From Rhodococcus spongiicola (lineage in GTDB: Bacteria > Actinomycetota > Actinomycetes > Mycobacteriales > Mycobacteriaceae): 64,000 bases of DNA. The number at the start of each line of letters is the position of its first letter. The first letter of the stretch is position 1. Shown in pieces: positions 1 through 64,000 of this stretch. The notes beneath the pieces are model-generated. The model was not told the DNA's origin. It saw nothing but the letters and a program-made list of their open reading frames with translations, and ran no database searches. The stretch lies in contig NZ_RKLN01000003.1 of assembly GCF_004011835.1 (NCBI RefSeq), forward strand, positions 496,001-560,000, written 5' to 3'. The position numbers and the translations under genes were made by a program.

Positions 1-1
1 G

Positions 2-1462
2 CTGTCCATCTGTGGTCCGCTACGCGACGCGCTGACGCGCACGCGGTACGACATCGACTCGATCGTCGACCTCCTCGGCGTCGACGCGCACGCGGCACTC
101 GGAAGATACGAGCCTGTTCCCGTCCGCAGAGCCAGTGAGAACGGCGGCGAACTCGGCCAGCTGGTCCGGCTGTTCCTTCTGGGCGACGACTGCCCGGCGG
201 CCGACGTCGCGACTGCGTTGCGGCCGCTCGACCTCGACGCCGCGGTTGCCGCAGGCCTGCTCTCCCGCGATAACGACACCGTTCGCGCCGAGCTGGACCT
301 GCGACCCCTCGATCTGGGCAGCGGAAACCGGTGGACGTTGGCCGACCTCGACGGCGCAATGCGTCCCCGCGAGAGCGGCGACGACCACGTCATCGGCGTC
401 GGAGAGGCGTCGCTGTCACTGCTACGGGGTACCCCGACCCGCCCGGTCGGCACCGTGCTCGACGTCGGTACCGGATGCGGAATCCAGGCACTACGTGCCG
501 CCGACTATGCAGGCAAGGTCACCGTCACCGACATCAACCCACGTGCCCTGGCGCTCACCGCCGCTACCGCGGCGCTGAACGGACTCGACTTCGAGATCCT
601 CGAGGGATCGTGGTTCGAACCCGTGAGCGGCCGGCGTTTCGACCAGGTGGTCGCGAATCCGCCGTTCGTAGTCGGTGAGGCACGCGTCACACACACCTAC
701 CGTGATTCCGGTCTGAACCTCGACGGGGCGAGCGAGTTGATGATCTCCGGTGCCGTCGACTATCTCGAGCCCTGTGGCACGGCGGCGCTGCTCGCGTCGT
801 GGCTGCATGTCGACGGTGAGGACTGGCGTCAGCGGGTCGCGTCGTGGCTACCGGCGCACGGGATCGACGCCTGGATCGTCCAACGGGACGTCGCCGATCC
901 CGCCCTGTACGTCGGGACGTGGCTACGCGACGGCGGGTCGGACCCCCGGGACCCCGCCGTGGAAGCGCGCGCGAATGCGTGGCTCGACCATCTCGAGGGG
1001 GCGGACGTCGTGGGCATCGGATTCGGATTCGTGTACCTGAGACGCACGGACGCGCCGTCGGACATTCTGTGTGAGGACCTCCGTCACGGCTTCGACGATC
1101 CACTCGGCGACGAAGCTCTCGCGTACTTCGATCGCCTCGCGTGGCTCCGCGACAACGACGTCCTTTCGGCGCGGTTCGAGGTCCGGACCGAGACGGCACT
1201 CGAACGGGTATATCTGCCCGACGAGGACGGCTGGCGCCAGGTGGTGGCGCGGGTGCACCGCGGCCACGGGCCGCGGTGGCAGCACGAGGTCGACGACCTC
1301 GCTGCGGCCCTACTCGCGGGGATGCGCCCCAACGGGTTGCCGTTGGAAGACCTCGTCACGCTTCTCGCGTGCGCACACGACGAGGACGAAGAATCACTCG
1401 CGGCCACGGCCGTACTGCTGGTCCACTCCCTTGTTCGACACGGCCTGATCGAACCGGCCTGA
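2..1462 (+). CDS. SAM-dependent methyltransferase, 5' end outside window
   Basis: The reading frame is open from base 2, so the gene starts upstream of the window and about 486 codons are visible. A central class I methyltransferase domain has the SAM-binding motif VLDVGTGCGIQAL, the acidic loop VTDIN, and the catalytic-type motif NPPF. NPPF is typical of enzymes that methylate amide or exocyclic amino groups (PrmC/RsmC/HemK type). The N-terminal and C-terminal regions look like the DUF7059 and DUF7782 domains that flank such a core in actinobacteria. The substrate cannot be read from sequence. The last codons and stop lie inside a short tandem repeat. The gene runs toward sigB with a 178-base gap, and sigB has its own promoter, so the two are probably separate units. 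Confidence 0.85.
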   Translation: MSICGPLRDALTRTRYDIDSIVDLLGVDAHAALGRYEPVPVRRASENGGELGQLVRLFLLGDDCPAADVATALRPLDLDAAVAAGLLSRDNDTVRAELDLRPLDLGSGNRWTLADLDGAMRPRESGDDHVIGVGEASLSLLRGTPTRPVGTVLDVGTGCGIQALRAADYAGKVTVTDINPRALALTAATAALNGLDFEILEGSWFEPVSGRRFDQVVANPPFVVGEARVTHTYRDSGLNLDGASELMISGAVDYLEPCGTAALLASWLHVDGEDWRQRVASWLPAHGIDAWIVQRDVADPALYVGTWLRDGGSDPRDPAVEARANAWLDHLEGADVVGIGFGFVYLRRTDAPSDILCEDLRHGFDDPLGDEALAYFDRLAWLRDNDVLSARFEVRTETALERVYLPDEDGWRQVVARVHRGHGPRWQHEVDDLAAALLAGMRPNGLPLEDLVTLLACAHDEDEESLAATAVLLVHSLVRHGLIEPA

Positions 1463-1490
1463 TCGAACGCGGCTGGTCGAACCGGCCTGA
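1442..1490. repeat. Tandem repeat across the methyltransferase stop codon
   Basis: Imperfect direct repeats of about 14 bases (GGCCTGATCGAACC, then GGCCTGATCGAACGC, GGCTGGTCGAACC and a partial GGCCTGA) begin in the last codons of the methyltransferase and continue past its TGA. Each unit carries or nearly carries a stop. The pattern looks like slippage duplication of the gene's 3' end. Confidence 0.7.
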
Positions 1491-1577
1491 CGCCCGTTCC
1501 CAACCTCCCCTTCTCAGGAACTTCTCAGGGGAACTGCGGAAATCCGCAGGTCGCGGACCATCGAATCGAACGCCGCC

Positions 1578-1605
1578 GGGAACTTTCCCGGTCCGTCGGG
1601 GCGTT
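1578..1605 (+). promoter_or_regulatory. Putative ECF-type (SigE/SigH-like) promoter of sigB
   Basis: GGGAAC at 1578-1583 is followed by an 18-base spacer and CGTT at 1602-1605, 36 bases before the sigB ATG. This matches the GGAAC...CGTT pattern of mycobacterial extracytoplasmic-function sigma factors, which are known to drive sigB. The same arrangement with the same spacing precedes clgR at the other end of the window. The -35 overlaps a small hairpin (CCGGGA/TCCCGG). Confidence 0.55.
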
Positions 1606-1640
1606 GAGGCATATGAGACACCCTGACGAGGAGGCACGTC

Positions 1641-2609
1641 ATGACAAGCCCCAGCACCACTCGACCCCGCATCACCGACTCCGACCTGGACGGCCAGAGC
1701 CCGGCCGCGGATCTCGTTCGCGTCTATTTGAACGGGATCGGCCGCACCGCTCTGCTGACCGCAGCGGACGAGGTGGATCTGGCGCGGCGGATCGAGGCTG
1801 GGTTATACGCGGCCTACGTGCTCGAGAAGAAAAAGCGACTCTCGGTCGCGAAGAAGCGCGATCTGGCCGCGATCGTCCGCGACGGCGAGGCAGCACGGCG
1901 CCACCTGCTCGAGGCGAACCTCCGCCTCGTCGTGTCTCTCGCCAAGCGCTACACCGGGCGTGGCATGCCGCTGCTGGATCTGATCCAGGAGGGAAACCTC
2001 GGCCTGATCCGCGCCATGGAGAAGTTCGACTACGCGAAGGGCTTCAAGTTCTCGACCTACGCGACGTGGTGGATCCGCCAGGCCATCACCCGCGGCATGG
2101 CCGACCAGAGCCGCACCATCCGGCTGCCCGTTCACCTCGTCGAACAGGTCAACAAGCTCGCCCGGATCAAGCGCGAACTGCATCAACAGCTCGGCCGTGA
2201 GGCGACCGACGAGGAACTCTCGCACGAGTCGGGCATCCCCGTGCACAAGATCGCGGACCTGCTCGACCACAGCCGCGACCCGGTGAGCCTGGACATGCCC
2301 GTCGGCAACGACGAGGAGGCTCCGCTCGGTGACTTCATCGAAGACTCCGAGGCGACCTCGGCAGAGAACGCGGTCATCGCGGGCCTGCTGCACAGCGACG
2401 TCCGCAGCGTCCTCGCCACGCTCGACGAGCGTGAACAGCAGGTGATCCGACTGCGCTACGGCCTCGACGACGGGCAGCCACGCACGCTCGACCAGATCGG
2501 CAAGCTGTTCGGGCTGTCCCGTGAGCGGGTTCGCCAGATCGAGCGTGAGGTCATGGGCAAGCTCCGGCAGGGTGAGCGCGCCGACCGCCTCCGCGCCTAC
2601 GCGAGCTGA
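1641..2609 (+). CDS. sigB: RNA polymerase sigma factor SigB (group 2)
   Basis: A 322-residue sigma-70 protein, the usual length for mycobacterial SigB (about 323). It directs RNA polymerase to stress and stationary-phase promoters. Region 1.2 is seen in [12 protein letters not shown], region 2 in [13 protein letters not shown] and the [13 protein letters not shown] -10-recognition helix, region 3 in the middle, and region 4 in [19 protein letters not shown] (-35-binding HTH). It lacks the long N-terminal extension of the housekeeping factor. The ATG is preceded by GAGGAGG. The following order toward ideR matches mycobacteria, where sigB and ideR are close. The ECF-type promoter upstream suggests control by SigE or SigH. 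Confidence 0.96.
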
Positions 2610-2626
2610 CCTGGCTCGCCCTAGCC

Positions 2627-2680
2627 CCCGGCCGGATGCGGATCCTTCCCCCCTCAGGATCCGCATCCGGCCGGGTTTTT
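2627..2680 (+). terminator. Intrinsic terminator after sigB
   Basis: A perfect 19-bp inverted repeat (arms 2627-2645 and 2657-2675, 11-base loop) is followed directly by five T residues. It lies 18 bases after the sigB stop and between convergent genes. It is the clearest rho-independent terminator in the window. Its A-poor reverse side makes it better in the sigB direction. Confidence 0.92.
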
Positions 2681-2698
2681 CGTTTCCTGTGGGCTCAC

Positions 2699-5386
2699 TC
2701 ACCACTCGCGTAGGCGTCGCGGACCGCCGTCCGCCACGCTCGGTTCGGGCCCGATCCGCACGCAGGCATCGGTGATCTGTGCACCCTCTGCAGATGCCAG
2801 AACCGGTTCACAGGAGAGGGCACGAACCTCCGGCAGGTCGTCGGCCAGCGTCGACACCCGCCGCACCAGGTCGACGAGCGCCTGCTTGTTGACGGGGACG
2901 GCACTGCGGTACCCGGACAGCAGCGGGGCCGCCTTCGGCGCGTCGATCAGTTCCACGGCCTCGTCCTCGGTTAGCGGAAGCACCCGGTAAGCGCGGTCTC
3001 CGAGCAGATCGGAGATGACCCCGGCCAGTCCGAACGAGATCAGCGAACCGAAAGACGGATCGTCCTGGACCTCGACCACGCAGCCGATCCCCTTGGTTGC
3101 CATCTTCTGGACGTGCAGCAGCGGCTCGCCAGAAGCCGACGCCAGATCCCGGTACGCCGTCCGTACCGAATCGGGGCCAACCAGGTCGAGTCGGACGCCG
3201 CTGAGATCGGGCCGATGTCGCCACAGCTCGCCGGTCGCCTTGACCGCGACCGGATAGCCGAGTTCGTCGGCTGCCAGGGCCGCCTCGTCCGCGGTGGTGG
3301 CCGCTCGGAACTCGACGACTTGGATTCCGTAGCACTCGAGCAGCTGTGCCGCCTCGAAGTCCGACAGCCAGCGCCCGTTCGACCCGCCGAGCCAGCCTTC
3401 CACGAGCCGCCGGGCCCTGTCTGGGTCGATACCGTTGGGTCGGACCACCTTCGAGGCCGGACGTTCACGCCACGCGGAGTACCGCCACGCCCGGGCCAGT
3501 GCCAACGCCGCCCGTTCCGGTCCGGGAAACGACGGCACCGAACCGCGCATCGGGTTCCCGCCCGTCCCACGCACCGCCAGTACGTCCGGGATGCCCTCGG
3601 CCGCGAGGAAGGTGGTGAGGATCGGCTTGCCGGCCCCGACGACCGCCTCACGCAAGGCTCGTGCGTACGGCTCGACGGCCACGGCGACCGGCGGCGCGAA
3701 CACGGCGATCACGGCATCGACGTTCGACGACTCCAGTGCCGTCGAGACCGCGTCGGCGAACACCTCGGGGCTGGCCTGCGCCCCGAGGTCCACCGGCTCT
3801 CCCGCCTGCAGCCCCTCGCGACGCGCCGCATCGGCCGCAAGCACACCGAGCGCACTCGAGTTACCGACCACAGCTACCCGGGGGCCTGCCGGAAGCGGCT
3901 GGTACCCGAACAGCAGCGCGCAGTCGAACAGCTGCGAGATCGAGCCGACCTGTACGACACCGGATTGCTCGAACAACGCCCGGACGATCGAATCGTCCAT
4001 CGCGACACCAGTGACGGCGAGCGCGGGGGGGACCGCATGCCGGCCACTCTTCACGGCGACGATCGGCTTGGTCCGGGCCACGCGTCGAGCGATCCTGGAG
4101 AACTTGCGGGGGTTGCCGAAGCTCTCCAGATAGAGCAGGACGACCTCGGTCTCGGGGTCGGTATCCCAGTACTGCAGCAGGTCGTTGCCGGAGACGTCGG
4201 CGCGGTTTCCGGCGGAGACGAACGTCGACACCCCCAGGCGCCGCTTGGCGGCCTGATCGAGGATCGCGATACCCAGCGCACCCGACTGACAAAAGAAGCC
4301 CACGTTGCCCCGCTTCGGGAGCACCGGTGCGAGGGTCGCGTTCAAGGACACCGCCACGTCGTTGTTCGCGACGCCGAGTGCATTGGGGCCGATCAACCGC
4401 ATGCCGTGAGCCCGCGCCGCGTGGACCAGTCGGCGCTCCGAGTCACGTCCGGGTGGGCCGGACTCACTGAACCCGGCAGAGACGACGACGAGTCCCCTGA
4501 CGCCCTTGGCGAGGCAGTCGTCGAGGACCGAGTCGATCGATTCCGCCGGGACCGCGACCACAGCTAGGTCGACGTCGTCGGGGATGTCACGGACCGTCGG
4601 GTAGGCGCGGACTCCGCGGACCGAGCGGTGTTCGGCATTGACCGGGTAGACCGGCCCGGTGAAGTTGCCGCTCAGAAGGTTCACCAGCACCGCGTTGCCG
4701 ACCTTGGAGCTGTCGGTGGAGGCGCCGATCACCGCGACCGAACGGGGACTCAGGACGTTGCGCACGCTTCGCGCTTCTGCCACCCGCTCACGCGAGTTCC
4801 GCACGGACAGAAGGGCTTCGGTGGGATCGATAGCGAACTCGAGTCGCAGCAGGCCGTCCTCGAAACTGCGACTGACCTGGTATCCGGCCTCTCGGAACAC
4901 CGATACCATGTTGCGATTCTCGGCGAGAACCTCGGCGACGAACATGTTCAAGCCGTTCTCAGCGGCCGCGCCGGCGAGATGCTCGAGCAGGATCGGCCCC
5001 AGCCCCCGGCCCTGGTGAGCATCCGCGACGACGAACGCGACCTCGGCCGATCTGCCATCGCCGACATCGACGAGGCGCTCGTAGCGGCCGACCGCGATGA
5101 TCTCGTCGCCGAGGATCGCCACCAACGCCACTCGGTTGTGGTGATCGACGGTGGTGAAGTTGACGATGTCGCGCTTTGACATCGTCGGGTACGGGCCGAA
5201 GTAGCGCAGATAGCGGGTGCGCTCGGACAGCTTGCCGTGGAAGGCGACGAGTTTGTCGGCGTCCTCGGGAACGATCGGCCGCAGATGCACGACCCCACCG
5301 TCCGAGGCGAGCACGTCGGCCAGCCAGTGAGGAGGAAAGTTGTGGGCGCGTTCGAGGTCGGCGCCCGTTGTCGTTCCATCAGTCAC
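2699..5386 (-). CDS. GNAT protein acetyltransferase fused to acyl-CoA synthetase-like body (Pat type)
   Basis: An 895-residue fusion. Residues 30-190 form a GNAT domain with the acetyl-CoA loop QGRGLG at 125-130. Residues 211-340 are a Rossmann CoA-binding domain (VAVIGAST), followed by a succinyl-CoA-ligase-like domain and a C-terminal ATP-grasp domain from about 665. This is the N-terminal-GNAT order of actinobacterial lysine acetyltransferases that typically acetylate and switch off acyl-CoA synthetases. The ligase phosphohistidine position (HTG in active ADP-forming synthetases) reads VTG at 458-460, so the ligase part is probably a sensor, not an enzyme. The GTG start, after GGAGGAC, overlaps the acuC stop by 8 bases, so writer and eraser of acetylation appear translationally coupled. 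Confidence 0.88.
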   Translation of the reverse strand: MTDGTTTGADLERAHNFPPHWLADVLASDGGVVHLRPIVPEDADKLVAFHGKLSERTRYLRYFGPYPTMSKRDIVNFTTVDHHNRVALVAILGDEIIAVGRYERLVDVGDGRSAEVAFVVADAHQGRGLGPILLEHLAGAAAENGLNMFVAEVLAENRNMVSVFREAGYQVSRSFEDGLLRLEFAIDPTEALLSVRNSRERVAEARSVRNVLSPRSVAVIGASTDSSKVGNAVLVNLLSGNFTGPVYPVNAEHRSVRGVRAYPTVRDIPDDVDLAVVAVPAESIDSVLDDCLAKGVRGLVVVSAGFSESGPPGRDSERRLVHAARAHGMRLIGPNALGVANNDVAVSLNATLAPVLPKRGNVGFFCQSGALGIAILDQAAKRRLGVSTFVSAGNRADVSGNDLLQYWDTDPETEVVLLYLESFGNPRKFSRIARRVARTKPIVAVKSGRHAVPPALAVTGVAMDDSIVRALFEQSGVVQVGSISQLFDCALLFGYQPLPAGPRVAVVGNSSALGVLAADAARREGLQAGEPVDLGAQASPEVFADAVSTALESSNVDAVIAVFAPPVAVAVEPYARALREAVVGAGKPILTTFLAAEGIPDVLAVRGTGGNPMRGSVPSFPGPERAALALARAWRYSAWRERPASKVVRPNGIDPDRARRLVEGWLGGSNGRWLSDFEAAQLLECYGIQVVEFRAATTADEAALAADELGYPVAVKATGELWRHRPDLSGVRLDLVGPDSVRTAYRDLASASGEPLLHVQKMATKGIGCVVEVQDDPSFGSLISFGLAGVISDLLGDRAYRVLPLTEDEAVELIDAPKAAPLLSGYRSAVPVNKQALVDLVRRVSTLADDLPEVRALSCEPVLASAEGAQITDACVRIGPEPSVADGGPRRLREW

Positions 5387-6653
5387 GGGGGTCCTCCGGA
5401 TCGAGTCCGAGCAGCGGGAACGTGGCACGGCGGGTCGCGATGACGGCCGCGTCGATCCGGGTCAGCGCCCGGTCCATCGACGCGACGCCGGTCTCCGGAG
5501 TGCCCCCTGGTCCGTCCCACCGCATGAACGACGTGTCGGCGCCCTCGCCCATCGTCGCAGGTGGATCGACACTCGGCGCGATCGCGTGTGCCTTCTTGCG
5601 CCACGCTTCGGGGGTAGCGGTGACGAGGTCGATCTCGCGGTCGAGTACCGATGCGATCAGGTGGGTCCAAGATCTCGGCACCACACGCACGAGTCCGTAT
5701 CCGCCTCCGCCGACGGCCAGCCATCGTCCCTCCGCGTACCGATCCGCGAGATCCCGCATCGCCAGGTACGCGGCACGTTGTCCGTCGACGGTGAGCGCGA
5801 GGTCCGCCAACGGGTCTTCACGGTGATTGTCGGCACCGCACTGGCTGATCACGATCTGCGGCCGGAACGCTGCGATCGCTGCCGGCACCACGGCGTGAAA
5901 CCCCCTCAGCCACAGCGAATCCACTGTGCCGGGCAGCACCGGAAGATTGATCGCGGTGCCCTCGGCAGCGCCGGCACCGATCTCGCTCGACCACCCGGTG
6001 TTCGGCCACAGCGTCGCCGGATGCTGGTGGATGGAGACCGTCAGCACCCGAGGGTCGCCGAAGAACGCGTGTTGTACGCCGTCGCCGTGATGGGCGTCGA
6101 TGTCGATGTAGGCGACACGGTCGAATCCGTTGTCCAGCAACCAAGAAATGGCGATCGCGACATCGTTGTACACACAGAAGCCCGACGCCCAGTCCGCCAT
6201 CGCGTGGTGCATTCCGCCGCCGACGCTGACAGCGCGTCGTGCGTGACCCGACGCGATCTGCCGTGCCGCAGCCAGGGTTCCACCAGCGAGAATCGCGCTG
6301 GCCTCGTGCATCCGTTGAAACACCGGATTGTCCTCGGTACCGAGGCCGTGCCGCGCCGCGATTTCCGGAGGCAGGTCGCCGTCGGCCTCGGAGCCTGCTT
6401 GCTTGACCGCCTCAATGTATGCCGGTGTGTGGATACGGAGCAGTTCGGCATCGGATGCCGGGTCGGGCCGGAGCACCTCCACGCCCTCGACGAGCCCAAG
6501 CCCCTGGGCGAGATCCATCGTCAGCTCGAGCCGGGTCGGGTTCATGGGGTGCTGTGGACTCCACCGGTAGCTGAGATAGTCCGGGCTCCACACCACGACA
6601 CGTCCGACTCCGGAAGCCGGGGCATCCTCGACAGAACCAGTCCGCGCGCTCAT
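5379..6653 (-). CDS. acuC: AcuC-type class I deacetylase
   Basis: A 424-residue histone-deacetylase-fold protein. Family landmarks are visible: the active-site HH pair in VGGGMHHAMADWASGFCVYNDV, and the zinc-binding DIDAHHGDGVQ with a second Asp-rich segment later (QCGADNHREDPLADL). In Bacillus, AcuC removes acetyl groups from acetyl-CoA synthetase to reactivate it. Here it is the first gene of a two-gene unit with the GNAT fusion, overlapping it by 8 bases, which supports the same role with that enzyme as partner. It diverges from ideR across 150 bases. An ATG start gives the full N-terminus (VVWSPDYLSYRWSPQHPMNPTR). Cytoplasmic. Confidence 0.92.
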   Translation of the reverse strand: MSARTGSVEDAPASGVGRVVVWSPDYLSYRWSPQHPMNPTRLELTMDLAQGLGLVEGVEVLRPDPASDAELLRIHTPAYIEAVKQAGSEADGDLPPEIAARHGLGTEDNPVFQRMHEASAILAGGTLAAARQIASGHARRAVSVGGGMHHAMADWASGFCVYNDVAIAISWLLDNGFDRVAYIDIDAHHGDGVQHAFFGDPRVLTVSIHQHPATLWPNTGWSSEIGAGAAEGTAINLPVLPGTVDSLWLRGFHAVVPAAIAAFRPQIVISQCGADNHREDPLADLALTVDGQRAAYLAMRDLADRYAEGRWLAVGGGGYGLVRVVPRSWTHLIASVLDREIDLVTATPEAWRKKAHAIAPSVDPPATMGEGADTSFMRWDGPGGTPETGVASMDRALTRIDAAVIATRRATFPLLGLDPEDPRD

Positions 6654-6803
6654 GAACTCAAGTTACTTCCACCATGTGACCCGCGCGAGGCCACCGCGCT
6701 GATGTCGGCGGCCAGGATCGAGGACGACAACGCGCTGGACCCGGACGCGAGGTCCGTGGGTAGTTCGCCCGGTAGAATCCTCTTCAGACGAAGGGGTGTG
6801 AGA

Positions 6804-7490
6804 GTGAAAGATCTGGTCGACACCACGGAGATGTACCTCCGAACGATCTACGACTTGGAAGAAGAGGGGGTCGTTCCGCTGCGCGCACGGATCGCAGAGC
6901 GGCTCGACCAGAGCGGGCCGACGGTGAGTCAGACCGTTGCCCGCATGGAACGCGACGGACTACTGCAGGTTGCAGGCGACCGGCATCTGGAGCTGACCGA
7001 GAAGGGCCGCAGCCTCGCGGTCGCCGTGATGAGGAAGCACCGCCTCGCCGAGCGGTTGCTTGTGGACGTGATCGGCCTCGACTGGGACCAGGTGCACGCA
7101 GAGGCCTGCCGCTGGGAGCACGTCATGAGCGAGGAGGTCGAGCGGCGACTCGTCGAGGTGCTCAACAATCCGACGACGTCCCCGTACGGGAACCCGATTC
7201 CCGGCCTCGCCGAACTGGGCCTCGAAGGTCCGGTCAGCAACTCGGAGTCGCTGATCCGACTCACCGACATCCCCGCCGACAAGCCGACAGCTGTCGTCGT
7301 CCGCCGTCTCGCCGAGCACGTGCAGTCCGATCCCGAGCTGATCGGCCAGCTCCGTGCGGCAGGCGTGGTCCCCGACGCGCGGGTTACAGTCGAAACCAGG
7401 CCCGGTTCGGTGACGATCACCGCATCTGGTCATGACGAATTCGAACTTCCCGAGGATATGGCCCACGCCGTCCAGGTGAAGCAGGTCTGA
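6804..7490 (+). CDS. ideR: Iron-dependent repressor IdeR/DtxR
   Basis: A 228-residue protein nearly collinear with mycobacterial IdeR. It has an N-terminal winged HTH (LRARIAERLDQSGPTVSQTVARMERDGLL), a metal-binding/dimerisation domain (HRLAERLLVDVIGLDWDQVHAEACRWEHVMSEEVERRL contains the Cys, Glu and His ligands) and a C-terminal SH3-like domain. With Fe2+ bound it represses siderophore and iron-uptake genes and activates storage genes. The GTG start at 6804 is chosen because VKDLVDTTEMYLRTIYDLEEEGV aligns with the family N-terminus, and AAGGGG lies just upstream. A TAGAAT -10-like box lies at 6773-6778. galE follows after 39 bases, separated by a perfect palindrome. Confidence 0.97.
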   Translation: MKDLVDTTEMYLRTIYDLEEEGVVPLRARIAERLDQSGPTVSQTVARMERDGLLQVAGDRHLELTEKGRSLAVAVMRKHRLAERLLVDVIGLDWDQVHAEACRWEHVMSEEVERRLVEVLNNPTTSPYGNPIPGLAELGLEGPVSNSESLIRLTDIPADKPTAVVVRRLAEHVQSDPELIGQLRAAGVVPDARVTVETRPGSVTITASGHDEFELPEDMAHAVQVKQV

Positions 7491-7522
7491 CTCCTCGCTC
7501 GCCGGATCCGGCGAGCGAGGAG
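7491..7522. promoter_or_regulatory. Perfect 32-bp palindrome between ideR and galE covering the galE RBS
   Basis: The 32 bases directly after the ideR TGA are fully self-complementary, centred on GGATCC (16-bp arms beginning CTCCTCGCTCGCC). The right arm contains GCGAGGAG, the galE ribosome-binding site, 8 bases before its GTG. As RNA it would fold into a very stable hairpin that hides this site. There is no following T-run. It could be an ideR 3' stabiliser or partial terminator, a translational brake on galE, or a protein site. Confidence 0.8.
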
Positions 7523-7529
7523 ACAAACG

Positions 7530-8525
7530 GTGAGACTTCTGGTTACCGGCGGCGCCGGCTACGTGGGCAGCGTGTGCAGCACGGTCCTGCTCGAACGCGG
7601 CCACGAGGTCGTTGTCGTCGACGACTTGTCGACCGGCAATGCCGACGCCGTGCCGACGGACGCCGAGTTCATCGAGGGCGATATCGCTGCTGTCGCCCGG
7701 TCCGTCCTTGGGTCAGGCGACAGCGCACGGCGTTTCGACGGAGTCCTGCATTTCGCCGCGCAGTCGCTCGTCGGCGAGTCCGTGGAGAAGCCTGAGCAGT
7801 ATTGGCAGGGCAACGTCGTCACGACGTTGGCTCTGCTCGAGGCGATGCGACTGTCCGGTACCCCACGGCTGGTTTTCTCGTCGACGGCGGCGACCTACGG
7901 TGAGCCCGAACGGACTCCGATCACTGAGGACGCTCCGACCCGTCCCACCAACCCGTATGGCGCCACCAAACTCGCAATCGATCACGCGATCACGTCGTAC
8001 ACCAAGGCCCACGGACTCGCCGCAACGAGCCTGCGCTACTTCAACGTTGCGGGCGCATACAAGGGTGCCGGGGAGAACCGAGTCGTCGAAACCCATCTCA
8101 TCCCCCTCGTGCTCCAGGTCGCGCTCGGTCAGCGCGACAAGATCTCGGTGTTCGGGACCGACTGGCCGACCAAGGACGGCACTGCGGTTCGGGACTACAT
8201 CCACGTGCTCGACCTCGCTGGGGCCCATCTACTGGCGCTGGAGTCGTCCGAACCAGGCCACCACAGGATCTACAACCTCGGAAGCGGCGCCGGATTCACT
8301 GTTCGCGAAGTCATTTCGGCGTGCGAGAAGGTCACGGGACTGACCATCGCAGCCGAGGACGCGCCCCGCCGGGCCGGCGATCCCGCTGTACTCATAGCTT
8401 CGAGCGAACGCGCGATCGACGAGCTGGGCTGGCGACCACAGCACACCGACCTCGACGAAATCGTCTCCGACGCCTGGACGTACCTGCAGGGTCTCGGTGA
8501 TCGTTCACACGCCGCGAGGCGGTAG
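7530..8525 (+). CDS. galE: UDP-glucose 4-epimerase
   Basis: A 331-residue extended SDR protein. The NAD-binding motif GGAGYVGS is at the N-terminus, a catalytic Ser lies in [12 protein letters not shown], and the Tyr/Lys pair lies in [20 protein letters not shown] and the C-terminal substrate region ([22 protein letters not shown]) are typical of GalE. It interconverts UDP-glucose and UDP-galactose, supplying galactose for the arabinogalactan wall of mycolic-acid bacteria. The GTG start follows GCGAGGAG. Expression may be coupled to ideR through the palindrome that contains this site. Its last 21 bases overlap the convergent DUF4192 gene. Confidence 0.93.
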
Positions 8526-9677
8526 CGACTCGACCGATGGCAGCTGCACGCCGAGATCGCGCGCGACCTGGTGACCGACGATCGCGAGGTCGCGGAGAGC
8601 GTCCGGCCTGACGCCGGCCTGAAGGGCGTCGTCAAGCAGTTTCGCCATGCGGTGACCCGGGTCGGCCGAGAGGGCGGCGCACAGCGCGACCCCCGCCATC
8701 GGCCCGTCACCACGTATGTACGCGCTGTATCCCAGGAGCGCCAACGGCTCGGCACGTTCCGGGTCGGGCAGGGTTCTGCCCAAGTGAATCCACATCTGCT
8801 CGGCAGCGTCGGCCTGCTCGCTCGCCGACAGTGCGAGCAGGGAGTCTCGGACACTCGGGGTTTCGAGCATGAGCGCCAACTCTGCGCACTCCGCTGTGGT
8901 CGGCTCGTCGCCGGACTCGAGCTGTGCGATCTGGGAGAGTACCCGCTCCAGGCTCCGCCGATGAGTTCCGACATCGTCGGTGGCCGCCCGGGCCAGGGCG
9001 GCGTCTCTTGCACGCTCTTCGCGCGCTGCGTCGATCACGTCGGCGACACGCACCTGGTCGTGCGGGGAAACCGGATCGAGAACAGCTTCGAGTTCCTCAC
9101 GAGATCCGCGAATCGGACGCCCTCCCAGGACCTGGGCGGCGGCCACCTCGGAGGCGGTCGGGTCGGGAAGCACTCCTCGGCCCGCCCCGAAGAGATCTCG
9201 CCAGGGCGCGCCGGTCTGGATGCTCGAGCAGGCGTGCACGGCAACGAGTTCGGTTCCTCCTCGGCGTAGCACCTCCCGGAACTTGTCGGCGATACCTGCG
9301 TACCGGTTCAGGTCCGCTGCCTGGGGCCGAGACGGAATCCGGTCGTCGACCATGACGACCACCATCTGATCGGCCCCCTCCCGAGCGGCGACGGCGGCGA
9401 ACTGATCAAGTACAAGTTCCATGACTTCGGCGTCCGGCCCGACGGTTGTCAGGAGCAGGTCGTGGCGCATCACGGCGCCGACGCTGGTACCGGCCAGACA
9501 GATCGCGACGAGCGAGCGGCGCGGATGGAATCCGAGTAACGCCGGGACCGCACTGATCAACGTGCCCGGATCGGAGATCCGGACTGCGCAAAGAACGTCG
9601 GTGCCCGCGCTCGACGGCGAGATGGTGTCGGAGCCCTGAGGGAGGTGCGAATCGTGTCGCGATGCTGAGGTCGTCAT
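8505..9677 (-). CDS. DUF4192 family protein
   Basis: A 390-residue actinobacterial protein of the DUF4192 family. The family signature is visible near the N-terminus ([27 protein letters not shown]), followed by [11 protein letters not shown] and the conserved C-terminal stretch [19 protein letters not shown]. No catalytic motif or membrane segment is evident and the function is unknown. The ATG at 9677 ([11 protein letters not shown]) is preferred over longer starts because conserved sequence begins shortly after it. Its 3' end overlaps galE on the other strand by 21 bases. It lies 151 bases downstream of a lipoprotein gene on the same strand. Confidence 0.8.
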
Positions 9678-9828
9678 GTCTCGACCCTGCCTCGCACAGC
9701 GGTGTCCGAATCCGAACTCACCAGGGGTTTTCTCGAATCTGTGGATCGCGCCCTGGACTGTGTACAACCGGTGAGTCGAGCGATCCGGACCTCGGGGGTG
9801 GGTCGGACCTGCGTGCTACCTTCCGGGC

Positions 9829-10524
9829 TCAGCCGGCCCGCACCCTGAGAACCGCGGATGTGAAGAGATCGTCGAGGGTAGCGGTGTCGTGGGCGGCTCC
9901 GAACGACATGGACGTCGCCTGCACGCGCACATCGCCGACCTGGGCAAAGAGGGTCACCATCGACTGCGTGACATCCTGCCCGCCCCGCCCCGAGTTCACC
10001 GTCCGATGCAGGGCGAGGGTCTCGTCGGCGTCCATCGGTGGCGGCGGGGTCAGCACGGTCGCCACGGTGGATTCGACTCCGTTGCGGGTGGCCGTCACCT
10101 CGGGGCACTCGGCGATCTGTGCGCCGAGTTCGGCGAGCGGCGTCCTGACCCGGACGAGTTCGATCGTGATCGTGGAGCGGTTCACGTTGTCGGTGCCGAC
10201 CATCATGGCCGTGCCATCGGTCCCGTAGTCCTGCACCGGCGGCTTACATCCCGCCGGGTCCACTCGCGCACCCGGCGGGACACCCGTCAGATCAGGTGCC
10301 GCCTGCGAAACTGCCTGTGGAGGAAGGACGATGGCCGAATACCGCGGCGGAAAGAGGGACGGCTCGAGGAGCAGTTCGGCGAGAACCCGAGAACTCGTGG
10401 GATGGTCAGCGACTGGATGGGCAGCACCGTCCACCTTCGTTGAACACCCGAGGGCTAGCAGGCCGACGGCCAACACGACCGACGCCGGAATGAGCACCGG
10501 CGCGAGGCGTGTCCGCGTCGACAT
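9829..10524 (-). CDS. Putative lipoprotein (DUF5642/sensor-domain-like)
   Basis: A 231-residue protein with a basic N-terminus, a hydrophobic segment (residues 10-26) and the lipobox LLALGC, so Cys27 is the likely lipidated residue and the protein sits on the outer face of the membrane. The exported part has features seen in mycobacterial sensor-like lipoproteins: a Cys in PAGCKPP, one in IAECPEV, and a late LDDLF segment. The two Cys residues could form a disulfide. The start at 10524 is preceded by GGGAGG. No enzyme motif is seen. It diverges from the PAC2 gene across 269 bases, in which no other feature was recognised. Confidence 0.7.
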   Translation of the reverse strand: MSTRTRLAPVLIPASVVLAVGLLALGCSTKVDGAAHPVADHPTSSRVLAELLLEPSLFPPRYSAIVLPPQAVSQAAPDLTGVPPGARVDPAGCKPPVQDYGTDGTAMMVGTDNVNRSTITIELVRVRTPLAELGAQIAECPEVTATRNGVESTVATVLTPPPPMDADETLALHRTVNSGRGGQDVTQSMVTLFAQVGDVRVQATSMSFGAAHDTATLDDLFTSAVLRVRAG

Positions 10525-10793
10525 ACCCGGCCCTCCCACCGTTGGGTCGTTGCGATCCACCGCTCAGCGTGACACACCTGCTGCCGCCATGCTCGCGAAC
10601 CGGACCGAAGGCCCGCCCCCTTCGCCTCGGGCGGCCCTCGGAATGTACTTCGCCCATCCGGTGTTGGCCTTCTGGGAGCGCCGGGCAATGATCACGGTCG
10701 GCGCCCAGCACCTCGTCCAGTGTCTCCGGTTTCGGTTGCCGGCAGGTGGTGAGGGACACTGGAAACAGACAATCGAAATGAAAGGGAGCCGTC

Positions 10794-11720
10794 ATGGACG
10801 AGCAGTCGAAGATGTACGAGCTGGAGTTCCCGGCGCCGCATCTGTCCACCGCCGACGGCCTGGGCCCGGTCCTGGTTCACGGCCTCGAGGGATTCTCCGA
10901 TGCCGGGCATGCGGTGAAGCTGGCCACCAAGCACCTACGGGAGAGCCTCGAGTCCGAGCTGGTGGCGTCGTTCGCGGTCGACGAGCTGATCGACTACCGG
11001 TCTCGACGACCCACGATGACGTTCAAGGCTGACCACTTCTCCGACTACCAGTCGCCTGAGCTGAACCTCTACGCCCTGCGTGACACGGCCGGCACACCTT
11101 TCCTCCTCCTGGCCGGCATGGAGCCGGATCTACGCTGGGAGCGATTCACTACGGCGGTCAGACTGCTCGCCGAACAGTTGGGAGTGCGCCGCACCATCGG
11201 GATCAACGCCATTCCGATGGCGGTTCCGCACACGCGCCCGCTGAGCGTGACCGCGCACTCGACGAACAAGGAGCTGATCAAGGGTCATCACCGCTGGTCG
11301 GGTGAACTCCGCGTTCCAGGGAGCGCGTCGTCGCTGCTCGAACTGAGGATGAGCCAGCACGGCCACGAGTCGATGGGCTACTCCGTGCACGTTCCGCACT
11401 ACCTCGCGCAGACCGAGTACCCAGCCGCCGCCGAGACGCTGCTCGAGAACGTCATGGAGATCTCGAACCTCGAGCTGCCGCTGGTCGCGCTCGGTGAGGC
11501 GTCGGCGCGCATTCGCGAGCAGATCGACGAGCACGTCGCCTCGAACGAGGAGATCCAGACCGTGGTGCGCGCGCTCGAGGGCCAGTACGACTCGTACGTC
11601 GCGGCCCAGGAACAACAGTCCTCGCTCCTCGCGACCGACGACGATCTCCCGAGCGGTGAGGAACTGGGTGCGGAGTTCGAACGCTTCCTGGCCGAGCAAT
11701 CGCGGGGCGACGACGACTAG
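10794..11720 (+). CDS. PAC2 family protein (Rv2714-like)
   Basis: A 308-residue protein of the PAC2 (proteasome-assembly-chaperone 2) fold, with VLVHGLEGFSDAGHAVKLATKHL near the N-terminus, FLLLAGMEPDLRWERF, and a long helical C-terminal region (residues about 230-300) ending in an acidic tail. The mycobacterial orthologue is a trimeric cytoplasmic protein of unclear role. A link to proteasome assembly in actinobacteria is inference only. The start follows AAAGGGAG. It is followed by a 227-base AT-richer gap with a strong promoter for the next gene. Confidence 0.85.
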   Translation: MDEQSKMYELEFPAPHLSTADGLGPVLVHGLEGFSDAGHAVKLATKHLRESLESELVASFAVDELIDYRSRRPTMTFKADHFSDYQSPELNLYALRDTAGTPFLLLAGMEPDLRWERFTTAVRLLAEQLGVRRTIGINAIPMAVPHTRPLSVTAHSTNKELIKGHHRWSGELRVPGSASSLLELRMSQHGHESMGYSVHVPHYLAQTEYPAAAETLLENVMEISNLELPLVALGEASARIREQIDEHVASNEEIQTVVRALEGQYDSYVAAQEQQSSLLATDDDLPSGEELGAEFERFLAEQSRGDDD

Positions 11721-11855
11721 ACGACGCCTGCAGGAGCGTCGGCGGGTTCTGGTGTTTGCAATTAGCCGGTCATTTGTTTGTATTCCGTTGTACGGTTGTT
11801 AACGATACCTTTCCGTTATCCGAAGTAACCCTCACAGCGAGAGAGCACCTACGGT

Positions 11856-11892
11856 CTCGGTGCACGGCTCCCTCTCGGTGCACGGATATACT
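11856..11892 (+). promoter_or_regulatory. Direct-repeat operator and -10 box before the hydrolase gene
   Basis: Two exact copies of CTCGGTGCACGG (11856-11867 and 11874-11885) start 18 bases apart. They are followed at once by TATACT (11887-11892), a near-consensus -10. No -35 hexamer is present at the right spacing, and the repeats occupy that place, which suggests an activator site. The rest of the 11721-11947 gap is unusually AT-rich but shows no gene. Confidence 0.5.
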
Positions 11893-11947
11893 CACATGAT
11901 CAACATCTGAGCAGCGCCCGAGCCGGGCAGCGGCTTCAGGAGGCGAT

Positions 11948-12982
11948 ATGGACACTCGCACGCGTAGGCTCCGCCCGGTACCGGATGCAGAACCGCGGCT
12001 CGTCTTCCGGACCATCCACGGTTACCGCCGGGCGTTCCGCATCGCCGGCGAGGGTCCCGCCCTCCTCTTGATCCACGGGATCGGCGACAACTCCTCGACG
12101 TGGAGTGAGATCATCCCGCACCTGGCTCAACACCACACCGTCATCGCTCCGGATCTGCTGGGCCACGGGCGTTCGGACAAGCCCCGCGCAGACTACTCGG
12201 TCGCCGCCTATGCGAACGGCATGCGGGATCTGCTGTCGGTCCTGGATGTCGACAAGGCCACCGTCGTCGGGCACTCCTTGGGCGGCGGGGTCGCGATGCA
12301 GTTCGCGTACCAGTTCCCCCAGATGGTCGACCGCCTGGTCCTGGTGTCGGCCGGCGGAGTGACCAAGGATGTGCATCCGTTGCTGCGGCTCATCTCCATG
12401 CCCGTGGTCAACGAGGCCCTCAAACTGCTGCGCATTCCGGGTGCGATGGCTGCTGTCCGGGCCGCGAGCGAGATCGTCGCCACCGTGCATGGCTCGCCGT
12501 TGCGGCCGGGCGCGATGCTGCACGACACCCCGGACCTGGTGCGGGTACTCGGTGACCTGCCCGATCCCACGGCGTACGAGGCATACCTGCGAACGTTGCG
12601 GTCCGTAGTCGACTGGCGCGGTCAGGTGGTGACCATACTCGATCGGTGTTATCTGACCGAGAATCTGCCGGTCCAACTCATCTGGGGTCAGCGCGACTCG
12701 GTGATCCCGGTCAGCCACGCCCATCTTGCGCACTCCGCGATGCCGGGTTCGAACCTCGAGATCTTCGAGAACGCAGGACATTTCCCGTTCCGGGACGATC
12801 CGATCAGGTTCCTGAAGGTCGTCGAGGACTTCTTGCAATCGACGGCGCCGCTCGAGTTCGATGCGAACCGCTGGCGCGATCTGCTCATGCACGGAGTCGG
12901 CGAGGGAACGATCACCGGCACGCCGGAAACCCGGATGGCGGTGCTCGACGCGATGGGGTCGGACGAGCGCAGCGCCACCTGA
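11948..12982 (+). CDS. Alpha/beta hydrolase (Rv2715-like)
   Basis: A 344-residue alpha/beta-hydrolase. The oxyanion segment LIHGIGDNSSTW, the nucleophile elbow GHSLGGG, the acid WGQRDSVIP and the His in NAGHFPFRDDP form a complete catalytic triad. A helical cap lies between about residues 155 and 235. About 40 residues after the His are extra relative to small esterases. Related mycobacterial enzymes act on lipid or aromatic esters, but the substrate is not readable here. The ATG follows CAGGAGGCGAT. It lies between the PAC2 gene and the helicase on the same strand, and both neighbours have their own start signals. Confidence 0.88.
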   Translation: MDTRTRRLRPVPDAEPRLVFRTIHGYRRAFRIAGEGPALLLIHGIGDNSSTWSEIIPHLAQHHTVIAPDLLGHGRSDKPRADYSVAAYANGMRDLLSVLDVDKATVVGHSLGGGVAMQFAYQFPQMVDRLVLVSAGGVTKDVHPLLRLISMPVVNEALKLLRIPGAMAAVRAASEIVATVHGSPLRPGAMLHDTPDLVRVLGDLPDPTAYEAYLRTLRSVVDWRGQVVTILDRCYLTENLPVQLIWGQRDSVIPVSHAHLAHSAMPGSNLEIFENAGHFPFRDDPIRFLKVVEDFLQSTAPLEFDANRWRDLLMHGVGEGTITGTPETRMAVLDAMGSDERSAT

Positions 12983-13029
12983 GGACCGCCCACCTAGGTC
13001 CGGAATGCCCGTATGCCTCCGCGAGGCTC

Positions 13030-13035
13030 TAGCCT
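13030..13035 (+). promoter_or_regulatory. -10 box TAGCCT for a leaderless helicase mRNA
   Basis: TAGCCT ends six bases before the GTG at 13042 and no ribosome-binding site is present. A transcript would begin at or next to the start codon. Confidence 0.55.
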
Positions 13036-13041
13036 GTAACG

Positions 13042-15561
13042 GTGCTGCTGCCCGATCTGCTCCCCGGAACTGGCCACCCCACGCGCATCGACGCCGACGC
13101 CCTGTTCGACGCGTTCACCTCGTGGACGAGTGACCGCGGCCTGCAGTTGTACCCGGCGCAGGAGGAGGCGCTCATGGAGCTTGTCTCCGGGGCCAACGTC
13201 ATCCTCGCCACCCCCACCGGCTCGGGCAAATCGATGGTCGCGCTCGGTGCGCACTTCTTCGCGCTCGCGGAAGGTCGGCGTACGTTCTACACCGCGCCGA
13301 TCAAGGCGCTGGTGAGTGAGAAGTTCTTCGCGCTCTGCGATGTGTTCGGTGCGGACAACGTCGGCATGATGACCGGCGATGCGTCGGTGAATTCGTCGGC
13401 CCCGATCATCTGCGCGACTGCCGAGATCGTCGCGAACCTGGCGCTACGCGAGGGTCCGGACTCCGACATCGGACAGGTCGTCATGGACGAGTTTCACTTC
13501 TATTCCGAGCCGGACCGCGGCTGGGCATGGCAGGTTCCGCTGATCGAACTGCCACAGGCCCAGTTCCTGTTGATGTCCGCGACTCTCGGTGACGTCACCT
13601 ACCTGCGCAAGGACCTCACCCGGCGGACGGGCCGGGAGACGGCCGAGGTGTCGGGGTCCGAACGACCGGTGCCACTGCACTTCTCCTACTCGCAGACCCC
13701 GATCGGCGAGGAGATCGCGGAACTCGTCACCACCCACCAGGCTCCCGTCTACGTGGTGCACTTCACGCAGGCCGCAGCACTCGAGCGGGCGCAGGCACTG
13801 ACGAGCGTGAACCTGTGCACTCGCTCGGAGAAGGACGCGATCGCGGAGGCCATCGGCAGCTTCCGGTTCACAACCGGGTTCGGGAAGACACTGTCGCGCT
13901 TGGTCCGTCACGGTATCGGCGTCCACCACGCGGGCATGCTGCCCAAGTATCGGCGGCTTGTAGAGCGGCTGGCACAGGACGGCCTGCTCAAGGTCATTTG
14001 CGGCACCGACACGCTCGGTGTCGGCATCAACGTGCCGATCAGGACGGTGCTGCTGACGGGCCTGACGAAGTTCGACGGCGCCCGCACCCGCCAGTTGCGG
14101 GCGCGCGAGTTCCACCAGATCGCCGGCCGTGCCGGCCGCGCCGGCTACGACACCTTCGGCAATGTCGTGGTCCAGGCACCCGAGCACGAGATCGAAAACG
14201 TGCGGGCACTGGCGAAAGCCGGAGACGACCCGAAGAAGCGGCGGAAAGTACAGCGAAAGAAGCCCCCGGAAGGTTTTGTGTCGTGGGGCGAGGGGACGTT
14301 CGAGAAGCTGACCGCCGCGTCCCCCGAGCCGCTCGTCTCCCGGTTCTCGGTGAGCAATTCGATGCTCCTCAACGTGATCGCGAGGCCCGGCAACGGTTTC
14401 CGGGCGATGCGACATCTGCTCGAGGACAACCACGAGCAGCGCCCGGCGCAGCGTCGGCACATCCTCAAGGCGATCCGGCTGTACCGGGGGCTGTTGCAGG
14501 CGGGCATCGTCGAGCAACTCGACGAACCCGACGAGCACGGTCGTCTGGCGCGCCTGACGGTGGACCTGCAGCGCGACTTCGCGCTCAACCAGCCGCTCTC
14601 GCCGTTCGCGCTCGCCTCACTCGAACTTCTCGACGTCGAATCCCCCAGCTACGCACTCGACGTCGTGTCGGTGATCGAGTCGACGCTGGACGACCCACGA
14701 CAGATCCTCATGGCCCAGCAGCACGCCGCGCGCGGTGAGGCGATCGCCGAGATGAAGGCCGACGGAATCGAGTACGAGGAGCGCATGGAACTCCTCGAGG
14801 AGATCACGTGGCCACAGCCATTGGCGGACTTGCTCTTCCCCGCGTTCGAGACCTATCGAGCGGGTCATCCGTGGATGAGCGAGTTCACCCTCTCGCCCAA
14901 GTCCGTGGTGCGCGACATGGTGGAGCGATCGATGACGTTCGCCGAACTGATAAGCCACTATGGCCTTGCTCGGTCCGAGGGACTGGTGCTGCGTTACCTC
15001 GCGGACGCATACCGCGCACTGCGGCAGACGGTTCCGGCGGAGGCCCGTACCGAGGAGCTCGAGGATCTCACCGAGTGGCTGGGTGAGCTCATCCGTCAGG
15101 TGGATTCGAGCCTGCTCGACGAGTGGGAGCAGCTGACGAACCCGGGCGTCGAGTCCGACGACCAGCAGGTGGCGTTCGGGGCCGACGCGCCCCGTCCTAT
15201 CACCGCGAATACCCGCGCTTTCAAGGTGATGGTCCGCAACGCGATGTTCCGTCGCATCGAACTGGCGGCGCGGGAGCGCTGGGAGGAGTTGGGAGAGCTC
15301 GGGGACGGCCTCGACGCCGACGACTGGGCCGACCTCATGGAGCTTTACTTCGACGAGTACGACGAGATAGGAACCGGCCCGTCGGCCCGTGGACCGTTGC
15401 TCTTCCAGGTAACCGTCGAGCCGAAGCTGTGGCGGGTGCGGCAGGTCCTCGACGACCCCAAAGGCGACCACGGCTGGGCCCTGCTCGGTGAGGTCAACCT
15501 CGCCGAGTCGGACGCGGCCGGTGAAGTGGTATTCGACGAGTTCGAGGTGGCCGAGGGCTAG
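13042..15561 (+). CDS. Ski2-like DEAD/DEAH-box helicase with DUF3516
   Basis: An 839-residue superfamily 2 helicase. Walker A is ATPTGSGKS at 56-64, motif II is DEFH at 149-152, motif III is LMSATLG, and the C-terminal RecA domain carries VHHAGMLPKYR, TDTLGVGINVP and QIAGRAGRAGYD. The C-terminal half matches the actinobacterial DUF3516 extension. The Ski2/HelY-like core suggests RNA unwinding, possibly in decay or ribosome maturation, but DNA cannot be excluded. The GTG start is supported by the TAGCCT -10 six bases upstream. Forty-odd bases later the operon A flavoprotein begins with its own control element. Confidence 0.9.
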   Translation: MLLPDLLPGTGHPTRIDADALFDAFTSWTSDRGLQLYPAQEEALMELVSGANVILATPTGSGKSMVALGAHFFALAEGRRTFYTAPIKALVSEKFFALCDVFGADNVGMMTGDASVNSSAPIICATAEIVANLALREGPDSDIGQVVMDEFHFYSEPDRGWAWQVPLIELPQAQFLLMSATLGDVTYLRKDLTRRTGRETAEVSGSERPVPLHFSYSQTPIGEEIAELVTTHQAPVYVVHFTQAAALERAQALTSVNLCTRSEKDAIAEAIGSFRFTTGFGKTLSRLVRHGIGVHHAGMLPKYRRLVERLAQDGLLKVICGTDTLGVGINVPIRTVLLTGLTKFDGARTRQLRAREFHQIAGRAGRAGYDTFGNVVVQAPEHEIENVRALAKAGDDPKKRRKVQRKKPPEGFVSWGEGTFEKLTAASPEPLVSRFSVSNSMLLNVIARPGNGFRAMRHLLEDNHEQRPAQRRHILKAIRLYRGLLQAGIVEQLDEPDEHGRLARLTVDLQRDFALNQPLSPFALASLELLDVESPSYALDVVSVIESTLDDPRQILMAQQHAARGEAIAEMKADGIEYEERMELLEEITWPQPLADLLFPAFETYRAGHPWMSEFTLSPKSVVRDMVERSMTFAELISHYGLARSEGLVLRYLADAYRALRQTVPAEARTEELEDLTEWLGELIRQVDSSLLDEWEQLTNPGVESDDQQVAFGADAPRPITANTRAFKVMVRNAMFRRIELAARERWEELGELGDGLDADDWADLMELYFDEYDEIGTGPSARGPLLFQVTVEPKLWRVRQVLDDPKGDHGWALLGEVNLAESDAAGEVVFDEFEVAEG

Positions 15562-15579
15562 TTTCGCTCTTGTGTGATG

Positions 15580-15595
15580 TGTGACACTGCAACGC
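15580..15595 (+). promoter_or_regulatory. Shared operator-like element before operon A
   Basis: TGTGACACTGCAACGC abuts the ATG at 15596. The paralogous operon B has TGTAACACTGTAACGC in exactly the same place (14 of 16 bases identical). The element contains an 8-base direct repeat (TGTRACAC/TGYAACGC). A TetR gene lies divergently beside the operon B copy, so this is a candidate binding site for that regulator. Confidence 0.6.
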
Positions 15596-17224
15596 ATGAG
15601 TATTGAGCGAGTGGAAGATCGGTCCGTCGCGGCTACACCCCCGATGAAGTGGGACGCGTGGGGCCTGGCGGAGAAGAGCACGACCCTCTCGGACGGCATC
15701 AAGGGCCTGCTGCAGCAGGCCCTCGGCGTCACGACTCGTCAGACGCCCGAACGTGCGGCGGAGGACGTGGTCCTGGCCGCGAGCGCGGTGTCCGAAGACC
15801 AACTCGCCGCTCTCGCCGCGATCGTCGGCGAACGATTCTGCAGTACCGCTCACTATGATCGACTGCTGCGGTCGGGCGGCAAGAGCACGATCGACCTGCT
15901 GCGCCGCCGCAGCACCGAACAACAGAACGCACCCGATGTCGTGGTCATCCCGGGCACCGAGGCCGAAATCGCCGAGATCCTCGACTACTGCGCCGACAAC
16001 TCGATCGCCGTGGTGCCGTTCAGCGGTGGCTCCAGCGCCGTGGGCGGACTCGACCCGGTGCGCGACCGGTTCGACGCGGTTCTCTCGCTGGACATGCGCC
16101 GGTTCGATTCGCTGATCGACCTCGACACCGACTCGGGTATCGCGACCCTGGGAGCGGGCCTGCCTGGTCCCAGGGTCGAGGAGCGGCTCGGCGCGCACGG
16201 CTTCTCGCTTGGGCACTTCCCGCAGAGCTTCATGTTCTCCACCATCGGCGGCTTCGCGGCAACCCGCTCCTCGGGGCAGTCATCCGCTGGCTACGGCAGG
16301 TTCGAAGACATGGTGCAGGGCCTGCGGGTGGTGACCCCGGCGGGCATCCTGGACACCGGGCGCGCGCCGGCCTCCGCGGCGGGTCCGGATCTCGGCGAGT
16401 TGTTCGTCGGCTCGGAGGGGACGCTCGGCGTCATCACCCAGGTCCGTGTGCGGGTGCATCCGGTTCCGGAGTCCGTCGTCCGGGAGGGGTGGCGTTTTCC
16501 GGATTTCGAGACCGGCACGGCGGCACTGCGCGCACTGCGGCACGAAGGCGCTGTCCCGACCGTGCTGCGGCTGTCCGACGAGGCCGAAACGGGAGTCAAT
16601 CTCGCGACCCACGACAAGATCGGCAAGGAAGCCGTAACCGGTGGTTGCCTCGCAATCACCACGTTCGAGGGCACCACCGACCACACCGCGCAGCGGGTGG
16701 CCCAGGCTCGCGCGGTCCTGCAGTCTCACGGCGCGACATCGCTGGGCGAGGGGCCCGGAAACAATTGGGAACGAGGCCGTTTCGACGCGCCCTACCTGCG
16801 CGACGCCCTGCTCGATGCGGGTGCGCTGGTCGAGACCCTCGAGACGGCGACCACCTGGAGCAATCTCGCGACCCTACGTGCCGCGGTCACGAAGGCGCTG
16901 ACCGAGTCGTTGTCCGGGCAGGGAACCCCGCCGCTGGTGCTGTGCCACATCTCGCACACCTACGCGACGGGCGCGTCGCTGTACTTCACCATCGTGTGTG
17001 CGCAGAAGGAAGACCCGATCGACCAGTGGAGCAAGGCCAAGACCGCCGCCGGTGACGCGATCATCGCCGCCGGTGGAACCATCACGCACCACCACGCCGT
17101 CGGAGTCGATCACCGCCCGTGGATGCGGGACGAGATCGGCGACCTGGGTGTGACCGTCCTGCGTGCGGTCAAGAACGCCGTCGACCCCGCAGGAATCCTC
17201 AACCCCGGCAAATTGATTCCGTGA
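15596..17224 (+). CDS. FAD-linked oxidase, alkyl-DHAP-synthase-like (operon A)
   Basis: A 542-residue VAO/PCMH-type flavoprotein. The FAD-binding half shows VVVIPGTEAEIAEIL, VVPFSGGSSAVGG and GHFPQSFMFSTIGGFAATRSSGQ. The C-terminal half ends with the triple-His motif THHHAVG (His 498-500) and VDPAGILNPGKLIP. The STIGG...TRSSG and HHH motifs are those of alkyldihydroxyacetone-phosphate synthase, which swaps an acyl for an alkyl chain on DHAP, so an ether-lipid-like reaction on a glycerol-phosphate substrate is plausible but unproven. The ATG at 15596 is chosen by alignment with the paralogue at 57513. Its stop overlaps the next gene by 4 bases (GTGA). Confidence 0.82.
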   Translation: MSIERVEDRSVAATPPMKWDAWGLAEKSTTLSDGIKGLLQQALGVTTRQTPERAAEDVVLAASAVSEDQLAALAAIVGERFCSTAHYDRLLRSGGKSTIDLLRRRSTEQQNAPDVVVIPGTEAEIAEILDYCADNSIAVVPFSGGSSAVGGLDPVRDRFDAVLSLDMRRFDSLIDLDTDSGIATLGAGLPGPRVEERLGAHGFSLGHFPQSFMFSTIGGFAATRSSGQSSAGYGRFEDMVQGLRVVTPAGILDTGRAPASAAGPDLGELFVGSEGTLGVITQVRVRVHPVPESVVREGWRFPDFETGTAALRALRHEGAVPTVLRLSDEAETGVNLATHDKIGKEAVTGGCLAITTFEGTTDHTAQRVAQARAVLQSHGATSLGEGPGNNWERGRFDAPYLRDALLDAGALVETLETATTWSNLATLRAAVTKALTESLSGQGTPPLVLCHISHTYATGASLYFTIVCAQKEDPIDQWSKAKTAAGDAIIAAGGTITHHHAVGVDHRPWMRDEIGDLGVTVLRAVKNAVDPAGILNPGKLIP

Positions 17225-18135
17225 GCACACAGAAGGTGATCGAGAAGGTCACCGTCCTGATCAACCCGCTTGCCGGGCACGGCAACGGACTGACCGCCGG
17301 CCGCAAGGCGGTCGTACGCCTGCGTGAGCGGGGAGTTGCCGTCACCGAGATCATCGGTACGGACGCCGATCACGCCCGCAAGCTGGCCCGGCGGGCCATC
17401 GACGAGGGCACCGACGCCCTCGTCGTGGCCGGCGGCGACGGTGCGATCAGCATCGGGTTGCAGACGGCTGCGCAGATCGGGGTGCCAATCGGGCTGATAC
17501 CGGCGGGTACCGGCAACGACCACGCGCGCGAGTTCGGTATCCCCCGTGGTGACCCTGTCGCGGCGGCGGATGTGATCGCCGACGGTGAGGTGCAGGAGTC
17601 CGACCTAGCTCGGATCACGCTCGGCAACGGTTCGGTCGTGTGGGCGGGCACCATCGTTGCCAGCGGTTTCGATTCGCTGGTCGCGGATCGCGCCAACCGG
17701 ATGTCGTGGCCGAAGGGCCCGATGCGGTACAACCTGGCGATGCTCGTGGAACTCTCGCAGGTCAAGCCCTTGCGCCACCGCATCGAACTGGACGAGGAAA
17801 CCGTTCACGTCGACGCTACGCTCGTCGCAGTCGGCAACGGCCGTTCGTATGGTGGCGGGATGCTGATCTGCCCGAAGGCGGACAGGACCGACGGTCTGCT
17901 CGATGTGACGGTCGTCGAGCACGGTCGTCGATCAAGGCTGATCCGGCTGTTCCCGCGGGTCTACAAGGGCACGCACGTGGAGCTACCCGACGTGCAGACC
18001 TACCGTTCACGCAGCGTGCGATTGCAGTGCGAGGGCATCCCCGCCTATGCGGACGGCGACAGGGTCGGGCCTCTCCCAGTGACGATCGAGGCGGTTCCGT
18101 CAGCGTTGCACATCCTGAGTCACGCGCCGGCCTGA
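17221..18135 (+). CDS. Diacylglycerol/lipid kinase, DagK-YegS type (operon A)
   Basis: A 304-residue protein of the NAD-kinase-like lipid kinase family. The nucleotide motif is LVVAGGDGAISIGLQ, followed by IPAGTGNDHAREFGIP. The C-terminal beta-sandwich contains GNGRSYGGGMLICPKADRTDGLLDV. The family phosphorylates diacylglycerol or related lipids at the membrane. The closest remembered mycobacterial relative is the Rv2252 kinase linked to phosphoinositol-mannoside precursors. The GTG overlaps the flavoprotein stop, and the coupling is conserved in operon B, so the two products probably act in one pathway. Confidence 0.85.
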   Translation: MSTQKVIEKVTVLINPLAGHGNGLTAGRKAVVRLRERGVAVTEIIGTDADHARKLARRAIDEGTDALVVAGGDGAISIGLQTAAQIGVPIGLIPAGTGNDHAREFGIPRGDPVAAADVIADGEVQESDLARITLGNGSVVWAGTIVASGFDSLVADRANRMSWPKGPMRYNLAMLVELSQVKPLRHRIELDEETVHVDATLVAVGNGRSYGGGMLICPKADRTDGLLDVTVVEHGRRSRLIRLFPRVYKGTHVELPDVQTYRSRSVRLQCEGIPAYADGDRVGPLPVTIEAVPSALHILSHAPA

Positions 18136-18165
18136 GTCGCGACCGCGGGGCTCGAGCCCGGCACC

Positions 18166-18597
18166 CTAGGTCGACGGCTTGAACGGCCCGGCGTTACGCG
18201 GCCTGCGGTTGGACTGCTCACGCTTGGCAGCCTGCTGCTCCCGAATCCGCTTCTCCTCCTTGCGGACCTCGACGAGATTGGCCCGCTCGGCGACGAGCCA
18301 GTCCGGCTGGTCGGCCAGCAGGGCCTCGATCTCTGCGGTGGTGAGCGCTTCGGTGACGCCGCCACGGGAGAGACCGGAGATCGACACACCGAGCTTGGCG
18401 GCGACGACGTCCTTGGGGTGCGGACCTTCGCGACGCAGCGTGGCGAGCCACTCCGGCGGGTTGGTCTGCCATTCGTTCAGCTCGTCGCGCGAGACCACGC
18501 CGGCCTGGAACTCGGCAGGGGTGGCCTGGAGGTATACACCCAGCTTCTTGGCGGCGGTGGCCGGCTTCATCGTCTGGGGGCTCTTCTGCGACGTCAT
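18166..18597 (-). CDS. DUF5997 family protein
   Basis: A 143-residue cytoplasmic protein. The segment HPKDVVAAKLGVSISGLSRGGV has the spacing of a helix-turn-helix, preceded by a short helical domain, and the C-terminus is strongly basic (KEEKRIREQQAAKREQSNRR). This would fit nucleic-acid binding. The gene diverges from a LysR-type effector domain that lacks its own HTH, with 72 bases between start codons. One possibility is that this protein provides the DNA-binding half of a split regulator. This pairing is an inference. TACCCT lies six bases before the ATG, indicating a leaderless mRNA. Confidence 0.75.
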   Translation of the reverse strand: MTSQKSPQTMKPATAAKKLGVYLQATPAEFQAGVVSRDELNEWQTNPPEWLATLRREGPHPKDVVAAKLGVSISGLSRGGVTEALTTAEIEALLADQPDWLVAERANLVEVRKEEKRIREQQAAKREQSNRRPRNAGPFKPST

Positions 18598-18603
18598 GCG
18601 TCA

Positions 18604-18609
18604 AGGGTA
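18604..18609 (-). promoter_or_regulatory. -10 box TACCCT for the leaderless DUF5997 mRNA
   Basis: On the minus strand TACCCT ends six bases before the ATG at 18597, with no ribosome-binding site. Confidence 0.5.
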
Positions 18610-18657
18610 ACGAGCAGGCAGCACCCGGCGGCACCGGCGGCTCAGGGACCCGGCGGG

Positions 18658-18663
18658 TAGCCT
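18658..18663 (+). promoter_or_regulatory. -10 box TAGCCT for the leaderless LysR-like gene
   Basis: TAGCCT ends six bases before the GTG at 18670. There is no ribosome-binding site. The divergent DUF5997 promoter lies about 50 bases away. Confidence 0.5.
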
Positions 18664-18669
18664 GACCCG

Positions 18670-19434
18670 GTGACCGAGTCGACCGAAGCCCGACCGTTCC
18701 GGCTCGCGTACGTCCCCGGTGTCACGCCGGCGAAGTGGGTTCGCATCTGGGGCGAGCGGATGCCTGAGTCGCCGCTCGAACTGATCGCAGTCGACGCCGC
18801 CGACGCCGCGGCGGCCCTGCGGGGGGACCGCGCCGACGCCGCGCTCCTGCGCCTCCCGATCGAACGCGACGGTCTCAGCATGATCCCGCTTTATGCGGAA
18901 GTACCCGTCGTCGTCGTGCCCAAGGACCACGTGTTCACCGCCGCCGAGCAGATCACGCTCGCCGATCTCGCCGACGAACTTGTCCTCGACCCGCTCGACA
19001 CCCCACTGGTGTGGGACCAACTCCCGGGGCGCCCCGCGCTGGACCGCCCGGCCTCGACGGGCGACGCGATCGCGCTCGTCGCCGCGGGCGTCGGCGTCGT
19101 CGTTGTTCCGCAGTCACTCGCGCGCTTGCATCACCGCAAGGACCTCACGTACCGGCCCCTCGACGGAGCACCGGAGTCCCGCGTTGCTCTGTCGTGGGTG
19201 GAGGACCGGACGACGAACCTCGTTGACGAGTTCATCGGGATCGTCCGCGGCCGAACCGCAAACAGCTCGCGTGGCCGCAACCCGCACGAGACACCCAAGA
19301 GCAAGACATCGAAAAGCACTGAACCCGCGCCCCGCGAAAAGACTCAGGCCGCCAAGCCGAGGACACGAGACCGGCGCCGCGCTGCCGGCAAGTCGGGGTC
19401 GAAGCCGAGGACAGGCGGGCGCAGACGCCGCTGA
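18670..19434 (+). CDS. LysR-type substrate-binding domain without HTH
   Basis: A 254-residue protein. Residues 8-195 have the periplasmic-binding-like fold of LysR effector domains (FRLAYVPGVTPAKWVRIWGERMP at the start, PVVVVPKDHVFTAAEQITLADLADE, and GDAIALVAAGVGVVVVPQSLAR). The HTH that should precede it is absent: the GTG is only seven residues before the fold, and the upstream frame has no HTH. The last 60 residues are a Lys/Arg/Ser/Thr-rich low-complexity tail that could bind DNA non-specifically. No signal peptide is seen, so it is cytoplasmic. It may act with the divergent DUF5997 protein. Confidence 0.78.
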   Translation: MTESTEARPFRLAYVPGVTPAKWVRIWGERMPESPLELIAVDAADAAAALRGDRADAALLRLPIERDGLSMIPLYAEVPVVVVPKDHVFTAAEQITLADLADELVLDPLDTPLVWDQLPGRPALDRPASTGDAIALVAAGVGVVVVPQSLARLHHRKDLTYRPLDGAPESRVALSWVEDRTTNLVDEFIGIVRGRTANSSRGRNPHETPKSKTSKSTEPAPREKTQAAKPRTRDRRRAAGKSGSKPRTGGRRRR

Positions 19435-19456
19435 CCGCGGGACGGTGCTCGCCTGG

Positions 19457-20389
19457 TCAGCCCTCGACAGCGGCGACACCGGCCGGTGCCGCGCCGCGCA
19501 GCAACTGCACCAGCTTCCGGTACTCCTCGGCGCGCCCACTCGACGCCCGGAAGACCAAGCCGATCGTCCGGCCAGGGACCGGTTCGGCGAATCGTGCGGA
19601 AGCGAGATCACCGCGTCGGGTCTCGACCGGAACGGCCGAGTCGGGCACCAGTGTCACGCCCAATCCCCCTGCCACACACTGCACGACGGTCGCCAGCGAC
19701 GTCGCGCGGGTGTCCCCGGACAGCGGGTGCGCATCGACCGACCGGCACAGGTCCAAGGTTTGATCACGCAGGCAGTGACCCTCGTCGAGGAGCAGTAGGG
19801 GTAGTTCGTCGAGAACGTCGAGCGGTAGGTCGCCGCGGCCCGCGAGTGGGTGACCACTCGGCAGGACCAGCACGAAATCCTCCTTGTACAACGGGATCTC
19901 GATGAGTCCGGATGTCTCCGACGGCAGCGCCATGACGGCGACGTCGATCACACCGGCCCGCAGCGACTCGAGCAGGCGAGCGGTCTGGTCCTCGATCACC
20001 TGCGGCACCAGGGCTGGCATCTCCCGCCCGAGCGCGGAGAGCACTGCCGGCAGCACGTAGGGCGCGACGGTCGGGATCAATCCGATGCGCAGGGGGCCGA
20101 CGAGGGAATCGCCCACCCCGGCCGCGGCGGCGACGAAACCGTCCGCGGCATCGAGGATCAGCTTGGCCTGGGTGAGCAGCTGCTCGCCCGCGGCGGTCAC
20201 CAGCACACGCCGGGTGCTGCGCTCGATCAGCTGCACTCCGAGGCCGTTCTCGAGTGACGCGAGCGCCTGCGACAACGTGGGCTGACTCACATTCAAGCGT
20301 GATGCGGCCGTTCCGAAGTGGCGATACTCGGCCACCGCAACGAAGGCACGCAGCTGCGACAGTGTCGGTTGATAAGTCCCATCAGCCAT
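19457..20389 (-). CDS. oxyR: Peroxide sensor and regulator OxyR
   Basis: A 310-residue LysR regulator. The winged HTH is FGTAASRLNVSQPTLSQALASLE, and the effector domain contains GHCLRDQTLDLC, placing redox cysteines at 206 and 215 as in OxyR. Peroxide forms a disulfide between them and switches on detoxification genes. Divergence from ahpC-ahpD, the classical mycobacterial target, settles the assignment. The start at 20389 (MADGTYQPTLSQLRAF) fits the family N-terminus. TACACT lies seven bases upstream, so the mRNA is probably leaderless. Confidence 0.95.
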   Translation of the reverse strand: MADGTYQPTLSQLRAFVAVAEYRHFGTAASRLNVSQPTLSQALASLENGLGVQLIERSTRRVLVTAAGEQLLTQAKLILDAADGFVAAAAGVGDSLVGPLRIGLIPTVAPYVLPAVLSALGREMPALVPQVIEDQTARLLESLRAGVIDVAVMALPSETSGLIEIPLYKEDFVLVLPSGHPLAGRGDLPLDVLDELPLLLLDEGHCLRDQTLDLCRSVDAHPLSGDTRATSLATVVQCVAGGLGVTLVPDSAVPVETRRGDLASARFAEPVPGRTIGLVFRASSGRAEEYRKLVQLLRGAAPAGVAAVEG

Positions 20390-20420
20390 ACCTATCAGTG
20401 TAGTGCCACCTATCGATTTT
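20386..20420. promoter_or_regulatory. oxyR promoter and possible OxyR site
   Basis: On the minus strand TACACT (20397-20402) is seven bases before the oxyR ATG. The hexamer CCTATC occurs twice, at 20391-20396 and 20409-20414, 18 bases apart, flanking this -10. Such a repeat would let OxyR repress itself while activating ahpC. The repeat is seen, and the binding is inferred. Confidence 0.45.
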
Positions 20421-20585
20421 ACCTTTTGAGATGTTTCGGGCAGTATCGGATCCACCCGAACAGCGCAGGACGTGAAGCCGCGACGAATCCGGTTCGCAGA
20501 CCCGCTCTGGGTAGCGCGCAGCACTGAATCCACGGTGCGTGCCCGCGCATCAAGATGCATGAATCAAGTAGGAGGACGACGACAG

Positions 20586-21173
20586 ATGGCTCTGCTGACG
20601 ATCGGCGACCAGTTCCCGGCTTACAACCTGACCGCCGTGATCGGTGGCGACCTGTCCAAGGTCGACGCCAAGCAGCCCGACGACTACTTCACCCAGGTCA
20701 CCAGCGACGACTACGCCGGCAAGTGGCGCGTCATCTTCTTCTGGCCCAAGGACTTCACCTTCGTGTGCCCGACCGAGATTGCCGCGTTCGGCAAGCTGAA
20801 CGACGAGTTCGCCGATCGTGACACCCAGGTGCTCGGCGCCTCCGTCGACAACGAGTTCGTCCACTTCCAGTGGCGTGCCCAGCACGAGGACCTCAAGACC
20901 CTCCCCTTCCCGATGCTCTCGGACCTGGGGCGCGAGCTCGCCCAGGCCACCGGCGTCCTGAATGCCGACGGTGTCGCCGACCGCGCCACCTTCATCGTCG
21001 ACCCGAACAACGAGATCCAGTTCGTCTCGGTCACCGCCGGGTCCGTGGGCCGCAACGTCGACGAGGTGCTGCGTGTCCTCGATGCCCTGCAGTCCGACGA
21101 GCTGTGCGCCTGCAACTGGAAGAAGGGCGACCCGACGATCGACGCCGGCGCTCTCATGACCGAGGGCGTCTGA
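20586..21173 (+). CDS. ahpC: Alkyl hydroperoxide reductase peroxiredoxin AhpC
   Basis: A 195-residue two-Cys peroxiredoxin of the mycobacterial AhpC type. The peroxidatic Cys61 is in [14 protein letters not shown], and resolving cysteines 174 and 176 are in [10 protein letters not shown]. It reduces organic peroxides, H2O2 and peroxynitrite. AhpD, encoded 1 base downstream, is expected to regenerate it in place of a flavoprotein AhpF. The ATG at 20586 follows AGGAGGACGACGAC. An upstream in-frame ATG would add a non-conserved N-terminus. Controlled by OxyR from the divergent gene. Confidence 0.97.
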
Positions 21174-21174
21174 T

Positions 21175-21708
21175 ATGTCAGTCGAGAATCTCAAGAACTC
21201 GCTTCCCGAGTACGCCAAGGACCTCAAGCTCAACCTCGGCTCGCTCGCGCGCACGACCGAACTGAACGAGCAGCAACTGTGGGGCACCTTCCTCGCGTGC
21301 GCAGCCGCCACCAGGTCGGCTTCGGTGCTGCGGGAGATCGCCGAGGAGGCCGCCGATGTGCTGTCGGCCGAGGCGTACAACGCAGCCCTCGGTGCCGCAT
21401 CGATCATGGGCATGAACAACGTCGCCTACCGTGCCAAGGGCTTCCTCGGTGACGAGTTCGCCCAGGTGCGCATGGGTCTTCGTATGAACATCATCGGCAA
21501 CCCCGGTGTCGAGAAGGCCGACTTCGAGCTGTGGTCGTTGGCCGTGTCCACGATCAACGGCTGCCACGACTGCACCGCCGCGCACGACGCCGTCGTCCGC
21601 AAGGAGGGCTTCACCAAGGAGCAGGTCTGGGAGGCCGTGAAGGTCGCTGCCACCCTCCAGGGTGTCGCCCAGGCGCTGGTCGTGAACGATATCCTCGCGA
21701 CCGCCTGA
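21175..21708 (+). CDS. ahpD: Alkylhydroperoxidase AhpD
   Basis: A 177-residue AhpD with the CxxC pair Cys130/Cys133 in [11 protein letters not shown], including the conserved His137. It accepts electrons from a lipoamide system and reduces the AhpC disulfide. A one-base gap after ahpC shows an operon. Length and the all-helical pattern match the family. A GC-rich hairpin follows. Confidence 0.96.
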
Positions 21709-21727
21709 CCTCTCCACGCGCATCGAG

Positions 21728-21770
21728 GTCCCCCGACATGGTCTTGCCATCTCGGGGGCCTTCGGTCGTT
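21728..21770 (+). terminator. Likely terminator after ahpD
   Basis: CCCCCGA (21730-21736) pairs with TCGGGGG (21752-21758) around a 15-base loop, followed by a moderately T-rich stretch (CCTTCGGTCGTTT). It lies about 20 bases after the ahpD stop. Confidence 0.6.
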
Positions 21771-21777
21771 TCAGCGA

Positions 21778-21783
21778 TAACCT
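21778..21783 (+). promoter_or_regulatory. -10 box TAACCT for leaderless phzF-like gene
   Basis: TAACCT ends seven bases before the ATG at 21791 and no ribosome-binding site is seen. Confidence 0.5.
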
Positions 21784-21790
21784 GGTCCGT

Positions 21791-22471
21791 ATGACCATCG
21801 ACGTCCATGTCGTTCGTGTGTTCACCGATTCCGATGGTAAGCACGGCAATCCGCTCGGAATAGTCGACGCGGCCGCCGTCGACGAGTCCGAACGTCAGGC
21901 GATCGCCAAGCGTCTCGGATTCAGCGAGACGGTATTCGTCGAAATGCCCGAGCCCGGCGCGCACACCGTCCGCGCACGCATATTCACCCCCATGTCCGAA
22001 CTCCCGTTCGCGGGGCACCCCACCGTGGGCCTGACCTGGTGGCTGGATCAGAACGGCTTCGCCGTCGAGGCCATCGAAGTACCGGCCGGCCGCGTCGAGA
22101 TCTGCATCCGGCACGGCGCGGCATGGGTTCGCACCCGACCCGAATGGGCTCCCGACTTCGCACTCCACCCGATGCAGCACGTCAACAATGTCAAACACGC
22201 ACGAGCGCAGGACTTCACCGACGGGCAGCACTACATTTGGGCATGGGAGGACGAACTCGAGGGACGGATCCGGTCACGAATGTTCGCGCCGAAACTCGGG
22301 ATTACCGAAGATGAGGCCACCGGATCGGCGGCAGTGCGGATCACTGCCCACCTGAGGCGGTCGCTGCTCATCAACCAGGGACGAGGCTCTCGGATCCACA
22401 CAAAGTTCGATGCCGACGGCTGGGTCGAGATCGGCGGACTGGTCCACGCGGAACACACGATCACCATCTGA
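21791..22471 (+). CDS. PhzF family isomerase-like protein (Rv2716-like)
   Basis: A 226-residue PhzF/diaminopimelate-epimerase-fold protein. The family start VHVVRVFTDSDGKHGNPLGIV, the FSETVFV segment, the MSELPFAGHPTVGLTWWL motif and the late EDEATGSAAVRI motif are all visible. PhzF itself isomerises a phenazine precursor, and most relatives have unknown substrates. The protein is somewhat shorter than typical PhzF (about 280), mainly in the middle. No phenazine genes are nearby, so a biosynthetic role should not be assumed. Confidence 0.85.
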   Translation: MTIDVHVVRVFTDSDGKHGNPLGIVDAAAVDESERQAIAKRLGFSETVFVEMPEPGAHTVRARIFTPMSELPFAGHPTVGLTWWLDQNGFAVEAIEVPAGRVEICIRHGAAWVRTRPEWAPDFALHPMQHVNNVKHARAQDFTDGQHYIWAWEDELEGRIRSRMFAPKLGITEDEATGSAAVRITAHLRRSLLINQGRGSRIHTKFDADGWVEIGGLVHAEHTITI

Positions 22472-22508
22472 TACTCGCCACAGTCGATTCAGGCATCAAG
22501 TCACTTCA

Positions 22509-23204
22509 TCACGGTCGGGGAAGGTCTGCGGCGGGGCCGTCCGGGCCGAGGAGTACCGCAATCTCATCGCTCATCCTGACGCCCGGAGCCAGCGGAAGAC
22601 GGTCACCGCTCCAGAATCGGCCCGGGTCGTACCAGTTGACCTTGCGTTCCGAAGTGAGTAGTCCCATCGCCTCGTAGGTCGACGCCACAACCTCGGCGCA
22701 ATAGACACTCTCGACACCGGCACCCTGCTGCGCTTCGCCGCGATCTCGGCTCCGACGCCAATTCGGCAACCGCCCGCCGACCCACCGCGACGCCAACCGC
22801 GCCGTGGACGGGAAGGGCGTGCCATCGAGCCGGGCGATGGTCCGCAGAAGCGCGTCCTCCTGCTCACGGGTGACAGGGCTCTCGAGCTGCCGCAGCCACG
22901 CGCGCTGGCCGTAACGCTTACCCCACACCTGGACGGCGGCGCGCAGGTCGTGCAGTTGGACGCCGCGCTGGAACCTGCCGCTCCACATGTCCGGGAGCGA
23001 ATGCCCTAGTTCGGCATGCCACATCAGCGGTGGCAGATCGTCGAGGGCGACGGACATCCCGACATGGTTCACGGGGCTGTTCGTGAGTGTCTGGATCGCA
23101 CGATCGGCCCCGGATTGCCCACGGAAGATCCAGATGTCTCCGGTGCGGGTTATATCCACCGCGTCATCCAGATCCACCTGAGATACGTGCTTCCGCCGAC
23201 TCAT
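22509..23204 (-). CDS. Permuted papain-like (NlpC/P60, YiiX type) protein
   Basis: A 231-residue protein. GDIWIFRG, then NHVGMSVAL with the candidate active His, and later VYCAEVVASTYEAMGL with the candidate nucleophilic Cys, give the His-before-Cys order of circularly permuted NlpC/P60 enzymes such as YiiX and LRAT relatives. These hydrolyse amide or ester bonds in lipids or peptides. There is no signal peptide or membrane segment, so it is probably cytoplasmic. It shares a 17-base bidirectional promoter region with the small membrane gene at 23222, suggesting joint expression. Confidence 0.7.
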   Translation of the reverse strand: MSRRKHVSQVDLDDAVDITRTGDIWIFRGQSGADRAIQTLTNSPVNHVGMSVALDDLPPLMWHAELGHSLPDMWSGRFQRGVQLHDLRAAVQVWGKRYGQRAWLRQLESPVTREQEDALLRTIARLDGTPFPSTARLASRWVGGRLPNWRRSRDRGEAQQGAGVESVYCAEVVASTYEAMGLLTSERKVNWYDPGRFWSGDRLPLAPGVRMSDEIAVLLGPDGPAADLPRP

Positions 23205-23221
23205 ACACCTAGCCTAAGGCG
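23205..23221. promoter_or_regulatory. Bidirectional leaderless promoter with overlapping -10 boxes
   Basis: The 17 bases between two divergent start codons contain TAGCCTA (23210-23216). It reads TAGCCT on the plus strand, six bases before the ATG at 23222, and TAGGCT on the minus strand, six bases before the ATG at 23204. Neither gene has a convincing ribosome-binding site. Confidence 0.6.
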
Positions 23222-23473
23222 ATGCGCTTGGACAGCAGACGCGTGTGGAAAGCCCTAGGTCTGGCCGGCGCCGTGGGCGTCGCCGCCGGTGGTGTCCTGG
23301 TGGTACGAGCCGACCGGCGGCGACGGGCCTACAGTGCCGACGAGGTCCGAGACCGGCTCCACGCCCGCTACGCGGAGGCGTCCGCTGCCGCCGACCGCGC
23401 CACAGTCGACCTTGTCGAGGTGAAACCACCCCTGCTGCAACGCGTGTCGCGCCGACTGCGCAGGCGCCGCTGA
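23222..23473 (+). CDS. Small single-span membrane protein, unknown
   Basis: An 83-residue protein with one membrane segment (ALGLAGAVGVAAGGVLVV, residues about 11-28) followed by a basic stop-transfer run RADRRRR and a cytoplasmic-type charged tail ending VSRRLRRRR. No family was recognised. It is supported as a gene by the leaderless -10 box at the right distance, by good codon use, and by the tight divergent pairing with the papain-like gene. It may anchor or assist that protein, which is speculative. Confidence 0.6.
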   Translation: MRLDSRRVWKALGLAGAVGVAAGGVLVVRADRRRRAYSADEVRDRLHARYAEASAAADRATVDLVEVKPPLLQRVSRRLRRRR

Positions 23474-23518
23474 GCCGGCTGTGCCGATGCCGCTGCGCCG
23501 GCGCTGGAGCCGTGGTGC

Positions 23519-24745
23519 TCAGCCCAGCGCCTTGGCCACTCCCGCTGCCATCTCGGCGATCTGATCGTCGGTCATTACGAACGACGGCGAGAACTGCATG
23601 GCGCCCTGCCCGGCGGCACGACCCGAGATCCCGACCTCCCGCAGCGCTTTCACGAACGACAGCGCCTCGGCGGGATCGGCCAATTGCACCGCCGCGACCG
23701 CGCCGAGTCCGCTACGCACCTCCGCGACCCGCGGGTGCGACACGAGCGGAGACAGATGTTCGTGCAGCGACGCTTCCAGCCGCTTCGACTCCGCGAGCAG
23801 GCCTTCCCGCTCGATGATGTCGAGATTGGCCATAGCAGCGGCCGCCGCCCCCGCGTGCCCGCCGTAGGTGTAGCCGTGCCTCCACCACACTCCGCCGCCG
23901 AAGAACGGCTCGGCGACGCGCGGCGCGACCAGGACCGCCCCCATCGGAACATATCCCGAGGTGAGTCCCTTCGCGGTGGTCACCATGTCGGGTTGAAGAT
24001 CGAAACGGGTGGACGCGAACCACGACCCGCCGATCCGACCGAACCCCGTCACGACCTCGTCGACGACGAACAGGATGCCGTGCTCGCGGCAGATATCCCG
24101 CACCTCGGTCAGGTAGCCCGCAGGAGGAAGAAAGACACCACCGGCACCGATGATCGGCTCACAGAAGAATGCGGCGATAGTGTCGGCGCCCTCACGCTCG
24201 ATCAGATCGAGCAGGTCCTTCGCGTCGTCCCACTGCACGGTGCGCGTGTCCTGCATCAGCTCGCCGTACCCCTCACGGTTGACCGGGATACCGGCAAGAG
24301 CGGTGCCTGCGACGTGCATGCCGTGGTACGCCTTCTGCCTGCCCACGATCAGCTTCTTCGACGGCAGCCCGACTTCGGTCCAGTACCGGCGGGCCAGCTT
24401 GGCAGCCGTGTCGACGGAGTCGGAGCCACCCGACGTGAAGAACACCTTCGAACCGGGCACCGGCGCGATCTCGGCCAACCGGTCGGCCAGCGCGCACGTG
24501 ACGTCGGAGGTGAAATCGCCGAAGTTCGAGAAGTGTGCCATTTTCGACAACTGCGCCGCGACGGCGTCGGCGATCTCGGTACGTCCGTGCCCGACGTTGG
24601 TGAACCACAGGCCGGCAGTCGCATCCAGATATCGAGCCCCGCGATCGTCCCAGATGTAAGCACCCTCACCCCGGGTCACGACGAACGCGCCGTCGCGCTG
24701 CACCGCTCCCATGTCCGCGAAACCGTGCCACAGTGCCGAAGTCAT
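23519..24745 (-). CDS. Class III omega-aminotransferase
   Basis: A 408-residue PLP enzyme. The phosphate-binding TSGGSDSVDTAAKLARRY, the aromatic YHGMHVAG, the PLP-ring Asp in VVDEVVTGFGR, and the Schiff-base Lys259 in TTAKGLTSGY are present. Relatives transfer the amino group of beta-alanine, GABA, putrescine or similar amines to pyruvate or oxoglutarate. The substrate is not readable. It lies 100 bases downstream of an MHS-family permease on the same strand, which suggests the pair imports and uses an amine or carboxylate. The ATG follows GAAGAAGGGA. Length is slightly short of the usual 430-450. Confidence 0.88.
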   Translation of the reverse strand: MTSALWHGFADMGAVQRDGAFVVTRGEGAYIWDDRGARYLDATAGLWFTNVGHGRTEIADAVAAQLSKMAHFSNFGDFTSDVTCALADRLAEIAPVPGSKVFFTSGGSDSVDTAAKLARRYWTEVGLPSKKLIVGRQKAYHGMHVAGTALAGIPVNREGYGELMQDTRTVQWDDAKDLLDLIEREGADTIAAFFCEPIIGAGGVFLPPAGYLTEVRDICREHGILFVVDEVVTGFGRIGGSWFASTRFDLQPDMVTTAKGLTSGYVPMGAVLVAPRVAEPFFGGGVWWRHGYTYGGHAGAAAAAMANLDIIEREGLLAESKRLEASLHEHLSPLVSHPRVAEVRSGLGAVAAVQLADPAEALSFVKALREVGISGRAAGQGAMQFSPSFVMTDDQIAEMAAGVAKALG

Positions 24746-24845
24746 CTTCGTCCCTTCTTCAAAACCACCGCAGGTTCAAAAAACCGCTGCAGGCGACTAT
24801 GCCACTGGATCACGAGTCACCGCTTTCCGGACTCCCCGACCGGCG

Positions 24846-26210
24846 CTACTTGTGGGCGAAGGCGGTCGGCCGTGCCTCGGTGTCCACACCTGGAATGCCG
24901 CGCCCGCGGATCGACGCTCCCGCTGTCTCGGTGACGAACAGCAGCGCTACGAGGCCGACGACGCAGGCAGCCATCATGTAGAACGCGGGCATCAGGGTGT
25001 TTCCCGTCCAGTCGATGAGGAAATCGTTGGCGGCGGGCGCCGTGCCGCCGAACAGCGATGTCGACACGTTGTACGCGATGGCGAACCCCGCGAACCGGAC
25101 GTGTGTGGGGAACATCGCAGGGAACGTGGCCGAGATGGTCGACAACTGCAGCAGATACAGGGTCCCCAGGATCCCGAACGCGACTATCGCCCACCCGAAG
25201 CCCTGGCGCATCAACAGGTACATCGGGATCGCGAACACGAACAGACCGATCAGAGATGTGAACCACAGTGGCTTTCGCCCCACCCGGTCCGACAGTCCGC
25301 CGGCGAACGGGATCATGGTCATCATGACCAGCTGACCGACGGTGAACAGCGTCAGGGACTCCGTCGACGTCAGACCGATCTGAGTCTCGAGGTATGTGGG
25401 CATGTAGCCGAGCAACGTGTAGTTGGTGATGTTGAGTGCGACCACCAGCCCGCTCAGCAGCAGAATCGGCTTCCAATACCGGGTGACGAGGTCCTTGAAC
25501 TCGGTGGTTGCCGCGTGCTCCAGGGCACCCTCTTCTTCGAGTTCCCGGAACACCGGCGTGTCTTCGAGTTTGGTCCGCAGGTACAGACCCACGAGGCCCA
25601 GCGGGCCGGCGATCAGGAACGGCAGTCTCCAACCCCACGTCTGCATGAACGCGTCCGTGGACGCCAGGTCGACTCCCAGCACCACGATCGCACCGAGCGC
25701 GTACCCGCCGAGGGTGCCGAACTCGAGAAAGCTCCCGTAGAAGCCGCGCTTGCGGTCCGGGGAGTATTCAGCCATGAAGGTGGCGGCCCCGCCGTACTCA
25801 CCGCCGGTCGAGAACCCCTGCACCATTCGCAACAGCACCAACAGGAAGGGCGCCCACCACCCGATGGTGTCGTATCCCGGCAGCAGGCCGATGGAGAAGG
25901 TCGCGCCCGCCATCAGGACGATCGTGAGGGCGAGCACTTGCCGGCGTCCCAGTCGGTCACCCAGCGGCCCCCACACCAGCCCGCCGAGCGGCCGGACCAA
26001 GAAGGACACCGCGAACACGAGCAGCGCGTACAGCGTGCCCGAACCGCCCTCCGTGGGGAAGAACGTCACGGAAATGTAGGACACGGTGAACGCGTATATG
26101 CCGTAGTCGAACCATTCGGTGGCGTTGCCCATCGCCGACGCCGCGACCGCCCGCCGCAAGACACCTGGTGGGACGGATTCCCTAGGGTCTGGCGGCCGCG
26201 CGGATGTCAT
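24846..26210 (-). CDS. MFS permease, metabolite:H+ symporter (ProP/ShiA) type
   Basis: A 454-residue, 12-span transporter. The MHS-family signature NATEWFDYGIYAF opens the first helix, GPLGDRLGRRQVL is the MFS loop 2-3 motif, and the loop QGFSTGGEYGGAATFMAEYSP is characteristic. Members import betaine, proline, citrate, shikimate or other carboxylates with protons. The ATG follows AAGGAGG. Probably co-transcribed with the downstream aminotransferase, pointing to a nitrogenous substrate. Confidence 0.9.
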   Translation of the reverse strand: MTSARPPDPRESVPPGVLRRAVAASAMGNATEWFDYGIYAFTVSYISVTFFPTEGGSGTLYALLVFAVSFLVRPLGGLVWGPLGDRLGRRQVLALTIVLMAGATFSIGLLPGYDTIGWWAPFLLVLLRMVQGFSTGGEYGGAATFMAEYSPDRKRGFYGSFLEFGTLGGYALGAIVVLGVDLASTDAFMQTWGWRLPFLIAGPLGLVGLYLRTKLEDTPVFRELEEEGALEHAATTEFKDLVTRYWKPILLLSGLVVALNITNYTLLGYMPTYLETQIGLTSTESLTLFTVGQLVMMTMIPFAGGLSDRVGRKPLWFTSLIGLFVFAIPMYLLMRQGFGWAIVAFGILGTLYLLQLSTISATFPAMFPTHVRFAGFAIAYNVSTSLFGGTAPAANDFLIDWTGNTLMPAFYMMAACVVGLVALLFVTETAGASIRGRGIPGVDTEARPTAFAHK

Positions 26211-26416
26211 GTTCGGCCTCCTTGGGGTTTCGCCGGGCCCCTCTCCGCCGCAGTCGGCGCCACGCGACCCCCGTCCATGACCAGGAATCGATTCGACCTC
26301 CCAACGAACCTACAGCGCTCCGCTCCAGTGCGTTGAACAAACTCCGCGACCAGCTGGTCATGAGCCGTCGAGGGCATCACTTGCAGCCGCATCGCAGCGC
26401 GACGAGCGGGTTTGGC

Positions 26417-26422
26417 TACCCT
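26417..26422 (+). promoter_or_regulatory. -10 box TACCCT before hrpA
   Basis: TACCCT ends nine bases before the hrpA ATG and no ribosome-binding site is visible, so the leader would be at most a few bases. The rest of 26211-26431 shows no gene. Confidence 0.4.
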
Positions 26423-26431
26423 GTTGCCAGC

Positions 26432-29400
26432 ATGTCCACGACAACTCCGAGCCGCCGGGATCTGAAGAACAGCCTGCGTGAGCTCGCTCTGCGCGACGAA
26501 CACCGGCTTCGGAAACGACTCGATCGGGCCCGGACTCCCGAGGCAATGGCCGCTCTCGCCGACGCGATCGCATCGGCACACGCTCGCCTGGCTGCCCGCC
26601 GGGACAGTGTCCCCGCCATCGAGTACCCGCAGACACTGCCGGTCAGCGCACGCCGCGACGACATCGCCGCCGCGATTGAATCGCACCAAGTCGTGGTTGT
26701 CGCCGGTGAGACGGGCTCCGGCAAGACAACCCAGATCCCCAAGATCTGCCTCGAACTGGGCCGGGGCATCCGCGGCATGATCGGGCACACCCAGCCCCGC
26801 CGGCTCGCCGCCCGCACCGTCGCCGAACGGATCGCAGAGGAGGTGGGCCGAGAGCTCGGGGACACCGTCGGCTACACCGTCCGCTTCACCGACCAGGTCT
26901 CGGACTCCACCCTCGTCAAGCTGATGACCGACGGCATTTTGCTCGCGGAAATCCAGCGCGACCGGATGTTGCGCCGCTACGACACCCTCATCATCGACGA
27001 GGCCCATGAGCGCAGCCTCAACATCGATTTCATCCTCGGCTACCTCAAACAGCTGCTGCCCCGCCGGCCCGACCTCAAGGTGATCATCACCTCGGCGACC
27101 ATCGACCCCGAGCGGTTCGCGCAACACTTCGCAGTCGACGGCGTTCCCGCTCCGATCGTGGAGGTGTCCGGGCGCACGTATCCGGTCGAGATGCGGTACA
27201 GGCCGCTCACCGTCGAGGTCGGCGACCAGACCTTCGACCGCGATCCCGTCGACGCAGTATGCGAGGCCGTCGAGGAGCTGTGCGGGGAGGGCGACGGGGA
27301 CATCCTGGTCTTCCTGTCCGGCGAACGCGAGATCCGTGACACCGCCGATGGATTGCGGGACCGCAAGCTCCGGAATACCGAGATCGTCCCCCTGTATGCA
27401 CGGCTGTCGGCCGCCGAGCAGCACAAGGTCTTCACGGCGCATACCGGTCGCCGCGTCGTGCTTTCGACGAACGTCGCCGAGACGTCCCTGACCGTGCCTG
27501 GCATTCGCTACGTCGTCGACCCCGGCACCGCACGCATCTCGCGGTACTCGGTACGGACCAAGGTGCAGCGGCTGCCGATCGAACCCATTTCACAAGCCTC
27601 GGCCCGCCAGCGTGCCGGCCGATGCGGCCGTGTCGCCGACGGCATATGCATTCGCCTGTACTCGGAGGACGACTTCGAGTCGCGGCCGCAGTTCACCGAA
27701 CCGGAGATCTTGCGTACGAACCTGGCGTCGGTCGTCCTGCAGATGGCGGCTCTCGGTCTCGGCAGCATCGAGGCCTTCCCATTCGTCGAGGCACCCGACC
27801 CGCGGGCGATCCGTGACGGCATCGCGCTACTCGAGGAACTCGGCGCAATCGCGACGGGCAAGCAGGCAGCGGGTGGCGCCCCGGCGCCGAGGGGACCGCA
27901 GCTTACGTCGACTGGACGTGAACTCGCGCAACTCCCGGTCGATCCACGGATGGCTCGGATGCTGGTGGAGGCGAACCGAAACGGCTGCCTGCGCGAGATG
28001 CTCGTGATCGTCTCGGCGCTGTCGATTCAGGACGTGCGTGAACGACCGACCGAATTCCAGCAGGCCGCTGACGAGAAGCACGCCCGGTTCAACGTCGAGA
28101 ACTCCGATTTCCTCGCCTATCTGAGGCTGTGGGACTACCTCCGCGCTCAGCGGAAGGATCTGAGCTCCAACCAGTTCCGGAAGATGTGCCGGAACGAGTT
28201 CCTGCACTGGCTGCGGATCCGCGAATGGCAGGACCTACACGGACAACTCCGTCAGATCACCCGCGGGCTCGGATGGGAAACAATGAAATCCGCCGTTGCC
28301 GATACCGGAGCGACCGAGACCGCGATCCACCAGTCCCTGCTGGCGGGTCTGCTCTCCCACATCGGGCTCCGTGAGGGTGACAAGCGGGACTTCCTCGGCG
28401 CCCGCGGAAGCCGGTTCGCCATCTTCCCCGGGTCGGGGTTGTTCAAGAAGCCGCCGCGCTGGGTCATGGCCACCGAACTTGTCGAGACGTCGCGCCTGTG
28501 GGCTCGTATCTCCGCCCGCATCGAGCCCGAGTGGGCCGAGAAGCTCGCCCCACACCTGGTCAAGCGCACCTACTCGGAACCGCACTGGTCGACCAAACGA
28601 GCTTGCGCGATGGCCTACGAGCGCGTCACCCTCTACGGCGTCCCGCTGGTCACCGGACGCCCGGTGACATACGGCTCGATCGACCCGAATGCGTCACGCG
28701 AGCTGTTTATCCGGCATGCACTGGTGCAGGGCGAGTGGCGGACGCACCACGAGTTCTTTCACGCCAACCGAGCACTGCTCGACGACGTGGAGGAACTCGA
28801 GCACCGAGCCCGCCGCCGTGACATCCTCGTCGACGACGAGACGCTGTTCGACTTCTATGACGAACGGATCGGCCCGGAGGTAGTGTCCGCCAGGCATTTC
28901 GACACATGGTGGAAGAAGGCGCGCCGGCAGAACCCGAACCTACTGACCTTCACGACAGCAACGGTCGTGAACGCAGACTCGGCCGCCGTGCTCGAGGGCG
29001 ACTATCCCAATGCGTGGCGGCAGAGCGATATACAGTTCCCTCTCACCTACCAGTTCGAGCCAGGCAAGGACGATGACGGTGTGACCGCACGTATCCCGGT
29101 CGCCCTGCTGGCCGGGGTTCGCCCTATCGGCTTCGACTGGCTGGTACCCGGCATGCGCAGCGAACTGGTCGCTGCATTGATAAAGACTCTGCCGAAACAG
29201 CTACGACGCCAAGTGGTGCCGGCGCCCGACTTCGCTGCCGCTGCACTCGCCGCGGTGAAACCACGGTCCGAATCGCTCGTCCATGCAATGGCGCGGGAGC
29301 TCTCGCGGCTCGGTTCGTGCCGGATCGAACCGACGGACTTCGACATCACCTCTCTGCCCGCGCACTTGCGGATGACGTTCGCCGCCGTGGACAAGAAGGG

Positions 29401-30358
29401 AAACATCCTCGGGAAGGACAAGGATCTCACCGCCTTGCGCCGCAAACTGGCTCCACGGGTCGAGGCGGAAGTAGCCAAGGCGACCTCCGACACCGAGCGA
29501 CGGCCCGCGGTCGAGTGGACCGAGCAGACTCTCGGCACGCTGCCGGAATCGGTGACCCACACGGTCAGCGGCCAGAAGGTCACGGGATTCCCGGCGCTCG
29601 TTCCCGAGGAGTCCGGGGTCGCGGTGCGGGTACTGACCACCCGCGCGGCGCAGCGTGCCGCGATGCACGACGGCACCCGCGACCTCCTGTTGCGCGCCGT
29701 TCCAACCCCGGCCAACTCGGTGACGCGCGGCATGAGCAACGGCGACCGGCTGGCGCTCGGACAGAATCCGAACGGCAGCTTCGACGCCCTCCTAGCTGAC
29801 TGTCGAGCCTGTGCTGTCGACGAGTTGATCGCCGAGAACGGAGGCCCCGTTCGGGATCCGGTCTCGTTCGAGACACTGAAGGCCACCGTCCGTTCACAGC
29901 TCACGACCCGGGTCGCACGGCTGTTGCGACTACTGCTGCCCGCGCTCGCCGCGGCGCACCGACTGGCCGTCCTCCTCGATCAAGCTACGGGTGAGGCCGC
30001 CGACGACGTACGGGAACAGCGGGAGTCGTTGCTGTTCCCCGGGTTTGTGACCCGGCTCGGCTCGAGCCGCCTCGAGAACCTGCCCCGCTACCTTGCGGCA
30101 GCGGCAATGCGCCTCGAGTCCCTACCGGCTAGTCGCCAGCGCGACCGCACCGGGATGGACTCACTCGACCGCGTGTACGCAGCGTACGACCGCATGATCT
30201 CGGCACTTCCGGATGAACGCCGCAGCGACGCCGATGTCGACGAAATCCTGTGGAAGATCGAGGAACTACGCGTGAGCCTGTTCGCACAAACACTGGGCAC
30301 CGCAATTCCGGTGTCCGAGAAGCGGATCCTCAAGGCGATCGACGCAATCCGCCGCTGA
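26432..30358 (+). CDS. hrpA: ATP-dependent RNA helicase HrpA
   Basis: A 1308-residue DEAH/RHA helicase, matching the usual HrpA length of about 1300. Walker A is AGETGSGKT at 91-99, followed by QPRRLAARTVAERIAEE, motif II IIDEAHERS, TSATID, the second RecA domain with LSTNVAETSLTVPGIRYVVDPG and QRAGRCGR, then winged-helix, HA2 and OB regions and the long DUF3418 C-terminus. HrpA helps resolve stalled ribosomes and processes mRNA. The ATG at 26432 is chosen because an upstream in-frame extension is not conserved in character and the -10 box falls just before it. It is convergent with nrdR. Confidence 0.95.
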   Translation: MSTTTPSRRDLKNSLRELALRDEHRLRKRLDRARTPEAMAALADAIASAHARLAARRDSVPAIEYPQTLPVSARRDDIAAAIESHQVVVVAGETGSGKTTQIPKICLELGRGIRGMIGHTQPRRLAARTVAERIAEEVGRELGDTVGYTVRFTDQVSDSTLVKLMTDGILLAEIQRDRMLRRYDTLIIDEAHERSLNIDFILGYLKQLLPRRPDLKVIITSATIDPERFAQHFAVDGVPAPIVEVSGRTYPVEMRYRPLTVEVGDQTFDRDPVDAVCEAVEELCGEGDGDILVFLSGEREIRDTADGLRDRKLRNTEIVPLYARLSAAEQHKVFTAHTGRRVVLSTNVAETSLTVPGIRYVVDPGTARISRYSVRTKVQRLPIEPISQASARQRAGRCGRVADGICIRLYSEDDFESRPQFTEPEILRTNLASVVLQMAALGLGSIEAFPFVEAPDPRAIRDGIALLEELGAIATGKQAAGGAPAPRGPQLTSTGRELAQLPVDPRMARMLVEANRNGCLREMLVIVSALSIQDVRERPTEFQQAADEKHARFNVENSDFLAYLRLWDYLRAQRKDLSSNQFRKMCRNEFLHWLRIREWQDLHGQLRQITRGLGWETMKSAVADTGATETAIHQSLLAGLLSHIGLREGDKRDFLGARGSRFAIFPGSGLFKKPPRWVMATELVETSRLWARISARIEPEWAEKLAPHLVKRTYSEPHWSTKRACAMAYERVTLYGVPLVTGRPVTYGSIDPNASRELFIRHALVQGEWRTHHEFFHANRALLDDVEELEHRARRRDILVDDETLFDFYDERIGPEVVSARHFDTWWKKARRQNPNLLTFTTATVVNADSAAVLEGDYPNAWRQSDIQFPLTYQFEPGKDDDGVTARIPVALLAGVRPIGFDWLVPGMRSELVAALIKTLPKQLRRQVVPAPDFAAAALAAVKPRSESLVHAMARELSRLGSCRIEPTDFDITSLPAHLRMTFAAVDKKGNILGKDKDLTALRRKLAPRVEAEVAKATSDTERRPAVEWTEQTLGTLPESVTHTVSGQKVTGFPALVPEESGVAVRVLTTRAAQRAAMHDGTRDLLLRAVPTPANSVTRGMSNGDRLALGQNPNGSFDALLADCRACAVDELIAENGGPVRDPVSFETLKATVRSQLTTRVARLLRLLLPALAAAHRLAVLLDQATGEAADDVREQRESLLFPGFVTRLGSSRLENLPRYLAAAAMRLESLPASRQRDRTGMDSLDRVYAAYDRMISALPDERRSDADVDEILWKIEELRVSLFAQTLGTAIPVSEKRILKAIDAIRR

Positions 30359-30363
30359 GCCGC

Positions 30364-30390
30364 CTCGGCACCGCAGTGCGGTGGGCCGAG
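30364..30390. terminator. Hairpin between convergent hrpA and nrdR
   Basis: CTCGGCACCGC pairs with GCGGTGGGCCGAG around AGT with a two-base bulge. It lies just after the hrpA stop and just before the nrdR stop. There is no T-run. Confidence 0.5.
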
Positions 30391-30393
30391 AAG

Positions 30394-30885
30394 CTACTCG
30401 GTTGCCGACTCGGCGTCCGCGAGTTCGGCCGCGCGGCTCTCGCGGTGAGTCCGCAGGTCGTTGATCTCCCGCTCGAAGTCTTCGGCCGAGCTGAAGGACC
30501 GATACACCGACGCAAAACGCAGGTATGCGACCTCGTCGAGATCGCGAAGGGGACCAAGAATGGCCAATCCGACCTCGTGGCTGGGGATCTCCGGTGACCC
30601 GGACGCACGCACGGTGTCCTCGACCTGCTGCGCCAGCAGATACAGCGCATCGTTGTCGACCTGCCGCCCCTGGCAGGCCCGCTGCACGCCACGGACGACC
30701 TTCTCTCGGCTGAACGGCTCGGTGACACCGCTGCGTTTGACCACCGCGAGGACCGCAGTCTCGACGGTCGTGAACCTGCGTCCACACTCCGGGCACGCAC
30801 GCCGCCGACGGATTGCCGCGCCCTCGTCGGCTTCACGGGAATCGACCACGCGGGAATCAGGGTGCCGACAGAACGGGCAATGCAT
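30394..30885 (-). CDS. nrdR: Ribonucleotide reductase repressor NrdR
   Basis: A 163-residue NrdR. The zinc ribbon is [18 protein letters not shown]...[16 protein letters not shown] (two CxxC pairs), followed by the ATP-cone ([24 protein letters not shown]). It senses ATP/dATP and represses ribonucleotide reductase genes. The start at 30885, after AAGGA, begins exactly at the zinc ribbon as in the family. An in-frame extension of 72 codons upstream is not part of NrdR. The gap 30886-31139 before the LysM gene holds no recognised gene. Confidence 0.96.
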
Positions 30886-31139
30886 GGTGCGTCCTTCGTA
30901 GCCGTTGTGGCCGCTGCGTCGCTTCTCGACCGCAGCCGGTTCCAGTGGGACCGGCGCACGCACAGCAGGAACGAACTCGACGCGACCACTTGATGTGGTG
31001 TGACTGACAGGATTCGAGAATACCCGCCTCTCCCAGATCGGCAGCGACTCCCCGGTGCCTAGACGAGCGAGCACCGAGTCCGGCTGTGGCGGCAGCGCCA
31101 TGATCGAGCGCCTCCTCCATTCCTGGCCTGTGGCCGAGC

Positions 31140-31640
31140 TCAGCTAGCGAGCGAGACCGGTGCGAGCAGTGTCTGACCGGCCCGGACGCTCACACCCGGC
31201 ATGTCGTTCAACTCCATGATGCGGTCGACCACCCGGCCGACCGGCGCGCCCGGCGCGACCCGTGACGCGACAGCGGTCAGGGTCTCACCATCACGCACTT
31301 GCACTGCAGCAGTCCCCGTTGGGATCCCGTCCGGCGCCGCCGCCAGCCTCGCGAGCGTGTCCATGCCGACAACGACGCCGGCCGTGACCACGACCGTCGC
31401 AACCACACTCGTGAAGCCGGCCGACCACGCGCGCCGACGGCCCCGACCGTGCGACGCGCACGGAGTCTGCGCCGCACGCGTTCGAGACACCCCGCGTCGA
31501 GGGATCTCGTCGTAGCGGACGATGCCGGCTGAGGGACGAGTCCTGTCGGCGCGGTAGGCGGGCCTCCGTCCGGTCTGCATCGCCCCGATCTGTGTCGCGC
31601 TGATCCGCGCCTCGCCGTTCCCCGAGAGTGCCACGTTCAT
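31140..31640 (-). CDS. LysM-domain protein, ChiZ (Rv2719c)-like
   Basis: A 166-residue protein. A membrane segment ([29 protein letters not shown], about residues 72-100) follows a basic cytoplasmic N-terminus, and a C-terminal LysM domain ([49 protein letters not shown]) faces the wall. The mycobacterial orthologue next to lexA is an SOS-induced wall-binding protein that delays division after DNA damage. The same neighbourhood and the two SOS boxes upstream support that role. The start follows GGGAGGG. Confidence 0.85.
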
Positions 31641-31706
31641 CCGAACCCTCCCACCGAGTCGATTTCGCCTGCCTGACGCAATACAAGTCGTTCGAATTCC
31701 AACTCT

Positions 31707-31722
31707 TCGCTCATGTGTTCGA
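31707..31722. promoter_or_regulatory. LexA (SOS) box 1
   Basis: TCGCTCATGTGTTCGA, on the other strand TCGAACACATGAGCGA, matches TCGAAC-N4-GTTCGA at 10 of 12 defined bases. It abuts box 2. Confidence 0.75.
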
Positions 31723-31738
31723 TAGAACACATATTCGA
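31723..31738. promoter_or_regulatory. LexA (SOS) box 2
   Basis: TAGAACACATATTCGA matches TCGAAC-N4-GTTCGA at 10 of 12 defined bases. It starts at the base after box 1, forming a back-to-back pair upstream of the LysM gene. Confidence 0.75.
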
Positions 31739-31785
31739 TTTCTACCACGTGCCCGAGCAAAAGTCAGCAATAATCGACCTACAAG

Positions 31786-31826
31786 TCGAACTGATGTTTG
31801 AAGTCGAGAGATGATCGGGATACATT
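31786..31826 (+). promoter_or_regulatory. lexA promoter with LexA box 3 over the -35
   Basis: TCGAACTGATGTTTGA (31786-31801) matches the SOS box at 11 of 12 defined bases. It overlaps the -35 TTGAAG (31798-31803), which is followed by a 17-base spacer and the -10 TACATT (31821-31826). LexA bound here would block its own promoter. The transcript would have a leader of about 90 bases before the ATG at 31922. Confidence 0.8.
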
Positions 31827-31921
31827 TGCTGTGCAAACAGGCGGATGCATGCAGGCGAAATGGAAGACCGGCACCACAAATCCGGCGCGGACGCGGCGGA
31901 GCCGCAAGGAGGCGAACGGAC

Positions 31922-32650
31922 ATGAAGGACGACACCTCGCGTACCGCGGGCAGAACCGGGAACGAGCTGTCCGTCGACGCCGGCACCCTCACCGAACGTC
32001 AGCGCAAGGTTCTCGAGGTCATTCGAGCCTCGGTCGCCGAGCGCGGCTACCCTCCGAGCATCCGCGAGATCGGCGACGCGGTGGGGCTGACATCGACGTC
32101 ATCGGTCGCACACCAGCTGCGCACCCTCGAACGTAAGGGTTTCCTCCGCCGCGACCCGAACCGCCCCCGGGCCGTCGACGTACGCGGTCTGGACGGTCCT
32201 GCCACGGACACGAGCCAGGGGTTCCAGAGCGTAGATGGCGCCTCGACGACCATCTCGCCCGCTGACGAACTGCCCACACCGACGCTTGTCCCGGTACTCG
32301 GCCGGATCGCCGCCGGTGGCCCCATCCTCGCCGAGGAAGCCGTCGAGGACGTCTTCCCCCTGCCTCGCGAACTGGTCGGGCAGGGCTCGTTGTTCCTGCT
32401 CAAGGTCGTCGGTGAGTCCATGATCGACGCCGCGATCTGCGACGGCGACTGGGTGGTCGTGCGCCAGCAGAACGTCGCCGACAACGGCGACATCGTGGTC
32501 GCGATGATCGACGGGGAAGCCACGGTGAAGACGTTCAAGCGCACCGGCAAGGACGTTTGGCTCATGCCGCACAACCGGTTGTTCGACCCCATACCCGGCA
32601 ACGACGCCGCGATCCTCGGCAAGGTTGTCACCGTGATGCGCAAGCTCTGA
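31922..32650 (+). CDS. lexA: SOS repressor LexA
   Basis: A 242-residue LexA. The N-terminal winged HTH is [31 protein letters not shown]. The self-cleavage bond Ala131-Gly132 lies in GRIAAGGPI, and the catalytic dyad is Ser166 (VVGESMID) and Lys203 (ATVKTFK). RecA filaments trigger cleavage and derepress SOS genes, here including lexA, the LysM gene and recA. The ATG follows AAGGAGG. A linker of about 30 residues between domains is longer than in enterobacteria, as usual in actinobacteria. Confidence 0.97.
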
Positions 32651-32695
32651 GACGAAACAGGCGGGCCGCGGTTTCACCGCCGGCCCGCCCGTCTC
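32649..32695. terminator. Hairpin between convergent lexA and acyl-CoA dehydrogenase
   Basis: GAGACG...CGTCTC and GGCGGGCC...GGCCCGCC arms enclose an inner GCGGT/ACCGC stem. The structure starts at the lexA stop. There is no T-run in either direction, typical of GC-rich actinobacterial terminators. Confidence 0.6.
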
Positions 32696-32706
32696 GTTGC
32701 CATCGA

Positions 32707-33852
32707 TCAGTTCAGGTCGAGACCCCGGCCGATGATTTCCTTCATGATCTCGCTGGTTCCACCGTAGATGGTCTGGACGCGAGAATCCATGTACGCCTTG
32801 GCGATCGGGTACTCGCGCATGTAACCGTAGCCGCCGTGCAACTGAAGGCACCGGTCGATGAGCTTGACCTGAGCCTCGGTCGTCCACCACTTGGCCATCG
32901 CCGCCTCCTGCACCGTGAGCTTGCCGGCACACAATTGCTCGGTGAAACGGTCGACGAGGACCCGCACAGCCGTCGCCTCGGTGGACAGCTCCGCAAGCAC
33001 GAATCGGGTGTTCTGGAAGCTACCGATGGACTTGCCGAAAGCCTTGCGATCGCGGCAGTACTGGATCGTCATCTCGAGGCAGGATTCCATGGCAGCGGCG
33101 GCGACCACGGCGATGGACATACGTTCCTGCGGCAAATTCTGCATCAGGTAGATGAAGCCCATCCCCTCCTCGCCGAGCAGGTTCTCGGCAGGCACCCGCA
33201 CATCCGTGAAGCTGAGTTCAGCCGTGTCCTGGGCCTTCAGTCCGATCTTGTCGAGGTTTCGCCCACGTTCGAAACCCTCCATTCCGCGCTCGACGACGAA
33301 CAGCGAAAAGCCCTGCGCCCCCTTCTCCGGGTCGGTGCACGCGACGACGATGACGAGGTCAGCATTGATGCCGTTGGTGATGAAAGTCTTGGCGCCGCTG
33401 AGGATCCAGTGATCTCCGTCACGCACGGCACGGGTCTTGATGTTCTGCAGGTCGCTGCCGGTGCCGGGTTCGGTCATCGCGATAGCGGTGATGAGCTCAC
33501 CCGAACAGAACCCCGGAAGCCACCGCCGCTTCTGCTCGTCGTTGGTCAGGTTGATCAGGTACGGCGCGACAACGTCGTTGTGCAGCATGAAGCCGAGGCC
33601 TGAGTAGCCGCCGTGGGTCGTCTCCTCGGTGAGGACCATGTTGTAGCGGAAGTCGTCAACTCCCCCGCCGCCGTACTCCTCGGGCACCGCCATGCCGAGG
33701 AAGCCCTGCTTGCCAGCCTCTACCCACACCGAGCGATCGACGATGTTCTGCTCCTCCCACTGATCGTGGAAGGGCGCGACGTGCTGGTCGAGAAACTTGC
33801 GGTAGGACTCTCGGAATAGTTCGTGCTCCGGTTCGAACAGCGTGCGTTCCAC
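32707..33852 (-). CDS. Acyl-CoA dehydrogenase (FadE20-like)
   Basis: A 381-residue acyl-CoA dehydrogenase. FAD-binding IAMTEPGTGSDLQNIKT, the central beta-domain (WILSGAKTFITNGINADLVIVVA), and the C-terminal QLHGGYGYMREYPIAKAYMDSRVQTIYGGTSEIM with the Glu/Gly region of the active site are present. It oxidises an acyl-CoA to the enoyl-CoA and passes electrons to ETF. Position next to hflX and lexA suggests the mycobacterial fadE20 orthologue. The GTG start follows GAGGAG. Confidence 0.9.
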   Translation of the reverse strand: MERTLFEPEHELFRESYRKFLDQHVAPFHDQWEEQNIVDRSVWVEAGKQGFLGMAVPEEYGGGGVDDFRYNMVLTEETTHGGYSGLGFMLHNDVVAPYLINLTNDEQKRRWLPGFCSGELITAIAMTEPGTGSDLQNIKTRAVRDGDHWILSGAKTFITNGINADLVIVVACTDPEKGAQGFSLFVVERGMEGFERGRNLDKIGLKAQDTAELSFTDVRVPAENLLGEEGMGFIYLMQNLPQERMSIAVVAAAAMESCLEMTIQYCRDRKAFGKSIGSFQNTRFVLAELSTEATAVRVLVDRFTEQLCAGKLTVQEAAMAKWWTTEAQVKLIDRCLQLHGGYGYMREYPIAKAYMDSRVQTIYGGTSEIMKEIIGRGLDLN

Positions 33853-33999
33853 TACTTCTCCTCGTGTCTACGTCCACCGGTGGGTAAGCGGGTGTGCTTC
33901 CTCGACACGACCGTAGGGCGCCGGTCAGCGTCGATCCATGACCGAGGCGAGCACGATTCGTGACCGTGTATCGCAGAAACGAACAGTGCTCGGCCGAGG

Positions 34000-35301
34000 T
34001 CAGCGGCGCTGTGCGTAGAGCCGCCGCATCACAGGGTAGGCGATAAGGATGCCGACCGAGCCCCACGCAATGCCGCCCAGTTCGACGGATCCGATCGACA
34101 AGGTGAGGTCGCCGACGCCCGCAACGAGGGCGGTCGCGGCCACGGTCAGGTTGACGGGGTCGGTGAGATCGACCTTCGCGTCCAACCAGATCCGCACGCC
34201 GAGAACACCGATCAGGCCGTACAGCACGAGGGTCGCGCCGCCGATGACGCCCTCGGGCACGGTGAACACGAGCGCACCGAACTTGGGCGAGAAGGACAAG
34301 ATGACCGCTGTGGCCGCGGCGATCCAGTAGGCCGCGGTGGAGTAGACACGGGTGGCCGCCATGACGCCGATGTTCTCGGCGTATGTGGTGGTACCCGAAC
34401 CGCCGCCCACACCGGCAAACGTGGTGGCAAGCCCGTCTGCGAAAAGCGCGTTGCCGGCCTGGTCGTCGAGTGAACGCCCGGTCATGGCAGCGACGGCCTT
34501 GACGTGTCCGACGTTCTCGGCGACGAGCACGATCACGACTGGCAGTGCGAGCAGGACCACCGACAGCTCGAAGGTCGGGCCTTGCAGGTCCGGGACGCCG
34601 AACCACGCCGCCTCGTTCAGTGCGTCGACCCGCTCGTCGGCGATACCGCCCGTGACGGCGGCAAATACCCAGCCGACAGCGACACCGATCAGAATGCCGA
34701 GTCGACCGAGGATGCCCGGGCCGACCACGGTCGCGAGCATGATGGCCAACAACGTGACCGCAGCGATCAGCGGCTGCGCCTGGAAGGATCCTGTGGCCAC
34801 TGGAGCAAGGTTGAGGCCGATCAGCGCGACGACTGCACCCGTCACGACAGGCGGCATGACGGCGTCGATGACACGGGCGCCTACCGCCTTCACGAGGGCG
34901 CCGACCAGCATGAGCACCACACCCGCCGCGACGACGCCGCCGAGCTGAGCTGCGGGACCCTCGCCCGCGGAGGCGCTCAGCGGCGCAATGAAGGCGAAGG
35001 ACGAACCGAGGTAGCTGGGTATGCGTCCACGGGTGATGAGCAGGAAGAGTGCCGTGCCGATGCCGGAGAAGAGCAGCGTCGTGGTCACCGGGAATCCGGT
35101 GATCGTCGGCACCAGCAGCGTGGCACCGAACATCGCGATCACGTGCTGTATGCCGATACCGATGGTGCGCGGCCATGACAGCCGCTCGTGCGGTGCCACC
35201 ACCGCGCCGTCACTGATTCTTCGGCCGTCACCGTGGACAGCCCAGGACCAGGCGCGGGCCGGCCCCCTCGTCGTGGATTCGGTTCTCTCCAGCTCAATCA
35301 C
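34000..35301 (-). CDS. NCS2 family uracil/xanthine permease
   Basis: A 433-residue polytopic transporter with about 14 membrane segments. IQHVIAMFGATLLVP is the NCS2 signature of uracil-type members, and VAENVGHVKAVAAMTGR and the acidic NAT motif region (FADGLATTFAGVGGGSGTTTYAENIGVMAATRV) are present. It imports a nucleobase with protons, most likely uracil. The GTG at 35301 follows TACTAT (35310-35315) by eight bases, so the leader is very short. No nucleotide genes are adjacent. Lies 147 bases upstream of the acyl-CoA dehydrogenase gene. Confidence 0.88.
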   Translation of the reverse strand: MIELERTESTTRGPARAWSWAVHGDGRRISDGAVVAPHERLSWPRTIGIGIQHVIAMFGATLLVPTITGFPVTTTLLFSGIGTALFLLITRGRIPSYLGSSFAFIAPLSASAGEGPAAQLGGVVAAGVVLMLVGALVKAVGARVIDAVMPPVVTGAVVALIGLNLAPVATGSFQAQPLIAAVTLLAIMLATVVGPGILGRLGILIGVAVGWVFAAVTGGIADERVDALNEAAWFGVPDLQGPTFELSVVLLALPVVIVLVAENVGHVKAVAAMTGRSLDDQAGNALFADGLATTFAGVGGGSGTTTYAENIGVMAATRVYSTAAYWIAAATAVILSFSPKFGALVFTVPEGVIGGATLVLYGLIGVLGVRIWLDAKVDLTDPVNLTVAATALVAGVGDLTLSIGSVELGGIAWGSVGILIAYPVMRRLYAQRR

Positions 35302-35309
35302 GAAACGAG

Positions 35310-35315
35310 ATAGTA
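35310..35315 (-). promoter_or_regulatory. -10 box TACTAT before the permease
   Basis: On the minus strand TACTAT ends eight bases before the GTG, leaving almost no leader. Confidence 0.4.
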
Positions 35316-35405
35316 GGTGTAGCCGTTACCCGCACCGGAACCGGTGGCGCTCACGGCGCCGGGACCGTGAAGTCGTAGCCGCGGAAGGACGAAGCGTCCT
35401 GACGC

Positions 35406-36575
35406 TCAATCGGCTCCCGAATCCGCCGCCCGGCGGCGCCGAGCCGCGCGTGAGCGACGGTGGACGAGCGCGTAGCTCGCGAGTCCCGCGACAACGGCAC
35501 CACCGATCAGAACCGAAGTCGGCCCGCCCGCCGACCGGTGTTCATCCGTGCCCTGCTCGGCGGGTCGTTCGTCAGAGCCAGTGATCTCCGCCGACACCGC
35601 GACCGGATCCCCTGACGGCAGATTCACTGACTGCCCCCCGCTGCGCGCAAGTTCGTTGGCTCCCCGCAAGATTCGAAGCGGCGGCGGCGGTCCCCCGGCG
35701 GTCTCGGAGCCGGAAATCAGGTCACCGTCCGGGGTGAACGCGATGGCCTCGCCCTGTGGCTCATTCGGTAGCTCCACTCGGACGGGAGTGGTTGCCGTGA
35801 TCGCTCGGACCAGGTCACCGTCGGGGGCCGAATACAAGTACACGTCGGTGTAGGTACGCAGCGCAGCGACCGTGCCGTCGGCACTGACCGCACCGCCGGT
35901 TACCAGCGTGGACCCGCCCACCGGCACCGGGCCTCCCGGCGTGGGGGTGGGACCGAGGCGTACTTCGCCGACGCGCTCGAGCGGTGTGGGCCCGGGCGAC
36001 TCGAGGTCGTCGAGTGCGGAACCACCGACGGGACGATAGATCCCGTTGGCGACGAGGATCTCCTTGGTGACGATCAGCGGGACCCCGTCGCGCTGGACCA
36101 ACAGCGTCTCCGCGTCGTGTGCATCGTCCGGATAAGTCAGCCGGTGCAGATTCCCCTCGCCGGACGTGGGGTCGAGGCTCGTCAGCGCGACTGTCGAACG
36201 AACCCGATTGTTGTCGCCGATGTCGGCGAGCCACAGGCGACCATCCGGCCCGACACCCATGTCCTCGATGTCGTAGGGATCCACGGGCACCGACAGCGTG
36301 CTGGTCACGGAGCAGTCCCCGCCCAGCACGGCGACCGTGTCATCGGTCCCGCTGTCACCGACGCCGTACATCGTGCCGTCGATGACAGCAAGCCCAGACA
36401 GTTCGCGCAGTGCCGGATCGGTGGGGGTGCACCACTGCTCGAACCGAGCTCCGGGAGCCAGGACTCCGGAGGATCCGGCGCTTTGGGAGGCCGCGGGCGC
36501 CGCAACTAGCAGGCTCGACGCGGCCATCACAACCGCTGCCAATGAGAATCGCAGGATGGTGCGGGCGTTACCCAC
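35406..36575 (-). CDS. Exported membrane-anchored beta-propeller-like protein
   Basis: A 389-residue protein. A signal peptide (FSLAAVVMAASSLLVAAPAASQSA) is followed by an extracellular domain of repeated beta-rich units (ELSGLAVIDGTMYGVGDSG, DIEDMGVGPDGRLWLADIGDNN, AETLLVQRDGVPLIVTKE, GEAIAFTPDGDLI) like esterase/phytase-like propellers. A Ser/Glu-rich linker leads to a C-terminal membrane helix (VLIGGAVVAGLASYALV) and an Arg-rich cytoplasmic tail. There is no LPXTG motif. The GTG start overlaps the hflX stop (GTGGGTAA), so it is translated from the hflX mRNA without its own clear ribosome-binding site. Ligand and function are unknown. Confidence 0.75.
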   Translation of the reverse strand: MGNARTILRFSLAAVVMAASSLLVAAPAASQSAGSSGVLAPGARFEQWCTPTDPALRELSGLAVIDGTMYGVGDSGTDDTVAVLGGDCSVTSTLSVPVDPYDIEDMGVGPDGRLWLADIGDNNRVRSTVALTSLDPTSGEGNLHRLTYPDDAHDAETLLVQRDGVPLIVTKEILVANGIYRPVGGSALDDLESPGPTPLERVGEVRLGPTPTPGGPVPVGGSTLVTGGAVSADGTVAALRTYTDVYLYSAPDGDLVRAITATTPVRVELPNEPQGEAIAFTPDGDLISGSETAGGPPPPLRILRGANELARSGGQSVNLPSGDPVAVSAEITGSDERPAEQGTDEHRSAGGPTSVLIGGAVVAGLASYALVHRRSRAARRRRAADSGAD

Positions 36576-38097
36576 GTCCGGCGTAGTCGACGAGGGCGGA
36601 TGCAAGCGACTCAGGCACCCGCACCCGCATCCGGGTGCCCTGTTCTTCGTGCGTCGTATCAAGAATCTGACCGTCCGAGTGGATCCGGGCGACGAGATCG
36701 CCTCGCGAGTAGGGGACAAGAACATTTACCTCGACCTCGGGGCGACGGACGATCTCACCCAAACGTGCTCGAAGCTCATCGACACCTTCCCCGGTGCTGG
36801 CGGAAACGAACACGGCGTCGCGCAGGAGACCACGCAACTGCATCAGGACCACCGGGTCCGCCGCGTCGATCTTGTTTACCACGATCAACTCGGCCGGAGC
36901 GGGCATATCGCTCTCGCGGATCACCTCGGTGATCACCTCGCGGACGGCCTTGATCTGGTCGGTCGGGAGCGGATCCGAACCGTCGACGACGTGGAGCAGC
37001 AGATCGGCATCCGACACCTCCTCGAGTGTCGACCGAAACGCCTCGACCAGTTGGGTCGGCAGGTGCCGGACGAACCCGACGGTATCGGTCAGGACGTATT
37101 CGCGCCCGTCCAAGAACCGGGCCCGTCGAGTAGTGGGGTCGAGGGTGGCGAACAGGGCGTCCTGCACGAGCACACCCGAGCCGGTAAGGGCGTTGAGCAA
37201 ACTCGACTTGCCGGCGTTCGTGTAACCCACGATCGCGATCGAAGGGATCTCGCTGCGCAGCCGGTGGCTGCGCTTGGTGTCGCGGGCGGACTTCATCCCC
37301 TTGATCTCACGCCGCAGCTTCGCCATCCGCTCGCGGATACGCCGACGATCCGTCTCGATCTTGGTCTCACCGGGACCGCGCAGACCGACACCGCCGTTGC
37401 TGCCGGCGCGGCCACCTGCCTGTCGGGACATCGACTCGCCCCAACCGCGCAGCCGCGGCAGCATGTATTCCATCTGCGCCAACGCGACCTGGGCCTTGCC
37501 CTCCCGGGAGGTGGCGTGCTGAGCGAAGATGTCGAGGATCAGCGCGGTCCGGTCGATGACCTTGACCTTTACGACCTTCTCCAGGGCCGTGAGCTGCGCC
37601 GGCGTCAGCTCGCCGTCACAGATGACGGTGTCCGCACCGGTCGCGAGGACGACCTCACGAAGTTCGTCAGCTTTGCCGGAGCCGATGTAGGTGGCGGAGT
37701 CCGGCTTGTCCCGTCGTTGCACCAGGCCTTCGAGAACTTCCGAGCCCGCAGTCTCGGCGAGTGCTGCGAGTTCGGCCATGCTCGCGTCCGCCTGCGCGAC
37801 AGTCCCATGGGTCCACACACCGACCAGGACCACGCGTTCGAGCCGTAGCTGTCGGTACTCGACCTCGGTGACGTCGGTGAGTTCGGTGGACAGTCCCGCA
37901 ACGCGACGTAGCGCGCTGCGCTCGTCGAGCTGCATTTCACCGACAGATGGTGCAGCAGTGTCTTCGAGATAAGCGTCTTCGAGATAGGCGTCTTCGAGAT
38001 ACTCTTCGCGCTCGAACGCTACCGATCGAGCGGGGAACTCCGGTGTCTCGGTGGACTCCGGCACGGACGGGAACTTGGTGGGTTGTGGTTTCGTCAT
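36568..38097 (-). CDS. hflX: Ribosome-associated GTPase HflX
   Basis: A 509-residue HflX. The N-terminal HflX domain (YIGSGKADELREVV, DGELTPAQLTALEK) is followed by the coiled linker GPGETKIETDRRRIRERMAKLRREI and the G domain with GYTNAGKSSLLNAL (G1), DTVGFVRHLP (G3) and NKID (G4). It splits stalled or heat-damaged 70S ribosomes. The N-terminal 50 residues are acidic, poorly conserved and contain a five-residue repeat (EDAYL) encoded by a 15-bp tandem repeat. The exported propeller gene overlaps its stop by 8 bases. Confidence 0.95.
   Translation of the reverse strand: MTKPQPTKFPSVPESTETPEFPARSVAFEREEYLEDAYLEDAYLEDTAAPSVGEMQLDERSALRRVAGLSTELTDVTEVEYRQLRLERVVLVGVWTHGTVAQADASMAELAALAETAGSEVLEGLVQRRDKPDSATYIGSGKADELREVVLATGADTVICDGELTPAQLTALEKVVKVKVIDRTALILDIFAQHATSREGKAQVALAQMEYMLPRLRGWGESMSRQAGGRAGSNGGVGLRGPGETKIETDRRRIRERMAKLRREIKGMKSARDTKRSHRLRSEIPSIAIVGYTNAGKSSLLNALTGSGVLVQDALFATLDPTTRRARFLDGREYVLTDTVGFVRHLPTQLVEAFRSTLEEVSDADLLLHVVDGSDPLPTDQIKAVREVITEVIRESDMPAPAELIVVNKIDAADPVVLMQLRGLLRDAVFVSASTGEGVDELRARLGEIVRRPEVEVNVLVPYSRGDLVARIHSDGQILDTTHEEQGTRMRVRVPESLASALVDYAGRG
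37960..38004. repeat. 15-bp tandem repeat, three copies, in hflX
   Basis: GTCTTCGAGATAAGC, GTCTTCGAGATAGGC and GTCTTCGAGATACTC lie head to tail. The unit is a multiple of three, so copy-number change would add or remove the peptide EDAYL without a frameshift. Confidence 0.9.
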
Positions 38098-38155
38098 ACA
38101 CCCTCATGGTCCCACGAACCGTGAGGGGTGCGCACACGGATTTCGCCCGGGACGA

Positions 38156-39025
38156 TCAGACCGGCTCCGTCCACCAGCGATCGTCGACGCGGCCGGCCGC
38201 CACCAGCACGGACGGGCCCCGCAATGCCGCTCGGTCGCCCTCGACTGTGACCTCGACCAAACCGCCGGGCACCCGCACCTCGACTTTGCCGTCGCTGCCA
38301 CCGTTCGCACGCAACGCGGCGACCGCAGCCGCCACAGTTCCGGTACCGCACGAGCGGGTCTCTCCCACGCCGCGTTCATGTACACGCATGTCGACCGATC
38401 CACCGTCGAGTGCGGTGAGGATCTCGATATTGACGCCCTCGGGAAAAAATCCGGGATCGAACCCCGGCGAGACCGTCAGATCCAGCGCCGCAAGTGCAGC
38501 CGGTGTCATCTCCGGGTCGACGCACGCAAGGTGCGGATTTCCGACGTCGATACCGATTCCGGCCAGCACACGCCCACCGACCGTCGCGGTCGACGGACCG
38601 AGATCCCGAACCTGCCCCATGTCGACGGTGACATCGCCATGGACATGGTCGGCGGTATGGACGGTTACCGGACGCCCGCCGGCCCGGCTGCCGACGACGA
38701 ACTCACTTCGCAATTCGAGACCGGTCGCACACAGGTAGTGGGCGAACACCCGAACGCCGTTGCCGCACATCTCAGCGATCGATCCGTCGGCGTTGCGATA
38801 GTCCATGAACCAGTCGTCCGCGCCGACACCGACCGGAAGATCGCGCAAGACGCCCACCGCGGCCAGTGCTCCGGCTCGCGCCACCCGCAGCACGCCATCG
38901 GCGCCGAGCCCGCGACGACGATCGCACAGGATCGCAACCCGATGCTCCGGCAGAGCAAGTTCGGCGTCCGGATCCGGGAGGATCACGAAGTCGTTCTCGG
39001 TGCCGTGGCCCTTGCTGAACTCCAT
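38156..39025 (-). CDS. dapF: Diaminopimelate epimerase
   Basis: A 289-residue DapF. Catalytic Cys87 is in [15 protein letters not shown] and catalytic Cys226 in [12 protein letters not shown]-terminal [12 protein letters not shown] is the family start. It converts LL- to meso-diaminopimelate for peptidoglycan and lysine. TAGAGT lies six bases before the ATG, so the gene may have its own leaderless transcript in addition to read-through from miaA. Order miaA-dapF-hflX is that of mycobacteria. Confidence 0.95.
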
Positions 39026-39031
39026 GAACCC

Positions 39032-39037
39032 ACTCTA
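39032..39037 (-). promoter_or_regulatory. -10 box TAGAGT for a leaderless dapF mRNA
   Basis: On the minus strand TAGAGT ends six bases before the dapF ATG. It lies in the 38-base gap after the miaA stop. Confidence 0.5.
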
Positions 39038-39063
39038 GCGAGGCGATCACGCGCTCCTGTGCG

Positions 39064-39975
39064 TCACCGCCCCTCCACCAGGCGCAACGCCGTGTCGACC
39101 AGCTCCGGGTCGGCGCCGTCGACCCAGTGCACGCGCGGGTCGCGGCGGAACCAGGACCGCTGGCGACGCACGTACCGCCGAGTACCGGTGAAGGTTCGCT
39201 CGCGGGCCTCCGCAATGTCGTATTCACCGTCGAACATTGCCAGAACCTGCGCGTAGCCGATGGCCCGCTGGGCTGTGACACCCTCGCGGAGGCCTACTTC
39301 GACCAACCCCCGAACCTCGTCGACAAGCCCGTTCTCGAACATCCAGTCTGTGCGCAGCCGGATCCGGTCGTCGAGCGCCGCGGTCTCCCGATCAACGCCG
39401 ATGATGGCTGTGCCCCACCGTGGTTCGCCGATCTTCGGTGCCGAGGCCGCGAAGGGACGACCCGTGATCTCGACGACCTCGAGTGCGCGGACGATGCGTC
39501 GCCCATCCGTCGGCAGAATCGTCGCCGCCGCATCCGGATCGACACGCGCGAGTTCGGCGTGTACGGCCGCAACCCCCTCCTCGGCGAGCACGTCCTCCCA
39601 CCGCGCCCGAACGTCGGGATCGGTTGCGGGAAATGCCCACTCGTCCAACAGCGCCTGCACGTACATCATCGAACCGCCCACGATGATCGGCACCGCGCTC
39701 CGCGCTCGGATGTCCTCGACGTCGCGGGACGCCGACTCCTGATAGCGAGCCACGGTCGCGGTCTCGGTCACGTCGAGCACGTCGAGTTGGTAGTGCGGAA
39801 TGCCGCGGCGCTCCTTCGGAGTGAGCTTGGCGGTGCCCACGTCCATCCCGCGGTAGAGCTGCATCGCATCGATGTTGACGATCTCGCCGCCGAGCCGCTC
39901 CGCGAGATCGAGAGCGAGGCTCGACTTGCCGGTTGCCGTGGGGCCGATGACCGCGACCGGGGCCGGAGCGGTCAC
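39064..39975 (-). CDS. miaA: tRNA dimethylallyltransferase
   Basis: A 303-residue MiaA. The P-loop [16 protein letters not shown] is at the N-terminus, and [15 protein letters not shown] with the catalytic Asp follows. [12 protein letters not shown] and the later [15 protein letters not shown], which binds tRNA, complete the family pattern. It adds a dimethylallyl group to A37 of tRNAs reading UNN codons, the substrate for MiaB encoded nearby. The GTG start overlaps the TGA of the upstream gene by 4 bases (GTGA), so the two are coupled. Confidence 0.95.
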
Positions 39976-40742
39976 GGCAGCCACATCCCGACGTGGTAGC
40001 CGACACCGTACGGTGCACCCACGTAGAGCGACTCGGACTTGCGCGGACCGCCGGCCTGGCCTCCGAACACCGCCGACAGCGTCTGCCAAGCAGCACGGCC
40101 GACGAGTCCGATCGAACCGCACAGCGCGGCGTCGAGGCGGTCGAGCGCGCCGCAGTCTCCCTCCGCGAGGGCCGTGTCCAGCGACGCCTGTACCTGCTCG
40201 GAGCGCGGGTCGAACGCACCGGGCGCCTTCTCGGTCAGGGTATTCGCCCCGTCGGCAACGACGAGCAGTGCCTGCGGCGACCGACGTGCGTCGAGTTCGC
40301 GTCGCAGCGCCGCACCCAGCTGGGCGCATTCCTCGGCCGGGGTGTCGGGGGCCAGGAGTCGAACCCGGATTTGCGACGCGGGCGCGGCCTGACCGCGCAA
40401 CCACGCGGCGATGAGCGCAGCGAGGGGCATCGACGGATCGACGTCGGTGCCGGATGCGTCGGGAGACAAGGACACTCGCACGTCGACGCCGAATCCGGCG
40501 AACGTGCCACTCGACTCGGGGCCGACTTCGGCGACGAACGGCAGACCGGATTCGGCTACTCCGATTGCCGTCCACTCCGAACACGACTCACCCAGTCGGG
40601 ACGAGACTGCCAGAGCCGATCGACGCAACTGGTCGGTTTCCCGTGCCGCGTCGCCCGCCAATTGCGGCACCAACAGCGGCGGCGAGGGCACGAAAGCGGC
40701 AGCGGTCAACACACTGAGCAACGGTAGTCGACCCGGGGTCAC
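39972..40742 (-). CDS. LigB-like protein of unknown function (Rv2728c-like)
   Basis: A 256-residue protein with the N-terminal pattern [20 protein letters not shown], and a later [34 protein letters not shown]. This recalls the class III extradiol dioxygenase (LigB/Memo) fold, with a His/Asp-poor active site, so enzymatic activity is doubtful. The same gene precedes miaA in mycobacteria and the overlap of start and stop codons is tight, suggesting a link to tRNA modification or simply shared expression. The GTG start is weakly supported by the upstream sequence. Confidence 0.65.
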
Positions 40743-40792
40743 GCCCTATCGGTGTCGTACCTGTTTCAATAGTCTTGAGCAGTCGCTGCAGG

Positions 40793-40834
40793 CTCCCGCT
40801 CGCCCCCGAACTAACGATCGGGGGCGAGCGGGAG
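40793..40834. promoter_or_regulatory. Perfect 17-bp inverted repeat between divergent genes
   Basis: Arms 40793-40809 (CTCCCGCTCGCCCCCGA) and 40818-40834 enclose an eight-base loop ACTAACGA. It lies upstream of both neighbouring genes, 48 bases before the DUF349 ATG, so an ordinary gene-end terminator is not expected here. It could be a leader hairpin or attenuator of the DUF349 mRNA, or a protein site. Confidence 0.75.
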
Positions 40835-40882
40835 GCGACAATGCGATCAGGCAGCCGTGACGCGCGGCAGAGACGAGGAGCT

Positions 40883-42238
40883 ATGACCGAGAGCAACGCA
40901 CCCAAGCCGGGTACCCCGAAGCCGGGTGTCCCCAAGCCCGGCGGCGCCAAGCCGGGTGCCACGAGATCGAGCTCACCCAAGCCCGGTCCGGCTCCGAGCC
41001 ACGCCAAACCTGTGGTCGCGGCCAGCGATCCGAGTCTGTTCGGCCGAGTCGACGAGGACGGCACCGTATGGGTGAAGACGGCCGAGGGCGAACGTCAAAT
41101 CGGTTCGTGGCAGGCGGGCGACGCTGCCGAAGGCCTCGCACACTTCGGTCGACGCTACGACGACCTGGCGACCGAGGTCTCACTTCTCGAGTCCCGTCTC
41201 GCGTCCGGAACGGGAGACGCCAAGAAGACCCGGGCGGCCGCCGAGGCGCTCGCGGAGTCGCTGCCGACGGCCGCCGTAATCGGCGACATCGATTCTCTCC
41301 GCGTCCGGTTGACCGCCATCATCGAGGGGTCGGTGCACGCCGAGGAGCGGGCCAAGCAGGACCGGGAGCAGAATCGCCTGGAGCAGACCGCCCGTAAGGA
41401 GGCGCTGGCCGCCGAGGCGGAGCAGATAGGCGCCGAGTCCACGCAGTGGAAGGTCGCGGGAGATCGGCTGCGGGAGATCCTCGACGAGTGGAAGACGATC
41501 CGCGGTCTCGACCGGAAGACCGACGACGCCTTGTGGCGGCGGTTTTCGAAGGCGCGGGAGTCGTTCAATCGGCGGCGCGGCACCCACTTCGCCGAACTCG
41601 ATCGCGAACGCGCAAGTGCCAAGACCCGCAAAGAGGAACTGATCGCCCAGGCCGAGGAGTTGTCCACGTCCACCGACTGGGGACCGACCGCCGCACGATT
41701 CCGGGACCTGCTCGCCGAGTGGAAGGTTGCCGGACGCGCACCCCGCGAGGCCGACGACGCCCTGTGGCGACGGTTCAAGGAGGCGCAGGACGTCTTCTTT
41801 GCGGCTCGAAACGCTGCTGCGTCCGAACGCGATGCCGAGTTCACACAGAATGCCCTTGCCAAGGAGGAACTACTGAAGGGCGCGCAGAACATCGACCCCG
41901 AGAAGGACCTCGATGCGGCACGCGCGGCACTGCGTGAACTACAAGAGAAGTGGGACGAGATCGGAAAGGTTCCCCGCGAGCGCATGCATGACCTCGAGGG
42001 CAAGCTGCGCGCGATCGAAAAGCGCGTTCGTGACGCGGCCGACTCCGAGTGGCGCCGAACCGATCCCGAGGCGCTGGCCCGCGCCGCACAGTTCCGCGAG
42101 CGCGTTGCCCAGTTCGAGGAGCAGGCTGCAAAGGCGACCGCGGCCGGCCGAACCAAGGACGCCGAGAAGGCACTCGCCCAAGCCCAGCAATGGCGAGAAT
42201 GGGCCGAGGCCGCAGAGGGGGCTGTGGGCGAACGCTGA
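40883..42238 (+). CDS. DUF349 domain protein (Rv2731-like)
   Basis: A 451-residue protein. The N-terminus is a low-complexity Pro/Lys/Gly repeat ([15 protein letters not shown]), followed by a small beta domain ([28 protein letters not shown]) and then long charged helices with at least three DUF349 units, recognisable by [37 protein letters not shown] and [29 protein letters not shown]. Coiled-coil character is strong. The function is unknown, though some members are linked to membrane or nucleic-acid processes. The start follows GAGGAG. A hairpin in the leader may regulate it. Confidence 0.88.
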
Positions 42239-42250
42239 GTCGCCCGATTC

Positions 42251-42296
42251 ACGAGCGAGGGGTGCGACGCCATTCGGCGTCGCACCCCTCGCTCGT
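42251..42296. terminator. Bidirectional terminator hairpin, perfect 21-bp stem
   Basis: Arms 42251-42271 and 42276-42296 are perfectly complementary with the tetraloop ATTC. It sits between the convergent DUF349 and membrane-protein genes. There is no T-run on either side. Confidence 0.75.
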
Positions 42297-42321
42297 CACT
42301 GGGGCAACTTCTGTCGGGAAA

Positions 42322-42909
42322 TCACACGGTCCACTCGTCGCGGCCGGATTCGCCCTCGGCGGCCCGGCGCCGATCCTCCTCTGCTGCAAGCTGCATCGCG
42401 GTCCTGCTCCACACCACCCTGATCCAGTGGAACGTGAGCACGATGACGGTGATCCAACCGAGCACCAGACCAATGCCCGGGCCGGCACCGTACTCGCCGG
42501 GCAAGAGAGTCTGCCGGGACCAGATCGCCAGCATCCCGAACACCGCGGACACCGCCGTCCCGGCCAGCGCGATCCACGCGAGCACCCAACGCCGGGTCAC
42601 CAGCGCCAGAATCGAGAAGACACCGCCGAACACGACCGCGAGCCACACGAAGATCCGCGACGGCAGCTTGATGTGCTCGTCGACCGCCGCGTCCGCGTTT
42701 ACGAGAACCTCCCAGCCGTTCGCCGATCCGGCGTGCGGCAGCGTGAACGAGAGCAGCAGTAGCAGCACGCACACCGCGACCACGACCGCCCGCATCCCCG
42801 GGTCGATCTCGCCGGCGATCTTCTTCTCCGCGGCCTCGAAGTCCTTCTCGTACTCGCGCATAGGGTCCGGAGTGTTCCCATCGTCGGCGAAGTCGCCCCT
42901 GTCGGTCAT
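42322..42909 (-). CDS. Integral membrane protein (Rv2732c-like)
   Basis: A 195-residue protein. A charged N-terminus (about 30 residues) is followed by four membrane segments: [58 protein letters not shown] and [19 protein letters not shown]. The C-terminal tail is charged. No known family motif. The ATG at 42909 overlaps the miaB TGA (ATGA), so it is translated with miaB. A start 9 bases further upstream is possible. The same gene follows miaB in mycobacteria. Confidence 0.8.
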
Positions 42910-44417
42910 GCGTTGCATCCCATCTGTACGGGCATCGGTGCAGGGACGCCCACCTGGGGCAGTCCCAATCCGACACCGATCGGCGGGGTCTTGGGGGTGA
43001 CCCCTCGCTCGAACGAATCTCCGGCACGAGTGCGTCGATGAGTGACGATCGGATCGTCTGCGACAAGGTGGTGCGGGGCAGCGTCGGTCACGACCACCGT
43101 GATGACATCACCGGGGCGCAAGTCACCGTCGAGGTTGCCCTCAGGCCGGAAGTGGACCAGGCGTCCGTCACGAGCCCGGCCGCTCATACGCGCGGTCTCG
43201 GCGTCCTTGCGGCCGTCACCGGTGGTCACCAGCAACTCGACCTCGGCGCCGACGAGCTTGCTGTTCTCCTCGAGGGTGATCTTCTCCTGGAGTGCGATGA
43301 GACGGTTGTATCGTTCCTGTACAACCGCCTTCGGGATCTGATCCTCCATCTCCGCGGCGGGCGTCCCGGGACGCTTGGAGTACTGGAAGGTGAAAGCGCT
43401 CGTGAACCGCGCCTGCCGGACCACCTCGAGCGTGGCCTGAAAGTCCTCCTCCGTCTCGCCGGGGAAGCCGACAATTATGTCGGTCGTGATGGCGGCGTGC
43501 GGCATCGCGGCGCGGACCTTCTCGATGATCCCGAGGAACTTGGCGCTCCGGTACGACCGACGCATCGCCTTGAGGACGCGATCCGAACCGGACTGCAGCG
43601 GCATGTGCAGTTGTGGGCACACGTTCGGAGTGGTCGCCATCGCCTCGATCACATCGTCGGTGAACTCCGCCGGATGCGGGGAGGTGAATCGGACCCGCTC
43701 GAGTCCCTCGATCCCGCCGCATGCACGCAGGAGTTTCGCGAAGGCGCCGCGGTCGCGCGGCTGACCGGGGTCCGCGAACGAGACGCCGTAGGAGTTGACG
43801 TTCTGGCCCAGCAGGGTCACCTCCAGAACGCCCTCGTTCACCAGAGCCTGAACCTCGGCGAGAATGTCGCCGGGCCGACGGTCGACCTCCTTGCCGCGCA
43901 GGGAGGGCACGATGCAAAACGTGCACGTGTTGTTGCAGCCGACGGAGATCGATACCCACCCCGCGTAAGCGGACTCGCGCTTGGCGGGCAGCGTCGACGG
44001 GAAGGCCTCGAGCGATTCGAGAATCTCCACCTCAGCGCTCTTGTTGTGCCGGGCGCGTTCGAGCAGCGCGGGGAGCGAGCCGAGGTTGTGGGTTCCGAAC
44101 ACGACATCCACCCACGGTGCCCTCTTCACAACGGTGTCGCGGTCCTTCTGGGCGAGGCACCCACCGACCGCGATTTGCATCCCCGGCCGCTGCTCCTTCA
44201 CCGGAGCGAGATGGCTGAGATTGCCGTACAGCTTGTTGTCCGCGTTCTCGCGCACGGCGCAGGTATTGAAGACCACCAGGTCCGCCTGCTCCCCCGGTGC
44301 CGCCCTGTTGTAACCGGCATCCTCGAGCAGGCCCGACAACCGCTCGGAGTCGTGCACGTTCATTTGACAGCCATACGTGCGGACCTCGTAACTGCGTCCG
44401 GCGTTCTGGTCGTTCAT
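42906..44417 (-). CDS. miaB: tRNA-2-methylthio-N6-dimethylallyladenosine synthase
   Basis: A 503-residue MiaB. The N-terminal UPF0004 domain has cysteines in [22 protein letters not shown] and VGGCLAQKD (second Fe-S cluster). The radical-SAM motif is CNNTCTFC, and a C-terminal TRAM domain is present ([10 protein letters not shown]...[16 protein letters not shown]). It methylthiolates the A37 made by MiaA. The ATG at 44417 after GTGGAG is chosen because [19 protein letters not shown] gives the family start. Longer frames upstream look non-coding. The C-terminus carries about 40 extra, Pro-rich residues. Confidence 0.95.
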
Positions 44418-44587
44418 CTCCACGAATCCAAGGGTACGGCCCGACGCAAAACCGTCAGTTCCAGCCACAACACTCGGCCCGACCACGGCCCGACCACGGA
44501 CCGGAACTGGATCGTTCAAGATTGTCTTAATTTGGACCGGCCAAGATCCTGTCTCACACCTATATGGTGCATATATGGTTGGCTGTT

Positions 44588-45361
44588 ATGACGCAGGGTG
44601 AGATAACCGGAACAATCGCCGGGGCCCGGTCGATGATCTCGATGAAGCGGGTCAACAAGCACTTCGGCGACTTGCACGTTCTGCGCGACATCGATCTGGA
44701 GATCGCCACAGGCCAGGTCGTTGTGATGCTTGGCCCGTCTGGCTCCGGCAAGTCGACGCTCTGCCGGACGATCAACCGACTCGAGCCCGTCGACGAGGGC
44801 ACCATCGCGATCGATGGCGTGCCCGTACCAGCAGAGGGCCGGGCGCTCGCCCGGTTGCGCTCCGATGTCGGCATGGTCTTCCAGAGCTTCAATCTCTTCG
44901 CGCACAAGACCGTCCTCGAGAACGTGATGCTCGCGCCGGTCAAGGTCCGCAGGATCGACAGGACGAAGGCCAAGGAACGCGCACTCGCGCTCCTCGAGCG
45001 CGTCGGTATCCGAGAGCAGGCTGAGAAGTATCCGGCCCAGCTGTCGGGCGGACAGCAGCAGCGTGTGGCGATCGCGCGGTCCCTCGCGATGGACCCGAAG
45101 GTCATGCTGTTCGACGAGCCGACCTCCGCGCTCGACCCCGAAATGGTCAACGAGGTACTCGACGTCATGGTGAATCTTGCCAAGGAGGGCATGACGATGA
45201 TCGTCGTGACCCACGAGATGGGCTTCGCCCGCAAGGCCGCCGACCGAATCATCTTCATGGCCGACGGCTCGATCCTCGAGGACACCGATCCGGAGACCTT
45301 CTTCACCGCACCGACGTCCGACCGCGCCAAGGACTTCCTCGCCAAGATCCTCGGCCACTGA
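44588..45361 (+). CDS. gluA: Glutamate ABC transporter ATPase GluA
   Basis: A 257-residue polar-amino-acid ABC ATPase. Walker [11 protein letters not shown]-loop [17 protein letters not shown], signature [13 protein letters not shown], Walker [13 protein letters not shown] and the switch His in VVTHEMGF are all present. With gluBCD directly behind, it matches the corynebacterial glutamate importer. The start is uncertain: 44588 (MTQGE) lies close behind TATATG boxes, while 44633 ([13 protein letters not shown]) begins at the family core. The last codons, KILGH and stop, are the first unit of a 19-bp tandem repeat. Confidence 0.92.
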
Positions 45362-45400
45362 CAAGATCCACGGCCACCGACAAAATCGACGGCCACTGAA
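45344..45400. repeat. 19-bp tandem repeat across the gluA stop codon
   Basis: Three units, AAGATCCTCGGCCACTGAC, AAGATCCACGGCCACCGAC and AAAATCGACGGCCACTGAA, start in the final codons of gluA and run into the gap before gluB. The first ends gluA, and the others look like duplicated gene ends. It resembles the repeat across the methyltransferase stop at 1442-1490. Confidence 0.85.
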
Positions 45401-45428
45401 CTGGGATGAAAGAAAGAAGGTGATCCGC

Positions 45429-46265
45429 ATGCGAACCCGATTCCCCCGTCTGCTGGGGGCCGTCGCCGCGCTGACGACCGTCGCGCTCACCGCGGCCGCG
45501 TGCGGCAGCAGCGAACCTCGGGATGTCCTGGCCGATGCCGCGGCAGGTCACCTCACGATCGGCACCAAGTACGACCAGCCCGGGCTGGGACTGCGCGAAC
45601 CGGACAGGACGATGACCGGCTTCGACGTCGCGGTTGCCAGGTACGTCGCGAACTACCTAGGGGTCCCCGAGAGCGGGATCACCTGGCGTGAATCACCGTC
45701 GGGGCAGCGAGAAAACCTGATCAGGAACGGCGAGGTCGACTTCATAGCGGGCACGTACTCGATCACCGACAGCCGCAAGAGGGTCGTCGACTTCGCCGGG
45801 CCGTACTTCATCGCCGGCCAGTCATTGCTCGTCCGCGCCGATGACGACTCGATCACCGGCGCCGAGTCACTGCAGGACGGGAAGAAGCTCTGCTCGGTGT
45901 CCGGTTCGACGCCGGCACAGGAGATCAAGCGGTCGTACCCGGGCGTACAGCTGCAGGAGTTCGACAGCTACTCGTCATGCGTGGAAGCGCTGTACCGCGG
46001 CAAGGTCGACGCGCTGACCACCGACGACATCATCCTGGCCGGCTATGCGTCCCAGTACCCCGGTGAGTTCAAGCTCGCCGGCGAACCGTTCACCACCGAG
46101 CTGTACGGCATCGGCCTCCCCAAGGGCGATACCGCCGCCCGCGAGAAGATCAACGACGCGATCGAGGACATGGTGGCGACAGGAGCATGGCAGCGAGCAC
46201 TCGAGGAGGCGGTCGGCGCGTCCGGGTACGCGCTGCCGCCGTCCCCGACGGTCTACCGGTACTGA
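45429..46265 (+). CDS. gluB: Glutamate-binding lipoprotein GluB
   Basis: A 278-residue solute-binding protein. The signal sequence ends in the lipobox-like TAAAC, followed by GSSEPRD, so it is a lipid-anchored receptor. The bilobed type 3 fold is seen in LTIGTKYDQPGLGLR, FDVAVARYVANYLG, GEVDFIAGTYSITDSRKRVVDFAGPYF and the ligand-binding KLCSVSGSTPAQEIK. It delivers glutamate or a close analogue to GluCD. The ATG at 45429 has AGAAGGTG at good distance. A GTG 9 bases upstream is possible. Confidence 0.93.
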   Translation: MRTRFPRLLGAVAALTTVALTAAACGSSEPRDVLADAAAGHLTIGTKYDQPGLGLREPDRTMTGFDVAVARYVANYLGVPESGITWRESPSGQRENLIRNGEVDFIAGTYSITDSRKRVVDFAGPYFIAGQSLLVRADDDSITGAESLQDGKKLCSVSGSTPAQEIKRSYPGVQLQEFDSYSSCVEALYRGKVDALTTDDIILAGYASQYPGEFKLAGEPFTTELYGIGLPKGDTAAREKINDAIEDMVATGAWQRALEEAVGASGYALPPSPTVYRY

Positions 46266-46281
46266 CGCGGAGGAAGGCGAC

Positions 46282-46965
46282 ATGGGACTGCTCGACACCT
46301 ACGGTGACCAGCTCGTCAGCGCCTTCTGGACGACAGTGCAGCTCACCTTCTGGTCCGCGGTCGGCGCCCTGATCTGGGGCACCATCCTGGCGGCCATGCG
46401 GGTCTCTCCAGTACCGATCCTGCGAGTCTTCGCGAGCTGGTACGTCAATATCTTTCGGAACACGCCGCTGACGCTGATCGTGGTGTTCTGCTCGATCGGC
46501 CTCTACCAGAACCTCGGCGTCCACTTCGCACCCGAAGACTCCCCGACGTTCATCGACAACAACAACTTCCGGCTCGCGGTACTCGGATTCATCCTCTACA
46601 CCTCGGCATTCGTGTGCGAGTCGCTGCGATCGGGGATCAACACCGTCCCCCTCGGTCAGGCCGAGGCGGCACGCTCGCTGGGTCTGTCCTTCACCCAGAG
46701 CATCCGCATGATCGTGCTGCCTCAGGCATTCCGCGCGGTCATCGCCCCGCTGGGCAGTGTGCTCATCGCTCTGACGAAGAACACGACGATCGCTTCGGCA
46801 ATCGGCGTGGCCGAGGCGTCGCTCCTCATGAAGACGATGATCGAGAACGAGGCCGACAGGCTGTTCCTCGTCTTCGGGATCTTCGCCATCGGGTTCATGG
46901 TCCTGACCTTGCCGATCGGGTTCCTGTTCGGCTACCTCGGCAAGCGATTGGCGGTGAAGCGATGA
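46282..46965 (+). CDS. gluC: Glutamate ABC transporter permease GluC
   Basis: A 227-residue HisM-type permease with five membrane segments. The ATPase-docking EAA loop is [40 protein letters not shown] is the family TM2 motif. It forms the channel with GluD. The start after GGAGGAAGG lies 16 bases behind gluB, and the end overlaps gluD by 4 bases. Confidence 0.94.
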
Positions 46966-47888
46966 CTCAGCAGGCCAGCGTTCTCTTCGACATCCCTGGT
47001 GCCCGAGCCCGAGTCCGAAACCGACTGATCGCGATCGTCTTCGGCGTCACCCTGGTCGTGGTCGCGCTGTACGTGCTCAAAGTGCTGGCCGACAACGGTC
47101 AACTCGAAGCGGAAAAGTGGTCGCCGTTCCTGGACCACTTGACCTGGTCTACATACCTGCTGCCCGGCTTGCGGGGAACACTGCTCGCGGCCGCCCTGTC
47201 TATTGTGTTCGCACTCATCCTCGGCGCGATCCTCGGCATCGGACGGCTCTCGGTTCACCGATCCGTACGCTGGATCAGCGGCTCGTTCGTCGAGTTCTTC
47301 CGCGCGATCCCCGTGCTGATCCTGATGATCTTCGCCTACCAGGCGTTCGCGCAGTACGGTGTCTTCCCGTCGAGCCAGTTGGCTCTGGCCGCGGTCGTGG
47401 TGGGCTTGACGCTGTACAACGGTTCGGTGATGGCAGAGATCCTGCGGGCCGGAATCCTGTCGTTGCCCAGGGGCCAGACCGAGGCGGCTGTCGCCCTCGG
47501 CTTGCGCAAGAGTCAGATGATGCGGATAGTCCTGCTGCCGCAGGCAATCACCGCGATGCTGCCGGCCCTGGTCTCACAGATGGTTGTCGCGCTCAAGGAC
47601 TCGGCGCTCGGTTACCAGATCGGATACATAGAACTTATCCGCAGTGGCCAGCAGGCAGCGTCGTACTACCGCAACTTCTTCGCCGCACTGGTCGTGGTCG
47701 GGGTGATCATGATTGCCATCAACTTCGGGCTTGCATGGTTCGCGACCTGGCTCGAGAAGCGACTGCGTACCGGAAGCAAGAGGGGCCGGCGGCCGGAGAT
47801 GGTCCCGATCGACACCACAGAACTCGACGGCGCGCCGGGCGTCGACGACTTCAGCGATGTCATGCAGCAGCAACCGCCGCCGCGTTGA
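46962..47888 (+). CDS. gluD: Glutamate ABC transporter permease GluD
   Basis: A 308-residue HisM-type permease. The N-terminal extension (residues 1-60) has an extra membrane segment. The EAA loop is [26 protein letters not shown] and the TM motif [19 protein letters not shown] is present. The C-terminal 40 residues are hydrophilic and end in Gln/Pro-rich sequence. The ATG overlaps the gluC stop (ATGA). An IS481-type remnant begins immediately after its stop, so the original downstream sequence, including any terminator, is missing. Confidence 0.94.
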
Positions 47889-48257
47889 TCGACACGAGCG
47901 CTCGATCTTGCCGTTCGTTTGGGGCCGATACGGGCGTGTTCGCTTCGGCTCGATACCAAGAGCGGTGCAGGTATCCCGCCACAGATGGGAGCGGTAGGCG
48001 CCCATAGGCGACGCGGAAATAGTCATCGATCACGGTGTGGACTAAGGCATGACCCATCTTCGGTCCGCGGTGGTTGGACTTTGCCCGATGTGGCTGCGCG
48101 GTTCTTGCCTCCCTGGCGGCGGCCGACGTAGCGCCGGCCTCCGCCGTCGGGGATGTTCCCGGTTTCTTTACGTCGAGATGGACGAGCGAGCCTGGGCCCG
48201 GGTACTCGTAGCGGCGCACGGGCTCACCGGTAGCGCGGTCGACGTGACTGAGCCGGT
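47889..48257 (-). pseudogene. IS481-type transposase remnant
   Basis: Three minus-strand fragments in different frames match consecutive parts of IS481-family DDE transposases: NRLSHVDRATGEPVRRYE followed by LVHLDVKK (first catalytic Asp), then HALVHTVIDDYFRVAY, then YRSHLWRDTCTALGIEPKRT and RPYRPQTNGKIER (catalytic Glu region). The second-Asp region is deleted and frames are broken, so it is inactive. Terminal inverted repeats were not identified. It fills the space between the gluD stop and the 3' end of a hydrolase gene. Confidence 0.85.
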
Positions 48258-48971
48258 TGCTTCGGCGGCGATGAGTTGTGCGAGGTCGTCGGAGCGGCTC
48301 CACATGGGCCAGTGGCCAGTCGGGAGATCGATGAGGTCAAGGTGCTGAAGGTTCGCGACCTCGGCGAACATTGGGTGACCGGCGTTGGCCAGCTCCATCA
48401 GCTGCGCGCTCGGGATCGAGCAGCACACCACCGTGGTCGGGATCTTCAGACGTGCATCGTTGGTGAGTTCCACTGGCTGGCGAAGCACGGAACCGGGCTC
48501 CGGGACGGCCCGTGCCCGGAAGCGCTCGAGAACGTGACTGCTCAAGCCTTCAAGGCTGGCCTGCTCCTCGAGCGCGTCGAAGGGTGGCAGGGGCAGCTCG
48601 TCTAGATCGTCCGGCATGTCTGGAGCGAAGACGCTTCCGGGCGCTACCGGCCCGCTGTCAACCCAGACCACACGGCGGACGAGCTCGGGGTGCTGATCGA
48701 GCACAAGGCTTACCGGGGCGTTGGCTCCGCTGTGCGCCACGATGACCACCGCCTGCTCTTCGGTAGCGGCGGCCTTTTCGATCGCCGCTACCTGGTCGTC
48801 GAGTGTCCTGAACGCTCGTTCGCGGTCGCCCTCATCCAGGCCGGGAAGAGTCATTGGGATGGCTCGCCGGCCGGCAGCGGTCAGGTGTTCCACCACCTCG
48901 TCCCACGCCCACGCCCCCAGCCAGTGGCCAGCGATCAGGATGATGGTTGGTTCGCTCGTGTTGGTCGTCAT
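48168..48971 (-). CDS. Alpha/beta hydrolase with C-terminus replaced by IS sequence
   Basis: A 267-residue protein. IILIAGHWLGAWAWDEV is the oxyanion region, VIVAHSGANAP the nucleophile elbow with Ser, and DLPTGHWPMWSR holds the catalytic His, so the triad is complete. Relatives are small esterases of about 235-240 residues that end shortly after this point. Here from about residue 239 (TGSVTSTALPVSPCAATSTR onward) the frame reads out of phase through the IS481 remnant until a stop at 48168. The tail of about 29 residues is thus accidental. The gene may still be active. It diverges from a WYL regulator 73 bases away. Confidence 0.75.
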   Translation of the reverse strand: MTTNTSEPTIILIAGHWLGAWAWDEVVEHLTAAGRRAIPMTLPGLDEGDRERAFRTLDDQVAAIEKAAATEEQAVVIVAHSGANAPVSLVLDQHPELVRRVVWVDSGPVAPGSVFAPDMPDDLDELPLPPFDALEEQASLEGLSSHVLERFRARAVPEPGSVLRQPVELTNDARLKIPTTVVCCSIPSAQLMELANAGHPMFAEVANLQHLDLIDLPTGHWPMWSRSDDLAQLIAAEATGSVTSTALPVSPCAATSTRAQARSSIST

Positions 48972-49044
48972 GCTGCGATGCTCACATGCCCCTTGGACAA
49001 GAGTGTGTCACCATTTCTGACATGATTTTCGCTGGGGCCCAGAA

Positions 49045-49743
49045 ATGAAGCGGGCGGAGCGGCTCCACGCACTGTCCGAGATGCTGCGCCGGGCTGGTTC
49101 CCGTGGATGCACTGCTGAGCGCCTGGCGGCGGAGTTCGGCGTGTCGGTGCGGACAGTCAAGAGAGATCTCACCGCCCTCGAGAACAGCGGTGTGCCGATC
49201 TGGTCGCGCCCCGGGCCTGGCGGCGGCTACGGTCTAGCCGCTCGGGCGAGCCTCCCGCCGGTCAGCCTGAGCCCCGCGCAGGCGGTGGCGCTACTTGCGG
49301 CCGTCTCAGCTGCGTCCGACGCCCCTTATGCAGACCTGGCCTCCGCTGGCGTTCGGAAGATCCTGGACGTCCTCGACCCCAGGACCCGAACGAAAGCCGA
49401 CGAGCTCGCGAGTCGCGTTTGGGTGGACACACCATCGTCTTCCGTTCGCGCGGTCAGATCGGCACTCGAAGAAGCGATGGCCGAGCAACGCGTCGTGCGT
49501 ATCCGTTACATCTCGCGTGACGACAGCGAGACGACCCGTGACGTCGAGCCGATCATGTTCGCATCCACAAACGGCCGCTGGTACCTGATCGGCTGGTGTC
49601 GGTTACGCAGCGATATCCGGTGGTTCCTCGTGACGCGAATCGAGCACGCCAGCGTGACCAAGATTCCCTGTGGTGGCCACAGTGTTCAGGAGGTTGGCAC
49701 TCCCCCCGCGACGGCAAGGTCCGTGCAGAGCCGAGGTGAGTGA
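49045..49743 (+). CDS. HTH/WYL-domain transcriptional regulator (YafY type)
   Basis: A 232-residue regulator. An N-terminal DeoR-like HTH (CTAERLAAEFGVSVRTVKRDLTALENSGVPIWSRPGPGGGYGL) precedes a WYL domain (VVRIRYISRDDSETTRDVEPIMFASTNGRWYLIGWCRLRSDIRWFLVTRIEH), a ligand-sensing module. It probably controls the divergent hydrolase and itself. The usual C-terminal WCX extension is absent. The last 25 residues are Ser/Gly-rich and atypical. There is no clear ribosome-binding site before the ATG. Confidence 0.82.
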   Translation: MKRAERLHALSEMLRRAGSRGCTAERLAAEFGVSVRTVKRDLTALENSGVPIWSRPGPGGGYGLAARASLPPVSLSPAQAVALLAAVSAASDAPYADLASAGVRKILDVLDPRTRTKADELASRVWVDTPSSSVRAVRSALEEAMAEQRVVRIRYISRDDSETTRDVEPIMFASTNGRWYLIGWCRLRSDIRWFLVTRIEHASVTKIPCGGHSVQEVGTPPATARSVQSRGE

Positions 49744-49805
49744 GGCGATCAATCAACGTCTCGGGTCAGTACAGCTAGCGAGCCCTGCTGCGTCCGCCCA
49801 CACCG

Positions 49806-50375
49806 TCATGCCGGTCCGGGTTCGACACTGCAGCCGAGGTCCCCCAATTCTTCCTTCACCACCGCGAACGACATGGACGACGGATATCCCCGCCGCGCCA
49901 GCATGCCGACGAGACGGCGCATCAACCGTTCGAGCTCGTTGCGGTCGGCGAGGTCGTCAGAGGTGGTCCGGGCGAGCTTCTTGCGGACCAGTTCCGCTGC
50001 CCGCTCGCGCTCGTCGTCAGCACTGATGTGCGACAGCGCCTCGGCGGAGATCTGCTGGTCGATTCCCTTACGGCGCAGTTCCGTCGCCAACGCGCGACGA
50101 CCGCGTCCTGAGTAGGTGTGCCGCGAGTGCACCCACTGCTCGGCGAACGCGGCGTCGTCGACGAGACCCGCCCCCGTGAGCCGGTCGAGGACCCGGCCGA
50201 CGACCGCCTCGGGATAGCCCTTCCGCGCGAGCGCCTGTTCGAGTTCGGCACGGCTGCGAGCGCGATCGGTCAACAGCCGCAGGCACACATCCTTGGCCCG
50301 CGCTTCGAGGGTTTCGGGTGAGCCCTGCAGTTCGAACGACTCGCCGTTTGGTCCGACTCTCCGCCCGCGGCTCAT
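49806..50375 (-). CDS. recX: Regulatory protein RecX
   Basis: A 189-residue RecX of three-helix repeats (LRLLTDRARSRAELEQALARKGYPEAVVGRVLDRLTGAGLVDDAAFAEQWV and later repeats). It inhibits RecA filament extension and its co-protease activity. It starts 3 bases after the recA stop, so the two form an operon. In actinobacteria such coupling protects cells from excess RecA. Downstream lie the WYL gene and the IS scar, which separate this operon from gluABCD. Confidence 0.95.
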   Translation of the reverse strand: MSRGRRVGPNGESFELQGSPETLEARAKDVCLRLLTDRARSRAELEQALARKGYPEAVVGRVLDRLTGAGLVDDAAFAEQWVHSRHTYSGRGRRALATELRRKGIDQQISAEALSHISADDERERAAELVRKKLARTTSDDLADRNELERLMRRLVGMLARRGYPSSMSFAVVKEELGDLGCSVEPGPA

Positions 50376-50378
50376 GGG

Positions 50379-51416
50379 CTAGAACTCGACCGGTTCGACG
50401 GCCTCGTCGGTCAGTGCCGCACCGATACCGAGCTTCTCCTTGATCTTCTTCTCGATCTCGTCCCGGATGTCCGCGTTCTCGATCAGGAACTTGCGGGCGT
50501 TCTCCTTGCCCTGGCCGAGCTGATCGCCCTCGTAGGTGTACCAGGAACCGGACTTGCGGATGAACCCGTGCTCCACGCCCATGTCGATCAGCGAGCCTTC
50601 CTTGCTGATGCCCTGGCCGTAGAGGATGTCGAACTCGGCCTGCTTGAACGGCGGCGACACCTTGTTCTTCACGACCTTGACGCGGGTGCGGTTGCCGACC
50701 GCATCGGTACCGTCCTTGAGGGTCTCGATTCGGCGGACGTCGAGACGGACCGAGGAGTAGAACTTCAGCGCCTTGCCACCGGTCGTGGTCTCGGGTGAAC
50801 CGAACATCACGCCGATCTTCTCGCGCAGCTGGTTGATGAAGATCGCGGTGGTGCCCGAGTTGTTGAGCGCACCCGTCATCTTGCGCAGCGCCTGACTCAT
50901 CAGTCGTGCCTGCAGACCGACGTGGCTGTCGCCCATCTCGCCCTCGATCTCGGCGCGGGGCACGAGCGCGGCGACAGAGTCGACCACGATGACGTCGAGT
51001 GCGCCGGAGCGAATCAGCATGTCGGCGATCTCGAGGGCCTGCTCGCCGGTGTCTGGCTGTGCGACCAGCAGCGCGTCGGTGTCGACACCCAGCTTGCGCG
51101 CGTACTCCGGATCGAGCGCGTGCTCGGCGTCGATGAAGGCCGCGACACCGCCGGCAGCCTGAGCATTCGCGACCGCGTGGAGGGCGACCGTCGTCTTGCC
51201 CGAGGACTCCGGACCGTAGATCTCGACGATGCGCCCGCGCGGGAGACCACCAATGCCCAGCGCCACGTCCAGCGAGATGGATCCGGTGGGGATCACAGCA
51301 ACGGGTTGACGAGCCTCCTCACCGAGCCGCATCACCGAGCCCTTGCCGAAGCTCTTGTCGATCTGGGCCAGGGCAAGTTCGAGCGCCTTATCACGGTCGT
51401 ACGCCTGTGGTGCCAT
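50379..51416 (-). CDS. recA: Recombinase RecA
   Basis: A 345-residue RecA without an intein. Walker A is GPESSGKT at 68-75, Walker B-type [10 protein letters not shown] follows, then loop L1 ([24 protein letters not shown]) and L2 ([35 protein letters not shown]). It drives strand exchange and LexA cleavage. The ATG at 51416 follows GGGGGA. Upstream sequence to 51594 contains two stacked promoters, one LexA-controlled and one of the LexA-independent damage type. Confidence 0.98.
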
Positions 51417-51459
51417 CGTGGTCCCCCTTTTGGAAGTCTCATCCAGCAATCTGAGGTTC

Positions 51460-51482
51460 AGGTTAGAGCCCGGCACCGACAA
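51460..51482 (-). promoter_or_regulatory. RecA-NDp (PafBC-type) promoter of recA
   Basis: On the minus strand TTGTCGGTG, an 8-base spacer and TAACCT match the mycobacterial RecA-NDp pattern TTGTCRGTG-N8-TANNNT, which answers to DNA damage through PafBC without LexA. It ends 43 bases before the recA ATG. Confidence 0.8.
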
Positions 51483-51566
51483 CTTCGTCGACCCGAATGA
51501 TCCAAACTTGTCTGATCCGAACTTGTCGTGCCCGCCCGGAACGCCGGTATGACAACGGGTAGACCC

Positions 51567-51594
51567 AGTATAGGCGAACACGTGTTCGAGTCAA
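51567..51594 (-). promoter_or_regulatory. LexA-controlled recA promoter with SOS box in the spacer
   Basis: On the minus strand the -35 TTGACT (51589-51594), a 16-base spacer and the -10 TATACT (51567-51572) form a strong promoter. The SOS box TCGAACACGTGTTCGC (51574-51589, 11 of 12 defined bases) fills the spacer, so LexA would occlude polymerase completely. Confidence 0.82.
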
Positions 51595-51623
51595 TTAGGT
51601 TCGCCGTGTCGGACCCAGCCGTG

Positions 51624-52253
51624 TCAGACCTGGTACCGGCGACGGGCCACGAGATGGACTTCGGGGAACCTGTGTTGGGCGTCGGGACGGCTGATCGTCC
51701 GCCACACTTCTTCGAAACCTGCCTCCGAGAGTGCCTCGGAGAGGCGGTCGGGGTGCCAGCGCCACGCCTGTGCAACAGCGTGATCGAATTCGGAAACCTC
51801 GCCCACGGTGTCGGTGGTCTGGCCGGCGACCGCTACGAGTGCGCCAGGGGCCATCCTGGCGGCCCAACCCGCCAGGACGTTCGGGACATCCGATGGCGGC
51901 AGGTGAATCAGGCTGAATCTCGCCACGACCGCCGCAACGCCTTGTCCGCCGAGATCGGTGGACTCGAGCTGGGCATCGTCGTGGACAAACCGCAGCTCGG
52001 GGTAGTTGCGCCGGGCGATCCCTAGCATCTCTCGACTGGGATCGATGCCGACGACGTCCAGTCCCCTCCCTGCGAGGTCCGCGGTGACGTGTCCGAGCCC
52101 GCACCCGACATCCAGCACGATGCCCTCGAGCGGGCGTTCCAGTACAAGGTCTGCGAAGGCACCGACGACGTGACGCTCGAGCGGGGTTTGGTATGGAGTC
52201 GGAAGCGCCTCCGAATAGAGATCTGCCACAGCGTCATACCCAGGTTGAGTCAC
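51624..52253 (-). CDS. Class I SAM-dependent methyltransferase
   Basis: A 209-residue small methyltransferase. Motif I is IVLDVGCGLGHVTADLAGRG, followed by VVGIDPSREML, and post-motif I segments AAVVARFSLIHLPP and ALVAVAGQTTD. Relatives act on small molecules. The substrate is unknown. The GTG at 52253 (VTQPGYDAVADLYSEA) is chosen because the family typically starts here and GATAAT lies six bases upstream, implying a leaderless mRNA. It lies just upstream of the recA promoters on the same strand but has no evident tie to repair. Confidence 0.82.
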   Translation of the reverse strand: MTQPGYDAVADLYSEALPTPYQTPLERHVVGAFADLVLERPLEGIVLDVGCGLGHVTADLAGRGLDVVGIDPSREMLGIARRNYPELRFVHDDAQLESTDLGGQGVAAVVARFSLIHLPPSDVPNVLAGWAARMAPGALVAVAGQTTDTVGEVSEFDHAVAQAWRWHPDRLSEALSEAGFEEVWRTISRPDAQHRFPEVHLVARRRYQV

Positions 52254-52259
52254 CGTCGG

Positions 52260-52265
52260 ATTATC
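52260..52265 (-). promoter_or_regulatory. -10 box GATAAT for leaderless methyltransferase mRNA
   Basis: On the minus strand GATAAT ends six bases before the GTG at 52253, with no ribosome-binding site. It decides the start codon. Confidence 0.5.
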
Positions 52266-52348
52266 CCTGCGAGCAGACCAGAACGAGCAGAAGACCCGGA
52301 CGACTTCTTGACGCAGCACAGGGACACCGGGCGGGATGACGCCCAGCA

Positions 52349-52690
52349 ATGACAACGCTCAGAACTGAGGATGCCACGCAGGTAGCTCTCGATGACCCCT
52401 CGACTGCCGCCGACTCCCCCACTGCCGCCGGCACCCGGCGCCAGGTCGAGAACAACCTGCTGGAAGACCATGGCGTCGGATTCATCAACTCGATTCCACG
52501 TGCTCAGCTGATCGCACAGCGCTCCCGAACGATGGGACAGCTCTCCCAGGTTCGCGGCCGTACCACCCGCAAGCTCAGGAACCTCCTACTACGTTCGACG
52601 CCTCAACGCACGTTGCGCCGACAACTGGCTCAGATCCAAACCTGGGAACCGCCGAAGACTCCGGCGATCGGCACCGGACAAGAGGGTTAG
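52349..52690 (+). CDS. Doubtful hypothetical protein
   Basis: A 113-codon frame in the 466-base gap 52254-52719 between the methyltransferase and DUF3046. The product is hydrophilic with a basic middle (RGRTTRKLRNLLLRSTPQRTLRRQ) and no recognised domain. Third-position GC is lower than in neighbouring genes, and no ribosome-binding site or -10 box was found at a convincing distance. It may be a young or decayed gene, or not a gene. Nothing else was recognised in this gap. Confidence 0.3.
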   Translation: MTTLRTEDATQVALDDPSTAADSPTAAGTRRQVENNLLEDHGVGFINSIPRAQLIAQRSRTMGQLSQVRGRTTRKLRNLLLRSTPQRTLRRQLAQIQTWEPPKTPAIGTGQEG

Positions 52691-52719
52691 AGGTTCCTAC
52701 GAGAACGCACCGAGCCCCG

Positions 52720-52914
52720 CTAGCGCCGCTGCGGCGGCACGTCGTACTCGTCGCACAGAGCGCGCCAGACGATGCGCGGGTCGATGCCGTCCTCGATCGC
52801 GTCCGCTGCGGTCTTGCCGCCCAATGCGGGAATCACGTGGTCGACGAGGAGGGAGTCGCCGCGAACCTGCCCGAACTCTTCTCGGACGAGGTCATGGAAC
52901 TGGGTCAGTCGCAC
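52720..52914 (-). CDS. DUF3046 family small protein (Rv2738c-like)
   Basis: A 64-residue protein matching DUF3046: RLTQFHDLVREEFG, then LLVDHVIPALGGKTAADAIEDGIDPRIVWRALCDEYDVP. This family sits near recA in most actinobacteria and its role is unknown. The GTG at 52914 gives the usual family N-terminus. A GTG 9 bases upstream is an alternative. Small, acidic and probably cytoplasmic. Confidence 0.85.
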   Translation of the reverse strand: MRLTQFHDLVREEFGQVRGDSLLVDHVIPALGGKTAADAIEDGIDPRIVWRALCDEYDVPPQRR

Positions 52915-52976
52915 ACCCGTCACGTTAGCGGAACCGCGGGGCCGACCGCCCGCTGCGGCAACACTCAGGGCAACAC

Positions 52977-54125
52977 TCAGGCGAGAACGGCGCGGCAGAC
53001 CGCGACCGGGTCCTCGACGTCGGCGATCCCGGCCGCAGCATCCCGGGCTGCAGCACTGTGCGCCGGGTCATCGAGCACACGGCGCACGGCGTCCCGGAGA
53101 CCGTCGACGCTCAGTGGCCGGATCAGGACGCCACTGCCCTGTCGGGCGATACGGTTGGCGACCTCCCACTGGTCCCCGCCGCCGGGCACCGTCACGAGGG
53201 GCACCCCGGCCAGGAGGGCCTTGGCGAGGACGCCGTGCCCGGCACCGCAGACCAGAGCGGACGCGTGACGCAGCATCTCGTCCTGGCGGCCGTAACCGGC
53301 GCGAACCCAGTCGGGCAGGTCGGTCTCAGGGGTCTCGAACAGTGTGACGAGCATCCGCACGCCGAGGCCGTCGAGCGCCTGGATCGCGGTGTCGAGCATG
53401 CCGCCGGCCCCCGTCGAAGCCGTCGACGGCGCGAGGACGACGAGAGGCCCGTCCCCGGGCGGGGGTTCGAGCACGTTCTCCGACGGCTCCCACACGAGCG
53501 GGCCGACGAGGTGGGCATTCGACGGCCAGTCCGGGCGCGGCACCTCGACCGCAGGCAGCGTCGCGATCATGCGGGCCGCCGGTCCCGGGTCCTTCGCGGG
53601 CAGACCGACGCTCAGACGTGCCTCGCTCCGCTGCGCGCGCCCCTTCCGGATATGCGGTGCGGTGGCGGCGCGCAGCATCGCGTCACGAATCCGTCCGCGT
53701 ACCCCGGTACCCGCGGCAAGCCCGGACCCGATGGGCGGCAACCCCTTCGACGGCAAGTACAGCGGGTGCGGTGACAGTTCCACCCACGGAATGTCCAACC
53801 GCTCGGCCGCCATCCCGCCCCCGACGGTGATGACATCGGAGACCACCAGATCGGGAGCGACATCGCGCAGGTCGGGCAGCAGCGCCGTCGAGACATGCGC
53901 AGCCCGGCTGTGGAGCTTTGCTCCGGAATCGGAGTCGTCGTCGAAATCGCGGGGTGCGAGGCCACCGAGCTTACGTGCCTCGACCCCGATGTCGCGGGCG
54001 ACGTCGAGCCACCGGCCATCGGAGACGAATACCGGATCATCGCCCGCAGCAACAAATTTCCGGCACAGCCCAAGGGCCGGCACGGCATGCCCGGCCTCGG
54101 GTCCGGCGACGACAGCTACGCGCAT
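52977..54125 (-). CDS. Glycosyltransferase, MGT/GT1 family (Rv2739c-like)
   Basis: A 382-residue GT-B glycosyltransferase. The N-terminal half starts VAVVAGPEAGHAVPALGLCRKFVAAGD, and the C-terminal donor domain has VVLAPSTASTGAGGML and GAGHGVLAKALLAGVPLVTVPGGGDQWEVANRI, matching the nucleotide-sugar site of macrolide/UDP-glycosyltransferases (HxG...P..DQ). The acceptor is unknown. The mycobacterial orthologue occupies the same place after recA and DUF3046, so it is a core gene and not from a secondary-metabolite cluster. No membrane segments. Confidence 0.88.
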   Translation of the reverse strand: MRVAVVAGPEAGHAVPALGLCRKFVAAGDDPVFVSDGRWLDVARDIGVEARKLGGLAPRDFDDDSDSGAKLHSRAAHVSTALLPDLRDVAPDLVVSDVITVGGGMAAERLDIPWVELSPHPLYLPSKGLPPIGSGLAAGTGVRGRIRDAMLRAATAPHIRKGRAQRSEARLSVGLPAKDPGPAARMIATLPAVEVPRPDWPSNAHLVGPLVWEPSENVLEPPPGDGPLVVLAPSTASTGAGGMLDTAIQALDGLGVRMLVTLFETPETDLPDWVRAGYGRQDEMLRHASALVCGAGHGVLAKALLAGVPLVTVPGGGDQWEVANRIARQGSGVLIRPLSVDGLRDAVRRVLDDPAHSAAARDAAAGIADVEDPVAVCRAVLA

Positions 54126-54185
54126 CCACTCAGCGTGCCATACCCCCGCGGCCCGTCAGTTCCGTGCCGTCGGGGCACCGAACGC

Positions 54186-55169
54186 TCACCCGTGCACAAG
54201 TGGTCCGAGAGTGTGTCCGGCGAGCTCGACGATTCCGGGCTGATGCCCGTTGGCGGCGAGATTGATGAAGAGCCCGTCGATTCCTGCGTCGAGCACTCGC
54301 GTCTTGACCTGATCGGCGACGTCGTCGGGGGTCCCGACGAAGTGCCGGTCGGTCGACAGGGTGCGTTCGGCCGCAGACAGCAACGACAGGTCGATACCGC
54401 GCGCCAGCAGGAACTCGTGGTGCATTTCACGGGCCTTGTCGCCGTCCTCGTCGATGAAGACGAACGCCAGGAAGCTCGTCTCGAGCGTGGAGCGGTCACG
54501 TCCGGCTTCCTCGCATCGCTGCGCCAGCGCCTCGAGCTTGCGCGGCAGTTCGGCCGCGTTCGAGACGACATTCATGTGGTCGGCATAGCGGGCCGCCAGC
54601 GCGAAGGTCTTCTTCTCGCCGCTACCACCGAGCAAGATCGGCAGGTCGTCGCGGATGCGCGGTTCGTTGATCACGTCCTCGACGTGGTACCACTTGCCGT
54701 CGAACGTGGGGCGCTCGCCGTGCAGCATCGGAGCGATGATCTGCAGCGCCTCGGCTAGCCGTGCGAACCGGTCGGTGAAGCTGCCGAACTCGAAACCCAT
54801 CTGTTCATGCTCGAGCTCGAACCACCCGGCACCGATACCCAGAACGGCGCGGCCATCGCTGACGACGTCGAGCGTGGACACCGCCTTGGCGAGCAACGCC
54901 GGGTTCCGGTAGGTGTTGCCGGTGACGAGTGCGGACAACTGGATCGACTCGGTCGCCGTGGCGATTCCCGCGAGCGCGGTGTACGCCTCGAGCATCGGCT
55001 CGTCCGGCCTCCCGAGGCCCGGCAGTTGATAGAAGTGATCCATCACCGACACCGCGTCGAACCCGGCCGCTTCCGCCTCACGAGCTTGTGCGATGACGGT
55101 CGGAAAAAGGTCGCGTACGGGCGCCGAGTAGCTGAAGTTCGGAATCTGATACCCCAGTCGAATACTCAC
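54186..55169 (-). CDS. LLM-class F420-dependent oxidoreductase
   Basis: A 327-residue luciferase-like TIM-barrel protein. VSIRLGYQIPNFSY at the start, EAAGFDAVSVMDHFYQLPGLG, VTGNTYRNPALLAKAVSTLDVVSDGRAVLGIGAGWFELEHEQMG and ILLGGSGEKKTFALAARYADHMNV are typical of the F420-dependent branch. It would transfer a hydride between F420 and an unknown substrate. The GTG at 55169 aligns with the family N-terminus, and TAGCGT lies eight bases upstream at 55178-55183. Lies between the glycosyltransferase and glpD genes on the same strand. Confidence 0.86.
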   Translation of the reverse strand: MSIRLGYQIPNFSYSAPVRDLFPTVIAQAREAEAAGFDAVSVMDHFYQLPGLGRPDEPMLEAYTALAGIATATESIQLSALVTGNTYRNPALLAKAVSTLDVVSDGRAVLGIGAGWFELEHEQMGFEFGSFTDRFARLAEALQIIAPMLHGERPTFDGKWYHVEDVINEPRIRDDLPILLGGSGEKKTFALAARYADHMNVVSNAAELPRKLEALAQRCEEAGRDRSTLETSFLAFVFIDEDGDKAREMHHEFLLARGIDLSLLSAAERTLSTDRHFVGTPDDVADQVKTRVLDAGIDGLFINLAANGHQPGIVELAGHTLGPLVHG

Positions 55170-55298
55170 GTGAACCGACGCTACGCCCGCAGCTGGATTC
55201 CCACACGACGGAACTCGTCCCGTTTCCCATCGCGTTACCCGACGGTGGGCCAATCGTCATCGCCCACCGCCGGGATCGTCACGCACAGGTGATCGAGC

Positions 55299-56810
55299 TC
55301 ATACTCCTTCGAACGCACGCTCAGCGGCCGGCAGCGCCTGCTCCCGGTCAGCGGGGACCAGTCCGATACGGGTGCGTCGGTCGAGAATGTCGTCGACGTC
55401 GATCGCACCCTCGTGGCTCACCGCGAACGCCAACTCGGCGTGGGTGACGTCGATACCGTCTGCGATCGGGGCCAGTTCGCCCGCGGCGGCGACGGCACCG
55501 GCCTCGGCGCCATACCGCGCGACCAGTGACGGCGGCAAGTCCTGCGACGGGGTCCGCGCTGCGCCGACCGCGGGCAGGTCGGTCGTCACGCACGAACGCG
55601 CGGTCAGTCCGCCCGCCTTGACGGCGGCGTCGACGGCGTCCTCCGCCATCTTGCGGTAGGTGGTGAGCTTGCCGCCGACGACGCTGATGACGCCATTCGA
55701 CGAGCGCAGCACGGCATGGTTCCGGGACAGGTCGGCCGTCTTGCCGCCGCCGGTGTCGAGGAGCGGACGAAGGCCGGCGAACGTGCCGAGCACATCGGAT
55801 CGCGTGACCGGGGTCGCGAGCGCGGTGTTGACGGTGTCGAGCAGGAAGTCGATCTCATCGTCCGACGCAACCGGTACATCCGGGATCGCGCCGTCGACGG
55901 CCTCGTCGGTCAGTCCCAGGTAGACCCGTCCGAGCTGGGACGGCAGCATGAACACGAATCGGTTCATCTCTCCCGGGATCGGAACCGTCAGCGCCGCAGT
56001 GGGATTGCCGAGCAACTCCGCCGGGAGCACCAGGTGGGTTCCGCGACTCGGCTTGAGGCGGATGTCGGGATCGACCTGCCCCGCCCATACGCCGCTCGCG
56101 TTCACCACCGAGCGGGCTCGGATCGTCATCTCCTCCCCGGTCAGTTCGTCGCGCAGCGTGGCCGAATCGCCGGTCACGTCGTACGCGCCGACGCGGGTCA
56201 GCACCGTCGCCCCGTGCGCCGCGGCAGTTCGGGCGAGGGTGACAACGAGCCGGGCATCGTCGATGAGCTGTCCGTCGTACGCGAGCAGGCCGCCGCGCAA
56301 CCCCTCCCGTCGGACCGCGGGCGCGAGTTGTTCCGCTCTGGCGGCACCGACACGCCGCGACCGTGGCAGCACCGACGATGGGGTCCCGGCCGTGATCCGC
56401 AGTGCGTCACCGGCCAGGAATCCAACCCGGACCAGTGTTTTCTCGAAGAAGCCGACCGAGGGCAACAACGGCACCAACTGCGGCATGGCGCGCACGAGAT
56501 GCGGGGCGGTGCGAGTCATGAGAATGCCACGTTCGACGGCGCTCTCCCTGGCGATCCCGACGTTGCCGGTCGCGAGGTAGCGCAGACCACCGTGGGCCAG
56601 CTTGGAACTCCAGCGACTGGTGCCGAACGCGAGGTCGTGCTTGTCGACCAGGACCGTGCGCAGCCCGCGTGACGCGGCGTCGAGCGCGGTCCCGACGCCG
56701 GTGATACCGCCACCAATCACGAGAACGTCTACGGAAGCGTGGTCGCCGAGTTCCGAAAGCTCCCGGCGGCGCCGGTCCGCGTTGAGCGCCGACTGCGAAT
56801 TGTCGTGCAC
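55299..56810 (-). CDS. glpD: Glycerol-3-phosphate dehydrogenase
   Basis: A 503-residue FAD-dependent GlpD. The dinucleotide motif VLVIGGGITGVGTALDAASRG, the family segment GTSRWSSKLAHGGLRYL, substrate residues in PSRGTHLVLP, and ISVVGGKLTTYRKMAEDAVD are present. It oxidises glycerol-3-phosphate to DHAP at the membrane, feeding the quinone pool. The GTG follows AGGAGG. It lies behind a TetR gene that diverges from operon B, so the glycerol-phosphate enzyme, regulator, flavoprotein and lipid kinase form one cluster, as around Rv2249c-Rv2252. Confidence 0.93.
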   Translation of the reverse strand: MHDNSQSALNADRRRRELSELGDHASVDVLVIGGGITGVGTALDAASRGLRTVLVDKHDLAFGTSRWSSKLAHGGLRYLATGNVGIARESAVERGILMTRTAPHLVRAMPQLVPLLPSVGFFEKTLVRVGFLAGDALRITAGTPSSVLPRSRRVGAARAEQLAPAVRREGLRGGLLAYDGQLIDDARLVVTLARTAAAHGATVLTRVGAYDVTGDSATLRDELTGEEMTIRARSVVNASGVWAGQVDPDIRLKPSRGTHLVLPAELLGNPTAALTVPIPGEMNRFVFMLPSQLGRVYLGLTDEAVDGAIPDVPVASDDEIDFLLDTVNTALATPVTRSDVLGTFAGLRPLLDTGGGKTADLSRNHAVLRSSNGVISVVGGKLTTYRKMAEDAVDAAVKAGGLTARSCVTTDLPAVGAARTPSQDLPPSLVARYGAEAGAVAAAGELAPIADGIDVTHAELAFAVSHEGAIDVDDILDRRTRIGLVPADREQALPAAERAFEGV

Positions 56811-56828
56811 TGTTCCTCCTGAATGGGG

Positions 56829-56876
56829 TTGATCGTCAGTGGAATTGATCGTCAGCGGGTTGAATCGTCGGCGGGG
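56829..56876. repeat. Imperfect 15-17-bp tandem repeat between glpD and the TetR gene
   Basis: TTGATCGTCAGTGGAA, TTGATCGTCAGCGGG, TTGAATCGTCGGCGGGG and a diverged TCGATTGTCACTG follow each other. They fill the gap after the TetR stop and before the glpD ribosome-binding site. The last unit includes the TetR stop codon. Confidence 0.75.
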
Positions 56877-56883
56877 TCGATTG

Positions 56884-57492
56884 TCACTGCGCCAGGCTCG
56901 GTGCGAGTTCGGGAGCGAGATACGAGTCGATGGCGATTTGCAGCTCGGCGCTGAGTTCGTCCGCCGGCAGCACTTCTGCCACCATCCCGGCTGATTGGAC
57001 CGTGGACTGTGCGATCAGCAGGACCATCGCCGCGATGTGGGCGGGATCACCGACGCGGATCGAGCCATCGACCTGTCCCGCCGCTACCGCAAGTGACACC
57101 CGCTCGACGATCTCGCGCTGGCTCGTCCCGAGCCGCTCGATGACATAGGTCATTATCAGATCCGGATCCGATCGCAGAATCTTCATGTACAGCGGATGCT
57201 CCCGCATCCCGGTCGCGACCTCGACCACCGCCCGCACCAACTGGATGCGCGCAGGCTCATCACCGACAATGCCAGGGATCACGACGTGGATCTCCCGGGT
57301 CAACAGGTCGGCGACCACAGCGCGGGTGTCCGGCCAGCGACGGTAGACGGTTGGCCGGCTCACACCGGCGCGACGGGCAACCTCCGCGAGCGTCGTGCGA
57401 CGGAGGCCGAAGTCCAGCACGCACGAGCGTGCCGCGTCGAGGATGAGGTCATCGACGGTAGACTGATCGGAACCCTCGTTACAACTAGACAT
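56884..57492 (-). CDS. TetR family regulator
   Basis: A 202-residue TetR protein. The N-terminal HTH is TTLAEVARRAGVSRPTVYRRWPDTRAVVADLL. The C-terminal ligand domain is helical (residues about 75-195) without a recognised ligand signature. Its ATG is only 20 bases from the operon B ATG, and this gap is almost entirely the 16-bp element shared with operon A. Autoregulation and control of both flavoprotein/lipid-kinase operons are the natural inference. glpD lies downstream on the same strand. Confidence 0.88.
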   Translation of the reverse strand: MSSCNEGSDQSTVDDLILDAARSCVLDFGLRRTTLAEVARRAGVSRPTVYRRWPDTRAVVADLLTREIHVVIPGIVGDEPARIQLVRAVVEVATGMREHPLYMKILRSDPDLIMTYVIERLGTSQREIVERVSLAVAAGQVDGSIRVGDPAHIAAMVLLIAQSTVQSAGMVAEVLPADELSAELQIAIDSYLAPELAPSLAQ

Positions 57493-57496
57493 CGTA

Positions 57497-57512
57497 TGTA
57501 ACACTGTAACGC
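57497..57512. promoter_or_regulatory. Shared operator-like element at the TetR/operon B divergence
   Basis: TGTAACACTGTAACGC abuts the operon B ATG at 57513 and starts 4 bases from the TetR ATG. It is 14/16 identical to the element before operon A. A single protein bound here would cover both starts. Confidence 0.65.
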
Positions 57513-59144
57513 ATGTCCGAAGCATTCGTCCCTGAGTTCCCCGCCATCGAGGCGCCCACCATGGAGTGGGACGCCTGGGGCGTCGGCGAGTCCCGCCGTG
57601 AGCTGTCACCGCAAATCAAGTCGCTACTCCAACAAGCCCTGGGTGTGTCGGAAGAGCAGTCCGCGCCGCCCACCGAAGCCAACACGACCCTGCGTGAGAG
57701 CACGCTGGGCACCTCGCTCATCGGTTCGCTCGAGGACCTCCTCGGCGCCGACAATGTCCGCACCGACGCCGCGACGCGACTGCGTCACGCCGGCGGCAAG
57801 AGTACCCCGGACCTGCTGCGCCGCAGGTCGACCGGAGAGCAGGATGCACCCGATGCTGTGCTGCTGCCCGGCACGCATGACGAGGTGCAGGCACTGCTGC
57901 AATTGTGTGCGGCCGAAGGCATCGCCGTGGTGCCCTTCGGTGGCGGCACCAGCGTCGTCGGCGGCGTGGATCCGACGCGGGGCCGTTTCGGATCCGTCGT
58001 CGCAATCGACCTGCGCCGACTCAATGCCCTCGTCAGCCTCGACCCGGTGTCGGGTATCGCAACCCTTCAGGCGGGAGCAACAGGCCCGCAGGCCGAGCAA
58101 CTACTGGGCGAGCACGGACTCTCCCTCGGACACTTCCCGCAGAGCTTCCAGTTCGCGACCATCGGAGGCTTCGCAGCCACCCGGTCGTCGGGACAGGCCT
58201 CGGCAGGCTACGGTCGCTTCGACGACATGGTCGAGTCCCTTCGAGTCGCGACACCTTCGGGCACAATCGATCTCGGTCGCGGTCCCGCGTCGGCAGCCGG
58301 ACCGGATCTGCGTGAGCTGTTCGTCGGTTCCGAGGGCACACTCGGAATCATCACCGAGGTCGGTGTGCGGGTGCACCCGGTCCCGGAGCGCACTCTGTAC
58401 CAGGCGTGGTCCTTCCCCGACTTCGAGACCGGCGCCGCGGCGCTGCGAGCGGCGGCACAGTCCGGTTCGGCGCCGACGGTGATGCGTCTGTCGGACGAGG
58501 CCGAGACCGGCCTCAACCTCGCCCTCGCCGGCAACATCGGCGGCGACAGCCCGGCGGCATCCGGATGCCTGGCGATCACGACGTTCGAAGGCACCGACGC
58601 GCACGCCCAGGCCCGCTACAACGAGGTAATCGCTCTGCTCGCCGCTGCCGGGGGTAGCGCTCTGGGTGAGGCACCTGCCGAGGCTTGGGAGCACGGCCGC
58701 TACGATGCTCCGTACCTTCGCGACGCCCTGCTGAACGCCGGTGCGATCGTCGAAACCCTCGAAACCGCGACGACCTGGTCGAATCTCGCGAACCTCAAGA
58801 GTTCCGTCACGACTGCGCTGACCGAATCGCTTACCGCCCAGGGCACTCCGGCGATCGTGATGTGCCACATCTCGCACACCTACCCGACGGGTGCCTCGCT
58901 GTACTTCACCGTTGCGTGCGCCCAGGCCGCCGACCCGCTGTCGCAGTGGATGGCTGCCAAGCGCGCCGCGGGAGATGCGATCGTCGCCGCGGGTGGCACT
59001 ATCACCCATCACCACGCCGTCGGCCGCGACCACCGTCCATGGATGGAGAGCGAGGTGGGTGAACTCGGCGCACGGGTCCTGCGCGCAGTCAAGGACGCAA
59101 TCGACCCCTCCGGAATCCTCAACCCTGGCAAGCTGATCCCATGA
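57513..59144 (+). CDS. FAD-linked oxidase, alkyl-DHAP-synthase-like (operon B, Rv2251-like)
   Basis: A 543-residue flavoprotein, collinear with the operon A protein along its whole length. FAD segments are VLLPGTHDEVQALL, VVPFGGGTSVVGG and GHFPQSFQFATIGGFAATRSSGQ. The AGPS-type triple His is THHHAVG (499-501) and the end is IDPSGILNPGKLIP. The mycobacterial equivalent is annotated as alkyl-DHAP synthase. An alkyl transfer or a redox reaction on a glycerol-phosphate derivative is plausible, given glpD in the same cluster, but actinobacteria are not generally known for ether lipids. The stop overlaps the kinase start by 4 bases. Confidence 0.84.
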   Translation: MSEAFVPEFPAIEAPTMEWDAWGVGESRRELSPQIKSLLQQALGVSEEQSAPPTEANTTLRESTLGTSLIGSLEDLLGADNVRTDAATRLRHAGGKSTPDLLRRRSTGEQDAPDAVLLPGTHDEVQALLQLCAAEGIAVVPFGGGTSVVGGVDPTRGRFGSVVAIDLRRLNALVSLDPVSGIATLQAGATGPQAEQLLGEHGLSLGHFPQSFQFATIGGFAATRSSGQASAGYGRFDDMVESLRVATPSGTIDLGRGPASAAGPDLRELFVGSEGTLGIITEVGVRVHPVPERTLYQAWSFPDFETGAAALRAAAQSGSAPTVMRLSDEAETGLNLALAGNIGGDSPAASGCLAITTFEGTDAHAQARYNEVIALLAAAGGSALGEAPAEAWEHGRYDAPYLRDALLNAGAIVETLETATTWSNLANLKSSVTTALTESLTAQGTPAIVMCHISHTYPTGASLYFTVACAQAADPLSQWMAAKRAAGDAIVAAGGTITHHHAVGRDHRPWMESEVGELGARVLRAVKDAIDPSGILNPGKLIP

Positions 59145-60064
59145 CGAAGTCGGTTTCTGTCCTCACCAATCCCACCGCAGGCGGCGGGAGCGCGCCCGCC
59201 GCTGCTGCCGCCGCCATCGCTCGCCTGCGGGAGCGCGGCGTCACGGTCACCGAGATCGAGGGCCGCGACGCCGAGGAGGCCCTGGAGTTGGCCCGCAAGG
59301 CCGTCGCCGCCGGCACCGACGCGCTTGTCGTCGCCGGCGGCGACGGATTGGTCAGCATTGCGTGGCAGGCGCTGGCAGAGACCGGGACCCCGCTCGGCAT
59401 CATTCCCGGCGGCACCGGCAATGACCACGCCCGGCTGTTCCACATCCCGGTGGGCGACCCGGTCGCGGCCGCCGACATCGTGGTCGACGGCCAGATCGCC
59501 ACCATCGACCTGGCCCGAGCCGGAGAACGCTGGTTCGGCACCGTCTTGTCGAGCGGGTTCGACGCCCTGGCCACCGACCGAGCCAATCGGATGGGATGGC
59601 CGCAGGGGCCGCTGCGCTACTACATCGCGATGTTGGTCGAATTGGCTCAGCTGAAGCCGATCCCGTACCGGATCACCCTCGACGACCGCACGATCGAAGT
59701 CGACGCGACGATGGTGACGGTCGGCAACGGCACCTCGTACGGCGGAGGGATGCTCATCACCCCGAACGCCAAGCTCGACGACGGTCTGCTCGACATCACC
59801 GTCGTGGGATCGCACGGACGGTTCAAACTCGTGCGCCTGTTCCCCACGGTGTACAAGGGCACGCACGTCGAGCTCGATGAGGTGCAGACCTACCGCACCC
59901 GCAAACTCCGATTGGAAGCGTCAATTCCGGGTCGCTCCGTCCACTCCGTCCGCGACGCGCCCGTCACGTCATACGCCGACGGCGAGTTCGTGGGGCAACT
60001 TCCGATCGAAGTCGAGGCCGTGCCCGGGGCGGGACGGGTCATCGTCAGCGAACCGCTGCAATAG
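59141..60064 (+). CDS. Diacylglycerol/lipid kinase, DagK type (operon B, Rv2252-like)
   Basis: A 307-residue lipid kinase with LVVAGGDGLVSIAWQ and IPGGTGNDHARLFHIP for nucleotide binding and GNGTSYGGGMLITPNAKLDDGLLDI in the C-terminal domain. It is a paralogue of the operon A kinase, with an insertion (about 10 residues) near the C-terminus. The orthologous Rv2252 enzyme makes phosphatidic acid used for phosphatidylinositol mannosides. The ATG overlaps the flavoprotein stop. It is convergent with a PIG-L gene three bases away. Confidence 0.88.
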   Translation: MTKSVSVLTNPTAGGGSAPAAAAAAIARLRERGVTVTEIEGRDAEEALELARKAVAAGTDALVVAGGDGLVSIAWQALAETGTPLGIIPGGTGNDHARLFHIPVGDPVAAADIVVDGQIATIDLARAGERWFGTVLSSGFDALATDRANRMGWPQGPLRYYIAMLVELAQLKPIPYRITLDDRTIEVDATMVTVGNGTSYGGGMLITPNAKLDDGLLDITVVGSHGRFKLVRLFPTVYKGTHVELDEVQTYRTRKLRLEASIPGRSVHSVRDAPVTSYADGEFVGQLPIEVEAVPGAGRVIVSEPLQ

Positions 60065-60067
60065 CGG

Positions 60068-60781
60068 TCAGCCGCCGAAGACGTACAACTCGAAGCCGAC
60101 GGCTCGCTCAGCGTCGAACCCAGGCTTGGGCCCGGTGGACATCTCGATCTGCCGGGCCGCCTGGTCCAGGACGGGTTCGTCGCTGAGCGCCTCGAGATAC
60201 GCACTGTGCTCACACAGGGACTCGACGGCCCGTTCGACCGTCGCAGTGACGTCGACGGCATGTGTGAGGCCCATCAGCACGTTGACCGCAACCCACCGCA
60301 CACCCGTCCATGGCGGCTCCGTGAGTTCGGCGAAGATCCACTCGTTTGCAGCGTCGGCGACGGCGTCGAGCACTGCGAGCCCGACGGCCCGGTGATCGGC
60401 GCTGTTGAGGAAGCCCGGACCCCACGTCTCACGATGGTTCATCGTGACGATCATCTCCGGCCGGTGCAGCCGGATCACGCGCGCGAGATCCCGCCGCAGG
60501 TCGGGCCCGTGTTCGATTCGGCCATCGGGGTAGCCGAGAAACTCGACCTTCGACACCCCGACGGCGGCGGCGGAGCGACGCTCCTCGGTCTCGCGAAGCG
60601 GCCCGCAATGCCGGGGGTGTAGGCCCTCGATCCCTGCCTCGCCACTCGTGACCAGGACGTACCGAATGTCCTTGCCCTGACCGGTCCATCGGGCCACAGC
60701 GGCGGCGGAACCGTACTCGATGTCGTCGGGGTGGGCGGCGATCACCAGCCCTCGCTGCCAGTCCTCGGGGATCGACTCCAT
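60068..60781 (-). CDS. PIG-L family N-acetylglucosamine deacetylase-like
   Basis: A 237-residue PIG-L/LmbE zinc hydrolase. The metal and catalytic motif AAHPDDIEYGSAA is near the N-terminus. MNHRETWGPGFLNSADHRAVGLAVLDAV supplies the second metal ligands (HxxH-type). Relatives deacetylate GlcNAc conjugates such as GlcNAc-inositol or mycothiol adducts (MshB, Mca) or lipid-linked sugars. Which one cannot be decided. The close 3' position to operon B is convergent, so no operon link. Confidence 0.87.
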   Translation of the reverse strand: MESIPEDWQRGLVIAAHPDDIEYGSAAAVARWTGQGKDIRYVLVTSGEAGIEGLHPRHCGPLRETEERRSAAAVGVSKVEFLGYPDGRIEHGPDLRRDLARVIRLHRPEMIVTMNHRETWGPGFLNSADHRAVGLAVLDAVADAANEWIFAELTEPPWTGVRWVAVNVLMGLTHAVDVTATVERAVESLCEHSAYLEALSDEPVLDQAARQIEMSTGPKPGFDAERAVGFELYVFGG

Positions 60782-60886
60782 GACATCAGCATGCCCCTAC
60801 GGACCGCCTTCTCGGGGGCCGACACTCGGACATCGATCCAGCAGGGCAGCGCCGCCAGGACGGGATCGAGCCGACCTCAGGACACT

Positions 60887-60930
60887 GAGGGTGATGGTCG
60901 AAGCCAAGTTGGCATTCGACCATCACCCTC
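60887..60930. terminator. Perfect 16-bp hairpin downstream of the small membrane gene
   Basis: Arms 60887-60902 (GAGGGTGATGGTCGAA) and 60915-60930 are complementary around a 12-base loop whose GCCAA and TTGGC can also pair. A smaller CCTCAG/CTGAGG hairpin adjoins it. Likely the end of the clgR-psp transcript. The rest of 60782-61007 shows no gene. Confidence 0.6.
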
Positions 60931-61007
60931 GAGTTCCTGCTCCGACGAGCGTCAACCGACGCTCTGCAGCATCTGGCGCCCGGCATCTAACGACCCGGCA
61001 TCTCCCG

Positions 61008-61193
61008 CTAGAACCTGGTCTTGTCCCTGCCGCGCGAGCTGTGCGAACTACCCGACTTGGCCTTGAACAGCATGTACAGGCCGAAGACGATCGCGCTCAC
61101 CACGAGGATCCAGAACAACCCCTTCACCAGGATCCCGATCAGCCAGAGCGCGATCCAGACCAGCGCCACGATGCCGACAATCTTCCAGAACAC
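61008..61193 (-). CDS. 61-residue membrane protein at the PspN position
   Basis: A 61-residue protein with two hydrophobic spans (IVGIVALVWIALWLIGILV and GLFWILVVSAIVFGLYMLF) and a short basic tail. GTG start with AGGAGG six bases upstream, so translation is well supported. It is the last gene on the strand of clgR-pspA-pspM-like, 175 bases after the latter, where mycobacteria have Rv2742c (PspN). It does not resemble that protein in size. A small bilayer protein in an envelope-stress operon recalls PspB/PspG-type helpers, by analogy only. Confidence 0.75.
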   Translation of the reverse strand: MFWKIVGIVALVWIALWLIGILVKGLFWILVVSAIVFGLYMLFKAKSGSSHSSRGRDKTRF

Positions 61194-61368
61194 GATGTCC
61201 TCCTGTTTGGGTGCTCACCGCCGATCCTACCGACCGCCGACACCTCGATCGTGGCATGCGACGGACAGCAAATCACCAGCTCACTGGCAAAATCAGGGAA
61301 AGATGGGGGTTCACCCTGAGCCTCTCACCGTGCCGCTGACCGCGATCGCGCAGCACCGCTACCGAATC

Positions 61369-62232
61369 TCAGCGGAATCGACGATCGATCTCGTTCACCT
61401 CGCCGAGCGCCTGGGCCCAGCCTAGGAGCCGGTCGGACGCCGACTGCAGGTCCTCCTGCTGCTGATCGGACAGCGCCTGCGACGACTGCGACGACTCCGT
61501 CATCCTCGCCGCTGCGGTGACGAGGCCCTCGTACTGGGCGACGCCGTCGCCGAGCTGGCCGATCGCAGCTTGAATCGATCGTTCGAGATGCGTCGCTGCG
61601 GCAGCCGTCCCACGGCCGGCGCTCTCCATCGCCACGACGTCGGCGGCAACCGCGCGCAGTGCGGTAGAAGCCGAACGCGCCGTCTCGGCCGTGCGATCAA
61701 GCTCCGCGGCGTCCACATTCGCCGACCGGCTGAGAACACCCAGCAGCTGGTGGAGACTGCTCTCGGAGTGCGCAAGCCGCTCCATCGGCCCGCGAGATGC
61801 CGAACCAACCGGCGGCAATGGCTGTCGAGACGGCGCCGCGGGCGGCAATGGGATCGCGGTGAGGCGACGGTAGGCCCCAACCGCTGCCACCGCCGGAATA
61901 GCGAACAGAGCCGCGGCGCCACCGGTCGCGACCATCGTCCAGTCGGGAGCTGACGCGGCCGCGAGTGACGCGGTTGCGACGGCGCTCGCCCCGGACGCGA
62001 TTCCGAACCTGGCTGCGTGCTTGCGGGCGCGTCGGCGCTTGCGGAGCATGCGTTCGCGAGGGTCGGTCCAACGGCGCATCGTGTCGGCGACGGTACCGCC
62101 GACATCGCGAAAAACCGACTGCGCGGTATCCAGCGCCGACGCCGCACTCGCGGCGAACCCGGTCCCGTCCCCGAAGACGGAGCCGGTCGGCCGGGAATTC
62201 TTCCCGGGCCGACCGCCTCTCGTGCCACTCAT
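61369..62232 (-). CDS. PspM-like membrane protein (Rv2743c-like)
   Basis: A 287-residue protein. A basic, Gly/Arg-rich N-terminus is followed by two adjacent membrane segments (FGIASGASAVATASLAAAS and TMVATGGAAALFAIPAVAAVGAY, about residues 75-120) and a C-terminal helical, coiled-coil-like domain (ESSLHQLLGVLSRSANVDAAELDRTAETARSAS onward). In mycobacteria PspM anchors PspA at the membrane and with ClgR forms the envelope-stress circuit. It starts 46 bases after the pspA stop on the same strand. Confidence 0.85.
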   Translation of the reverse strand: MSGTRGGRPGKNSRPTGSVFGDGTGFAASAASALDTAQSVFRDVGGTVADTMRRWTDPRERMLRKRRRARKHAARFGIASGASAVATASLAAASAPDWTMVATGGAAALFAIPAVAAVGAYRRLTAIPLPPAAPSRQPLPPVGSASRGPMERLAHSESSLHQLLGVLSRSANVDAAELDRTAETARSASTALRAVAADVVAMESAGRGTAAAATHLERSIQAAIGQLGDGVAQYEGLVTAAARMTESSQSSQALSDQQQEDLQSASDRLLGWAQALGEVNEIDRRFR

Positions 62233-62278
62233 CGAACCGTCTCCGTGTTCGCCGGACCTTGCCTACTGTGCGCCTTAC

Positions 62279-63100
62279 CTACTGCGCGGATGTCTCGCCG
62301 TTGGACGACGTCGGCTGCTGTGGAGCTGCAGCAGGCTTGGCGGGGGCAGCCGCGCTGTCCCCGGACGGCAGGGCGTCGCCCTTCATCGAGGCGCGGATCT
62401 GTTCGAGGCGGCTGTGACCGGCCATCTGAACGCTCGCCTGCTGGACCTCCATCATGCGGCCCTGCACAGAGTTGCCCGCCAGCTCCGCAGCACCGAGTGC
62501 GGTGGCATAGCGCTGCTCGATCTTCTCTCGGACCGCGTCGAGGCTGGGTGTGTTGCCCGGCGCGGCAAGCGTTGTGTCCATCGAACGCAGCGAATCGGAG
62601 ACACGCTCCTGCATCTTCGCCTGCTCGAGCTGGCTCAGCAGCTTCGTGCGCTCGGCAACCTTTGCCTGCAGCGTCATGGCGTTCTGCTCGACGGCCTTCT
62701 TGGCCTGCGCGGCAGCCTGCAGCGCCTGATCGTGCAGCACCTTCAGGTCCTCCACGGACTGCTCGGCCGTGACCAGCTGAGCCGCGAACGCCTCAGCAGC
62801 ATTGGTGTACTGGGTCGCCTTCTCCGTGTCGCCGGCCGTAGCGGCCTGGTCTGCGAGCGTGACCGCCTGGCGGGCGTTGGCGTTGAGCTTCTCGACCTCG
62901 TCGAGCTGGCGACTCAGCTTCATCTCGAGCTGACGCTGGTTGCCAATGACCGACGCGGCCTGCTGGGACAGGGCCTGGTGCTGACGCTGGGCTTCCTCGA
63001 TCGCCTGCTGAATCTGAACCTTGGGGTCGGCCTTCTCATCGATCTTGGAATTGAAGAGCGCCATCAGGTACTTCCATCCCTTGACGAAAGGATTAGCCAT
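62279..63100 (-). CDS. pspA: Phage-shock/35-kDa antigen protein PspA
   Basis: A 273-residue PspA/IM30 protein, matching the mycobacterial 35-kDa antigen. The amphipathic N-terminal helix ([21 protein letters not shown]) binds stressed membranes. The rest is long coiled coil ([43 protein letters not shown]) and ends in a flexible Ala/Pro/Ser-rich tail ([21 protein letters not shown]). It oligomerises to maintain membrane integrity. Lies 207 bases after clgR. Confidence 0.94.
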
Positions 63101-63307
63101 TGGGTGATCCTGCCTCCATCTGCTGAGCCGCGCGTCGCGCGACCAGATGCGCGACCGTCGCGCATCGAACTCGGTTCTGTCCCTACTTACTCATCCGTTC
63201 ACGGTTGCCTCAGCTTGGACACCGCTTCGACGCCCCGTGATCTTCACTTCGAATCTATCTGCTTATGCGGACCGGCGACACCAGCCGGGGTGGAACACCG
63301 ACATCGC

Positions 63308-63676
63308 CTACGCCGCGGCGAGCGCCTGTGTCGAAGGCGCCGGGATGACGACCCTGGTCTCCTGCGCGATACGCCCGCTGACTGCGGCATCCGTGGTGAC
63401 GTTCTTCCGCTCCTTGCCACGCTCGCCGATGGCCGGAGCCGCGCCGACAGCCATCGTCTCGCTCACATCGACCAGCACCTCGGACAGCGGGACGTCGAGC
63501 GCCTCGCAGATCGCCGCCAGCAACTCGCTCGATGCTTCTTTGCGCCCCCGCTCGATCTCGGATAGGTAGCCCAGGCTCACCCGCGCACTGTTCGACACCT
63601 CACGCAGGGTTCGGCTCTGCGAAACGCGTGTGCGCCGAAGACTGTCACCGATTGCCTCACGCAATAGCAGCGCCAT
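63308..63676 (-). CDS. clgR: Transcriptional activator ClgR
   Basis: A 122-residue Xre-type regulator. The HTH is [49 protein letters not shown]. It activates clp protease genes and, in mycobacteria, its own psp operon after envelope stress. The C-terminus ends [11 protein letters not shown], a hydrophobic, Ala-rich end like those degraded by ClpP in related ClgR proteins. The ATG at 63676 follows AGAGGAGGAG. An ECF-type promoter lies 39-66 bases upstream. Confidence 0.95.
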
Positions 63677-63714
63677 CTCGCTCCTCCTCTGTCCGATACC
63701 CCGCTTGTGTTTCA

Positions 63715-63742
63715 AACGCATGAGCGCAAGTGATTGGTTCCC
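63715..63742 (-). promoter_or_regulatory. Putative ECF (SigE-like) promoter of clgR
   Basis: On the minus strand GGGAAC (63737-63742), an 18-base spacer and CGTT (63715-63718) repeat exactly the arrangement before sigB. In mycobacteria clgR is a SigE target. It lies inside the 71-base gap between cinA and clgR. Confidence 0.65.
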
Positions 63743-63747
63743 AAACT

Positions 63748-64000
63748 CTATCGCGCCAAACGTTCGAGCAAACCGGACACCGCCGCGTGGACACAAGCGA
63801 GTCGCACTTCCCACCGATCTCCGCTGATGTCGAGCTCCGAGACCTCGGTTCCACCCGGTCCCGAGACCCCCAGGAAGACGGTGCCGGGCGAGTGCTCGTC
63901 CTGCGGGTCAGGGCCGGCCACGCCCGTGACACCGACACCCCAATCCGCTGAGCAACGCCGCGCCGCGCCCTCCGCAAGCTGCGCCGCAGTTCGAGGAGCG
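63748..64000 (-). CDS. cinA: CinA C-terminal domain protein, 5' end outside window
   Basis: The last 83 codons of a gene that enters from beyond the window. [42 protein letters not shown] is the conserved core of the CinA C-terminal domain (nicotinamide-nucleotide amidase), which turns NMN into NaMN in pyridine-nucleotide salvage. Whether it is a stand-alone amidase (about 160 residues) or the long two-domain form cannot be seen. The stop is at 63748-63750. The clgR promoter overlaps its last few bases or follows directly. Confidence 0.88.

What the first reader, a model, noticed from the sequence alone, without database searches (positions are those of the whole stretch)
15580..18135. The same flavoprotein/lipid-kinase operon occurs twice in 42 kb
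15596-18135 and 57513-60064 each encode an AGPS-like flavoprotein whose stop overlaps a DagK-type kinase by four bases. Proteins are collinear throughout. Copy B lies with glpD and a TetR gene, as in Rv2249c-Rv2252. Copy A stands alone. GlpD makes DHAP, AGPS uses acyl-DHAP, and the kinase phosphorylates a glycerolipid, so the parts suggest a glycerol-phosphate to ether-like or modified lipid route that has been duplicated and may have diverged in chain or headgroup.
Basis: partly seen in the sequence, partly recalled or inferred. Interest (0 to 1): 0.7.

Follow-up and report, generated by a model that had tools for sequence, protein, structure and literature searches.

The report
Two lineages of lipid enzyme pair
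A Rhodococcus genome carries two distantly related versions of a gene pair resembling the enzyme that builds ether lipids plus a lipid kinase; one looks native, the other was probably acquired from a related lineage, and both seem to belong to a little-studied lipid route shared by many actinobacteria.

Summary
An AGPS-type flavoprotein plus a YegS/Rv2252-type kinase occur at 15596-18135 (A) and 57513-60064 (B), each with a 4-base overlap, 62% and 57% identical. Residues reported as important in Dictyostelium AGPS are kept in both. It is not a local duplication: A groups with Mycobacterium/Streptomyces pairs, B with other Rhodococcus and unnamed family genomes; one common Rhodococcus clade is rejected (p 0.003). 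B is in 14 of 14 same-genus genomes, A in 2 of 14. A looks acquired from an R. marinonascens-like lineage: its synonymous divergence is half or less that of the adjoining helicase. The full unit is glpD1-tetR / agps-dagK; of 301 family genomes 220 have both GlpD1 and AGPS, 8 AGPS alone, none GlpD1 alone. A conserved 36-bp element abuts the AGPS start; the genome holds two sites, at A and B. I propose that kinase, GlpD1 and AGPS act in sequence on 1-O-acyl/alkyl-glycerols (salvage or exchange), under TetR control. Chemistry and direction are inferred; no structure could be modelled. Interest moderate.

The parts
15562..15595 (+). Promoter/operator-like element of copy A, between the helicase stop codon and the AGPS ATG
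   Evidence: TGTGACACTGCAACGC + ATG, 2 mismatches to the copy B element; no match in 100 shuffles of the window; left half-site altered compared with R. opacus-clade copies
15596..17224 (+). AGPS_A, alkyl-DHAP-synthase-type FAD protein (542 aa)
   Evidence: 2uuu E 3e-91; FAD_binding_4 + FAD-oxidase_C; R330, R407, Y468, H503-505 (numbered from GTG 15581) align with Dd R352, R447, Y508, HHH
17221..18135 (+). DagK_A, YegS/Rv2252-type lipid kinase (304 aa, GTG start)
   Evidence: PRK11914 511.7 bits, cut-off 302; DAGK_cat + YegS_C
57477..57512 (.). Divergent promoter/operator-like element of copy B; holds the tetR start codon and abuts the AGPS_B ATG
   Evidence: CGTTAC-N14-TGTAACACTGTAACGC; related elements from Streptomyces to Rhodococcus; one of only two sites in the genome at up to 3 mismatches, control pattern 1
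57513..59144 (+). AGPS_B, alkyl-DHAP-synthase-type FAD protein (543 aa)
   Evidence: 2uuu E 6e-99; R325, R403, Y464, H499-501
59141..60064 (+). DagK_B, YegS/Rv2252-type lipid kinase (307 aa)
   Evidence: PRK11914 413.6 bits, cut-off 302; 2qv7 DgkB E 9e-26
56884..57492 (-). TetR-family regulator, divergent from AGPS_B (start inferred from the conserved element; the longest ORF runs to 57609)
   Evidence: TetR_N 46.5 bits; element
55299..56810 (-). GlpD1, GlpD-type FAD dehydrogenase (503 aa)
   Evidence: DAO 167.5 bits; 2qcu E 5e-47 and 3da1 E 3e-55; invariant H73, R77, Y78, R348, R363, K381

Best explanation
A and B are two versions of one actinobacterial module whose full form is glpD1-tetR divergent from agps-dagK. 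Shown here: family membership, conserved catalytic residues, conserved gene order, a conserved element at the AGPS start, GlpD1/AGPS co-occurrence, the deep split of A and B. Inferred history: B is native to the genus; A (pair plus about 34 bp of upstream element, without glpD1/tetR) came from the R. opacus/R. marinonascens lineage, where A-type pairs stand in for a lost B pair while glpD1-tetR stay at the old site. Inferred function: the kinase phosphorylates a 1-O-acyl- or 1-O-alkyl-glycerol, GlpD1 oxidises the product at C2 to the 1-O-substituted DHAP phosphate, and AGPS exchanges the C1 acyl and alkyl groups through its flavin. This would salvage or cleave glycerol ethers, or make alkyl-DHAP without a DHAP acyltransferase. 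TetR would repress both operons, A perhaps more weakly.
For: AGPS chemistry: R352 in 110 of 110 rows, R447 109, Y508 109, the three His 109/108/109 of 110 (misses: L024, a fragment of a frameshifted gene, and L170 with Q at the second His); the genome's GlcD-like paralogue L003 lacks R352, R447, Y508 and the first two His but has the third. Importance in Dictyostelium of R352, R447, Y508: PMC3509576 passages. Module: outside the A-type rows, GlpD divergent from AGPS in 84 rows of 91 with room, TetR 81 of 91, DagK adjacent 81 of 92 (several places fetched twice). Co-occurrence over 301 family genomes: both 220, AGPS only 8, GlpD1 only 0, neither 73. A second, 39%-identical GlpD exists. One GPAT_C acyltransferase in the genome. 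Regulation: element within 3 mismatches before AGPS in 96 of 128 rows; two genomic sites only. Displacement: 20 of 20 tested genomes of group g23 keep GlpD1, in 18 away from any listed AGPS place; six such B sites read hold GlpD and TetR in 6 of 6, AGPS or DagK in 0 of 6, the element at 1-2 mismatches in five and 3 in one. Acquisition: dS window to R. marinonascens 0.42 (AGPS_A), 0.29 (DagK_A) against 0.83 (helicase).
Against: No enzyme activity, lipid or expression datum was obtained. The substrate of GlpD1 is inferred from co-occurrence; its G3P-site residues are the ordinary ones, which fits plain G3P too. The Rv2252 orthologue is reported as a diacylglycerol kinase (PMC3229680 passage), a substrate without a free C2 hydroxyl for GlpD1. 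Four AGPS-GlpD rows lack a recognisable DagK (L105, L164, L172, L173). The DagK tree does not resolve the sister group of A. DUF5997, next to A, has a dS (0.46) near that of AGPS_A, and AhpC a third-position identity (77.8) as high as A. A two-domain FAR-like protein (L227) leaves classical synthesis possible. TetR binding is not shown, and part of the element is tetR coding sequence.
Confidence: 0.42

Rival explanations
1. Classical ether-lipid synthesis: GlpD1 supplies DHAP, an unlinked acyltransferase makes acyl-DHAP, AGPS swaps in a fatty alcohol, and the kinase returns ether diglyceride to the phosphatidate pool.
For: AGPS residues kept; a two-domain FAR-like protein in the genome (L227); Myxococcus AGPS MXAN_1676 is needed for ether lipids to a minor degree (PMC9131029 passages); AGPS homologues in many phyla, Actinobacteria included, are read as ether-lipid potential in PMC11868695 (passages).
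Against: None of eight window neighbours searched against Pfam is a FAR or GNPAT, unlike the Myxococcus operon; DHAP needs no dedicated, co-regulated source; one GPAT_C protein only; no paper held all four terms on Rhodococcus alkyl ether phospholipids.
Confidence: 0.27
2. AGPS-fold oxidase or exchange enzyme with another substrate, the AGPS name being only a family label; kinase and GlpD1 do ordinary diacylglycerol and G3P recycling.
For: I found no assay of these proteins; GlpD1 keeps standard G3P residues; Rv2252 reported as a DAG kinase.
Against: The tested AGPS catalytic residues are kept in 108-110 of 110 rows, while the GlcD-like paralogue keeps only one of the six.
Confidence: 0.25
3. 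Recent duplication inside Rhodococcus followed by divergence of A and B.
For: Both within 42 kb; same element upstream.
Against: Careful tree places A with Mycobacterium/Streptomyces rows (97/93) and B in another group (96/92); AU p 0.003 against one Rhodococcus clade (the groups were named after a first tree was seen); A absent from 12 of 14 same-genus genomes.
Confidence: 0.04
4. A is ancestral to Rhodococcus and was lost in 12 of 14 same-genus genomes, not acquired.
For: Same helicase/DUF5997 site in R. marinonascens and G141; DUF5997 and AhpC are about as similar to R. marinonascens as A is.
Against: dS of A to R. marinonascens is half or less that of the helicase; third-position identity of A to R. 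marinonascens 74-80% against 59-68% for AGPS_B within the genus, G004 left out; different upstream junctions in window, R. marinonascens and G141.
Confidence: 0.12

Closest known systems
Eukaryotic alkyl-DHAP synthase, AGPS (2uuu, 4bby; species names of the entries recalled)
   Same: Match over nearly the whole protein; R352/R447/Y508/HHH conserved
   Different: Bacterial partners are a kinase and a GlpD, not GNPAT/FAR
Myxococcus xanthus MXAN_1676-1674 operon (PMC9131029, passages)
   Same: Bacterial AGPS in an operon, in an aerobic bacterium
   Different: Myxococcus partners are a FAR-GNPAT fusion and an epimerase/dehydratase-family protein; here GlpD1, TetR and DagK
M. tuberculosis Rv2249c-Rv2252 (gene names from a table passage in PMC4564863; Rv2252 activity from a passage of PMC3229680)
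   Same: Same four kinds of gene in the same order as copy B's locus
   Different: Mycobacterial rows in the tree (M. tuberculosis not among them) are nearer to copy A than to B
YegS/BmrU/DgkB lipid kinases (2qv7)
   Same: DAGK_cat + YegS_C domains, PRK11914 equivalog passed
   Different: Substrate untested; may be monoacyl- or alkylglycerol
E. coli aerobic GlpD (2qcu)
   Same: Long match, putative G3P-site residues kept
   Different: Linked to and co-occurring with AGPS; 39% identical to the genome's other GlpD

Membership tests
AGPS (alkyl-DHAP synthase) | Long match to solved AGPS, better than to other VAO-family proteins | tested here: met
   A: 2uuu 310 bits against 129 for the best D-lactate dehydrogenase; B: 335 against 133
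AGPS (alkyl-DHAP synthase) | Catalytic R352, R447, Y508 and HHH motif | tested here: met
   Both copies; 108-110 of 110 rows. Roles of R352/R447/Y508 from PMC3509576 passages; weight on HHH is recalled
AGPS (alkyl-DHAP synthase) | Exchange of acyl for alkyl on DHAP phosphate | not testable with these tools
   Needs enzyme assay
AGPS (alkyl-DHAP synthase) | Fold with the gating domain | not tested
   Structure prediction queue was full at each of 14 attempts (first, last)
GlcD glycolate oxidase subunit | NCBIfam TIGR00387 cut-off 567.9 bits | tested here: not met
   146.6 and 141.0 bits
YegS/Rv2252 diacylglycerol kinase | PRK11914 cut-off 302 bits | tested here: met
   511.7 and 413.6 bits
YegS/Rv2252 diacylglycerol kinase | Phosphorylates diacylglycerol | not testable with these tools
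   Needs enzyme assay
GlpD glycerol-3-phosphate dehydrogenase | PRK12266 cut-off 360 bits | tested here: not met
   251.8 bits; the genome's other GlpD also falls short, 337.1, so this says little
GlpD glycerol-3-phosphate dehydrogenase | Substrate-site residues (E. coli H50, R54, Y55, R317, R332, K354; list recalled) | tested here: met
   All aligned, and invariant in the 26 rows of A2
Recent in-genus duplication | A and B sister within Rhodococcus | tested here: not met
Ether-lipid synthesis operon of Myxococcus type | Linked FAR and GNPAT | tested here: not met
   In the window: none of eight neighbours searched against Pfam. In other loci most neighbours were compared only with window proteins, so it is open there
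Plasmalogen synthesis | CarF/PEDS1 (PF10520) | tested here: inconclusive
   0 in own genome, but the control rang in none of 14 genomes

The most novel reading that the evidence does not exclude
GlpD1 is a new specificity of the GlpD family: a membrane dehydrogenase for 1-O-acyl- or 1-O-alkyl-glycerol-3-phosphate. With the kinase and AGPS it forms a complete, TetR-controlled actinobacterial route between monoglycerides or glycerol ethers and fatty alcohol plus (acyl-)DHAP, that is an oxygenase-free way to break, or a GNPAT-free way to make, glycerol ether bonds. The window, whose nearest named relative among the loci I fetched (R. xishaensis) was described from marine sponges, carries a second version, which could reflect a diet of sponge alkylglycerols.
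Probability: 0.25. Interest if true: 0.78.

Novelty: new variant of a known kind. Interest (0 to 1): 0.5.

Why it matters
A module with the tested AGPS catalytic residues is present in about three quarters of the sampled family (228 of 301 genomes). In the listings of my paper searches I saw no title or abstract start that assigns this flavoprotein a reaction; most listed papers were not opened, and the library lacks most subscription journals. Rv2252 alone is reported as a diacylglycerol kinase. Whether these bacteria make, salvage or cleave ether lipids is directly testable. A genome that keeps both versions of the AGPS-kinase pair beside one GlpD1/TetR gives a natural comparison, and the conserved element gives a handle on the inducer.

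Tried and rejected
Rejected: local or in-genus duplication; a plasmid match of A at megablast sensitivity (no match); start codon GTG 15581 for AGPS_A (the element lies across it and ends at ATG 15596); the idea that GlpD1 stands out by missing the NCBIfam cut-off (the other GlpD misses it too).

Led nowhere: CarF/PF10520 search (control rang nowhere); papers on Rhodococcus alkyl ether phospholipids (no paper with all four terms); identity of A-site neighbours as pathway enzymes (at the R. opacus-type site an MFS protein in L053 and an aldo/keto reductase in L054; a TM7S3/TM198-like protein at the site without A, above the Pfam cut-off in L191 and just below it in L183; no function follows). 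Structure prediction of AGPS_B (alignment A1) was asked for 14 times and each time the queue was full, so no model and no fold search exists.

Considered and left open: sponge alkylglycerols as the substrate. R. xishaensis was described from marine sponges (title in the reference list of PMC11893733) and one sponge is reported to contain 1-O-alkylglycerols (abstract of PMC9319591). This is one acquisition event and proves nothing.
Full report
What is there. Window positions 15596-18135 (copy A) and 57513-60064 (copy B) each hold a FAD protein followed, with a four-base overlap, by a lipid kinase. The flavoproteins are 62% identical over 543 residues, the kinases 57% over 309. Both flavoproteins match solved AGPS structures (2uuu E 3e-91 for A, 6e-99 for B), well ahead of the next family, D-lactate dehydrogenase. 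The kinases pass the PRK11914 diacylglycerol kinase equivalog.

Catalytic residues. In Dictyostelium AGPS, R352, R447 and Y508 are reported as important for catalysis (PMC3509576, passages). In the alignments these fall on conserved residues of both copies (the chain numbering there is three lower than the literature numbers, by my count). Over 110 rows (AGPS rows of part of the fetched loci, identical ends removed, pieces under 380 residues dropped), R352 is kept in 110, R447 in 109, Y508 in 109, and the HHH motif in 109, 108 and 109; the misses are L024, a fragment of a frameshifted gene, and L170 with Q at the second His. The glycolate-oxidase-like paralogue L003 of the same genome lacks the first three and the first two His, but has the third His. 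I take AGPS-type chemistry as likely, not shown.

Neighbourhood. I inspected 108 loci with flanks: 68 from the one genome-contig scan and 40 stretches; some places occur in both sets. Gene calls were made by a simple GC-frame script and labelled by blastp against window proteins. They gave 108 AGPS rows in 107 loci. Fifteen are A-type in context: 15 of 15 have DagK, 0 of 14 with room have GlpD or TetR beside them. Of the other 93, GlpD lies divergently beside AGPS in 84 of 91 with room, TetR in 81 of 91, DagK in 81 of 92. The rows without GlpD are L111, L156 (two rows) and L174-L177; L105, L164, L172 and L173 have GlpD but no recognisable DagK. The arrangement thus reaches from Mycobacterium, Tomitella, Williamsia and Gordonia to Kitasatospora, Streptomyces, Thermocrispum and Actinomadura.

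Co-occurrence. Over the same 301 genomes of the family, AGPS (E up to 1e-90) is in 228 and GlpD1 (E up to 1e-95) in 220; both 220, AGPS alone 8, GlpD1 alone 0, neither 73. Genomes share ancestry, so the Fisher p is not a true probability. Of the eight exceptions, four have only AGPS hits near the cut-off (G014, G068, G078, G153), three are 83-88% complete (G223, G264, G271), and in G324 the AGPS lies about 1.3 kb from a contig start. The own genome has a second GlpD at 39% identity.

A conserved element. Directly before the AGPS start of copy B lies CGTTAC-N14-TGTAACACTGTAACGC-ATG; the tetR start codon lies inside it. Of 128 AGPS rows scanned (places fetched twice counted twice), 96 have the 16-base core and a start codon within 3 mismatches: 9 with 0, 42 with 1, 40 with 2, 5 with 3. 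These include Mycobacterium, Streptomyces, Kitasatospora, Tomitella, Williamsia, Thermocrispum and Rhodococcus rows. Actinomadura rows show a more divergent, related-looking palindrome; Aeromicrobium and L174-L177 show none. In L150 the scan missed it because the ORF start was called too far upstream; one search shows it there. In the window the pattern is found at copy B (0 mismatches) and copy A (2), and in none of 100 shuffles; the whole genome holds just these two sites at up to 3 mismatches, against 1 for the control pattern. The left arm overlaps tetR codons in B, so part of the conservation may be coding; but it also persists in R. opacus-clade copies that lack an adjacent tetR, and is altered in window A. 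I read it as promoter plus TetR operator; binding is not shown.

Two lineages. A careful tree of 77 AGPS rows (thinned from 110, long branches removed) puts A in a clade of 13 Rhodococcus rows (100/100), sister to Mycobacterium, Streptomycetaceae, Tomitella, Gordonia and other rows (97/93), and B in a group of 19 rows from its own genus, unnamed family genomes and one Rhodococcus MAG (96/92). Holding A and B Rhodococcus rows together costs 46.9 log units, AU p 0.003 (groups chosen after the first tree). The kinase tree gives the same 13-row A clade (100) apart from B, but leaves its sister group open.

History of copy A. B is in all 14 same-genus genomes (in G009 as two pieces), A in G000 and G004 only; G004's contig has the length and place of R. 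xishaensis LHW51113. In the other 12 genomes the helicase gene is followed by DUF5997 without A, in 11 of 12 with a called ORF of 210-280 aa between; two of these ORFs were checked and look TM7S3/TM198-like. Between window and R. marinonascens dS is 0.42 for AGPS_A and 0.29 for DagK_A but 0.83 for the helicase; DUF5997, short and adjacent, has 0.46. Third-position identities: A 74 and 80, helicase 60, two genes before it 40 and 48, LysR-type and OxyR genes 63 and 64, but DUF5997 73 and AhpC 78. Between G000 and G004 dS of A is 0.20-0.21, within the 0.15-0.31 of six other genes, so A predates their split. A evolves under weaker constraint than B: dN/dS 0.21 against 0.07 for AGPS, 0.20 against 0.13 for the kinase.

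Displacement. R. opacus, R. jostii and related genomes carry the A-type pair after a 422-425 aa gene (an MFS protein in L053, the one tested), and R. marinonascens and G141 have a further copy at the helicase site. The 79 bases before the AGPS ATG are identical in the two R. marinonascens copies, so the helicase-site copy still carries the end of the MFS gene, which suggests the direction of copying; in the window the element follows the helicase stop codon directly. All 20 tested genomes of that genus group (g23) keep GlpD1; in 18 it lies away from the listed AGPS places, in G100 and G319 beside one (one genome, G295, has AGPS copies whose places were not listed). Six B sites were read: GlpD and TetR in 6 of 6, AGPS or DagK in 0 of 6, the element with 1-2 mismatches in five and 3 in one. 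In the GlpD tree these GlpD1 rows fall with the window GlpD (SH-aLRT 80, not starred), not with Mycobacterium. So in that clade an A pair seems to have replaced the B pair while the old GlpD1 and TetR stayed; the window shows both pairs together.

How it may work. Known: in animals alkylglycerol kinase supplies 1-O-alkyl-G3P by phosphorylating alkylglycerol, GNPAT makes acyl-DHAP and AGPS alkyl-DHAP (PMC9131029, passages). Inferred: kinase, GlpD1 and AGPS fit one line: 1-O-R-glycerol to 1-O-R-G3P to 1-O-R-DHAP, then acyl/alkyl exchange. GlpD enzymes pass electrons to quinone, so the G3P-to-DHAP direction is favoured (established knowledge), which suits salvage or cleavage of ethers, or conversion of 1-acyl-G3P to acyl-DHAP in a genome with one GPAT_C protein. 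A FAR-like protein (L227) and a CAR-like protein (L226) exist unlinked (names recalled from domain make-up), so fatty alcohol could be made or consumed. Direction is undecided. Against this stands the report that Rv2252 is a diacylglycerol kinase (PMC3229680, passage).

Limits. No structure, activity or lipid datum. The M. tuberculosis locus was not fetched; its gene order comes from a table passage in PMC4564863. The genome-contig scan was seeded with copy A peptides, so named loci lean to A-like rows. AGPS homologues in Actinobacteria have been noted before in a metagenome study (PMC11868695, passages).

Noticed in passing
15561-15596 and L052, L151: The gap between the DUF3516 helicase and DUF5997 genes holds different inserts in different Rhodococcus genomes, with different upstream junctions.
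   Followed up: partly
L053:8556-8750: Tandem repeats follow the kinase at the MFS site in R. marinonascens; a similar pattern follows it in L150.
   Followed up: no
L156 (G017): Two divergent AGPS genes in tandem in a 1.9 Mb genome, without a neighbouring GlpD or DagK, though a GlpD1 hit exists in that genome.
   Followed up: no
L174-L177: Divergent AGPS rows keeping the catalytic residues but without GlpD, TetR or DagK beside them; L176 stands beside an enoyl-CoA hydratase and a DUF6670 protein, L175 near an MPAB/Lcp-type protein.
   Followed up: partly
G009:C1:4118655-4120279: AGPS_B is split into two frames in this genome (79% complete assembly); may be a sequencing error.
   Followed up: no
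60068-60781: PIG-L family deacetylase gene beside copy B, also beside the B site in 4 of 6 inspected genomes that lack AGPS_B there.
   Followed up: no
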